NCBI GenBank assembly: GCA_002172675.1
Contig: NETF01000192.1
Location: 1-39,586, forward strand
Direction: 5' to 3'
DNA length: 39,586 bases
Source: an unicellular cyanobacterium SU3
GTDB taxonomy: Bacteria; Cyanobacteriota; Cyanobacteriia; Cyanobacteriales; Microcystaceae
Under the pieces are notes generated by a model. That model was not told the origin of the DNA. It saw only the letters and a list, made by a program, of their open reading frames with translations, and ran no database searches. Position 1 is the stretch's first letter. Each line of letters starts with the position of its first letter. This document shows positions 1 to 39,586 of the stretch, one piece after another. The translations under genes and the position numbers were made by a program.

Positions 1-66
1 GGCACAGTAAAAGATGTTTATATTCCCATCAATGATATTTTACCTCTCCCTTCTCCTGCTACATAA
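1..66 (+). CDS. C-terminal end of an unidentified protein (partial)
   Basis: Frame 1 is open from the first base and ends with TAA at 64-66, giving a 21-residue tail that finishes LPLPSPAT. The gene starts outside the window. The tail is too short to assign a family; the proline/serine-rich end only suggests a flexible terminus. It is followed by about 100 bases without a convincing gene. Confidence 0.4.
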   Translation, partial: GTVKDVYIPINDILPLPSPAT

Positions 67-163
67 TTTAAACTTATGAATTTTGGTGGCGATCGCTTGT
101 CTCAAGCTGACTTTGTGATCTACTGAAACTTGCACCTTATACCACGATAAAACGCAACCGTTA

Positions 164-298
164 GTGACAGAGGAAACCATTAAATTAACTCCTGGGAACC
201 CCATCACTGTGATTAAACGCTGGTGTTACCGTTACCGAGGGATTTTATTCGTTGTGGGATTAATTGCTATTAGTTTAGCGATCGCCTTATCTAGTTAA
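164..298 (+). CDS. Possible 44-aa single-pass membrane peptide, or gene remnant
   Basis: A GTG at 164 opens a 44-codon frame ending with TAA at 296-298. The product has a charged first half (VTEETIKLTPGNPITVIKRW) followed by a basic stretch and a hydrophobic segment (ILFVVGLIAISLAIAL), the pattern of a small single-pass membrane protein. The frame is open upstream to 119 without an ATG, and there is no clear ribosome binding site, so it may instead be the 3' remnant of a longer gene. It converges on nblS and overlaps its end by four bases. I do not recognise a family. Confidence 0.3.
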   Translation: MTEETIKLTPGNPITVIKRWCYRYRGILFVVGLIAISLAIALSS

Positions 299-2331
299 AA
301 GAGTAAGCTATTAGGATGAACATCGACGGTTCTCGGTAGTGTGTTTTCATTGGTACATCCTTCTGAGGGGGAACAATTATCTTGATAAAGGGCTAAATCA
401 AACCAAAACGTTGTACCGATTCCAACTTCACTAATCAGATGAATTTGACTGTGATGTTTATCAATAATATTTTTCACAATGGATAATCCTAACCCCGTTC
501 CTTCGAGGGTATGGACGCGATTTTCTACACGGAAAAACCGATCAAAAATAGCGGCTTGATCTTCGGCTGCAATACCAATTCCTGTGTCAGATATTTCTAC
601 TCTTACGCAGGATTTATCATTAAATTGTTTTGACTTTGTTTTAAAATGATAAGCCCGAATCATTATAATCCCACCAGGAGGGGTAAATTTGAGGGCATTT
701 CCCACTAAATTAGTCATGACTTGTAACAACAAATCATAATGTCCTAAGACTAACGGTAAATCATCTTCAACGTCTTTGTTTAAAACTAATTCTTTATCCC
801 TAGCATTCAGTTGGCAAGTTCTTACCGTTTGTTCAATTAACTGAGATAAATCTACCCCATCAAGATGATAAGTTTTAGAAGATTCTAGACGGGATAAATG
901 TAGAACATCGTTAACTAAATGAGTAAGGCGATCGGTTTCATGATTAGCCGTTTCTAAAAATTCTTTACGTTCTGCTTCTGTTAAATCTTCTCCGAATTCT
1001 GCCAAGGTTTCGATAAAAGATTTAATGTTAAATAACGGGGTTCTCAACTCGTGGGATACATTACTAATAAACTGACTTTTGGCTTCATTTAATTCTACTT
1101 CACGGGTAATATCCTGTACCGTCATTGCGATACCTTTTAAGTTTCCTCTGTGTTGATCAAATACCTGTGTTAAAAGAACTCTGACAATTCTTGATGTGGG
1201 TTGACTGAGACTAATACGATATTCCCCTGGATTTATTTTTTGTTGTAGAGATGACGTTTGTGTCGTTGTCTCTAGTTCTGACTCTTGAGATTCTGTCCCA
1301 TTTTGCTGTATCATTTGTTCTAGGGGAACTTGTAATTGAGTGGTTAATTCTTCGGGTAAAATTTCGAGAATATTCTCACCAATGACATCTTTTCCTTCCC
1401 AAACAAACATCCGTCTTGCTGTAGGATTAACTAATAATAAATTGAGATCAGTATCTAATAAAATTGCCCCATCGACAATGGTGGACACCAAAGTATCTAA
1501 TTTAGCCTTTTCTGCGGTTAATTCCTCAATATTTTGTTCTTCGTAACGTTCAAGACGTTTGGCCATTTCGTTGAAGCTAAAAATTAATTCTCCTAACTCT
1601 CCGCCAAAGGGAAGATTAATCCGTTGTTTAAAGTTTCCTGCTGCAATATTTTTCACCCCAACCAATAATTCTTTGATGGGACGAGTAATGGTCAACGCAT
1701 TAAAAACAGCCCCTAAAATGACCATAGCCCAAATTGCCACAAACACAGCGATGGTTACATCACGGGTTAAATTAGACGAGTTGACCACCGTAGCATTAGG
1801 ATTGATGCCGATTGCTAAATAACCTAAGTGTTTACCTTCGTGTTTGAGGGGAACAAAAACGTCGGTGACTTCACCGTTGGGACTTTTATGCTGTCGTACA
1901 AGGGGTAAGCTATCATGACCATCAGGAAAGTTAGGCAATTGTAATCGGCGTTCAATAGTTAAGGAGTTTTGAACCTCAGCCGATGAATAGGGAATGCCAA
2001 AGAAAATATGTCCTGTTTCGTCGGTGTAGATAATGTAACGGACACTAGAGGTACTTTGATAAAAGCGACTGGAAAAACGGGCGACATCAGTTAAATTATC
2101 CTCAGCAATAAGAGGGGTAACATTAGAAGCCAATAATAACCCCAAATCTCGACCAAAGCGCGTATCATTTAACTGTGCATCTTTTTGGATGCTATTAACC
2201 GCCCAAAAGGTTAAACCACTCATGAATAAGGAGACGGCCAGGGTTGCTGCTGCCATTAACTTGGTTTGCAGTGTAAATTCTGACCACCACCGTCTGAGAA
2301 TCTCTTTGATTTTGGTTAGGAGGTTAAACAA
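295..2331 (-). CDS. nblS: NblS/Hik33-type membrane sensor histidine kinase
   Basis: A 678-aa sensor kinase. The sequence shows a first membrane segment near residues 27-46, a periplasmic or lumenal sensor region, a second membrane segment near 195-215, a HAMP linker, a PAS domain, a dimerisation domain with the phospho-acceptor His at about residue 427 in VSHELRTPL, and an ATP-binding domain with G1/G2 boxes (DTGIGI, GTGLGL). Length, order and N-terminal sequence (MFNLLTKIKEI, FTLQTKLMAAATL) match the cyanobacterial NblS/Hik33 kinase, which in studied species controls high-light, nutrient and cold responses together with RpaB-type regulators. The start is TTG at 2331; it is preferred because the N-terminal residues match the family, and no better ATG lies upstream. 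No response regulator gene is adjacent, as is usual for this kinase. Confidence 0.93.
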   Translation of the reverse strand: MFNLLTKIKEILRRWWSEFTLQTKLMAAATLAVSLFMSGLTFWAVNSIQKDAQLNDTRFGRDLGLLLASNVTPLIAEDNLTDVARFSSRFYQSTSSVRYIIYTDETGHIFFGIPYSSAEVQNSLTIERRLQLPNFPDGHDSLPLVRQHKSPNGEVTDVFVPLKHEGKHLGYLAIGINPNATVVNSSNLTRDVTIAVFVAIWAMVILGAVFNALTITRPIKELLVGVKNIAAGNFKQRINLPFGGELGELIFSFNEMAKRLERYEEQNIEELTAEKAKLDTLVSTIVDGAILLDTDLNLLLVNPTARRMFVWEGKDVIGENILEILPEELTTQLQVPLEQMIQQNGTESQESELETTTQTSSLQQKINPGEYRISLSQPTSRIVRVLLTQVFDQHRGNLKGIAMTVQDITREVELNEAKSQFISNVSHELRTPLFNIKSFIETLAEFGEDLTEAERKEFLETANHETDRLTHLVNDVLHLSRLESSKTYHLDGVDLSQLIEQTVRTCQLNARDKELVLNKDVEDDLPLVLGHYDLLLQVMTNLVGNALKFTPPGGIIMIRAYHFKTKSKQFNDKSCVRVEISDTGIGIAAEDQAAIFDRFFRVENRVHTLEGTGLGLSIVKNIIDKHHSQIHLISEVGIGTTFWFDLALYQDNCSPSEGCTNENTLPRTVDVHPNSLLF

Positions 2332-2498
2332 GGCTAACTTACATTAAGATTTTGTAACATACAATCTATTCCCTACCATATTATATTAACTCGTCAAGAG
2401 CCTAGGGATAGAACTGAAAAGTCGTTAAAAAATAAATTTTTTTTGAATGGTTGAAATTGTTAGATCCCTATGCTAATATTAATAATTGTGAGATAAAT

Positions 2499-2583
2499 GG
2501 GTCGATGCCCGAGTGGTTAATGGGGGCGGACTGTAAATCCGCTGGCTATGCCTACGCTGGTTCAAATCCAGCTCGGCCCACCA
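2499..2583 (+). tRNA. tRNA-Tyr (GTA), CCA encoded
   Basis: The acceptor arms GGGTCGA and TCGGCCC (2573-2579) pair with one G-T, the anticodon GTA lies at 2533-2535, a long variable arm typical of bacterial tRNA-Tyr follows, and the T arm is GGTTCAAATCC. The discriminator A is at 2580 and CCA at 2581-2583 is encoded. It lies 12 bases before tRNA-Thr, so the two are probably co-transcribed. Confidence 0.95.
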
Positions 2584-2595
2584 CTTATAACACAC

Positions 2596-2667
2596 GCCCG
2601 TGTGGCTCAGTGGTAGAGCACACCCTTGGTAAGGGTGAGGTCACGAGTTCAATCCTCGTCACGGGCT
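2596..2667 (+). tRNA. tRNA-Thr (GGT)
   Basis: The acceptor arms GCCCGTG and CACGGGC (2660-2666) pair perfectly, the D arm reads GCTCAGTGGTAGAGC, the anticodon GGT is at 2628-2630 and the T arm contains GAGTTCAATCCTC. The discriminator is T and CCA is not encoded; a short T run follows directly. Confidence 0.95.
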
Positions 2668-2843
2668 TTTCACCTTAATATCACAATATCACTCGTTTTG
2701 CTAACTAATGTAAATTTATTAATGATTTGTTATCAATTGCGATCACTTTTCTTGATCAGGGTTGACCTGTCATTCCTGTGTGGTTAGATGAAATTTATCA
2801 AAAATTAGATAAGCGTTGAAAAAATATTCTGAACTTATAACTT

Positions 2844-3527
2844 TCATTTAATAATTTCTAATATTAAGTGATGACAGCGAAAATTTGAAGGATAGGATTT
2901 ATCTTGAGGAACATTACGTTGATGATCTGAAGTTTTGTGATGATAATTAAAAAAATCTGGGTGATTAGATAGTGTACAAGGTATCTTTTGCTCAATATTT
3001 GTAAATGCTTGATCTGGTGAACCTTTTAGTAAATATCCTAGCATTCCTCCTTCACTAGAAAAAGGTGCATAACGACAGGTTAAAAAATTATCTTTAATTT
3101 CTTTAATATATTCTGCTACTTTTCCATCTGAATGTAAAACTTTAGCTTCTAGCGGTAAAATAATTCTTTCATTAGCTATTAAAATAAATGCAATATCATA
3201 GGTTGGAGGTTGTGCTTGATCTGAATAACTTGTTTCAAGTTCAGAAACTTCATGTTGAACATCAAAAGTCTCATATCCTGTCATTCTACGACGAATTCTT
3301 CTTTCTAGAAGAGATGAAATACTTTTTTCGATTTCTTTATTCGCTTTTGTACAATCAACTTTTGATAATATATCTTCTTCCAGTATTTCATATCCCTGCC
3401 AAACTAATTTTAGTGCTGTTTTAGTTAAGTTTAAAGGCCATTCTTTGACAAGATTGACATATTCAGCATCTTCCATTGGCCATCTTAATTCTGCAATTGT
3501 TGTTCCTCTAATTCCTCGTTTCCCCAT
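2844..3527 (-). CDS. Putative PD-(D/E)xK nuclease of a restriction-modification island
   Basis: A 227-aa protein that I do not recognise by name. Residues 105-130 have the look of a PD-(D/E)xK nuclease core: Asp111 in a beta strand (PPTYDIAFIL) followed by ILPLEAKVL with Glu127-x-Lys129; Glu93 could be the helix acidic residue. It starts 10 bases after the stop of the DNA methylase gene on the same strand, so the two are probably one operon and this is the likely restriction subunit. The C-terminal third is rich in His, Asn and aromatic residues (HPDFFNYHHK, RCHHLIL) with no motif I can name. The start is ATG at 3527; no strong ribosome binding site is seen, which fits translational coupling. 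A different nuclease role within a defence locus is possible. Confidence 0.6.
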   Translation of the reverse strand: MGKRGIRGTTIAELRWPMEDAEYVNLVKEWPLNLTKTALKLVWQGYEILEEDILSKVDCTKANKEIEKSISSLLERRIRRRMTGYETFDVQHEVSELETSYSDQAQPPTYDIAFILIANERIILPLEAKVLHSDGKVAEYIKEIKDNFLTCRYAPFSSEGGMLGYLLKGSPDQAFTNIEQKIPCTLSNHPDFFNYHHKTSDHQRNVPQDKSYPSNFRCHHLILEIIK

Positions 3528-3537
3528 TGTCTAAAAT

Positions 3538-5849
3538 TTAATTAGTAGAGTTAATTTTTTGACCCGCTATCATAATATCCGCACAGATTTCATCTGCATC
3601 TTTTAATCCCATCGAACGAGTCCAATAACGAACTTTATCAGGTTTAATGAAATAAACAGTAGGAACTTTTATATCATTCCAAGTTACAGATTCATAAACT
3701 CTAGCAACTCGCTGATAGTAGATTCCTTCTTGTTGTGAATTGGGTTGATTTAAAAATAGTTCATTGAGTTTTTCTAATCTTTTTAGTAAGTTTGCTGAGT
3801 CTATGGTTTTAATTTTTATTTCCTCATGAATGGGATAATTAAGATGAATCGCAACTAAACGAACAGGTAAATAATTCTGATCAGGTTCTTGATATATAGT
3901 TGCACAAACATCTTTGTCTTTTCCAAAACTTGCTTTTATTACTCGGATAAAATAATCACAATATTGAGTTAATTCTGGTTCATTGTTTCGCTGTGTTTTT
4001 TGACGACCAGGAGATGAACTATCTCCTTTAAAATCGGGTAAAGTATACTTAAATAATGATTAGTAATGCTTTCTAGGGTAATAATACAAGTCGGAGAAAT
4101 GGCATTTTTAAACAATCCAAATCTTAAAGCTGATAAATCTACTATTTCAGATACTTTCCTGTCAGAAAATAGCTTGAAACGAAAATTGTGAGCAGTATTG
4201 ATTTTATTAAAAATTAATGCTCCTGCTGGTTGTATCATAGAAATGTAACCATTATCTTTAGTTAGTTTAATGGCTTTACTAAGAAAAAATGGAGCAATAT
4301 TCCCATAGGTTATACAATTATTCCAATTATATTTTTTTGTCCATATTTTTGCTTTTTTAGTAATGGTATTTCTTCCCCAAGGTGCATTACCTAAAACTAA
4401 ATCATATATTTTTGCATCTTCTTCTGTTTTAAACCCTTCGATATCTTCAGAAAAAAAGTCAGCAGCAATTAATTTTTTATTTCGTAAATTAGGAAATTTA
4501 ACCTCATTTTCCCAATAATTTTTAGGATCAATATGATCAAGCATCATTAAATAAAAACTAAAGGATGCTACTCTAATAGCTTCTTTGTCAATATCAACCC
4601 CTAAAAAATTATTTTCTAATAGGGATTTTAAAACATCAGGAGTAATATTTTTATTATGTGCTTTTTCCCAACGATAAATTAAGCGTTGATAAGCTTTAAC
4701 GAGAAATATTCCTGAACCACAAGCAGGATCAAGAATTTTTAGATTCCATTCTTCATCTTCCCAAGGTAAGACCCCATCTAGGATAAAATCCACAATAAAT
4801 TCTGGTGTATAATGAACTCCTTTGCCTTCTTTTTTACTCACAAATTCCTCATAAATACTACTAATAAATTCAAGGGGAATAACGTCAAAGGAATACATCG
4901 GCCATAAACATAGTTGACCTGTTTTTAACTCTAAGTCACCTCTAATAAAATCAGCAAGTTTTTTGAAATAAGAATCTTTTTGTTTGACCTTATCCATTTC
5001 TGCTTGCCATTCTTGTTCTCTCTCTGTTTCTGTACTTCCTTTACCTGGAAACAAATCTCCATTAAATTTATTATTTAACCAGCGAAAAAGTTGATAGCTA
5101 TCTTCAAAACTCTCTAAGATATCAGATAAGTTATCATAGGCTTTTGATAAAATGTTGGTGTTAACTAAATCTTGTATAATTTCTTGATTAAGCGCAGGAT
5201 TACCGTCAAGATCCTTTTTTTGAAATAAATATTGAATAAAAATCAATCTAGCAAGTAAATCATGAATTGTCCCTGAATCTAATCCTTCATCAATTAACTG
5301 TTTTCTAACTTCTTTTAAGTTTTCCAGTAATTTTTGATCTGCTGCACCACTACGCTGAAAACGATCACTATGTTTCTCAAAGAATTCACCAGAAACTAAC
5401 TCAACCCACTGTAAAGCATTAGCTGCTTGTTCGGATAAGGAAGCTTGATTAATTTCCTGAATAGGATTAGGTATTTTTGAAGGTTCAGGAGGTTCACAGC
5501 ACGACCATAGTCTTAATAATTGCGGTTCTACCGTAATTAATGCTCTAGTCCGACTAAAACTCCATGCTAGTCGATAAACTTCTTTTAGTGTCTTGTCAGA
5601 AATAGGTCTAGAAAACTTACAAACAACGGCCAAAGGGCTTTCTGTGGCATCGCCGATGGGATTTGCTGCTAATATCCCTACTTTAGCTCCTTTTGCTTCT
5701 TCAAGCTCTCTCCTAATTTTATTACCAATTTTTTCATCCGCCAATCTAGCATAAACCCTTGGTCCGGCCCCACTTGGTTGCCAAATTTGGTGAGGAGGTG
5801 GCCAGTAAAGTTTTTGGTGGGTAAGTTCCAGTAGGCGAGACTCAGACAT
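3538..5849 (-). pseudogene. N6-adenine DNA methylase (type IIG/Eco57I-like), interrupted by one frameshift
   Basis: The upstream frame encodes an adenine methyltransferase: SAM-binding motif I (ILDPACGSGIFLVKAY, near residue 370) and catalytic motif IV as NAPW (4377-4388), a variant of NPPW. An N-terminal domain of about 330 residues precedes it. That frame reaches a stop at 3969, but another frame is open with no stop from about 4058 down to TAA at 3538-3540, giving about 170 more residues (starting YTLPDFKGDSSSPG, ending AGQKINSTN). This segment has no ATG, GTG or TTG start near its beginning. Adding one base at the AAA/TTT run at 4051-4053 joins the frames into about 770 residues. I take ATG at 5849 (MSESRLLELTHQ) as the start; an upstream start at 5912 is less likely. 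The gene is divergent from a MerR-like regulator and upstream of a nuclease. Whether the frameshift is real or a read error cannot be told here. Confidence 0.75.
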
Positions 5850-5964
5850 CTTTGAGTAAATTGATTTCCCAAGATTACTAGAGAACTGTAATGTATTATA
5901 GAATAGTAACAATGTTTTTTCAGTTAATGTATTCTATTTTTACAAAAAAATAATACGTCAAATA

Positions 5965-5976
5965 CTACAGATGTAG
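5965..5976. promoter_or_regulatory. Small dyad in the divergent promoter region of the methylase island
   Basis: CTACAGATGTAG is an inverted repeat with 5-bp arms and a two-base centre. It ends nine bases before the ATG of the MerR-like gene, in the 135-base region between divergent genes. Position suggests an operator or autoregulatory site, but arms this short can arise by chance. AGGA at 5975-5978 serves as the probable ribosome binding site. Confidence 0.3.
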
Positions 5977-5984
5977 GATGTAAC

Positions 5985-6500
5985 ATGAGCCTTATACACG
6001 GATTTACCAGACAAGAAACCATCGCATTGACGGATACTACGTCTAATCGACTTCAGTACCTAGAGAGACAAGGTTTGGTGATACCTCAGCGCATTGGTAA
6101 GTCCCGTAAACCGACGGTTATTTATAGTTGGGAGCAAATTCTCGAAATTCGTGCTATTAAGCGTCTACGGAAAAATGTCTCTAGTCAAACAATAAAAAAG
6201 ATCATTCAATTTTTAGATAAAAGTGGTGTTGATGAGAGTTTAAGAGACAAACATTTGATTGTTATTAACGATGAGGTTTTCTGGGTTCAGCAAGATTGGT
6301 CAGATTTACAGCAAAAAATACCAACTATCGTTAAGGTTGCAGGAAAAGATAATATTAATATTGGTCAGTATATGCTGTTAGTTATCCCTATTTTTTCAGA
6401 TATTATTCAGGAAGTTTGGAAAGCTGCTAAAAAATCAGAATTAATCGATTTTGAAAGTTTTAAGGAACGAGCAAAAGTTAATGAGAATAAAATTGCATAG
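5985..6500 (+). CDS. MerR-like helix-turn-helix regulator
   Basis: A 171-aa protein with an N-terminal winged-helix region of MerR type: FTRQETIALTDTTSNRLQYL then ERQGLVIPQRIG and YSWEQILEIRAIKRLRK, the usual order of helix-turn-helix, wing and second helix pair. The C-terminal half (residues 80-171) lacks clustered cysteines or a known ligand domain, so metal sensing is not indicated. It is transcribed away from the methylase gene across a 135-base gap, so the simplest reading is a controller that times methylase and nuclease expression, an unusual fold for that role compared with the Xre-like C proteins. That role is inferred from position only. Start ATG with AGGA nearby. Confidence 0.7.
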   Translation: MSLIHGFTRQETIALTDTTSNRLQYLERQGLVIPQRIGKSRKPTVIYSWEQILEIRAIKRLRKNVSSQTIKKIIQFLDKSGVDESLRDKHLIVINDEVFWVQQDWSDLQQKIPTIVKVAGKDNINIGQYMLLVIPIFSDIIQEVWKAAKKSELIDFESFKERAKVNENKIA

Positions 6501-6587
6501 GATGTTTATTTAGCTCTCGTTCATTATAGTTATTAATATTTTCTAGATACAATATTTTAGCATAGTGTGTACTGAAAAATGACAAAG

Positions 6588-6612
6588 GTAAGGTAGGCAT
6601 AGCCCACCCTAC
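6588..6612. repeat. Imperfect palindromic repeat, copy 1
   Basis: An imperfect palindrome of the form GTAAGGTAGGC...GCCCACCCTAC, followed by AAAGTT. A closely similar unit lies at 20074-20098, also followed by AAAGT. It sits just beyond the end of ppsA on the minus strand and could act as its terminator, but the recurrence points to a dispersed small repeat. Confidence 0.55.
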
Positions 6613-6621
6613 AAAGTTAAG

Positions 6622-9114
6622 TTAACCCTTCTCAACTTCTGCCACCATTAATAAGGTTTTCAAGACAGAATCAGGGTTTAAACTCATCGAATCAATTCCT
6701 AATTCAACTAAGAATTTAGCAAACTCTGGATAATCACTCGGTGCTTGTCCACAAATACCAATTTTACGGCCTTTTTTCTTAGCGGTTTCTATGGCTAATT
6801 TAACCATTCGTTTCACCCCTTCATTGCGTTCGTCGAACAATTGAGCCACTAAAGCAGAGTCACGATCTAATCCTAATGTAAGCTGAGTTAAATCATTAGA
6901 ACCGATGGAAAAACCGTCAAATACTTCAGCAAATTGATCCGCTAAAATGACGTTACTGGGTAACTCGCACATGACATAAATTTTCAGATTATTCCCCCCT
7001 TGTTTGAGTCCATGTTTTGCCATCTCTGCAATCACTTTCTTCCCTTCTTCTGGGGTACGACAAAAAGGAATCATGGGGATAACATTAACTAAACCCATCT
7101 CATTCCGTACCATTTTCAACGCCTCACATTCTAGGGCAAATGCGTCGCGATACATGGGATCATAATAACGAGATGCACCGCGCCAACCAATCATAGGATT
7201 ATCTTCTTTGGGTTCAAATTGTTGTCCCCCTAATAAGTTGGCATATTCATTAGTTTTAAAGTCAGACATCCGCACAATAACGGGTTTAGGATAGAATGAA
7301 GCTGCGATCGTTGCCACCCCTCGCGCTAATTTATCGATGAAAAATTGTGGTTTATCATCGTAGCGTTTGGTTAATTCTGCAATTTGTTCTTTAACTCCTT
7401 CGTCTTCTAATTCATCGAAGTTCATTAAGGCTAAAGGATGGGCTTTAATATGGTTCGCAATAATGAATTCTAAACGGGCCAAACCGACACCTTGGGCGGG
7501 AATATTAGCTAAAGAAAAGGCTTTTTCTGGGTTGCCCACATTCATCAAAATTTGTGTTTTGGTAGTGGGTAAATTATCCAGTTGGTTTTCTTCAACTTCA
7601 AAGGGCAATAATCCCTCATATACCTTGCCTTCGTCTCCTTCAGAACAACAGATGGTGACTTCTTGACGGGTTTTTATTTTATCAGTGGCATCCCCACAAC
7701 CAACAATGGCAGGAATACCCATTTCACGGGCTATAATGGCAGCATGACAGGTTCTACCCCCTTGATTTGTAACGATCGCACTGGCTTTTTTCATGATGGG
7801 TTCCCAGTCAGGATCGGTGCGGTTGGTAATGAGGACTTCCCCTGGTTTGAATTGGTCTATTTTACTGGCTTCGAGGATGACACGGGCTTTCCCTTGACCG
7901 ATGGCAGCCCCCACACTGCGTCCGATGGCGACAACGTTACTATGGTCTTTTAAATGATAGGTTTTGAGGACATTCCCTGATTTACGGCCTTGTACGGTTT
8001 CTGGCCGGGCTTGGACAATGTAGAGGTCTCCGGTGCGTCCATCTTTTGCCCATTCAATGTCCATGGGGGTATAACTTTCCCTCACTTGAGAATAGTGATC
8101 TTCAATAATAGAAGCCCATTCCCCTAATTTTAAAATTTCTTCATCGGATAAACAAAATTTTTCTTGTTCTTCTCGTAAGACTTCGACATTTTTAGTCAGT
8201 TTTGATCCGCCGGTATCGTAGATCATTTTCACGGCTTTCGTACCGACTTTTTTATCTAAAATAGGTCGATATCCTTGTTTTAAAGTGGGTTTAAATACAT
8301 AGTATTCGTCTGGGTTAACGGAACCTTGAACCACATTTTCTCCTAACCCGTAGGCTGCAGTAATTAAGGCCGCATTTTTAAAGCCGGTTTCGGTATCAAT
8401 AGAAAACATCACACCGGCAGAAGCTAAGTCGGATCTGACCATCTTTTGTACCCCAACGGAAAGAGCAACTTCAAAGTGATCAAATCCGTTATTTTCACGA
8501 TAGGAAATAGCGCGATCGGTAAATAAAGAAGCAAAGCATTTATGACAGGCTTCTAGGACTCCTTTTACACTATGAATATTGAGGTAAGTTTCTTGTTGTC
8601 CGGCAAAACTAGCATCAGGTAAATCTTCTGCTGTGGCACTGGAACGAACCGCTACATCCAGGTTTTGGGTTTCTATTTCGCATTCTTCGCGATATTTTTC
8701 ACTCAGTTGACCGCATTCATCACTGTAGCGATCGCATAAGGTTTTATAGGCTTTTTTAATCGCTTCTTGTAGTTCTTTTGGGAAGGGTGTATTTAAAATT
8801 AAAGAACGAGCTAATTGTCCTCTTTCTTGTAAATTAGCAACATCATTAACGTCTAAATCTGCAAATAAATCTCTTAGTCTTGATTCTAATTCGGCTGATT
8901 CTATAAAGTGTCGATAGGCATAAGCAGTGGTAGCAAATCCTGTAGGAACCTTGATACCTTTAGGATTCAATTGTTGAATCATTTCTCCTAAAGATGAGTT
9001 TTTTCCCCCCACTAAACCCACATCTTTACTTCCGACTTCTTCAAACCACAAAATAAATGCTGTTTCTCTATTGCTGGTTGGGGTTATTTCGTTCGTCGTT
9101 GTCACCATAATCAA
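6622..9114 (-). CDS. ppsA: Phosphoenolpyruvate synthase (pyruvate, water dikinase)
   Basis: An 830-aa enzyme that converts pyruvate, ATP and water to PEP, AMP and phosphate, used in gluconeogenic carbon flow. The N-terminal ATP-grasp/PPDK domain begins ILWFEEVGSKDVGLVGGKNSSLGEM and includes VRSSATAEDLPDASFAGQ. The swivelling phosphohistidine domain has GGRTCHAAIIARE with His at residue 457. The C-terminal TIM-barrel PEP-binding domain ends with IGICGQAPSDYPEF, the active Cys at residue 788. Length and domain order are full. It stands alone; upstream is a long AT-rich region and the MerR-like gene converges on its end. The annotated ATG is followed two codons later by another ATG, so the exact start is uncertain by two residues. 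Confidence 0.96.
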   Translation of the reverse strand: MIMVTTTNEITPTSNRETAFILWFEEVGSKDVGLVGGKNSSLGEMIQQLNPKGIKVPTGFATTAYAYRHFIESAELESRLRDLFADLDVNDVANLQERGQLARSLILNTPFPKELQEAIKKAYKTLCDRYSDECGQLSEKYREECEIETQNLDVAVRSSATAEDLPDASFAGQQETYLNIHSVKGVLEACHKCFASLFTDRAISYRENNGFDHFEVALSVGVQKMVRSDLASAGVMFSIDTETGFKNAALITAAYGLGENVVQGSVNPDEYYVFKPTLKQGYRPILDKKVGTKAVKMIYDTGGSKLTKNVEVLREEQEKFCLSDEEILKLGEWASIIEDHYSQVRESYTPMDIEWAKDGRTGDLYIVQARPETVQGRKSGNVLKTYHLKDHSNVVAIGRSVGAAIGQGKARVILEASKIDQFKPGEVLITNRTDPDWEPIMKKASAIVTNQGGRTCHAAIIAREMGIPAIVGCGDATDKIKTRQEVTICCSEGDEGKVYEGLLPFEVEENQLDNLPTTKTQILMNVGNPEKAFSLANIPAQGVGLARLEFIIANHIKAHPLALMNFDELEDEGVKEQIAELTKRYDDKPQFFIDKLARGVATIAASFYPKPVIVRMSDFKTNEYANLLGGQQFEPKEDNPMIGWRGASRYYDPMYRDAFALECEALKMVRNEMGLVNVIPMIPFCRTPEEGKKVIAEMAKHGLKQGGNNLKIYVMCELPSNVILADQFAEVFDGFSIGSNDLTQLTLGLDRDSALVAQLFDERNEGVKRMVKLAIETAKKKGRKIGICGQAPSDYPEFAKFLVELGIDSMSLNPDSVLKTLLMVAEVEKG

Positions 9115-9597
9115 TATTTAACCCTAATTCTTAGCTCTATTTTAACGAGTTTTTATCCCTTAGAGTTAGCTTGTTAAAATTTATAAAGATAATAATATTT
9201 TGCTTGACTTTTCACACTACATATGAAATACAATTAGGATAAAAAAATAGTTATTAAATGATTAAGTAAAAATGAAAATTGTTACTATTATAAAATTAAG
9301 TATGACATTTGGTAGAAGACAATATCAACTAAATAGGTAGGTGTAATTAAATATAAGACACAAAAGTTCGTAGTCAAGGCTTTAGCTTTGATGATTACAA
9401 GCTTTCTCGTCATGCTCTCTAACTGAGTGTCACATCTCAAATGGAAATACTATATATCAGTAAAATTATGACAGAAACTTCTCTGTTCATGATTTGATAT
9501 CCTTGTTTTCACTGATGCCTCATTGCTTGTTTCAATTGTATTCTTAAAGACAAAGAAACTTAATACTTACTAATCAGTTGAAACTTGATAGAGAATA
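9115..9597. other. 483-base AT-rich intergenic region with a degenerate hairpin
   Basis: No convincing gene was found on either strand. It must hold the ppsA promoter. At 9374-9391, TCAAGGCT and AGCTTTGA form an 8-bp near-perfect hairpin (one G-T) within GTTCGTAGTCAAGG..., a pattern resembling small dispersed repeats in cyanobacterial intergenic DNA. The rest is low-complexity AT-rich sequence. Confidence 0.5.
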
Positions 9598-10005
9598 ATG
9601 TTTGTCTATTATCGTCCTTCAAATTATAAAAAGAAAACAGCCGTAGCAATATATCTGGCTGTTGCAATTCCTTTGATGTTTGTTGTTCCTAGTTTCGTCG
9701 GTGGACAGCTACCGTTTTCTGTCAATCGCTTGGTTTTTAAAGGAGTTCCTGTCTCAATTATTGTAGATTTTCTTCTAGATGAAACTGCTAGAAGTGCTTA
9801 TTTTCGAGGGAATAAACAACTGCTTCATGATCGTCTTGGCGAGATGGGAGTAGAAGAAAAAGTGAAAGACTTTTATCGTCCTCAAGGATTGGATGAGCAA
9901 CAACTGGATCAACATATTCATCAAATCTTTTATGACAATACAGGATATGTTGGAACAGCTTATCGTGTGAACTTAGATGGCATTTTAGTTCGTAAAAATT
10001 TATGA
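9598..10005 (+). CDS. Hypothetical protein with one membrane segment
   Basis: A 135-aa protein with no family I recognise. Residues 1-12 are polar and basic (YRPSNYKKKT), followed by a hydrophobic segment (AVAIYLAVAIPLMFVVPSFV) that fits a signal anchor or membrane span. The remainder is soluble, with a run of charged helices (LLHDRLGEMGVEEKVKDF, LDEQQLDQHIHQIFYDN) and the end AYRVNLDGILVRKNL. No good ribosome binding site precedes the ATG. It lies between a long empty region and a dead insertion element, so it may be accessory DNA, though its codon use resembles the neighbours. Confidence 0.55.
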   Translation: MFVYYRPSNYKKKTAVAIYLAVAIPLMFVVPSFVGGQLPFSVNRLVFKGVPVSIIVDFLLDETARSAYFRGNKQLLHDRLGEMGVEEKVKDFYRPQGLDEQQLDQHIHQIFYDNTGYVGTAYRVNLDGILVRKNL

Positions 10006-10260
10006 TTGCAGACCCAAGCATCGAGCATTTACTAATTATCGAAGATAAAAATAGTACCAATAAATTCTTACTAACGTGAGTTCGACGGAGGAAAAAAATA
10101 CTTCCGTTCTTCCAAAATAAAATCAAGCCATGAAGATAAAGAGCGATCACTTAATAGATTAATAGATGGCGATCGCTAAAAATAGGAACGGTATCTTTAG
10201 TTAAAAAAGAGCAGGAGGCAAACCCATAATTAGTGATTAATTGTAATCCATTATCATAGC

Positions 10261-10307
10261 GAGTGCGTCTTACATTCTGCTTTACAAGCAGAATGTAAGA
10301 CGCACTC
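10261..10307. repeat. Perfect 22-bp-arm hairpin inserted in the dead transposase
   Basis: The arms 10261-10282 (GAGTGCGTCTTACATTCTGC plus TT) and 10286-10307 are exact reverse complements around the three-base loop TAC. It interrupts the transposase frame between residues FEKL and YDNG, so it arrived after the IS. The perfect arms imply recent arrival or strand-copy formation. Confidence 0.85.
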
Positions 10308-10562
10308 AAGACAAAGCTTTTCAAACAGTTCTTGAGAGATATATCCTTGGTCTCCAAATAATTTACCAATTAAATCTTTAGCTAAATCAGGAACAGGTTT
10401 ACGGTCATCTGTATTCCCCGAAGTTAAAGTAAAAGCTAATAATTCTCCTCGGTCATTTATAATTAAATGAAGCTTAAATCCATAATGCCACCCAACAGAA
10501 TTTTACCCCAACCGACTAAGCCCTCAAATACTCTATGAGACTTGCTCCGAAAAGGATGACAG

Positions 10563-10619
10563 ACTCCCGACCCTCTCGGATTTTAAATCCGAGAGGAAAG
10601 CGGGAGTGCATTCTGCACT
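10563..10619. repeat. Compound hairpin inserted in the dead transposase
   Basis: Outer arms ACTCCCG (10563-10569) and CGGGAGT (10601-10607) enclose a perfect inner hairpin, CCTCTCGGATTT (10572-10583) and AAATCCGAGAGG (10585-10596) with one loop base. A third small hairpin, AGTGCA-TTC-TGCACT (10605-10619), overlaps the right outer arm. The unit falls between the transposase residues STPIKV and HPFRSK, where it adds a stop codon on the minus strand. It shares the word CATTCTGC with the other hairpin. Confidence 0.8.
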
Positions 10620-11112
10620 TTTATTGGGGTAGAATCAATAAAACTAATACCTGTTATTTTTCCAGTTCTAGTTTGTAAAAAACAGCATAGTAACATCATT
10701 GACCAAGGCATTAGTTCCACAAATCTATTATAACTAACAAGATTAGGAAAAGCTTTTTTCCAATGTGGTAACTCTTGTAGAGTATAAAATTCTTTGAATG
10801 TACGATAACCCGACCCATGACACGCAATTACAATAGTCATAAATTCACTTAAACTGAGACGAGAACGATATAACTTTTCTCCGACAGATGATGTAATTTG
10901 AAGGAGAGATGAAGTGTATTTTTGAAAAGCTTTATGAAAATCATCTACATCCCAAAAAACTTCAGTCAGGTCAATACGAGATTCTAAAGTCATTACATTA
11001 ACCATCAAAGAACAATCCCTTTAGTATAGGTCAAATGTTCTGTTTAGGCTTCAGAAATTTCCGTCGAACTCACGTTAGCCGAAGGCTTGAAGTCTATTCG
11101 GATGGTGATATA

Positions 11113-11258
11113 ATACCAATTCTTAAAAGCAACTGGAGACATGAAAAAAACTATTTTAATAGCTAAAAACTCGTAACGATTATTTTCCCTACACCCTACC
11201 CCCTACACCCTAACCCCTAACACAACCTAAGTATCTCGCTATATTCGAGAATTGGTAT
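11113..11258. repeat. MITE-like 146-bp unit with 11-bp inverted ends and CCCTAAC-type tandem repeats
   Basis: ATACCAATTCT at 11113-11123 and its reverse complement AGAATTGGTAT at 11248-11258 bound a non-coding unit. Inside, from about 11188 to 11222, is a run of imperfect 7-base units (CCCTACA, CCCTACC, CCCTAAC). No coding frame fills it. The shape suits a miniature inverted-repeat element; its transposase family is unknown to me. Confidence 0.6.
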
Positions 11259-11329
11259 AAATCTGTGGAAAGATATTGTAAAGTCTCATTTGATATGATT
11301 ATAATCAGCAAGTCTTATTTAAAAAATTA

Positions 11330-12145
11330 CTATTCTTGACTTTCAGATGTAGACGACGACAAACTACGATGAGAGGATAAATGACGTTTTTGAGGAAGAT
11401 TGAACCCTTCTTCTGATTGTTCTATGACTAATAAAGGGGTAGGTTTCGCTTTTTGATCCCAACTAATCAACACAACTTGTCCTTGAATGGCTGGTTGCCA
11501 ATTTTCGTTAGTGGTGACAGGGGATAAAAAGTTTTCGATACATTCAATAATTTGACTCACAGTCGAAGCACTTGTCTGAACGGGTAATTTCATCAATTTA
11601 ATGGAAATGCGAAATAAAACCCCTTTATTCCATTGTCCTTCTTGGGTTTCTACTTCGTAGGTTACATCAAAACTTTCATCAATATTTCGCCCTCCTGCAA
11701 TAACTCCAGCTTGTACTTTATCCGTACTAGGACGCAAGGCTGCACCAATTAATTGAGTGACTTTCATTTTAATTTGATTAACGATCACATAGTGAAAGAC
11801 TTCTTCATCCATGCGCATTCGTAAATAATCTAAGTTAAATTCCCTAGCATAAACAAGATCAGGGTTGCCTTCCATTTTTCTGATGGTGACTAAGGCTAAT
11901 TTTAACTTTTTCTTGAGATCCTTACTTTTAAACTTTTCAAAATTTAAAGCTTTGGTGGTTTGTTTAAGTTGCCATTGACCATAAGCAACGAAAACCGCTA
12001 GGATGACTAAAAGTGCAATGGTACTAATCATCCAAAGTTGTCCACTGGAACCAGAAGAATCAGCAGGAGAAGTTACAGAAGCATTAGAGGAAACTTCTGT
12101 GTTTTGTGCAAGGAGTGGTGGATGGTAAAACCATGGGGAAGACAT
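11330..12145 (-). CDS. Hypothetical single-pass membrane protein
   Basis: A protein of about 271 aa if it starts at ATG 12145 (MSSPWFYHPPLLAQN); a TTG at 12190 would add 15 residues. After a Ser/Thr-rich linker there is one strong membrane segment (LWMISTIALLVILAVFVAYG), then a basic helical region (FKSKDLKKKLKLALVTIRKM) and a mixed alpha/beta soluble domain of about 150 residues (YVIVNQIKMKVTQLIGAALR, GVLFRISIKLMKLPV). The tail is Ser-rich (SSHRSLSSSTSESQE). I do not recognise the family; the layout suggests a membrane-anchored cytoplasmic domain. It is divergent from a lipoprotein gene about 110 bases away. Confidence 0.7.
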   Translation of the reverse strand: MSSPWFYHPPLLAQNTEVSSNASVTSPADSSGSSGQLWMISTIALLVILAVFVAYGQWQLKQTTKALNFEKFKSKDLKKKLKLALVTIRKMEGNPDLVYAREFNLDYLRMRMDEEVFHYVIVNQIKMKVTQLIGAALRPSTDKVQAGVIAGGRNIDESFDVTYEVETQEGQWNKGVLFRISIKLMKLPVQTSASTVSQIIECIENFLSPVTTNENWQPAIQGQVVLISWDQKAKPTPLLVIEQSEEGFNLPQKRHLSSHRSLSSSTSESQE

Positions 12146-12255
12146 AGGGATGATTGGGGATGTTGTCTGGTATATCTTAAGAATTCCCAAAAGTGTAGGA
12201 AAATTATGCTTCTGGTGAAGAAAATTTTTTAAACTAGGCTTTTATGGAGAATTGA

Positions 12256-12642
12256 ATGAAAAAGTTCTGTCTTTGTTGTTGTTTAGTTATTCTTATTAGT
12301 GTTTGGGGATGTCAATCTTCCAACAACTCCGATGTGACTCAACCCACTTCTGAACCTACTATTAGTCAAGAAACCATGAATAATAACACTGAAGCACCTC
12401 AAGCAGTCATCGATGCTGTTTTTAATGATATTACTAAAAACAATACAGTTAATACTGAGGATTTACAGGTAGAACAAACCGAGTCTCAGACTTGGCCAGA
12501 TGGTTGTTTAGGATTAGCCAAACCTGATGAAATGTGTACCCAAGCATTAGTAGAGGGATGGCGAGTTACTGCAACGGATGGCCAAACGACTTGGGTTTAT
12601 CGTACTGATCAAACCGGTCAAACTGTGAGAATAGAATCGTAA
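12256..12642 (+). CDS. Putative small lipoprotein
   Basis: A 128-aa protein starting MKKFCLCCCLVILISVWGC: a type II signal peptide whose lipobox (SVWGC) would give a lipid-modified Cys at residue 19. A Ser/Thr/Asn-rich linker follows, then a conserved-looking domain from residue 48 to the end with two cysteines (PDGCLGLAKPDEMCTQALVEGWRVT), which could form a disulphide outside the cytoplasm, and a beta-strand-rich end (TTWVYRTDQTGQTVRI). This C-terminal pattern occurs in other cyanobacterial hypothetical proteins as I recall them, but no function is known to me. GGAG at 12245-12248 is the likely ribosome binding site. Confidence 0.7.
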   Translation: MKKFCLCCCLVILISVWGCQSSNNSDVTQPTSEPTISQETMNNNTEAPQAVIDAVFNDITKNNTVNTEDLQVEQTESQTWPDGCLGLAKPDEMCTQALVEGWRVTATDGQTTWVYRTDQTGQTVRIES

Positions 12643-13011
12643 AAAATTGCCCAATTGTATGGGTGTTTGCGATTTTCCTCATTAGATTTTCTGTTTGAGA
12701 CTGTGCCATTTTTCAACAAAACTAGATTTTATTGCCAATTCCCTGACTTTCTCGTGTTAGGGAGTTGTCACTCCCTCTGACAACTTTGCCATACTCAATA
12801 TAATTTGACTCAATATTAGACTTGATTCAGCAAAACCTAAATTGTGATAACTAATACAAAAAAACAAGCTTAAATTATTAGGAATTTCTGAAATTATCCA
12901 TACAGATAAGCAGTCACTGATAAGGTTAAAAGGATAGCATGATCAGGATTGATGAAGCTTAAGTTATCTGCTTAAATTTTGGAATTTTTACCGTTATCGT
13001 AAGGAGCAAAT
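12643..13011. other. 369-base intergenic region upstream of tal
   Basis: No gene was found. AGGGAGT-TGTC-ACTCCCT at 12759-12776 is a perfect 7-bp hairpin without a T run, so it is only a weak terminator candidate for the lipoprotein gene. The remaining AT-rich 230 bases should hold the tal promoter and leader. AAGGAG at 13001-13006 is a strong ribosome binding site for tal. Confidence 0.45.
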
Positions 13012-14184
13012 ATGGCAACATTATTAGAACAATTGAGAGAATTTACCATTGTTGTTGCTGATACAGGGGATATTCAAGCAATTGAAACCTTTACCCCTCG
13101 TGATGCCACAACAAATCCTTCTTTAATCACTGCAGCGGCCCAAATGCCACAATATCAATCTATTGTGGATGATACCCTCAAAACCGCTAGGAAAGAGTTA
13201 GGAAAAGATGCTGATGAGTCGGATGTCGTTACTCTAGCATTTGATCGTTTAGCGGTAGCTTTTGGCTTAAAAATCCTTGAAATTATCCCTGGCCGCGTTT
13301 CAACGGAAGTAGATGCCCGTTTATCCTATGATACGGAAGGGACTCTTGAAAAAGCCCGTTATTTAATTTCTGAATACGAAAAAGCTGGCGTTTCCCGCGA
13401 TCGCATTTTAATTAAAATTGCCTCCACTTGGGAAGGTATTAAAGCAGCCGAAGTCTTAGAAAAAGAAGGGATTCACTGTAACTTAACCTTACTCTTTGGA
13501 ATACACCAAGCCATTGCTTGTGCAGAGGCTAATATTACCTTAATTTCTCCTTTTGTGGGTCGTATTTTAGACTGGTACAAAAAAGAAACAGGCAAAGATT
13601 ATGCTGCCACTGAAGATCCTGGCGTACAATCTGTTACCAGTATTTACAACTATTACAAAAAATTCGGTTATAAAACTGAAGTAATGGGAGCAAGTTTCCG
13701 TAATATTGGAGAAATTTGTGAGTTAGCTGGTAGCGATTTATTAACCATTTCTCCTAAGTTATTAGATCAGTTAAATTCTACTGAAGAAACCTTACCCCGT
13801 AAGCTAGATCCTGAAGCGGCTGCTAAAATGGACATTGAAAAAATCTCTATGGATAAAGCAACTTTTGATAAGATGCACCAAGAGGATAAAATGGCTTACG
13901 AAAAGTTAGATGAAGGCATTAATGGGTTTACCAAAGCCTTAGAAACCCTTGAAGAAATGCTCAAAGATCGCTTAACTCGCATCGAAGGAGAAACAAAAGT
14001 TAATAATGCGGCAGCCGATATTTTCCGCGTTTATGATTTAGATGGCGATGGCTTTATTACCCGTGAAGAATGGGCAGGAACTGATGTCGTTTTTGATGCT
14101 ATTGATGTTAATCATGATGGTAAAATTACCCCCGAAGAAATGGCCGCAGGTTTAGGGGCTGCCATTCGTTTAGTTGAAGCTTAA
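13012..14184 (+). CDS. tal: Transaldolase with C-terminal EF-hand pair
   Basis: A 390-aa transaldolase of the pentose phosphate pathway, moving a dihydroxyacetone unit between sugar phosphates. The N-terminal 330 residues form the TIM barrel with the Schiff-base Lys at residue 135 ([12 protein letters not shown]) and [10 protein letters not shown] near the start. The C terminus carries two EF-hand loops: [12 protein letters not shown] from residue 342 and [12 protein letters not shown] from residue 365, with the expected acidic ligands at positions 1, 3, 5 and 12 (Asn at 3 in the second). This extension is known in cyanobacterial transaldolases and absent from the E. coli enzyme of about 317 aa. 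Calcium control of activity is a reasonable inference, not shown. It has its own strong ribosome binding site and a hairpin after it. Confidence 0.95.
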
Positions 14185-14212
14185 TCTATTATTTTTGCTT
14201 CTAAATTCCTAG

Positions 14213-14239
14213 AAGGTGTGTTACTCAGTAACGCACCTT
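14213..14239 (+). terminator. Hairpin downstream of tal
   Basis: AAGGTGTGTTACT (14213-14225) pairs with AGTAACGCACCTT (14227-14239) around one base with one G-T pair. A short TTT follows. It lies between tal and thiE and probably ends the tal transcript. Confidence 0.55.
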
Positions 14240-14278
14240 TGTACCGCGTCAATAACAGAATGATACCATTAACAAGAC

Positions 14279-15298
14279 ATGGATAAAAATTTAGCAATTT
14301 ATCGCATTTTAGATGCTAACTTAGATCGCGCAAGGGAAGGTTTAAGAGTCATTGAAGAATGGTGTCGGTTAGGATTAGAAAATAGTCATTGGGCAGAAAA
14401 TTGTAAACAAATGCGTCAAGAAATTGCCCATTGGCACACATCAGATTTACGCATTGCTAGAGATACACCGAATGATCCAGGGGTGCAATTATCCCATCCT
14501 CAAGAAGAAAAAAGAGAATCAATTAATCAACTTTTACAAGCTAATTTATGTCGGGTTCAAGAGGCGTTAAGGGTATTAGAAGAATATGGCAAACTGTATG
14601 ATACTAATATGGGTAGTTCTTGTAAAAAAATTCGTTATCAAGTTTATACATTAGAAAGTGAATTATTACAAAATAATCGTTTTCAAAAATTAAAACAATC
14701 TCCCTTATATTTAGTCACCTCTTCAACAGAAAATTTATTAACAATTGTAGAATCTGCTTTACAAGGTGGCTTAAGTTTAGTTCAATATCGAGAGAAGAAA
14801 ATCGATGATATTGTCCGCTTAGATATAGCTCAAAAATTATGTGAGTTATGCCATAAATACGACGCTTTATTTATAGTAAATGATCGGGTAGATATTGCTT
14901 TAGGGGTTGATGCAGATGGAATTCATTTAGGACAACAAGATATTCCTATTGCCCTAGCAAGACGTATATTAGGACCCAATAAAATTATCGGACGTTCGAC
15001 AACAAACTCGGAAGAAATGGAAAAAGCGATCGCAGAAAAAGCCGATTATATTGGCGTTGGCCCAGTGTATGCAACCCCCACAAAACCCGATAAAAAAGCA
15101 GCCGGTTTAGACTATGTGAAATATGCAGCCGAAACGTCTCCGATTCCTTGGTTTGCCATTGGTGGAATTGATGAACATAATGTTACTGAGGTCATGGCAT
15201 CAGGGGCGACTCAAGTGGCTCTGGTTCGTGCTATCATAGAAGCTAATGATCCAAGAATAGCAACACAAGAATTATTGAAAAAATTAACGGTAAAATAA
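14279..15298 (+). CDS. thiE: Thiamine phosphate synthase with N-terminal ThiD2 domain
   Basis: A 339-aa protein. Residues 1-130 are a helical domain (IYRILDANLDRAREGLRVIE, repeated in kind as LLQANLCRVQEALRVLEEYG) that matches the ThiD2 domain found fused to ThiE in cyanobacteria. Residues 140-339 are the ThiE TIM barrel: LYLVTSS, VQYREK, FIVNDRVDIALGVDADGIHLGQ, GRSTTNSEEM, YIGVGPVYATPTK and WFAIGGID, including the phosphate and pyrophosphate-binding residues. ThiE joins HMP pyrophosphate and the thiazole phosphate to make thiamine phosphate. The stop is three bases before thiS, so the two are one operon. No TPP riboswitch is visible in the 90 bases upstream. Confidence 0.95.
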   Translation: MDKNLAIYRILDANLDRAREGLRVIEEWCRLGLENSHWAENCKQMRQEIAHWHTSDLRIARDTPNDPGVQLSHPQEEKRESINQLLQANLCRVQEALRVLEEYGKLYDTNMGSSCKKIRYQVYTLESELLQNNRFQKLKQSPLYLVTSSTENLLTIVESALQGGLSLVQYREKKIDDIVRLDIAQKLCELCHKYDALFIVNDRVDIALGVDADGIHLGQQDIPIALARRILGPNKIIGRSTTNSEEMEKAIAEKADYIGVGPVYATPTKPDKKAAGLDYVKYAAETSPIPWFAIGGIDEHNVTEVMASGATQVALVRAIIEANDPRIATQELLKKLTVK

Positions 15299-15301
15299 TA
15301 A

Positions 15302-15520
15302 ATGAATAGCACAGAAACCGTAAAATTGCAAGTAAATGGGGAAGAAAAAAACTGTTTATCAGGACATAACTTACCTCAATTTTTAGAAGCAATGGGACTC
15401 AATCCTCGCTTAGTCGCAGTGGAATATAACGGAGAAATTTTACATCGACAATATTGGGAAAATACGACTTTAAAAACAGGTGATCGCTTAGAAATTGTTA
15501 CCATTGTTGGTGGTGGTTAA
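15302..15520 (+). CDS. thiS: Sulfur carrier protein ThiS
   Basis: A 72-aa ubiquitin-like protein ending VTIVGGG; the C-terminal Gly-Gly is the residue pair that is adenylated and thiocarboxylated to deliver sulfur for thiazole synthesis. LQVNGEEKN, PQFLEAMGL, VAVEYNGEILHRQYWENT and LKTGDRLEIVTIVGGG follow the family pattern. One extra Gly at the end compared with the usual GG is visible. It directly follows thiE, consistent with a thiamine operon. Confidence 0.94.
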   Translation: MNSTETVKLQVNGEEKNCLSGHNLPQFLEAMGLNPRLVAVEYNGEILHRQYWENTTLKTGDRLEIVTIVGGG

Positions 15521-15547
15521 GAGAATTTAGAATTTAGAAATCAAAAA

Positions 15548-16210
15548 ATGGCTAATCAAACTTTAGGATTGGATGCAAACTTATATCAATACTTTCAAAA
15601 GGTTTCTGTTAGAGAAGCAGAGGTTTTAAAAGAGTTAAGAGAAGAAACAACAAAGCATCCTATGGCTAGAATGCAAATTGCACCAGAACAAGGTCAGTTT
15701 ATGGCTTTATTAGTGCAGTTAATGAGAGCAAAAAAGACCTTAGATATTGGGGTTTTTACGGGATATAGTTCCTTAGTCGTTGCCTTAGCATTACCATCTG
15801 ATGGTCAAGTAATTGCCTGTGATGTTGATGAAGAAGTAACACGAATAGCGCGACAATTTTGGGAAAAAGCAGGAGTGAGTCATAAAATTAATTTATATCT
15901 TGCTCCGGCTTTAGAAACGTTAGATCAGTTCATAGCTAAAGGAGAAAATAATACTTTTGATTTTGCCTTTATTGATGCCGATAAAAGTAATTATAATAAT
16001 TATTATGAAAAATCATTATGGTTAGTGAAACCAGGGGGATTAATTGTCATTGACAACGTATTATGGGGAGGAAAAGTAGCTGATCCCGAAATTCAAGATA
16101 ATCGTACTCAAAAAATTCGGGCTTTCAATGAAAAACTGCATCAAGATTCTAGAATTGTGTTAAGTTTACTTCCTATTGCAGATGGTTTAACCTTGGCTTT
16201 AAAAAAATAA
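15548..16210 (+). CDS. Class I O-methyltransferase (caffeoyl-CoA OMT-like)
   Basis: A 220-aa SAM-dependent methyltransferase. It begins NQTLGLDANLYQYFQKVSVRE, has the SAM motif LDIGVFTGYSSL, an acidic residue after the second strand (VIACDVDEE), and the metal-site motif FAFIDADKSNY followed by GGLIVIDNVLWGGKV. These mark the cation-dependent O-methyltransferase 3 family, whose bacterial members act on catechol-type phenolics. The actual substrate is unknown. It lies 28 bases after thiS, so it may be the last gene of that transcript without having a thiamine role. Confidence 0.9.
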   Translation: MANQTLGLDANLYQYFQKVSVREAEVLKELREETTKHPMARMQIAPEQGQFMALLVQLMRAKKTLDIGVFTGYSSLVVALALPSDGQVIACDVDEEVTRIARQFWEKAGVSHKINLYLAPALETLDQFIAKGENNTFDFAFIDADKSNYNNYYEKSLWLVKPGGLIVIDNVLWGGKVADPEIQDNRTQKIRAFNEKLHQDSRIVLSLLPIADGLTLALKK

Positions 16211-16544
16211 GTTTAATTACTTAGCGATCGCTATTTTGAATATGAATTTTTCTTAAAAGTATTTCCAAAAGTAAACTTTTAAGAACAAAAAGTAGAAAAG
16301 TTTCGGCTTCTCTTGGTTGGTCAAAATATTGTCATCAATTGCTTATTCTATCAACGGTTTATAAAGGTGATCCAGCAATGTATAAAAACAAATTACAACG
16401 AAAACAATTACAATGTAGATAGTCGCCAAAATTGTGAAAAATCTATACAATTTATCTGAGGTGTGTTACAACTACTAATGGTACTCACTGAGTTTACTAA
16501 ATTTAGGAGTATTGCCCACAATAGTAAGAAAAAGGGGGCGAACA
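16211..16544. other. 334-base intergenic region before rbfA
   Basis: No gene could be supported. It contains a HIP1 octamer near 16224 and AT-rich sequence that should hold the rbfA promoter. GGGGGCG at 16534-16540 is a purine-rich ribosome binding site that favours the rbfA start at 16545. Confidence 0.4.
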
Positions 16545-16937
16545 ATGGCTAATAGTCGTCGAGTTTCTCGTGTTTCCTCGTTAATTAAACGGGAAGTTTC
16601 TCAAATGCTTCTATTTGATATAAAAGATGACCGTGTCGGTGCAGGAATGGTTAGTGTTACTGATGTCGATCTGTCTGGAGATCTACAACACGCTAAAATT
16701 TTTGTTAGCATTTACGGCACAGAAGAAGCAAAAATGGAAACAATGGAGGGATTAAAATCATCCGAAGGATATGTAAGAAAAGAATTAGCACAACGTATCC
16801 GTTTAAGACGCGCACCTGAAGTTAGATTTTTTGAGGATCATGGTATCGAAAGAGGGGATAAAATGCTCCATCTTCTCAATGAAATTAGAGAAACCATACC
16901 CCCAGAAGATGAGTCTTATAATACAGAAGATGAATAA
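16545..16937 (+). CDS. rbfA: 30S ribosome-binding factor A
   Basis: A 130-aa protein needed for late 30S maturation and 16S rRNA 5' end processing. It shows the KH-like RbfA fold: [19 protein letters not shown], a beta strand [21 protein letters not shown], and [20 protein letters not shown] with the family's Arg-rich helix. A longer frame begins at TTG 16512, but ATG 16545 ([12 protein letters not shown]) is preferred because it matches the family's start and has a purine-rich site just upstream. Its stop is 15 bases before the glycoside hydrolase gene. Confidence 0.95.
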
Positions 16938-16951
16938 AGTAATGAATCTCT

Positions 16952-18571
16952 GTGACTAATTTATTACCGAATTGGACTCAATTTACCTTAAAAGAAAAAA
17001 TCGGACAAATGATCGTCGTTCGCGCTTCTGGTTATTTGTTTGATCACCAAATTCGTTACCCCGTCTGGGAAGCTTCTAACCCTAAATTATCTCATTGGTT
17101 AGAAACTTTGAATCTAGGCGGGGTCATTTTATTGGGGGGAAGTGTAGCAGAATTATTATTAAGAACCCAACAGTTACAACAATGGTCAAAAACCCCTCTC
17201 TTTATTGCCGCCGATATCGAAGAAGGTGTGGGACAACGGTTTAGTGGAGCGACTTATTTTCCTCCTCCTATGGCTTTAGGAGAAATTGCTAAATATGATT
17301 TAGCATTAGCCATCAAATATGCCTATCAAATGGGAGAAGTTACAGCAAAAGAAGCTTTAGAGATAGGTATTAATTGGATATTAAGTCCAATTGTTGATAT
17401 TAATAATAACTCCAATAATCCTGTTATTAATATTCGCTCTTTTGGGGATAGTCCTAAAGTCGTCAGTGAGTTAACTAAAGCCTTTATTAAGGGAGCAAAA
17501 AATCATTCGGCATTAACCACAGCCAAACATTTTCCGGGTCATGGAGATACCAGCAATGATTCTCATTTAGATTTACCTGTAATTAATCATAATAACGAAA
17601 GATTAGAACGGATAGAATTAGTACCATTTCAAGCCGCTATTAATGCCAATGTGGATAGTGTAATGACTGCACATTTATTAATTAATGCTTGGGATAAAGA
17701 TAATCCTGCTACCCTTTCTAAGACTATTTTAACAGGGAAATTAAGAGAAAAATTAGGGTTTAAGGGTTTAATTGTTACCGATGCTTTAATTATGGGTGGT
17801 GTGGCAAAATTTGCTGATTCTCAAGAAATTGCCATCAAAGCTGTAGAAGCAGGAGCAGATATTTTATTGATGCCAGATGATCCAGAAATTGCTATTAATG
17901 CGGTTTATAATGCTGTAGAAACAGGAAGATTAACCACTGAAAGAATAGACGAATCCCTTCAAAGAATTTGGCAAGCTAAACAAAAACTATTTAACTATCA
18001 AAAGGATAATAGTTCAATTTATCAGTTATCTCAAAAAGAAGATAGAGACACTGTGAAAAATATTATTAGAGATGCTCTTAAATATAGTAAGGATTTATCT
18101 TTAAAAGTTAATACCGAAACCTCGAAACGCAATTTAATTGTAGTGGATGATATTTTAAATGCTGACTTTTTAGATCGACAAATGCCAGCCTTTACTATTC
18201 CTAACTTATTGGGATATAAATTACAATTAGTTGATAAAAATACTCTGGGTAATGTCCTAGAAGATAATCAAGAAACCTTATTACAAATCTTTGTCAGAGG
18301 TAATCCTTTTCGCGGTAGTGCAGGATTTAATGAAACTTCTAAAAATTATTACCATAAAATCTTTAAAAAATCAACAGTAAAAAGCTTAATTATTTATGGA
18401 AGTCCTTATATTTTAGACTGGTTTATAACAGAAATGAATTTAGACATACCTTGGGTCTTTTCTTATGGACAAATGTCCGAAAGTCAAGGGATCGCTTGTC
18501 AAAAATTGTTTAATCTATCAGCATCAAAATTAACCAAAATGTCTCGTAACCTAGGGGACGTATTTATTTAA
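16952..18571 (+). CDS. Family 3 glycoside hydrolase, NagZ-like
   Basis: A 539-aa glycoside hydrolase with GTG start. The N-terminal TIM barrel has KHFPGHGDTSNDSHLDLP, the flexible loop with the His/Asp general acid-base pair typical of NagZ-type N-acetylhexosaminidases, and the nucleophile Asp in IVTDALIMGGV. A C-terminal region of about 190 residues (after KQKLFNYQ) resembles the second domain of longer family members. The likely job is removal of N-acetylglucosamine from peptidoglycan fragments during wall recycling. No signal peptide is visible, which fits a cytoplasmic enzyme. It follows rbfA by 14 bases and probably shares its transcript. Confidence 0.88.
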   Translation: MTNLLPNWTQFTLKEKIGQMIVVRASGYLFDHQIRYPVWEASNPKLSHWLETLNLGGVILLGGSVAELLLRTQQLQQWSKTPLFIAADIEEGVGQRFSGATYFPPPMALGEIAKYDLALAIKYAYQMGEVTAKEALEIGINWILSPIVDINNNSNNPVINIRSFGDSPKVVSELTKAFIKGAKNHSALTTAKHFPGHGDTSNDSHLDLPVINHNNERLERIELVPFQAAINANVDSVMTAHLLINAWDKDNPATLSKTILTGKLREKLGFKGLIVTDALIMGGVAKFADSQEIAIKAVEAGADILLMPDDPEIAINAVYNAVETGRLTTERIDESLQRIWQAKQKLFNYQKDNSSIYQLSQKEDRDTVKNIIRDALKYSKDLSLKVNTETSKRNLIVVDDILNADFLDRQMPAFTIPNLLGYKLQLVDKNTLGNVLEDNQETLLQIFVRGNPFRGSAGFNETSKNYYHKIFKKSTVKSLIIYGSPYILDWFITEMNLDIPWVFSYGQMSESQGIACQKLFNLSASKLTKMSRNLGDVFI

Positions 18572-18886
18572 TCACTGGTTGATCACGAAAAAATAAAGAA
18601 AATCGAAAGAATTGTACTAATCCTTAAAAATCTGTTTATTTTGGTTAGAATAAAGACATTAAATATGTCGGTATAGTATCAGATTTGGTCAAAATACGCC
18701 TCTAATCTGATAAAGATTAAGATGGTGGTCACTTCCAAAGTCGTGGGGAGAAATAGTACAAAGCGGTAAAGAGGTTGTGAAAATCGGATGTGGTACCAGT
18801 TACCGTGAACCTCCGACAAGGTTAATTATTAACCGTTGATATTGAATAAAACCGCTATTTTCTTAACCCGAAAGGAAACAAGATTG
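18572..18886. other. 315-base upstream region, possible long leader of the transpeptidase-like gene
   Basis: No gene was seen. The downstream half is richer in G than the flanks and contains a perfect palindrome GGTTAAT-T-ATTAACC at 18820-18834, plus CGGA...TCCG pairing at about 18786-18815. This suggests a structured transcribed leader. No riboswitch consensus that I know was recognised. Confidence 0.35.
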
Positions 18887-19666
18887 ATGAAATATAAACT
18901 CACGTTCGCCCTCTTTAGTTGTCTAGTTATGTTTGCCTACGTTTCTCATAGGGAACAAGAACAAGGTCAATCTATAGAAGCATTAGAAAAAGACAACATA
19001 ATTTTAAGCCAACAAAATAGTTTTCCTAACGAACAACACAAACAGTTAACCCCTACCCAGAACCCAGAAACAACCTTAAAACCTCCTACTGTTGTAAATT
19101 TTTCTGCTTATTCGAGTCAGAAAGAAACTTATCCTCAAACCAGACCGACTTGGGAAAGAGAACCCTACTATATTGAGCCACCCCAAAACAATTATGATTT
19201 AGGCTCTGACACAAACGTCCGAATGTCTCAGGGTAACTATATGACTTTAACCCCAACCCAGACTAAAAATGCCCTGGGAAACCCAATTTATGAACTAAGA
19301 CTGTATGCTAACGGCCAGTTAATAGGTACTTATCCAACCGTCACGGGAAGAGCCAACAGTCAAAACAGAAATCGCCACCAATCTGGAACAGAAGCACCAT
19401 TACCTGATGGCCAATATCAAGTAGCTAGTGCTGAGGTGGCAGGAACTCATTCGGAAGTTGGGGGGAGATTTCTCCCCATTAAACCCCTTTTTCCCACACA
19501 ACGGTTTGCTTTGGGGATTCATTATGACCCCTCTTACCAAAAAAATAACGGGGAAGACGGAACCGAAGGATGTATTGCCCTAACCAATAAATCTGACCTT
19601 GACCAAGTATTGCAGTATGTTTATACCTATCAACCGCAATATTTAGATGTCAAGTTACAAGGTTAA
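18887..19666 (+). CDS. L,D-transpeptidase-like (YkuD-type) exported protein
   Basis: A protein of about 259 aa. ATG 18887 (MKYKLTFALFSCLVMFAYVS) is preferred over TTG 18836 because AAAGGA lies 10 bases before it and it opens directly with a signal peptide or anchor. A Pro/Gln/Asn-rich linker of about 120 residues follows, then a YkuD-type domain: YELRLYANGQLIGTYPTVTG, GTEAPLPDGQYQV, FALGIHYDPSY and GEDGTEGCIALTN. The Cys in EGCIAL aligns with the catalytic Cys of SHGC(I/V) in L,D-transpeptidases, with the preceding His and Ser replaced. The role is probably peptidoglycan cross-linking or carboxypeptidation in the periplasm. A paralogue lies at 22099-22650. Confidence 0.8.
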   Translation: MKYKLTFALFSCLVMFAYVSHREQEQGQSIEALEKDNIILSQQNSFPNEQHKQLTPTQNPETTLKPPTVVNFSAYSSQKETYPQTRPTWEREPYYIEPPQNNYDLGSDTNVRMSQGNYMTLTPTQTKNALGNPIYELRLYANGQLIGTYPTVTGRANSQNRNRHQSGTEAPLPDGQYQVASAEVAGTHSEVGGRFLPIKPLFPTQRFALGIHYDPSYQKNNGEDGTEGCIALTNKSDLDQVLQYVYTYQPQYLDVKLQG

Positions 19667-19722
19667 CTCTTACTTTATTTATTTTATGGACTGAAACTCA
19701 CACACAAAATGAGGTGATAATC

Positions 19723-20055
19723 ATGTTAAAAACGTTCATGACTGGTCTTCTTTTATTAGGTGCCACTGCTTTACCGATGAATGCTCAACAAGGCCCTGGA
19801 TGTAATTCCTATGATAATTGTCCACGGGGAGGAGAAGCCTACTATGGACGCATTTGCACCAATAGTCAAAGTGGTCGTCTTAATGTCAGAACTGGCCCTG
19901 GAACTAACTATCGTAGCTTAACCCAGGTTCCCAATGGAACAACAGTTCCTGTGTTTGACAGAGCCAGTGGTCAAGACGGTCAAACTTACACATGGCAGCG
20001 TATTAATTATAACGGTGTGCAAGGTTGGGTTCGTTCTGACTATATTTGCGATTAG
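19723..20055 (+). CDS. Exported SH3b-domain protein
   Basis: A 110-aa protein starting at ATG 19723, with GAGGTG at 19711-19716 as ribosome binding site (a GTG three codons earlier overlaps that site and is less likely). Signal peptide MLKTFMTGLLLLGATALPMNAQ is followed by a bacterial SH3 domain: GRLNVRTGPGTNYRSLTQV, then TWQRINYNGVQGWVRSDYIC. Four cysteines (GCNSYDNC, RICTN, YICD) may form two disulphides. SH3b domains bind peptidoglycan peptides, consistent with its place just after a transpeptidase-like gene. Enzyme activity is not indicated. Confidence 0.85.
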   Translation: MLKTFMTGLLLLGATALPMNAQQGPGCNSYDNCPRGGEAYYGRICTNSQSGRLNVRTGPGTNYRSLTQVPNGTTVPVFDRASGQDGQTYTWQRINYNGVQGWVRSDYICD

Positions 20056-20073
20056 GTAATCTTTTTAAATCTA

Positions 20074-20098
20074 GTAAGGTGGGCAATGCTCACCTTAC
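20074..20098. repeat. Palindromic repeat, copy 2; possible terminator of the SH3b gene
   Basis: GTAAGGTGGGCA (20074-20085) and TGCTCACCTTAC (20087-20098) pair with one G-T around one base, followed by AAAGT. It resembles the unit at 6588-6612. It could terminate the SH3b transcript, though there is no T run. Confidence 0.6.
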
Positions 20099-20228
20099 AA
20101 AGTCACTGTTCAAATATCTAACTAATGATAGATGAATAATTTCTAACTAATGATGGATGAAGAGTTTGTTAACTTTTGTTAACGTAAAAATAAGATATAT
20201 AAATTCTAAGAACTCAAAGGAGTCATTA

Positions 20229-21062
20229 ATGCCTATTAAAATAAGAGAAGATATTGCTTATATTCTGTTAAACAAAATTAATCAAGCTAATCAAAAGGGA
20301 AGCAAAACAGTAGATTTTAACAATACAGACTTTACAGGAAGAAACCTAACTGTTTCTGACTTCCTGGGACATTTAGATTATTTCAACCAGAAAGGTTACA
20401 TTGACGCAGAATTTACAGGGAATGCTTATGCAAAACAAGAAGATGTTCCCTCATTAGTCGAAGCTGACGCAGAGGGGATTGACTTTCGTGTTGCCAATAC
20501 ATTAGGTGCGCCTGATGGACCTTTACCCCATTTAATTCGTTTCAAAAAAGCTTCTTTAACCGAAAAAGGTCATAAAGCTTTGCAACGTTTACAAGAAAAT
20601 TATCCTCAAGCTTTAGAAAAAGGGCCTAAAGTTCCCATTGCAACCAAAGACTTGCCCTTCCTTGAAAAAGTTCAACTAAAAGCCGAACTCCCTGATATTT
20701 TCGATGCAAGAGATTTAACAATTATTGTCTATCGAACCTTACGAGATTTGATGACAACAGAATCATCCGAGAAAGTTAAATCAGAACTCAAAGAAGATAA
20801 TAAAGAAGAACTTCATGAACTCTGGAAAGATAATAATCCTCTCGTAGCTTGGTTAAGTAAAATTCGTCCTCCCCTTACTTTTGATGGTCAAACCTTTTTA
20901 AGACGTATCGAACAAGAGGGTGGTGTTCCTCGTGGCACCGACGGCGTAAAAGTGATAAAAGCGGTTTTCTCTGCCACCAAAGAAGAGTTATCCGATGCCA
21001 TGAAACAAGAAATCGAAGCAGTATTACCTGATGATATTAAAAATATTTGGCAAGCTGCTTAA
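20229..21062 (+). CDS. DUF2267-like conserved protein
   Basis: A 277-aa soluble protein from ATG 20229 (MPIKIREDIAYILLNKIN), with AAAGGAG at 20216-20222; a frame beginning at 20157 adds 24 residues but lacks such a site. The N-terminal 120 residues look like a winged-helix fold (TVSDFLGHLDYFNQKGYIDA, ASLTEKGHKALQRLQEN). The C-terminal 130 residues resemble DUF2267: LRDLMTTE, WLSKIRPPLTFDGQTFLRRI, GVKVIKAVFSATKEELSD and LPDDIKNIW. The biochemical role is unknown. A hairpin separates it from the convergent Hsp20 gene. Confidence 0.75.
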   Translation: MPIKIREDIAYILLNKINQANQKGSKTVDFNNTDFTGRNLTVSDFLGHLDYFNQKGYIDAEFTGNAYAKQEDVPSLVEADAEGIDFRVANTLGAPDGPLPHLIRFKKASLTEKGHKALQRLQENYPQALEKGPKVPIATKDLPFLEKVQLKAELPDIFDARDLTIIVYRTLRDLMTTESSEKVKSELKEDNKEELHELWKDNNPLVAWLSKIRPPLTFDGQTFLRRIEQEGGVPRGTDGVKVIKAVFSATKEELSDAMKQEIEAVLPDDIKNIWQAA

Positions 21063-21094
21063 GATTCAGCGAAAGAGTAGTATAAATAGACAAT

Positions 21095-21122
21095 GTGGAG
21101 ACGTTTCTGAAAACGTCTCCAC
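21095..21122. terminator. Bidirectional terminator between the DUF2267-like gene and the Hsp20 gene
   Basis: GTGGAGACGTTT (21095-21106) pairs perfectly with AAACGTCTCCAC (21111-21122) around CTGA, followed by AGCTTTTT on the plus strand. It lies between two convergent genes, so it can serve both. Confidence 0.85.
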
Positions 21123-21197
21123 AGCTTTTTATGGATAGATAAGAGAGTGGGTAGTGGACAACATCAATTTTGATTTAATATTGACCATCCGACAAAA

Positions 21198-21641
21198 CTA
21201 CCCAAGGTTAACTTTAACCACTTTGTTCTTTTCTTCTTCAGCTTTAGGTAAGGTTAGGTGTAAAATTCCATCTTTGTATTCTGCACTTATTTTTGTATTA
21301 TCAATGAGAGCAGGTAAAGCAATAGAACGAGAGAACTTACCATAACGGAACTCGCTGCGAGTCATACCGTTTTCTTCAGATTTAGTTTCTTCTTTCCGTT
21401 CTCCGGTAATGTAGATAGCTTCTTTAGTAGCTTGAATATCTACATCTTCAGCTTTAATTCCAGGGAGTTCTAACTTGAGCATTACTGCTTCATCGGTTTC
21501 GGAAAGTTCAGCAGAAGGAGAAAAGGTTAGTTCTTTATATTCTCTTGTTGAATTGTTTAACCAACCTTCATCAAAAAGCTGATTCATTTGACGTTGTAAA
21601 GCGTTCATTTCTTTCCAAGGGTTATAACGTACAAGTGCCAT
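21198..21641 (-). CDS. Small heat shock protein, Hsp20 family
   Basis: A 147-aa class A small heat shock protein, an ATP-independent holdase that in cyanobacteria associates with thylakoid membranes and client proteins. It starts MALVRYNPWKEMNALQRQM and has an alpha-crystallin domain from about residue 42 (ELSETDEAVMLKLELPGIKA, YITGERKEE) with the motif EYKDGILHLTLPK near the end. This is the HspA/Hsp17 type. TAGGAG seven bases before the ATG is a strong ribosome binding site. The 5' region carries an 8-bp inverted repeat described separately; no CIRCE element was seen. Confidence 0.95.
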   Translation of the reverse strand: MALVRYNPWKEMNALQRQMNQLFDEGWLNNSTREYKELTFSPSAELSETDEAVMLKLELPGIKAEDVDIQATKEAIYITGERKEETKSEENGMTRSEFRYGKFSRSIALPALIDNTKISAEYKDGILHLTLPKAEEEKNKVVKVNLG

Positions 21642-22098
21642 AATTGTTATCTCCTAAGGGATGCTTATTGCTTGCTTTTTTCTTTGTTGTCTTCATCATA
21701 ACCGTATAAAAATTCTTAGACAATACGGTTTTTTCGACCCACAATGGCGTAATTTACCCTCTGATAATTAAGCTGATGATTGCCATTCCGTCATTATTAT
21801 TCTCAAAAATAAAAACAGATGCTGTTACAATTTATTGTAAATAGAAGCCTGTTTCAATTCCTTAATTAAAAATAATTATAAAAAAAATCAAACAATTTCG
21901 GATAACTCAGAAACTCGGAGCTATATTGGTAGTTAATCATAGGTGTGAGAGTGTTATAACCTTGTATTTATTCATTAAATGCAATAGTCCCGCAGTAAAA
22001 GATTAGCTGTTAAGTGAGGAGAATTTTGCTCAAGCTATTCTTGGGATTGGGTTTGAATATTGAAGTTTTGTTGATAGAACAATAAGGAATTAAATATT
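21642..22098. other. 457-base divergent control region between the Hsp20 gene and the second transpeptidase-like gene
   Basis: No gene was found. It should hold both promoters. The Hsp20 side has the 21700-21730 inverted repeat and a leader ending in a strong ribosome binding site. The side facing 22099 is AT-rich and featureless apart from GGAG at 22017-22020, too far upstream to be a ribosome binding site. Confidence 0.4.
21700..21730. promoter_or_regulatory. 8-bp inverted repeat upstream of the Hsp20 gene
   Basis: AACCGTAT (21700-21707) and ATACGGTT (21723-21730) are perfect inverted arms 15 bases apart, about 60-90 bases before the Hsp20 ATG. The spacing and location suit an operator overlapping the promoter. 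It is followed by TTTTT on the plus strand, so a terminator of an unseen plus-strand RNA is the alternative. Confidence 0.4.
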
Positions 22099-22650
22099 AT
22101 GACTCGTTGGCTATTTTCTTCCCTATTATTAGGGTTTTTATCCTCTTTGATGACACCTAACAATGTAGCGATTAGTGCAGAAACTGAACACATAGCCTAT
22201 AATATGGGACAACCCTGCAATACCTGTTTACATTTAGTCCCATCTGGGATGACCAATCAACAAAAAAATCCCATTTATTTGCTGAGAGTTTATCATCAAG
22301 GACAACTTTTATATACCTTTGAAACTGTGTCCGGTCGTTATTTTAGCCAAAATAGAAACCGTAATCAAGCAGGCACTGAAGCACCTTTACCCGATGGAAA
22401 TTATCGAATCAGTTCTCATACTGTACCAGGAACTTTAGCTGAAGTTGGGGAACGTTTTTTACCTGTTTATCCCCAATTTTCTACAGGGAGAAGCGCGTTA
22501 GGCATTCACTATGATCCGAGTTACAATAAAGGTAATGGAGAAGATGGAACAGCCGGTTGTATTGGTTTAAGTTCTCGCGGATATTTTTCCACATTAGTAA
22601 CATTTATTGAAACTTATAAACCTCAATTGTTAATTGTAGATATTCAATAA
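22099..22650 (+). CDS. L,D-transpeptidase-like (YkuD-type) exported protein, short paralogue
   Basis: A 183-aa protein with signal peptide (MTRWLFSSLLLGFLSSLMT) and a YkuD-type domain nearly matching that at 18887-19666: YLLRVYHQGQLLYTFETVSG, GTEAPLPDGNYRI, EVGERFLPVYP, ALGIHYDPSYNKGNGEDG and TAGCIGLSS. The Cys of AGCIGL would be the nucleophile; the usual SHGC is changed to TAGC. It lacks the long Pro/Gln linker of its paralogue. CNTC near residue 36 may form a disulphide. Both are probably periplasmic peptidoglycan enzymes; a non-catalytic role cannot be ruled out given the altered motif. Confidence 0.8.
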   Translation: MTRWLFSSLLLGFLSSLMTPNNVAISAETEHIAYNMGQPCNTCLHLVPSGMTNQQKNPIYLLRVYHQGQLLYTFETVSGRYFSQNRNRNQAGTEAPLPDGNYRISSHTVPGTLAEVGERFLPVYPQFSTGRSALGIHYDPSYNKGNGEDGTAGCIGLSSRGYFSTLVTFIETYKPQLLIVDIQ

Positions 22651-22661
22651 AAATAGATATG

Positions 22662-22689
22662 ATAGGGATCAACAGTTGTTGATCCCTAT
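22662..22689. terminator. Hairpin after the short transpeptidase-like gene
   Basis: ATAGGGATCAAC (22662-22673) and GTTGATCCCTAT (22678-22689) pair perfectly around AGTT. It lies 11 bases beyond the stop codon and probably protects or ends the transcript. It is followed by A rather than T on the plus strand, so it is not a classic intrinsic terminator. Confidence 0.55.
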
Positions 22690-22805
22690 AAAAATAGCTA
22701 GGTCAGGTTTCATACCTACTTGAAATGTGGAGATTTTTGATAGTATTTTTAAGTAGGGTCTTCCCCCGACAATTTTGATAAACAAATGAATCAACTGTTG
22801 AGCCA

Positions 22806-23885
22806 ATGGCTATTAAACGTAATCAAAACCCTAATAATAAAAACACTAGCAATGATACTGATAATCGAGAATTACTAAAAACCACACAAACAACTCAAGA
22901 AAAAGATAAGTTAGAAGAGAGTATCCGTCCTCATTCGTTTGATGAATATATTGGACAACAAGACCTCAAAGATGTTTTATCTATCGTCATCGAAGCAGCC
23001 AAAACTCGTAATGAACCGATGGATCATCTTTTATTATATGGACCTCCTGGCCTAGGGAAAACCACCATTTCCCTGATTTTAGCTTCAGAAATGGGAGTTA
23101 ATTGTAAAATTACGGCGGCCCCTGCTTTAGAAAGACCCAGAGATATCACAGGACTTTTAGTTAATTTAAAACCAGGGGATGTCTTATTTATTGATGAAAT
23201 TCATCGACTCAACCGTTTGACTGAAGAATTGCTCTATCCTGCTATGGAAGATTATCGTCTTGAGATTACCATTGGTAAAGGACAAGCAGCAAGAACCCGT
23301 CGTATTCCCTTACCTAAATTTACTTTAGTGGGAGCAACCACCAAAGTCGGTTCCTTAACCTCTCCTCTGCGCGATCGCTTTGGCCTCATTCAACGGTTAA
23401 AGTTCTATGAACCTGAAGAGTTAGCTTTAATTATTAAACGAACGGCTAAATTATTAAAGACTTCCATTACCGAACCAGGGGCCCAAGAAATTGGTAAACG
23501 GTCCAGAGGAACCCCTCGTATTGCCAACCGTTTATTACGAAGAGTCAGAGATTATATACAAGTCAAAAAATTTGACACCATTACCCAAGACTTAGCAGCA
23601 GAAGCATTAAATATTTATCAAGTTGATCCTCAAGGGTTAGACTGGACCGATCGCCTTATTTTAGAGACGATGATTACACAGTTTAACGGCGGACCGGTGG
23701 GACTCGAAGCGGTAGCAGCCGCGACAGGGGAAGACGCAAAAACCATCGAAGAAGTTTATGAACCCTATTTATTACAAATTGGTTATCTTAACCGTACTCC
23801 CAGGGGAAGAGTGGTGACAACCATTGCGTATCAACATTTAGGGAAAACGGCAGAAGAACAGTTATCCATTTTCAGTGAACAGTGA
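22806..23885 (+). CDS. ruvB: Holliday junction branch migration helicase RuvB
   Basis: A 359-aa AAA+ ATPase that drives branch migration with RuvA. The first 40 residues are a polar Asn/Thr-rich extension. Walker A is GPPGLGKT at residues 79-86, Walker B ends DEIH at 130-133, sensor 1 lies in [11 protein letters not shown], and SPLRDRFG carries the arginine finger. The C-terminal winged helix ([31 protein letters not shown]) binds DNA. Length is full. It stands alone with no ruvA or ruvC nearby, common in cyanobacteria. Confidence 0.97.
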
Positions 23886-24116
23886 TCAGTAATTTTTTGT
23901 GATGTTGATATCTTGCATCAGTCCAAAAATACCAAATAAAAAAAAGAAAATCACTTCTTAAGCAGTTACAGTCAAAAAAAAACCTGTTTTCTCCCCTCAC
24001 TAGCTCGTTTTATTGAAGGCACAAAATATAAGTAATTGAGATCACAGCCATAACAGAAAAGCCAAAATATTATAGTTTAAAAGCTTTTTTTATTCCTATT
24101 TATGTGAAAAATTTCG

Positions 24117-24575
24117 ATGAAGATTACATCTAATATAATTATTTCTGCTCCTCATATTGTTGTTCCTCAAACCTATTGGACTCCTTTATTGGGAGAAGTG
24201 TTACGGGATGCTAATTTAATTACAGATGCACAACTACAGACAGCATTAAGAGATAAAGAAGAATATAAACATCAAAAAATTGGTGAAATTTTAGCTTTAA
24301 GAGGATGGTTAAAACAAGAAACCGTTGATTTTTTTGCAGAACGATGGCCGAACTGTTTAAAACAAGGTGCAAAATATCCTATTGGTGAATATTTAAAACA
24401 AGCTGCGTTATTAGATCAAGAAGATATTGAAAACATCTTATACTTACAACAAGACCTTAAGATCAAGTTTGGAGAGATTGCCGTCGCTCAAGGATTATTG
24501 ACACAAAAAACTTTAGATTTCTTTCTTAATAATCTCTTTTGCCAGCCTTCTCAGGCTACTTTATTTATAGCTTAG
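24117..24575 (+). CDS. GspE/MshE N-domain-like hypothetical protein
   Basis: A 152-aa soluble protein built of two similar halves. Each has the pattern found in the N-terminal domain of type II secretion/type IV pilus ATPases: LLGEVLRDANLITDAQLQTAL with KIGEILALRGWLKQETVDFF, and PIGEYLKQAALLDQEDIENIL with KFGEIAVAQGLLTQKTLDFF. Some such domains bind c-di-GMP, but I cannot show that this one does. There is no ATPase domain, so it is a stand-alone module. An AT-rich 230-base region precedes it and a strong terminator follows. Confidence 0.65.
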   Translation: MKITSNIIISAPHIVVPQTYWTPLLGEVLRDANLITDAQLQTALRDKEEYKHQKIGEILALRGWLKQETVDFFAERWPNCLKQGAKYPIGEYLKQAALLDQEDIENILYLQQDLKIKFGEIAVAQGLLTQKTLDFFLNNLFCQPSQATLFIA

Positions 24576-24584
24576 TTTTAATAA

Positions 24585-24611
24585 AAAACCTCCTATATTT
24601 AAGGAGGTTTT
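24585..24611. terminator. Bidirectional intrinsic terminator
   Basis: AAAACCTCCT (24585-24594) and AGGAGGTTTT (24602-24611) form a 10-bp stem with loop ATATTTA, with A and T runs on both sides. It sits between convergent genes and fits as terminator for both. Confidence 0.9.
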
Positions 24612-24633
24612 ATTGTCGCAATAGAATTCTAGA

Positions 24634-25785
24634 TTAACTATTTTTAGGTTCAACTAAATTGTCGAGACCATCGATCACTTTTGCTGAAATAATTTTATCT
24701 TTTTTGGTAAGGTCTTCTAAAACATCTTTACCATCAACTAAGTAGCCAAAAACAGAATAACGACCATCCATTAAATTGAAGCCAGGAGGGGTTAATTCGC
24801 TGTCAAATTTAAAGAAGAAAAATTGTGATGATCCTCCATTGGGATCTAAACTAGGACGGGCTAAGGCAACAGCCCCATAAGCATTAAAGGGAAGCACTAA
24901 TTCAGGTAAATAAATGCCCATTTCTTCGAGGGTAGCCCCATAAATCGGTTCTTCGTCGTCTTTGACTCTTACTTCTAAGGGAATAGCCCGATATTCTCCT
25001 GTTTCTGGGTCAATAAATCCTTCTTCTTCCCCTGGAGGATTACCGGTTTGTATAGCAAAACTATCTTCTAGATCAATAAAAGATAAACCATCATAGAAAC
25101 CCCGTTGAACGAGATCGACGAAGTTGCCTCCATTAATGGGCGCATTGTAACCATCAACGACAATGGTAAGATCCCCTTTGGTGGTTTCTATTTCGACGGT
25201 GGCCCGTCCTTTTAACTGGGGTAAGTCGGCGTATTCTTCAGGAATTTCAAAGGGAAAGCCTTCCACCATTAAGCTTTCAATGTCGCCAATATTATCGAGT
25301 ACATCTCGTCTTTTAAGCCAGACTTCTTCTTTATCTTTGTTTTCGACCGCTTCTTGTAGTTGGCTGACCCCTGTTTTGATATTCTCTAAAATGGTTTCTG
25401 CTTGGGCTTGACGATCGCTGGGGACTCCATCGAGAATTTGATTGCTGCGTAGGGTGAGAACAAAAGAAGCCCGTTTCACATCTTTGGCAATAGGAGGCCA
25501 GCGTTTTCCTCTGAGATGATTGGAAATATCTTCAATCGCGTCTTGAACTTTGCGAATGGGTTCGTTATCAATGGGTAAGGCGTACCTTAAAATAGCTTCG
25601 GGGTCGGTAATGGCATTTCCTTGGGCTAAAACGCTAATTAATAGCGAATCTGTGCTGAGTTGATTCGGAGTTGCCCCACATAAATTGATAGATAGGGTCA
25701 CTAATATCATAGCGACTATGGTTTTTTTACACCAATGTTCCAATCGGGATCGGACATCAGACCAAAAACTTTGTTTTAATTTCAT
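24634..25785 (-). CDS. Cyclophilin-type peptidyl-prolyl isomerase, TLP40-like
   Basis: A 383-aa exported protein. The N terminus has a basic region and a membrane signal (KKTIVAMILVTLSINLCG). Residues 60-185 form a helical domain (AILRYALPIDNEPIRKVQD, LQEAVENKDKEEVWLKRRDV) as in the plant thylakoid lumen protein TLP40. The C-terminal 190 residues are the cyclophilin barrel: VEIETTKGDLTIVVDGYNAP, GGNFVDLVQRGFYDGLSF, SQFFFFKFD and NLMDGRYSVFGYLVDG. It probably helps fold lumenal or periplasmic proteins, and in plants the relative is linked to PSII repair. The usual catalytic Arg in FHR is replaced (LSFIDLED), so isomerase activity may be weak. It is divergent from the next gene. Confidence 0.9.
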   Translation of the reverse strand: MKLKQSFWSDVRSRLEHWCKKTIVAMILVTLSINLCGATPNQLSTDSLLISVLAQGNAITDPEAILRYALPIDNEPIRKVQDAIEDISNHLRGKRWPPIAKDVKRASFVLTLRSNQILDGVPSDRQAQAETILENIKTGVSQLQEAVENKDKEEVWLKRRDVLDNIGDIESLMVEGFPFEIPEEYADLPQLKGRATVEIETTKGDLTIVVDGYNAPINGGNFVDLVQRGFYDGLSFIDLEDSFAIQTGNPPGEEEGFIDPETGEYRAIPLEVRVKDDEEPIYGATLEEMGIYLPELVLPFNAYGAVALARPSLDPNGGSSQFFFFKFDSELTPPGFNLMDGRYSVFGYLVDGKDVLEDLTKKDKIISAKVIDGLDNLVEPKNS

Positions 25786-25952
25786 TAACTTTAAGGATTA
25801 GGATGAATGATCATTTTCACTGTTTTTATTTACCATAATTTGAGGTCTTATTGATACCCCCTATTGTATGAAGTCTTGATTATCATTTTTATTTAAAGCG
25901 TTTATCAGTTTACAATAAAATAATATTGATTGCATTTCTAGGAAGTTAAAGT

Positions 25953-26366
25953 ATGGCAAGGGGTCTATTTTGGTTATCATTATTAGTAGTTTTTTTTATT
26001 TTAGCTTGGAGTGGTTGGAATGAATATCAAAAGTTAGAAGCTTATCGTCAATGGGCAGAAAATTTTGATCAAGCTAAATATGATATTTATGCCATCATTG
26101 GTGTTAAAGGGAAAGAAATTACTTGGGGAAAGCCCGGTCGTTCTATCCCTGATACTTTACCTAAATTTTTGTTAAATGATATTGACAAAATAGAATTATT
26201 AGTAAATGATAAGTCTGTTGATTTAGCCAACTTACCGAATAAAGGTAAACCTGTTATAGTGTTTAATTTTATCAATAAAAATCAATCTTCAATTAAAATT
26301 CCTTTTACCGAGATTGATTTAGCAGTTAAATGGGTCAACTATTTAGATAATCTGAGAAAGGTCTAA
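25953..26366 (+). CDS. Hypothetical single-pass membrane protein
   Basis: A 137-aa protein with an N-terminal membrane segment (GLFWLSLLVVFFILAWSGW) and a soluble alpha/beta domain (YDIYAIIGVKGKEITWGKPG, SIKIPFTEIDLAVKWVNYL). The family is unknown to me, but AGGAAG at 25941-25946 suits its ATG and the frame is clean. It precedes a lipoprotein gene by about 30 bases in the same direction, so the pair may be an operon acting at the membrane. Confidence 0.7.
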   Translation: MARGLFWLSLLVVFFILAWSGWNEYQKLEAYRQWAENFDQAKYDIYAIIGVKGKEITWGKPGRSIPDTLPKFLLNDIDKIELLVNDKSVDLANLPNKGKPVIVFNFINKNQSSIKIPFTEIDLAVKWVNYLDNLRKV

Positions 26367-26397
26367 AGTCTAACTTTATTAATGTAGTGTGTTTTCC

Positions 26398-27963
26398 ATG
26401 AGTTTCAAATTAATTATTACCTTTTTAAGTTTAACTTCCTTATTTATCGGTTGTACTAATCCCAAACAAGGGATAAATAAGGCTGAAAATAATTGCCCAT
26501 CTCCTCCAGCATCATACCCTAATTTTAACGTAAAAAATGAGGGAGATTTTTTTGATAAGTTAAAAACATTAAACATTGAAGTTGCTGAGAATCTCATAAT
26601 ATTTCAAACCCAAGATTATGATTTTATTTTTTGTGATGATAATGAAAGTTTTATTACTCAAAAAGGAAATTATAAACCTGAAGAACAACCAGCAAAAAAT
26701 TATGAAGAAGCCATTAAAGAATTAAATAATCCTGCCTATAAAATAATTAATTGGCAAGATAAAACCTATCAATATCGAGTAATTCTCGATCCTAATCCCT
26801 TTCCTGATTTTGAGGTAGAACCTGAAAAAGTTGTTTTAGAATTAATCACGCCAGAAGCAGAAGAACCACAAAAACAGACGTTATACACATTAGAACAAGT
26901 TAAAAAGCAAGAAGCTGGTATTCAATTGGGAGTCCCCAAAGTTACCGCTAGTGTCATTTATAATAATCAATTTTATTGGTCAGTTTCCTCAGAACAAGGA
27001 GAAGGAAATGGGGGAATTGCTACTATTGTTAATTATGATCCTCAAGGGAACAAAATCAATATTATTCAGCCTTCTCAGATAGCAAAGCAACAAATTAATG
27101 ATTTAAAAATTAGTAATAATGATACCGATACTACAGTCTGGTTAGCGACGCAAACCAGTGGAGAAGGGAACCCTTATTTACCAGGAATGGGACTGGTTTC
27201 TTATAATCTCAATAGTCAATCCTTGAAGTCTTATCATGCTAGAAATAGTGAATTAGTGGGTATAATACCCCATAAATTAATGATAGAAAAAGACAATATC
27301 TGGGTAGCAACTGGTAATGGAATCTGTCAAATAAAATGGCAGGCCATAGAACAAGAAAACAGTTGGAAATGCTGGCAATTTAAGTTACAAGCTGATATTC
27401 CCTCAGACGGATTAGAAGTTTACAAAAGCTTACTAAATTCTACTTCACAAACTACTCTAAATGCTAATGAGAATAATAAAATAATTGAGGTTTTATGGTG
27501 GTCGTCTCAAGATTACGAAGCAGAGAAAGGTCGTTATGAAGTGGTTTATAATGCTGCTTTTCCAGTGACTTTAGATGATAAAGGAGCGATGGGCTGGAAA
27601 GAAATATATGATAAGGAATACAAAGTGCATTCATGGGAAGCAACAGTTTATTGGCCAGGAAAAGATTGGTTATGGAATGGCAATAAATTTACTCGTCCTT
27701 TTGATGGGGTATCCTTAAACTATTTTGGGGGTGGTCCTGGGGGTATTAGTACCTGGAAAAACTCCAAAAAACAACGACCTGAAATTTATGCCATCAGAGG
27801 AGATTTAGAGTTAATAAACCTCACTAAAAATTCTACCAGTGTTAAGTATTATTCAGGGTGGGTTAACGATAATTTATTAGATCCCTATCTTACTATCTTG
27901 CCTAGGAAACAGCCGAAAAATATGGAACCTAATCCCCTTAAAAAGTTCACCCAAAATAAATAA
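26398..27963 (+). CDS. Putative lipoprotein with possible beta-propeller
   Basis: A 521-aa protein from ATG 26398 (MSFKLIITFLSLTSLFIGC); a GTG at 26389 would add three residues. The lipobox LFIGC predicts lipidation and export. The mature part has an N-terminal domain with YDFIFCDDNESFITQKGNY and then strands with repeated W and G (NDTDTTVWLATQTSGEGNPY, DNIWVATGNGICQIKWQ, PGKDWLWNGNKFTRPFDG), suggesting a beta-propeller-like region. I do not recognise the family or a catalytic site. It follows the membrane protein gene closely and ends about 40 bases before a convergent gene. Confidence 0.65.
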   Translation: MSFKLIITFLSLTSLFIGCTNPKQGINKAENNCPSPPASYPNFNVKNEGDFFDKLKTLNIEVAENLIIFQTQDYDFIFCDDNESFITQKGNYKPEEQPAKNYEEAIKELNNPAYKIINWQDKTYQYRVILDPNPFPDFEVEPEKVVLELITPEAEEPQKQTLYTLEQVKKQEAGIQLGVPKVTASVIYNNQFYWSVSSEQGEGNGGIATIVNYDPQGNKINIIQPSQIAKQQINDLKISNNDTDTTVWLATQTSGEGNPYLPGMGLVSYNLNSQSLKSYHARNSELVGIIPHKLMIEKDNIWVATGNGICQIKWQAIEQENSWKCWQFKLQADIPSDGLEVYKSLLNSTSQTTLNANENNKIIEVLWWSSQDYEAEKGRYEVVYNAAFPVTLDDKGAMGWKEIYDKEYKVHSWEATVYWPGKDWLWNGNKFTRPFDGVSLNYFGGGPGGISTWKNSKKQRPEIYAIRGDLELINLTKNSTSVKYYSGWVNDNLLDPYLTILPRKQPKNMEPNPLKKFTQNK

Positions 27964-28000
27964 ATAGAAATAATTAAATCGTATTCAACTTCTCTACAAT

Positions 28001-28914
28001 TTAAGGACTTTGTAACAATAAAGGTAATTTATCCTCTCCCCCTCCAATAATAATCACCTTAGAGTTTTCAGACTCTGCTAATTTTTGGGTAGCTTCTATG
28101 GCTTTTAATTTAATTAATTGTTCTGTCAACCCTTGAGATAATAACCGTTGTGAGTCAGCCACACCTTGGGCTTCAATTTTCTTACGAGTGGCTTCCTGTT
28201 GCGCTTTTTCTAATTCAAAAGAGATTGCTTGTCGTTCTTTTTCATTAATAAACTGTTGTTTTTGACTGGCTTGTTGCGCTTCTAATTTTTCTTCTATGGC
28301 TTTTTGAATCGTTTGAGGTAAAATCACATTTCTCAATAAGCTTTCATCGACAATAAACCCCAAGGGTTCTAAACTTTTATTGAGTTCATTTCTTAATTTG
28401 TCAGCCACAATAGCCCTTTTTTCTCCATAAATATCTCGGGCATCGTAGCTGGCGGTAATTTGACGAATAATTGAGCGAAAGCGAGGAATTAAAATCTCTT
28501 CTTCTTCTGTACCAATAGTTTGATAAACCGTAGACGCTTGTTGAGGATTAATTTTATATTGTAGACTTACATCTAACTTTAAATTTAAACCTTCTTTTGA
28601 AGTGGCTCTTTTATATCTTGTAAACGAGTGGAAAATTTGGTGACTTTTGCCAAAGGACTAATTAAATGGATACCAGAGTTTAACGGTTGTTCCTGAACCT
28701 TGCCAAAGGTTTCTACGACTCCCACCTCTCCGGCAGGCAGAACCACTAAAAAACGAAATATAATTTGATAAATAGCCGAAAAAGCAGCCAAACATCCAAT
28801 TAAAAAAGCAATGGCTTTGACTTTATTTTGATGAGTTTCTCCCCCTAAACCGGTATTACGAAAAGTAATTAAAAAAGCAACTAAGGCCGTAATTAAAGAA
28901 ACAATAACAGACAT
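28001..28914 (-). pseudogene. Prohibitin-like SPFH-domain protein, interrupted by one frameshift
   Basis: The upstream frame starts MSVIVSLITALVAFLITF at ATG 28914 (GGAG seven bases before) and has a second hydrophobic segment before VLPAGEVGVVETFGKVQEQP, the start of an SPFH domain. It stops soon after TRLQDIKE near 28585. The other frame continues without a stop: ATSKEGLNLKLDVSLQYKI, IIRQITASYDARDIYGEKRA, then VADKLRNELNKSLEPLGF, a long charged helix and the end IIIGGGEDKLPLLLQSP. Adding one A in the run at 28609-28612 gives QDIKRATSKEG and an intact protein of about 304 aa, close to prohibitin size. The intact form would be a membrane scaffold protein. The lesion may be a sequencing error. 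Confidence 0.85.
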
Positions 28915-28990
28915 TTTAAGCTCCAGCAATTAACAATATAGTAGTTTTTATACTTATGAAATACCAACTTTTTTAATGTTAGGGATGGTA

Positions 28991-29013
28991 GGGGTTTAAT
29001 ATTATTAAACCCC
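28991..29013. terminator. Perfect palindrome downstream of purH, copy 1 of a recurring type
   Basis: GGGGTTTAATA-T-TATTAAACCCC has 11-bp perfect arms and lies 30 bases beyond the purH stop on the minus strand. Two near-identical palindromes are at 32920-32948 and 36348-36368, each next to gene ends, so this looks like a recurring transcription-end hairpin. Confidence 0.65.
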
Positions 29014-29042
29014 GACAGGATGCAGAAGGCTTAAGAGAATTT

Positions 29043-30593
29043 TTAATGCAGAAAATGGCGCATTTTGGTTAATACCATCACTAACCCTAACTCGTTAGCT
29101 GCAGCAATGGAGTCTTTATCTCTTAATGAACCTCCAGGTTGTACGATGGCGGTTATTCCAGCAACAGCAGCAGTGCGTACGGAATCGTCAAAGGGGAAGA
29201 AACCATCACTGGCAAGGTATCCCCCATTAGCTTCTTCTCCTGCTTCTTCTAGGGCAATTTTCACCGCACCCACGCGATTCATTTGTCCGGCACCTATCCC
29301 TAAAGTTGTCCGATTTTTGGTGATCACGATCGCATTAGATTTAACGTGCTTAGCTACTTTCCACGCAAATAATAATTCGGCCAGTTGTTCAGGGGTGGGT
29401 TGTTTTTCCGTGACAATTTCCCAATTATCCGGCACATCTACCGCGTCATCGGAGTCTTGCACCAATAATCCACCGGCGATCACTTTAACGGTTTGTTTGG
29501 GTCCTTGGGTTAAATCGGGTAATAATAAGACTCTGACTTTCCCTTTTTTACCGATAATTTCTTTTGCTTCTTCGGTGTAATCGGGAGTAACAACGCATTC
29601 TAAGAAAGTCTTAGTTAATTTTTCGGCGGTTTCTCCGTCTAACGGCTGGTTTAAGGCGACAATTCCCCCAAAGGCCGAAATGGAGTCAGCATTAAAGGCT
29701 TGTTCGTAGGCATCGGCTAAACTGTCGGCCACTGCTACTCCACAGGGGTTTGTATGTTTAAGAACGGCTGCGGCTGGTTCTTTGGGGTCAAATTCAGCAA
29801 TAATCCGTCTGGCTGCTTCTAAATCCACTAAATTATTGTAACTGAGTTCTTTTCCTTGCAACTGCCTCGCTGCTGTCCATCCTGTGGCTTTAGTTCCCCG
29901 TTGGTACCAAGTGGCATTTTGGTGGGGGTTTTCTCCATATCGTAAGGTTTGAAAGGCGGTACCTGAAACGGTGTAACGACTGGGTAAGGGGATAGTTTCT
30001 TCGGTAGACAGATTGGCAAAATAATCCGTAATAGCCCCATCATAAGCATTAGTTAAGGCGAAGGTCTCACCAGCCATTTTTTGTCGAAAACTTAAGGAAA
30101 TTTCTCCGTTATTATCTTTTAATTCTTGTAAGTAATGATCGTAATATTTCGGGTTAGATAAAACCGTGACATGAGCAAAGTTTTTAGCCGACGCACGTAG
30201 TAAAGTCGGACCCCCAATATCAATTTTTTCGATGGCTTCGGCTACCGTAACATCTGGTTTGGCGATGGTTTCTTCAAAGGGATAAAGATTAACGACTACT
30301 AAATCAATGGGACGAATATTATTATTGTTCATATCCTCCACATCTTGAGGGATATCTCTACGGGATAAAATTCCGCCATGAATGCGAGGATGAAGAGTTT
30401 TAACTCTTCCTCCTAAAATTTCTGGAGAACCTGTATAATCACTAACTTTAGTAACTTTTAGTCCAGCTTCTTGTAGCGTTTTTGCTGTTCCTCCACTACT
30501 GATTAATTCAAAACCAAATTCATTGACTAATTGACGGGCTAACTCAACAATTCCTGTTTTGTCTGATACACTCAGTAGGGCTAACGGTGCCAT
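29043..30593 (-). CDS. purH: Bifunctional IMP biosynthesis protein PurH
   Basis: A 516-aa enzyme performing the last two steps of purine synthesis: AICAR formyltransferase and IMP cyclohydrolase. The N-terminal cyclohydrolase domain begins ALLSVSDKTGIVELARQL with ISSGGTAKTL and GGRVKTLHPRIHGGIL. The formyltransferase part has LRYGENPHQNA, AAVLKHTNPCGVA, SAFGGIVALN and the C-terminal DGFFPFDDSV and GGSLRDKDSIAAANELG. The family usually starts M-x-x-LALLSVS, so ATG 30593 is used; ATG 30623 would add 10 residues and has AGGA eight bases before it, so the longer form is possible. Length is otherwise full. Confidence 0.96.
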   Translation of the reverse strand: MAPLALLSVSDKTGIVELARQLVNEFGFELISSGGTAKTLQEAGLKVTKVSDYTGSPEILGGRVKTLHPRIHGGILSRRDIPQDVEDMNNNNIRPIDLVVVNLYPFEETIAKPDVTVAEAIEKIDIGGPTLLRASAKNFAHVTVLSNPKYYDHYLQELKDNNGEISLSFRQKMAGETFALTNAYDGAITDYFANLSTEETIPLPSRYTVSGTAFQTLRYGENPHQNATWYQRGTKATGWTAARQLQGKELSYNNLVDLEAARRIIAEFDPKEPAAAVLKHTNPCGVAVADSLADAYEQAFNADSISAFGGIVALNQPLDGETAEKLTKTFLECVVTPDYTEEAKEIIGKKGKVRVLLLPDLTQGPKQTVKVIAGGLLVQDSDDAVDVPDNWEIVTEKQPTPEQLAELLFAWKVAKHVKSNAIVITKNRTTLGIGAGQMNRVGAVKIALEEAGEEANGGYLASDGFFPFDDSVRTAAVAGITAIVQPGGSLRDKDSIAAANELGLVMVLTKMRHFLH

Positions 30594-30941
30594 TGGGCAA
30601 TTATCTCTCAAGTAAACATCCAATTAGTCCTATTATCCTATAAACAAGTTGATTCTAAGCTAAAACAAATATTAAAAGACTGCTTTAACCGACCTACTAA
30701 TGGGTTTTAATCCCCGTCTATTGAAGACAATTAAGCCTTCGTGAGGTAAAATCCTCACATATAGCGCAATCACCCTTCCCCATCGCCTCTAACATCAATA
30801 ATAAGTTCGGAATTAGGGGGTCTGAGGATGCTACACGCAATTATAGTGGCGGAGTTAGATGATTTTCTATTGTTAAAAACGTTTTTTCGCCAAAGGTTTC
30901 ATCAGACTTTAAGCTTATCCCGAACTCAGGTTATTTAATCT
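30594..30941. other. About 320-base non-coding region between purH and the 72-aa gene, possibly structured
   Basis: No gene could be supported. The segment 30680-30900 has higher GC and short pairings: GTGAGG-TAAAAT-CCTCAC at 30741-30758, and GGGTTTTAATCCCC near 30701. It could encode a small RNA or long leader; no known RNA family was recognised. The first 30 bases may belong to purH if the longer start is used. Confidence 0.35.
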
Positions 30942-31160
30942 TTAATCGTTAGTCCACTCTTGCATAGGAATTAAATCAGCAATAGAATCTCTCAGTAAGA
31001 AGTCATTTCTTTCTAGCTCGGTTTCGATGCAGCACCATTCTCCTGACGGAAGATATTGACACAAAGTATAAATTCTTTGTTGTTTATCCACTTTACCTTG
31101 TTCTACTAGATGCCTTGCTTCATCTTTAATGTCCTCTATGGTGTATCTTGTCATTAACAT
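30942..31160 (-). CDS. Small conserved hypothetical protein
   Basis: A 72-aa soluble protein (MLMTRYTIEDIKDEARHLVE, then RIYTLCQYLPSGEWCCIETE and LRDSIADLIPMQEWTND). AAGGAGGG lies about nine bases before the first ATG, a very strong ribosome binding site that supports it as a real gene; a second ATG two codons later is also possible. The family has no function known to me. It stands alone between two non-coding stretches. Confidence 0.75.
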   Translation of the reverse strand: MLMTRYTIEDIKDEARHLVEQGKVDKQQRIYTLCQYLPSGEWCCIETELERNDFLLRDSIADLIPMQEWTND

Positions 31161-31402
31161 AATTGAGTCCCTCCTTGCGCGTTTACTCTAATCGTGTTTA
31201 AATTTTGATTAAATGGAATTGTAAAAAGAAAATAAATAGACATCATACAAAACTGACCAGTTCAGATGACTAGCTTTATCTGACTGAGTAAGCATTTGCC
31301 CCTATTCATATTGTAGTCATTGTAACATTATAGTAGGGATAAAAATATTAAGAGTTAATTAAAGTTAAATTAACCTGACAAAAGTTTAGGTCTAAAATAA
31401 GT
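31161..31402. other. Intergenic region upstream of the small hypothetical gene
   Basis: No gene was found in this stretch, which continues into the dyad and remnant gene that follow. It is AT-rich and should hold the promoter of the 72-aa gene. Nothing else stands out. Confidence 0.3.
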
Positions 31403-31446
31403 ATCATTGATAATTATCACTAACAATCATTATTATTATCAATGAT
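31403..31446. promoter_or_regulatory. 12-bp inverted repeat with Fur-box-like sequence
   Basis: ATCATTGATAAT (31403-31414) and ATTATCAATGAT (31435-31446) are perfect inverted arms separated by 20 bases. The interval includes ATCATTATTATTATC, which resembles the repeated GATAAT-type hexamers of Fur boxes. It lies at the start of a decayed gene, so it may be a leftover control site or a binding site for another regulator. Confidence 0.45.
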
Positions 31447-31614
31447 TTTTGTGTGGCTGGAGAAATGCAAGGAGATATCGCAGTCAATTCTTCTTTAGTA
31501 AAAGCTATTAGTCTAATTTTATTGGGAATGAAAAAGCCAATTCATATTCTCCAAAGAGGATATCAAATTAATAGCATTGTTGATATGTCTACGATGGGTG
31601 TATTAGATGCTTAA
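31444..31614 (+). pseudogene. Remnant resembling the end of a phosphate acetyl/butyryltransferase-like gene
   Basis: An open frame reads DFCVAGEMQGDIAVNSSL, then VKAISLILLGMKKPIHILQR and GYQINSIVDMSTMGVLDA before TAA at 31612. The GEMQ-D-AV and G-KP----L-RG-----IVD patterns recall the C-terminal part of phosphotransacetylase-type enzymes, seen from memory only. The usual middle between the two parts appears missing, and the stop would be CAA (Gln) with one base change, after which coding-like sequence (DVEN) continues. There is no upstream domain. A real short gene from ATG 31465 is the less likely alternative. Confidence 0.35.
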
Positions 31615-31796
31615 GACGTAGAAAATGATTCTTAGAAATCATTATATTTCTTATAGTATTTTCAATGCTATTCTAATTAATTGACTGTTGCCTGTTCTTC
31701 ATTGCCTCAAAGAAAGATATTGAAATAACTATTTTGAGTCGATATACTAAAAGTAATTTTTTAATATTTGCTTGGTGTTACTAAAAACTGTTGTCA

Positions 31797-32891
31797 ATGC
31801 AATCTACCCCTAACCCTAATCTACTATCATCCCTTCCTGAAGCCTTAACTAAACTTGCTTATCAAGGATTCCAACAAAGTAAGAGTGTATTCAGCCTAGC
31901 CCACAAAACTATCAGCGATCGCTTAACGGATACGGTGATTCCCAGTCGTCAAAATCTCACCACGCCTCTGTCTCCAGACTTATTATTAGAGTTACAAGAA
32001 AGACGGAATCAACTGTGTGAAATTGACTGGCAAGATGCCCAAAAAGGGGTTTATCCTGTTGAGATTTTATTCGATAGTTTCTTACCCGATTTCTTGCGTT
32101 ATTATCCTGAAATGTGGTTAGACTTACCCAAAATCTGGATAAGATTACAACGAAAAGAATATCAAACCTTTGCAGACAATATCGAAAAAGAAGGCTATCC
32201 CCGTTACTATTTACAAAACTTTCATTATCAAACCGATGGTTATCTCAGCGACTCCTCAGCTAATCTCTACGACTTACAAGTCGACATTCTTTTTAATGGG
32301 GTAGCTGATAGTATGCGTCGCCGTATTCTTGCGCCTTTAAAAGAAGGTTTAAAGACATTTTCATCGGTTCCGACTTATCAAATTAAAGTGTTAGACGTAG
32401 CTTGTGGAACCGGACGTACCTTAAAAAATCTTCGTGAAACTTTTCCTAAAGCATCTTTATTTGGGGTTGACTTATCCCCTGCTTACCTAAGAAAAGCCAA
32501 TCAACTCCTATCAGAAAATCCCAGAGAACTCCCCCAACTCACCCACGCTAATGCAGAAGATTTACCCCATCCAGATAACTTTTTTCATGGGGTAAGTTGT
32601 GTGTTTCTTTTTCATGAGTTACCAGGGGTTGCCCGTCAGCGAGTCATTAATGAGTGTTTTCGGGTGACAAAACCGGGAGGAACGTTTATTATTTGTGATT
32701 CGATGCAGTTATCAGATTCTCCTGAGTTTGAAGTGATGATGAACAATTTTTCTGCTATGTTTCATGAACCCTATTATCCAGATTATATTAAGGATAACTT
32801 AGGGAAAAGATTAGAAAAAGCAGGGTTTGAACTCATGGAAACTCAGTTACATTTTGTTAGTAAATATTGGATTGCTCGTAAACCTGAGTAA
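31797..32891 (+). CDS. SAM-dependent methyltransferase (class I)
   Basis: A 364-aa methyltransferase from ATG 31797 (MQSTPNPN); a TTG six bases earlier adds two residues. The first 200 residues are a helical region (ALTKLAYQGFQQSKSVFSLA, FLPDFLRYYPEMWLDLPKI). The methyltransferase core has motif I VLDVACGTGRTL, LFGVDLSPAYL, NAEDLPHPDNFFHGV and KPGGTFIICDSM. The core resembles the UbiE/Coq5-like type, but the substrate is unknown. No genes of a recognisable pathway are beside it. A strong palindrome follows the stop. Confidence 0.88.
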   Translation: MQSTPNPNLLSSLPEALTKLAYQGFQQSKSVFSLAHKTISDRLTDTVIPSRQNLTTPLSPDLLLELQERRNQLCEIDWQDAQKGVYPVEILFDSFLPDFLRYYPEMWLDLPKIWIRLQRKEYQTFADNIEKEGYPRYYLQNFHYQTDGYLSDSSANLYDLQVDILFNGVADSMRRRILAPLKEGLKTFSSVPTYQIKVLDVACGTGRTLKNLRETFPKASLFGVDLSPAYLRKANQLLSENPRELPQLTHANAEDLPHPDNFFHGVSCVFLFHELPGVARQRVINECFRVTKPGGTFIICDSMQLSDSPEFEVMMNNFSAMFHEPYYPDYIKDNLGKRLEKAGFELMETQLHFVSKYWIARKPE

Positions 32892-32919
32892 TTTTTTTTC
32901 TAACCTATTAAAAACTTTT

Positions 32920-32948
32920 GTAAGGGCTTAATATTATTAAGCCCTTAC
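32920..32948. terminator. Perfect palindrome after the methyltransferase gene, copy 2 of a recurring type
   Basis: GTAAGGGCTTAATA (32920-32933) and TATTAAGCCCTTAC (32935-32948) pair perfectly around one T. It ends the plus-strand methyltransferase unit and lies just beyond the stop of the convergent antitoxin-like ORF. Confidence 0.7.
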
Positions 32949-32954
32949 GATTAA

Positions 32955-33095
32955 CTATGTTACGATTAGATTATTATCTAAATAATTATAAAAGTCAGTT
33001 AGGAAAATCGTTTCTTCAACTAAGCGAACTTGTTCAACAGGAGTAAGTTGTTTAGCAAGTTCTAAGACTAATTCTAAAGTAACATTTTGCTTCAT
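32955..33095 (-). CDS. Small antitoxin-like ORF (orphan)
   Basis: A 46-aa product: MKQNVTLELVLELAKQLTPV, then EQVRLVEETIFLTDFYNYLD. The LELAKQL-P-EQVRLVE pattern resembles the N-terminal part of short cyanobacterial antitoxins found beside VapC-type PIN toxins. No toxin gene lies downstream; the next minus-strand sequence is the palindrome and the convergent methyltransferase gene. It is shorter than the usual 70-80 residues, so it may be a truncated relic. The ATG has no clear ribosome binding site. Confidence 0.45.
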   Translation of the reverse strand: MKQNVTLELVLELAKQLTPVEQVRLVEETIFLTDFYNYLDNNLIVT

Positions 33096-33139
33096 TGATT
33101 TATATTTTATCTATGCTCAAATGATACTTACTCAATATA

Positions 33140-33221
33140 TGGGCAGAGGGGGACTCGAACCCCCATGACCGAAGCCGCCACATTTTGAGTGTGGTGCGTC
33201 TACCAATTTCGCCATCCGCCC
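33140..33221 (-). tRNA. tRNA-Leu (CAA)
   Basis: On the minus strand GGGCGGA pairs with TCTGCCC, the D arm reads TGGCGAAATTGGTAGACGCA, the anticodon CAA is encoded at 33185-33187, a long variable arm is present (GGCGGCTTCGGTCATG) and the T arm is GGGGGTTCGAGTCCCCC. The discriminator is A at 33140 and CCA is not encoded. The 5' end overlaps the end of the M48 protease frame. Confidence 0.96.
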
Positions 33222-34075
33222 TTAGTCGTAGCTTTTTGATTATACTCTGTTTTACCTTGTTCTAACAAGTGGTGATAATCTTGGGAACTAGCCCAGTGAT
33301 CAATTTCCTTAGCCCTTAAAACTGGCACCGGATGGGTGAGTTGTTCCGTTTGTGCCTGTTTTAACATTTCCCCTAAAGCAGTTTTGCTAATGGCTTGATA
33401 ATCCCGTGCCTGTTGGATAAATGCCTCTAGGTTCAACTGGGGGGCAATGGTGGGGGAACCGCCGGCCAATTTCATTAAAATAGACATGACCACTTTGGGA
33501 TCTTGTGCCACCAATAAAGCAGCGCGATCGCAACTAAATTCAGCACAGCGCACCCATTGTAACATTTGAGATTGTAAAGATTGAGCGATCGCTGTTCCCC
33601 AGGTGGGTAATAAACTCGCACCCAAGACCATAATATTCGCTAAGGTGAGGTAAACCCCGTGTTCACATTTGAGGTGTCCTAATTCGTGGGCCATCACCCC
33701 TTGTATTTCTTCGGGGGTCAACATTTCCACTAGAGATGTATGCAACACCATGAAGGGTTGTTTTCCTTGCATAGCGAAGGTATAGGCGTTCGGGACGGGG
33801 TTTTGTTGTAGATAGAGTTGTGGGGGTTCTAAATCAAGAACGCTGGCTGCTTCGACTAATAATTTATGAAGATGGGGTAATTGTTTTTCACTCACTAACA
33901 CCGAAGAAGCAATGTTATTGAGATAGAAAAATTGTTCGGCCACAGAACCCAGTAAACTCCTAACGATCATATCCAAACCAGGGAGTTGTTTTAACGTTTG
34001 AGTGGCTTCTAAATCTAAAGGATGACGAAAATCATCTGCTTTTAATCCGATTAACTGGGTTTTTGATAATTGCAT
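33200..34075 (-). CDS. M48-family zinc metalloprotease
   Basis: A 291-aa protease. The zinc motif HELGH is at residues 130-134 (GVMAHELGHLKCEHG) and the third ligand is Glu179 in AEFSCDRAA. One or two membrane-like segments follow the motif (VYLTLANIMVLGASLLPTWG). It resembles the HtpX/Ste24-type membrane peptidases, here a compact form. Its stop codon TAG falls inside tRNA-Leu: the last residues, GGWRNW, are read from the tRNA acceptor and D arm. The natural C terminus may therefore have been lost. Its start lies two bases after the TPR gene stop, so both form an operon. Confidence 0.9.
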   Translation of the reverse strand: MQLSKTQLIGLKADDFRHPLDLEATQTLKQLPGLDMIVRSLLGSVAEQFFYLNNIASSVLVSEKQLPHLHKLLVEAASVLDLEPPQLYLQQNPVPNAYTFAMQGKQPFMVLHTSLVEMLTPEEIQGVMAHELGHLKCEHGVYLTLANIMVLGASLLPTWGTAIAQSLQSQMLQWVRCAEFSCDRAALLVAQDPKVVMSILMKLAGGSPTIAPQLNLEAFIQQARDYQAISKTALGEMLKQAQTEQLTHPVPVLRAKEIDHWASSQDYHHLLEQGKTEYNQKATTKGGWRNW

Positions 34076-34077
34076 TG

Positions 34078-34503
34078 TTATTCAGGGGAAACTAACCATT
34101 TTTTCACACGCTGGAGACTTTTCCAGTCGGGTTTACGGCTTAATCCATCTTCGATGTTTTCCATGATATCTTGATGAATTTCTTCATCGAGGGACATCAT
34201 TTGTTGGGCCGCTTCGATGTGGTCCCGCACTCCTTTTGCGCCAGTGTCTAACATAGCTAAAGCCAAGTTAATTCGGGCTTGGGGCGGTCTATTATCAATT
34301 TTAACGCTTTTCTTGGCCGCTTTGAGGGCTAACTCTGGTTTATCGTCTAAGAGATATAACCAAGCTAAACAGGCCCAAGCGGTAGGGTTTTTCGGGGTGC
34401 GATCACAGATTTGTTTGAAATGGGGGATTAAGGTATCAACGGACTCCCCCTGTTTATAGCGTTCTAACCCTTGTTCAAAAGCAGTTGCAGCAGTTTCAGT
34501 CAT
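34078..34503 (-). CDS. TPR-repeat protein
   Basis: A 141-aa protein from ATG 34503 (MTETAATAFEQGLERYKQG); an upstream start at 34557 would add a hydrophobic stretch and is possible if the protein is exported. It has tetratricopeptide helices: AFEQGLERYKQGESVDTLIP, NPTAWACLAWLYLLDDKPEL, ALKAAKKSVKIDNRPPQARI and NLALAMLDTGAKG. Likely a protein-interaction scaffold; its overlap-close spacing with the M48 protease gene suggests the two act together. Confidence 0.85.
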   Translation of the reverse strand: MTETAATAFEQGLERYKQGESVDTLIPHFKQICDRTPKNPTAWACLAWLYLLDDKPELALKAAKKSVKIDNRPPQARINLALAMLDTGAKGVRDHIEAAQQMMSLDEEIHQDIMENIEDGLSRKPDWKSLQRVKKWLVSPE

Positions 34504-34584
34504 TTTCAGTAATAGAATGAAGACAAAAAGAGACAGAAAAAGCGATTTCTGCCCCAATTATTTACCATACAGTATATTTCTTTA

Positions 34585-34941
34585 TTAAACACCAAAGGAC
34601 TTACCACAGCCACAAGTCTGGTTAGCATTGGGGTTGGTGAATTCAAAACCACCTCCGATCATGGCGTTACTATAATCGAGAACGAGGCCGTAGAGATAAA
34701 GAAGGCTTTTGCGATCGCAGATAATTTGAAAACCATCATAATCAAAGACTTCATCTTGTTCGCCGATATTACTAGGATCATCAAAGTCCATCATATAGGA
34801 CATTCCGGAACATCCTCCCTGACGAACCCCAACACGCAAACAGAGGTCTTTTCCCTGTTGTTCCCGTAACATTAAAACGTGCTTAAGGGCTGTTTCGGTG
34901 AGTTGAATTCCTTTGGCGGGGGTTTGAGTGGCTTGTGTCAT
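34585..34941 (-). CDS. A-type iron-sulfur carrier protein (IscA/SufA)
   Basis: A 118-aa carrier protein that delivers Fe-S clusters to apoproteins. The three conserved cysteines are present: Cys44 in GGCSGMSY and Cys110/Cys112 in CGCGKSFGV. The frame is full length, starting ATG 34941 before [20 protein letters not shown]. It could be named iscA or sufA; the sequence alone does not decide. GGAG at 34949-34952 on the minus strand serves as ribosome binding site. It stands between the TPR operon and a divergent gene. Confidence 0.94.
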
Positions 34942-35099
34942 CGGTTGTGGTGACTCCTAAAAGCTACAATAATTTTCAGCCTTTTTCTATTTTAGGACAA
35001 CCTTCCCCTTGTTAACCTATTATTTAAGAAATCATTACGCTTTACCGTTACCTATGTTTACCATAGAGCAGTCATTATTCATTCTCAATTATTAATTTA

Positions 35100-36290
35100 A
35101 TGACAATTATTAATGAAATGAAAAAAGAAGTCTTATTTATGAGTAACGGCCATGGAGAAGACCTTAACAGTAGTCTTATTCTCCAACAATTGCAGAAACT
35201 TGCCCCTCATATTACCATTACAGCCATGCCTTTAGTGGGAGAGGGAAATGCTTATCGTTCTCTCAATTTACCTTTGATAGGACAACCTAAAAATTTACCG
35301 TCTGGGGGCATTTTTTATATGAATCCCCTAACGTTAATAAAGGATGTAGGTGCCGGATTAATTGGCTTAACCTTATATCAAATTCGCACCCTTTTAAACT
35401 ATTGTTCTCGTTATCATTTAATTGTTGCCATTGGTGACATTTTTCCTGTGACCATGGCCTATATTTCTGGTCGTCCTTTTGTAGCTTTTTTAGTGTCAAC
35501 TTCTAGTTATTATGAAGGGACTTTAAAACTTCCTTGGTTAACTCGTTTTTGTTTGCGATCGCCTCGTTGCTTAGCTATTTTGACTAGAGATGCTTTTACC
35601 GCAGAAGATTTACAGAAACAAGGACTTAATAACGCTTATTTTTTAGGTTATCCTATTATGGATATTTTAACCCCAACGGGAAAAAATCTGCGTCTTGATG
35701 ATAATATTCCCACCATTGCTTTATTACCGGGAAGTCGTCTTCCTGAAGCTCTAGATAATCTAGAATTATTATTAAAGGTCTGTGAATCTCTTGTGACTTT
35801 AGAAAGGGTACAATTTCGAGTCGCTTTAGTTCAAGCGATTAAAGAAACGGATTTAAAACAGTTAGCTGAAAAGTTGGAATGGCAATATCAGTCTGTAGGA
35901 ATATTAGTTAAAGATACTGTTAGAATTGAATGTTATTATCAAGCTTTTGCAGATATTATTAATAACTGTGATTTAGCGATCGGAATGGCAGGAACCGCAG
36001 TTGAACAGGTAGTTGGGTTAGGAAAACCCGTGATTCAATTACCCGGAAAAGGTCCACAATTTACATACCCCTTTGCCGAAGCACAAATGAGATTATTAGG
36101 ACTATCGGTTAAAACGATTGGAAAAAGTTATAAAAATCCTCATCTTTTTACTGAAGCAGCCCAAACCATTCAAACTATTTTAAAAGATAAAGATTATTTA
36201 CATAAGTGTAGACAAAATGGAAAAGAAAGGGTGGGAAAATCAGGGGGATCTTTTGAGATTGCTAAAGCGATCGCTCAATTTTTATTCTGA
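35100..36290 (+). CDS. Lipid-A-disaccharide synthase-related protein (LpxB-like)
   Basis: A 396-aa glycosyltransferase-like protein. It begins EVLFMSNGHGEDLNSSLILQ and continues with HLIVAIGDIFPVTMAYISG, YFLGYPIMDIL, IALLPGSRLPEALDNLELLL and IGMAGTAVEQVVGLGKPVIQ, the pattern of the cyanobacterial family related to LpxB. LpxB joins two glucosamine units in lipid A synthesis, but this family's exact product is not established. An internal ATG at 35118 (MKKEVLFMSNG) is an alternative start. It is divergent from the Fe-S carrier gene and ends at a convergent gene with a palindrome between. Confidence 0.85.
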   Translation: MTIINEMKKEVLFMSNGHGEDLNSSLILQQLQKLAPHITITAMPLVGEGNAYRSLNLPLIGQPKNLPSGGIFYMNPLTLIKDVGAGLIGLTLYQIRTLLNYCSRYHLIVAIGDIFPVTMAYISGRPFVAFLVSTSSYYEGTLKLPWLTRFCLRSPRCLAILTRDAFTAEDLQKQGLNNAYFLGYPIMDILTPTGKNLRLDDNIPTIALLPGSRLPEALDNLELLLKVCESLVTLERVQFRVALVQAIKETDLKQLAEKLEWQYQSVGILVKDTVRIECYYQAFADIINNCDLAIGMAGTAVEQVVGLGKPVIQLPGKGPQFTYPFAEAQMRLLGLSVKTIGKSYKNPHLFTEAAQTIQTILKDKDYLHKCRQNGKERVGKSGGSFEIAKAIAQFLF

Positions 36291-36347
36291 AATATCTATT
36301 ATGTAGTCATTTTGTTGAAGTAACGGTCTAATTTTTTCGATAAAAAA

Positions 36348-36368
36348 GGGCTTAATAATATTAAGCCC
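36348..36368. terminator. Perfect palindrome between convergent genes, copy 3 of a recurring type
   Basis: GGGCTTAATA-A-TATTAAGCCC (arms extend by one more pair) lies between the LpxB-like gene and the minus-strand gene at 36413, with an A run before it (a T run for the minus strand). It fits as a terminator for either gene. Confidence 0.75.
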
Positions 36369-36412
36369 TGAGCAGATTTCAAGCTAAGTTTTCCTAAGAA
36401 AAATGAAAAGAT

Positions 36413-36781
36413 TTATTTTTTCATATCACGAGCCATGTTACGGAACATATCCATGCTACTATCAGCTTTACGACGTTCTGTATTAGCAGAGGCTGTTCCT
36501 TGAGAAGTAGTCGTCTCCTTCCCTTTATTAGAAGGAGTCATGTTATTTCTTCCTGCTTTTTTCTTTTCCATAGAAGAAATTTCTTGAACCAATTCACCAC
36601 CCTTAGCAAAGGTGCGTCTAATAGTGATGGGTTTACGCATAAACTCAGTATCACCTAGGGTTTTAGCTGAATCATTATCTAAGAAAAATGCTTCTTTTTT
36701 CTGGGGTTGGGCTGGTGTATTATCGGGTTCATCAACAAATTTTGCTTTACGTCCGCTAAATAATCCAAAAAATCCTGCCAT
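36413..36781 (-). CDS. Conserved hypothetical protein
   Basis: A 122-aa charged, mostly disordered-looking protein. It starts MAGFFGLFSGRKAKFVDEPD, has a central patch DTEFMRKPITIRRTFAKGGE and ends SSMDMFRNMARDMKK. The short amphipathic start and end look conserved in kind with other cyanobacterial proteins of unknown role. No membrane segment, enzyme motif or signal peptide is seen. It is transcribed in the same direction as the MBL-fold gene about 100 bases upstream. Confidence 0.7.
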   Translation of the reverse strand: MAGFFGLFSGRKAKFVDEPDNTPAQPQKKEAFFLDNDSAKTLGDTEFMRKPITIRRTFAKGGELVQEISSMEKKKAGRNNMTPSNKGKETTTSQGTASANTERRKADSSMDMFRNMARDMKK

Positions 36782-36882
36782 TGGAATTTGCTCTCCTAAC
36801 GCTTTTATGAGAAAAATATTTCTATATGTTACAGTTTATCAAAAAAGATTAAAAAAAATCAAAAAAAGAACAAAAATATTAT

Positions 36883-37530
36883 TTAGCCAACCAGAGAAAG
36901 TCGTTCATAGGCATGATCAATGAACCCTTTGCCCCGTAGGAACCCTGTATTAGCTCCAGGACAGATATAATGAAGAGTATCAGGGGAAAAGCGATCGCAC
37001 AAATGAGCAACACTTTGTAGTTGACGACCCCAATGAAAGGTTTTCTCTAATTTCAGGGGAACCGGATAACCTTGTTGATCAGGCAGTAGATGTCGTCCGG
37101 TGAACAATACCCCCCCATGTTGTTGCCAATACAAACAAGATGACCCCGTAGAGTGGCCAGGAGTCCAAATAGCCGTTATGGTTTGGGAGATGGCCATTTC
37201 CCTTTCAAACGACTTAACTGGTAGGGTAGGTAAAAGATAAGCTTCTTGTTCTTGGATAATGATGTCACATTCTAGAGCCTTCTGCCATAACTTAAGAGAA
37301 GGACTAATACCCCCGCGATGAGTCAAAAACAGCCCTTTGACCCCGCCCTGTTCTCCGACAAATTGAAGATAATCATCACAGTAAGCAGGACAATCGATCA
37401 AGATGTTACCAGACTTTTCTACAATGAAATAAGAGGTTCCCCCTAAAATCTCTCGGTTGGGGGAAAAAGCAAATAAACCTTCTAATAACATTCGGGGAGG
37501 CTTAGGACTTTTAATGGTGTTTAAATTCAT
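36883..37530 (-). CDS. Metallo-beta-lactamase-fold protein, metal site degenerate
   Basis: A 215-aa protein of MBL type: GGTSYFIVEKSGNILIDCPA, GLFLTHRGGISPSLKLWQKA, TAIWTPGHSTGSSCLYWQQH, GVLFTGRHLLPDQQG and a C-terminal LHYICPGANTG. In active members the second element is HxHxDH; here only THRGGIS is left, while the GHS His and the Asp-to-Arg change in FTGRHLL also differ. It may have lost metal binding or use a different site. It starts about 110 bases from the divergent M50 protease gene. Confidence 0.85.
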   Translation of the reverse strand: MNLNTIKSPKPPRMLLEGLFAFSPNREILGGTSYFIVEKSGNILIDCPAYCDDYLQFVGEQGGVKGLFLTHRGGISPSLKLWQKALECDIIIQEQEAYLLPTLPVKSFEREMAISQTITAIWTPGHSTGSSCLYWQQHGGVLFTGRHLLPDQQGYPVPLKLEKTFHWGRQLQSVAHLCDRFSPDTLHYICPGANTGFLRGKGFIDHAYERLSLVG

Positions 37531-37641
37531 TTATGTTGACAACTTCTCTACAATAGAAAATAGATGCTATCCCTTTATTATTCCTCAATTGGTTAATTAT
37601 CCCTAGAAAGAATCATCCTTAATACAAGTTGAACTGTCAAT

Positions 37642-39138
37642 ATGTGGTTACTATTAATTATTTTAGGCGCAATTACATACTATCTCGTTAAGAAAACCGT
37701 TGCCCCCATTACTCGCACACCTATATGGATTATCTGGTTAGTGATGATGATGCCGGCGGTAGTCTGGACAACATGGTATGAAATGAATGGAGAAGATGAA
37801 CCGATTCCCCTTCTTTGGATTGTCGTTCCTTTAGTCATTTGTCTTCCTATCTATTTCTGGTTAATCGGACTAGGAAGAATTCCGTCCTCCGATCAACCCA
37901 AAGAAACGATTCAAGACTCGCCCCCACAACTTCAAGCGTTAGAAAAACCCACTCAAGAAACCGAGAAAGTTCGTCCCATTACAGCAACAGAAGAAAAATC
38001 CTTACGGGATTGTTTTCCTTGGGGAGTTTATTATTTACAAAACTTAGATTATCGTCCTCAAGCTATTCTCTGTCGAGGAAAACTACGCACAGCCCCAGAA
38101 AAAGCTTACACTTCTATCAAAAAAAATATTGAACAAGTGTTTGGCGATCGCTTCTTAATTCTTTTTCAAGAAGGATTACAAGGAAAGCCCTTTTTTGCGT
38201 TAGTGCCTAACCCCTGGTCAAAAAATGAAACGGAAGACAATAAAAGCGAAGAAAAATTAAAACGCCCTTTATTTGCCCTAGGATTACTATTACTAACCCT
38301 ATTAACCACAACCCTGGTAGGAACGATCTCTATCGCAGGAATTTCTACAGACACCATCAATAATGATCCCAGTGTCTTATTAGAAGGATTACCCTATAGT
38401 TTAGGTTTAATTACGATTTTAGGTGTTCACGAATTTAGCCATTATTTAACGGCTGTTCGCTATAAAATTGCCACGACATTACCCTATTTTATTCCGATTC
38501 CTTTTTTCTTGGGAACTTTCGGCGCATTTATCCAAATGAAATCCCCGACTCCCAATCGCAAAGCCTTATTTGATGTAGGGGTTGCTGGTCCCTTGGGGGG
38601 TTTTATTGTTACCCTTCCTCTTTTATTATGGGGAATTTCTCTATCAGAAATTGTGCCGATGCCGACGGCTGAAAATGCTTCTTTATTGAATGTCGAAGCC
38701 CTCGATCCTCGCTTTTCTTTCCTATTTGCTATGTTAGTGAAATTGGTTTTAGGAAGTAGTTTCATGGCAGGAAAAGCTCTTCATCTTCATCCTTTAGCGG
38801 TGGCTGGTTATATCGGATTAATTGTCACAGCGCTCAATTTAATGCCTGTAGGACAGTTAGATGGGGGTCATATAGTTCATGCTATGTTTGGGCAAAAAAC
38901 TGCGGTGATCGTCGGTCAAGTTACTCGCATTTTTATGTTAGTTTTAGCCATGATTCGACCAGAATTTTTGATTTGGGCAATTTTATTATTTTTAATGCCG
39001 ATTATGGATCAACCTGCTCTTAATGATGTCACAGAATTAGATGACATAAGAGATTTTGTGGGTTTATTTTCTTTAGCCTTATTAATCCTTATTTTACTCC
39101 CCGTTCCGGGTGCTATTAGTCATTGGTTACAGATTTAA
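37642..39138 (+). CDS. Site-2-type M50 membrane metalloprotease
   Basis: A 498-aa integral membrane protease. It has about eight hydrophobic segments, the zinc motif HEFSH at residues 263-267 (GVHEFSHYLTAVRYK), FIPIPFFLGTFGAFIQMKSP with the GNG-like loop, and the third ligand Asp407 in GQLDGGHIVH. An N-terminal pair of membrane segments and a soluble domain of about 130 residues precede the protease core, as in the chloroplast EGY1/EGY2 relatives. Such proteases cut membrane-bound regulators; the substrate here is unknown. A hairpin with a T run follows. Confidence 0.92.
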   Translation: MWLLLIILGAITYYLVKKTVAPITRTPIWIIWLVMMMPAVVWTTWYEMNGEDEPIPLLWIVVPLVICLPIYFWLIGLGRIPSSDQPKETIQDSPPQLQALEKPTQETEKVRPITATEEKSLRDCFPWGVYYLQNLDYRPQAILCRGKLRTAPEKAYTSIKKNIEQVFGDRFLILFQEGLQGKPFFALVPNPWSKNETEDNKSEEKLKRPLFALGLLLLTLLTTTLVGTISIAGISTDTINNDPSVLLEGLPYSLGLITILGVHEFSHYLTAVRYKIATTLPYFIPIPFFLGTFGAFIQMKSPTPNRKALFDVGVAGPLGGFIVTLPLLLWGISLSEIVPMPTAENASLLNVEALDPRFSFLFAMLVKLVLGSSFMAGKALHLHPLAVAGYIGLIVTALNLMPVGQLDGGHIVHAMFGQKTAVIVGQVTRIFMLVLAMIRPEFLIWAILLFLMPIMDQPALNDVTELDDIRDFVGLFSLALLILILLPVPGAISHWLQI

Positions 39139-39225
39139 CAGGGAAAATAATTTGATTTTTCTACTTGGTAGATAAATTTTAAATTTGATATTATGATCCT
39201 AAAAAGATGATATTATTGACGATTT

Positions 39226-39255
39226 ATGTAGGAGGGGGAGGGCATCGACCTACAT
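39226..39255 (+). terminator. Putative terminator after the M50 protease gene
   Basis: ATGTAGG (39226-39232) and CCTACAT (39249-39255) form a 7-bp stem around a 16-base purine-rich loop, followed by TTTTTA. It lies between the protease gene and petL. An alternating AT run (ATATATAGATATATAT) follows it. Confidence 0.55.
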
Positions 39256-39357
39256 TTTTAGAGATATATAGATATATATGTCCACCATCAGAGTATAAAA
39301 TAGGTTCAATAGGGTAAAATAACAAAGAATTACTCAATTTAGGAGTGCAAAAAAGTT

Positions 39358-39459
39358 ATGTCAGGAGTTGCTATTGCTGCTTTTGCTGGATACATTGTTA
39401 TCTTTACAGCGATCGCCCTTGGGTTATATTTCGGTCTTCGTACGGCCAAAATTATCTAA
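39358..39459 (+). CDS. petL: Cytochrome b6f complex small subunit PetL
   Basis: A 33-aa peptide, MSGVAIAAFAGYIVIFTAIA then LGLYFGLRTAKII, made of one membrane span. The size, the SGV start, the GLYFGLR and the basic-AKII end fit PetL, the single-helix subunit that stabilises the cytochrome b6f complex between the photosystems. AGGAG at 39341-39345 precedes the ATG by 12 bases. It is too short for automated calling in many pipelines. Other one-helix photosynthetic peptides are an alternative. Confidence 0.65.
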   Translation: MSGVAIAAFAGYIVIFTAIALGLYFGLRTAKII

Positions 39460-39481
39460 TTGAACAAAATTGCGACGCATT

Positions 39482-39508
39482 CCCCCACCTCGACTTATCA
39501 GGTGGGGG
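39482..39508. terminator. Strong hairpin after petL, possibly an IS200/IS605 end
   Basis: CCCCCACCT (39482-39490) and AGGTGGGGG (39500-39508) pair perfectly around CGACTTATC. It could end petL transcription. Because a transposase-like tail begins 20 bases further on the minus strand, it may instead be the terminal hairpin of an IS200/IS605 element. Confidence 0.7.
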
Positions 39509-39527
39509 TTAAGGAGCAAGCAACAAG

Positions 39528-39586
39528 TTAGTCATCATAGCCTTGGTTTTCTATATATTGTTTTAGCACTGTTAAGGTAGCCCCAC
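39528..39586 (-). CDS. tnpA: C-terminal end of a probable IS200/IS605 TnpA transposase (partial)
   Basis: The minus strand is open to the window edge and reads GATLTVLKQYIENQGYDD before TAA at 39528-39530. The GATL-VLK-YI-NQ pattern resembles the end of the small Y1 transposases of IS200/IS605 elements from cyanobacteria. Only 18 residues are visible, so the call rests on this tail and the nearby hairpin. Confidence 0.4.
   Translation of the reverse strand, partial: GATLTVLKQYIENQGYDD

Follow-up and report, generated by a model that had tools for sequence, protein, structure and literature searches.

Closest described systems

Type V-K CRISPR-associated transposons (CASTs), i.e., cyanobacterial CASTs such as AnCAST, are described in PMC9938897 as occupying tRNA-adjacent sites, with the adjoining tRNA directed towards the element, and as carrying their cargo between tniQ and cvkR/cas12k. 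That this cargo may consist of RM genes is likewise already described, in both PMC9938897 and PMC8649781. The regulator of these elements, CvkR, is a MerR-type repressor, the published motif of which is given in PMC9938897 as AnnACATnATGTnnT.

For the methylase considered here the nearest likeness is instead to type IIG-like Eco57I-family methylases, as seen in its N6-methylase core and in its layout, with PglX/BREX more distant. On entering a new host, RM systems, like other defence systems, must have their nuclease expression delayed or limited by a switch. With type II RM systems the controller (C) proteins are Xre-like, small and DNA-binding, are encoded beside the operon, and have a dyad in the promoter region. 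To our knowledge, it is such Xre-like proteins that serve as switches in RM systems.

The locus described here is found within a 39,586-nucleotide stretch of cyanobacterial DNA, which, taken as a whole, is what is meant by ‘the window’. Like V-K CASTs with RM cargo, it possesses a tRNA-adjacent site, RM genes, and a cargo position corresponding to that between tniQ and cvkR/cas12k. Unlike those elements, the window retains only the cargo along with a 3' relic of cvkR, its methylase is broken, and its cargo has a MerR of its own, distinct from CvkR. That MerR resembles C proteins in being a small, predicted DNA-binding regulator found by an operon whose promoter region contains a dyad, but differs from them in having a MerR-type rather than Xre-type HTH, and in belonging to a family which adjoins several unrelated defence systems. 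In contrast with type IIG, the best matches of the window methylase, and of its relative from a Crocosphaera sp. locus (L027), start only after about residue 140, and the candidate nuclease has a gene of its own, downstream.

Probable CAST cargo beside a tRNA pair

The following features bound the locus:

2499 to 2583, forward strand: host-encoded tRNA-Tyr(gta), at the insertion site (ARAGORN)
2596 to 2667, forward strand: tRNA-Thr(ggt), pointing towards the element (ARAGORN)
2711 to 2819, forward strand: relic of the 3' end of cvkR, the V-K CAST regulator gene, aligned to the CvkR of L027, with an in-frame TGA, and ending in PVIPVWLDEIYQKLDKR followed by a stop
6503/6504: rightmost extent of homology to the L027 CAST, where tniQ ends 20 bp away

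Homology with congeners (n=8) stops at 2668-2677, that is, just past tRNA-Thr, and window positions 1900-2760 are matched in nine of nine genomes of the genus, the source genome included. In genomes G002 and G007, the upstream gene and the tRNA part were matched on separate contigs. The element thereby lies downstream of tRNAs which are directed towards it (2499-2667, forward strand), as with V-K CASTs, and the cvkR relic sits just downstream of this pair. Neither CAST terminal repeats nor a target duplication were recognised by eye at either junction in the window.

It is L027 which supplies the context. There the order is TnsB-TnsC-TniQ, MerR/methylase/nuclease, CvkR, Cas12k and CRISPR array, i.e., the trio is placed between tniQ and the cvkR-cas12k of a type V-K CAST. 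The protein which we take to be Cas12k was named from sequence features, its neighbours, and the CRISPR array rather than from an HMM, there being no match above chance between it and Pfam. Homology between the window and L027 is restricted to 2711-6503, with the 3' end of cvkR included. Beyond 6503/6504 no tniQ-tnsC-tnsB homology was found in the window, nor did the L027 Cas12k, as query, find a match in the window's genome. The window thus lacks the V-K CAST gene set (cas12k, tnsB, tnsC, tniQ), and its cargo lies beside cvkR only by way of the 3' relic, the complete tniQ-cargo-cvkR order being seen solely in L027.

Given the relic beside the tRNA pair, the missing Cas12k match, and the L027 context, the locus is best read as the cargo of a decayed CAST, and the missing Cas12k along with the limited extent of homology make it a ‘remnant’ rather than a CAST. 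Sequence comparison thus makes it the leftover cargo of a type V-K CAST next to two tRNA genes, as opposed to an independent island, and the window presumably once carried the whole of that CAST. CAST parts are present at six of 14 close-family loci, flanking the methylase/nuclease pair also in L134, L136, L137 and L139, with none found at L029, L135, L138 and L193-L197.

The methylase/nuclease pair

The two effector genes are represented by four features:

2844 to 3527, reverse strand: small PD-(D/E)xK-type nuclease candidate, 227 aa, frame intact, 74% identical to that of L027
3538 to 4059, reverse strand: out-of-frame C-terminal fragment of the methylase, 173 codons equivalent to residues 894-1066 in the full-length protein
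4055/4056: junction of a 793-bp deletion within the methylase gene, by comparison with L027
3969 to 5849, reverse strand: N6-adenine methylase, shortened open frame of 626 aa with Eco57I/N6_Mtase domains, missing the proposed target-recognition region

The methylase matches N6_Mtase (E=1.4e-16) and Eco57I (E=1.7e-19) of Pfam, and its alignment contains LDPACGSG and NAPW, which we take to be methylase motifs I and IV. Among the PADLOC REase_MTase_IIG models, PDLC03603 matches the window frame (E=2.9e-43) and PDLC03623 the L027 protein (E=2.5e-41), while PDLC03603 extends across nearly all of a distant methylase from locus L143 (E=1.9e-79). An AlphaFold model of the intact methylase, based on two sequences, was unusable (pLDDT 30.5).

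The D-x15-E-x-K core of the small protein, as originally predicted, is present as D111-x15-E127-x-K129, and E67, D111, E127 and K129 are invariant in all 15 aligned sequences. A more distant third gene has its D, E and K in register with those of the nuclease (hhalign probability 84%, E=7e-6). The window nuclease had no match in Pfam, NCBIfam, PADLOC or PHROGs, its family profile had none among PDB sequences at E up to 10, two of its relatives matched Pfam at chance level only, and its AlphaFold model (three sequences) was unusable at pLDDT 30.8. The assignment of a PD-(D/E)xK fold therefore is based upon the motif and that motif's conservation. The dN/dS of the nuclease is 0.46 versus 0.17-0.37 in three other pairs, which is no more than suggestive of decay, and an intact motif beside a broken methylase would fit a nuclease which is harmless by itself.

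Nine genomes among 386 bear the nuclease, one as a weak match, and in all nine the methylase is adjacent. Other genomes likewise carry homologues of both as neighbours, with E-values as low as 0 (methylase) and 1.4e-114 (nuclease), which is more than chance would give. Comparative evidence, that is, supports the methylase and PD-(D/E)xK-type protein as a conserved pair.

The MerR regulator and its dyad

On the other side of the promoter region are the regulator and its putative operator:

5929 to 5956: 28-bp dyad GTAT-N20-ATAC, proposed MerR operator, sole copy in the window
5985 to 6500, forward strand: intact regulator of the MerR family (171 aa; 94% identity to that of L027), not CvkR

The regulator's HTH is recognised by Pfam MerR_1 (E=2e-6; 28.2 bits versus a cut-off of 21.6), and dN/dS against L027 is 0.07. 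Its opposite orientation had been correctly called, as had the shared region, which from the methylase ATG at 5849 to the MerR ATG is exactly 135 bp (5850-5984). Co-conservation, the test set in advance, is borne out for methylase and nuclease, and partly for all three genes: eight close-family loci, a phage-like contig among them and L194-L197 being near-copies, have the MerR, while none was found beside the pair at six (L029, L134, L136-L139), nor beside the pair's distant version in L150. L135 is uninformative as to MerR presence as its contig stops 492 bp upstream. Since the pair occurs without it, the MerR is not essential.

Neighbourhoods were inspected for 50 of the 73 MerR matches listed, including all 29 rows above 220 bits, the other 23 being lower-scoring; the threshold of 220 bits dividing ‘high’ from ‘low’ loci was chosen once the data had been seen. 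Six of ten plasmid matches were opened, the remaining four being strains of one species, and L153-L156, which repeat L203, L214, L216 and L221 (same or near-same plasmids), are not included in the totals of 33 and 55 loci. Neighbouring genes were identified through HMM scans at some loci and otherwise by clustering with those, by record annotation, or by eye. So defined, 23 of 33 high-scoring loci have RM or defence genes, of several kinds, adjacent to the MerR.

Defence genes cluster into islands, however, so any regulator found there may look linked, i.e., the MerR could be a chance neighbour, and near ten of those 33 loci no defence gene was recognised (seven lie by ribonucleotide reductase, three by nothing). 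Against this, MerR and methylase are 3-194 bp apart, with ORF ends as called, in 11 of 11 methylase/nuclease loci, versus a chance expectation of about 0.6% within 200 bp (186 N6_Mtase matches in 110.9 Mb). The upstream dyads, furthermore, are clade-specific. With exact arm words picked after the data were seen, though using clades of the MerR tree built beforehand, GTAT-N20-ATAC occurs upstream of ten of 11 clade-A loci (L148 is without it) and none of 44 others, and TGTTT-N19-AAACA upstream of nine of nine clade-B loci and none of 46 others. TTCT-N18-AGAA is seen in four of the seven rows of clade C, and no common dyad was seen in the ribonucleotide-reductase branch. The observed dyad sharing was matched by one of 2000 resampled sequences in a first test, on four loci, and by none of 2000 for six clade-A loci. 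We thus consider chance neighbourhood to be unlikely. The upstream dyad, as far as sequence can indicate, is one which follows MerR clade rather than defence system, and the MerR-type regulator is supported as a recurrent partner of the pair as well as of other defence systems. The suggestion of a MerR-type controller, via this recurrence and these clade-linked dyads, has gained strong comparative support.

The broken methylase and remaining alternatives

The intact methylase of L027 is a single frame of 1066 aa. Absent from the window are 793 bp, L027 7891-8683 by BLAST placement, and with them residues ~631-894 along with the reading frame. What had been read as one methylase gene consequently is not one: its supposed last 170 residues lie in another frame from the 626-aa frame, and the ‘10 bases’ thought to separate methylase from nuclease is the distance from the displaced fragment to the nuclease. 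With its methylase so broken, the module should neither methylate nor restrict in its source genome.

The deletion might instead be an assembly artefact, with the module intact in the cell, as the genome is a 208-contig draft and dN/dS is equally low in the displaced fragment and in the part upstream of the break (0.13 and 0.14). The break falls in mid-contig, however, with good homology to either side, a recent deletion is compatible with low dN/dS as well, and the L029 methylase is another broken copy. An artefact is, in our estimation, quite unlikely.

That the locus is a free-standing restriction island, intact and as yet undescribed, is very unlikely. Neither the nuclease frame nor that of the MerR is interrupted and the MerR has evolved slowly, but the methylase is both incomplete and out of frame, and the cvkR relic, together with the tRNA site, identifies the locus as what is left of a CAST. 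For the window copy that reading is already refuted unless the deletion is an assembly error. A working island, as originally suggested, is thus not supported, and RM cargo of V-K CASTs is already described (PMC9938897, PMC8649781).

Least probable is that the MerR is a second CvkR, controlling transposition rather than restriction genes, for although it shares with CvkR its family, a divergent promoter layout, and a cyanobacterial mobile element, and lies inside a CAST in both L027 and L143, CvkR is a separate gene in both, only 19-20% identical to it, with a motif, AnnACATnATGTnnT, unlike GTAT-N20-ATAC, and the MerR is linked to cargo or other defence genes rather than to cas12k, staying with the trio even where CAST parts were not found (L193-L197).

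Proposed history and implications

Quite probably, then, the locus is a decayed V-K CAST downstream of tRNA-Tyr/tRNA-Thr, the cargo of which is a MerR-controlled methylase/nuclease RM module, inactive here. A type V-K CAST would have inserted downstream of the tRNA pair. Deletion on one side would have taken the left end, CRISPR array, cas12k and most of cvkR, and deletion on the other tniQ-tnsC-tnsB and the right end, with the cargo staying. In the intact module, an N6-adenine methylase of ~1060 aa may recognise its target via residues ~631-894, between catalytic domain and C-terminus, the small PD-(D/E)xK-type nuclease may cut only jointly with the methylase, and the divergent MerR may restrain the operon by binding the 28-bp dyad in the promoter region that they share. 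It is from sequence that we infer these enzyme activities, the target recognition, the nuclease's dependence on the methylase, and the direction of MerR control as repression.

More broadly, and with somewhat less assurance, we favour viewing this MerR clade as a portable defence controller. That is, regulator and own dyad operator would travel as one cassette, and would have come to precede anti-phage systems unrelated to one another (methylase/PD-ExK, methylase/MBL, type I RM, Qat, C5-methylase), whether in cyanobacteria, on their plasmids, on phage-like contigs or in CASTs, with the operator tracking regulator clade rather than effector. If true, a MerR switch with a clade-specific operator, common to unrelated systems, would be a controller both general and predictable, and any ligand that it has could be an infection signal. 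The operator rule is directly testable and offers a route to undescribed defence operons. The locus also suggests a way in which CASTs could plant defence genes next to tRNAs and afterwards decay from around this cargo.

A Broken Methylase/Nuclease Module

Three open reading frames lie where originally predicted, with a single inverted repeat (dyad) in the divergent region between two of them:

2844-3527, minus: nuclease candidate (D111-x15-E127-x-K129)
5849 (start ATG) to 3969 (frame closes): methylase frame, matching Eco57I and N6_Mtase
5929-5956: dyad GTAT-N20-ATAC, sole copy in 39.6 kb
5985-6500, plus: MerR (Pfam MerR_1, 28.2 bits; cut-off, 21.6)

The small protein does carry the D-x15-E-x-K core that had been read into it, the MerR-like regulator is borne out by its Pfam match, and the divergent region measures exactly 135 bp when the ATG at 5849 is taken as the methylase start. 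What had been described as a methylase gene indeed possesses adenine-methylase domains, but is not a single whole gene, as the open frame extends only to 3969, and the 173 codons that come next (3538-4059) are read in a different one.

The intact methylase is seen as a single 1066-aa frame at L027, a locus of Crocosphaera sp. MO_133.B10. Window DNA aligns with this locus in three stretches, skipping 793 bp (L027 7891-8683), and with those 793 bp the methylase frame is lost too. Missing from the window methylase are residues ~631-894, C-terminal to the catalytic domain (Pfam match 365-637), a region which presumably contained target recognition. As dN/dS versus L027 is 0.14 before the break and 0.13 after it (MerR, 0.07; nuclease, 0.46), the break appears to be recent. 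In a third copy (L029 of genome G034, 4069-7662) the methylase has stops and its end is in another frame, and the nuclease is shortened to 166 aa; that pair decayed independently of the window copy.

In an even draw of 386 genomes across the phylum, nine contain a match to the nuclease (own genome included; G076 weakly, at 26% identity), with the methylase adjoining it in all nine. The pair occurs as well on a Methylobacterium plasmid, and a phage-like IMG/VR contig (L228, 101-4660; portal gene recognised by eye) bears the complete MerR/methylase/nuclease trio. Residues E67, D111, E127, and K129 are invariant in 15 of 15 aligned nucleases. A distant version consists of a MerR, a 1006-1016-aa methylase, and a 217-218-aa third protein (L140, L141, L143; no third gene was found at L142). 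Third-gene profiles of the close and distant versions align with D/E/K in register (hhalign probability 84%, E 7e-6); an AlphaFold model of the candidate nuclease, made with three sequences, has a pLDDT of 30.8, and the PD-(D/E)xK fold is putative.

In the proposed mechanism, MerR would bind the dyad in the divergent promoter region and, once bound, may limit transcription of both its own gene and the operon, activation being the alternative. The methylase would mark its DNA site, and the small nuclease, with the methylase as its guide, would cut DNA that lacks the mark. Such guidance is suggested because the nuclease frame has remained intact in the window although the methylase is broken, and a nuclease that was expressed and acted freely would then be expected to do harm. 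In the window, the module is expected to be inactive.

A Probable Remnant of a CRISPR-Associated Transposon

At L027 the trio is placed between TnsB-TnsC-TniQ (3181-5328) and a CvkR-like MerR (139 aa) plus Cas12k (612 aa), which are followed by five CRISPR repeats of ~37 nt, i.e., among parts of a type V-K CRISPR-associated transposon (CAST). There TnsB matches HTH and rve, and the CvkR-like protein matches MerR_1; the names Cas12k, TnsC, and TniQ are assigned from sequence features, and tnsB (326 aa) and tnsC (160 aa) are below their usual lengths. The window match to L027 is confined to 2711-6503, that is, to the trio and the 3' end of cvkR, the latter with an in-frame TGA. The L027 Cas12k has no match in the window's own genome, among 39 genomes searched of which 14 do have a match.

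Two window tRNA genes (2499-2667) are directed at the element. The left flank and the ppsA flank are each matched in nine of nine genus genomes (own genome counted both times). Across eight congeners that were compared, left-flank homology stops at 2668-2677, and in two of them (G005, G006) both flanks are on one contig, ~2 kb apart, with unrelated sequence and small genes in between. The tRNA-Thr to ppsA interval (2668-6588) is a variable spot. PMC9938897, a paper on CvkR, describes the same layout as the tRNA-side site and trio cargo seen here: the left end of V-K CASTs usually lies downstream of a tRNA that points at the transposon, and most of the cargo sits between cas12k and tniQ. It also gives restriction-modification (RM) systems as frequent cargo. 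RM is also the commonest defence cargo in a survey of Tn7-like transposons (PMC8649781). RM as CAST cargo, degenerate CASTs, and the methylase family are already known.

CAST parts are found at six of 14 close-family loci, as checked over stretches of 7-20 kb: the window, L027, and the following four.

L134: TnsB, TnsC piece, TniQ, CvkR, Cas12k, tRNA-Pro
L136: TnsB piece, tRNA-Arg
L137: TniQ piece, tRNA-Thr
L139: Cas12k N-terminus

Over such stretches none was found at L029, L135 (contig edge), L138, and L193-L197. With the distant version, L143 has Cas12k, CvkR, and TnsB as neighbours, no CAST part was seen at L140-L142, and at L142 a tRNA-Leu is directed at the locus.

Other observations may be recorded. 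Genome G008 has two V-K CASTs in tandem beside a tRNA-Pro (contig C195; L045 5879-19982 with L027), the second with a 2666-aa repeat-protein cargo and a Cas12k differing from the first. In the window, a short repeat (6575-6626) recurs at least once more in all nine genus genomes searched; a 141-aa transposase-like fragment (10583-11008, minus; by eye) resembles an insertion-sequence transposase; and an SPFH/prohibitin-like protein (28001-28929, minus; by eye) is apparently divided between two ORFs in adjacent stretches, a possible frame break.

A MerR Family and Its Neighbours

A profile of 11 MerR sequences matched in 60 of 388 class genomes. Neighbours were clustered at 58 loci read, and 33 distinct loci above 220 bits were counted, several with near-identical MerRs.

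Neighbours of the 33 MerR loci

11: methylase/nuclease pair or distant version (window, L027, L193-L197, L140-L143)
6: ~925-aa N6-methylase plus MBL-type protein (L144, L149, L201, L202, L203, L206)
3: type I restriction genes (L145, a fragment; L148; L152)
1: QatABCD (L151; QatA E=2e-272)
1: C5-methylase, and farther along a Z1-domain protein (L199)
1: another DNA methylase 2.2 kb away (L200)
7: a gene that clusters with B12-type ribonucleotide reductase, 308-349 bp away, all in one family of the class (L146, L188-L192, L198)
3: no neighbour genes recognised by eye (L147, L204, L205)

RM or defence genes thus adjoin MerR at 23 of 33 loci. As background, 20 of these genomes, selected for carrying MerR or the pair, have 186 N6_Mtase matches in 110.9 Mb, so ~2% of random places would lie within 5 kb of one. 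Lower-scoring relatives in some cases adjoin IetS- and HmaC-like genes (L156), and many others sit among what look like core genes. The reductase-linked branch (HMM-checked at L192 only: B12-type, with intein) possibly was recruited as a housekeeping regulator. The combination of MerR, ~925-aa methylase, and MBL-type protein (LmuA/DRT-MBL-like) has the appearance of another candidate defence system. A Cas12k relic lies near one such locus (L206), and a MerR of the same family sits amid apparent phage structural genes (L231 5995-6507; by eye). The window MerR is not CvkR: identity is 19-20%, and both proteins are present at L027 and L143.

In open-licence full-text literature, a limited sampling, no account was found of a MerR-type protein controlling RM or any other defence system. 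The MerR of a Pseudomonas defence hotspot is a core flanking gene (PMC10250203).

A Predicted Operator

GTAT-N20-ATAC is found as one aligned dyad of constant length in the divergent region of all eight close-family trios (window, L027, L193-L197, L228), and also upstream of related MerRs at the Qat locus (L151) and L200. Ten of its 16 occurrences in 824 kb are at these MerR loci. By MerR tree, it is present at 10 of 11 clade A loci (absent in L148) and 0 of 44 others. TGTTT-N19-AAACA is present at nine of nine clade B loci, i.e., the distant methylase/PD-ExK version and the methylase/MBL loci, and at 0 of 46 others. Fork support is 86/88 for clade A and 99/97 for clade B; independent lineages are fewer than these loci, about six and four, respectively.

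With dinucleotide resampling, a first test on four clade A loci gave any shared dyad in 1/2000 sets, and the observed sharing was reached in 0/2000 sets both for six diverged clade A loci and for four clade B loci. Identity is 31% in flanks versus 69% in the dyad for clade A (39% and 72% for clade B). The published CvkR motif (PMC9938897) differs from the window dyad. Since the dyad tracks MerR clade and its flanks are less conserved, it would most simply be the MerR binding site. On sequence comparison, the MerR and its dyad would, most simply, be a regulator-plus-operator unit that is common to different defence systems.
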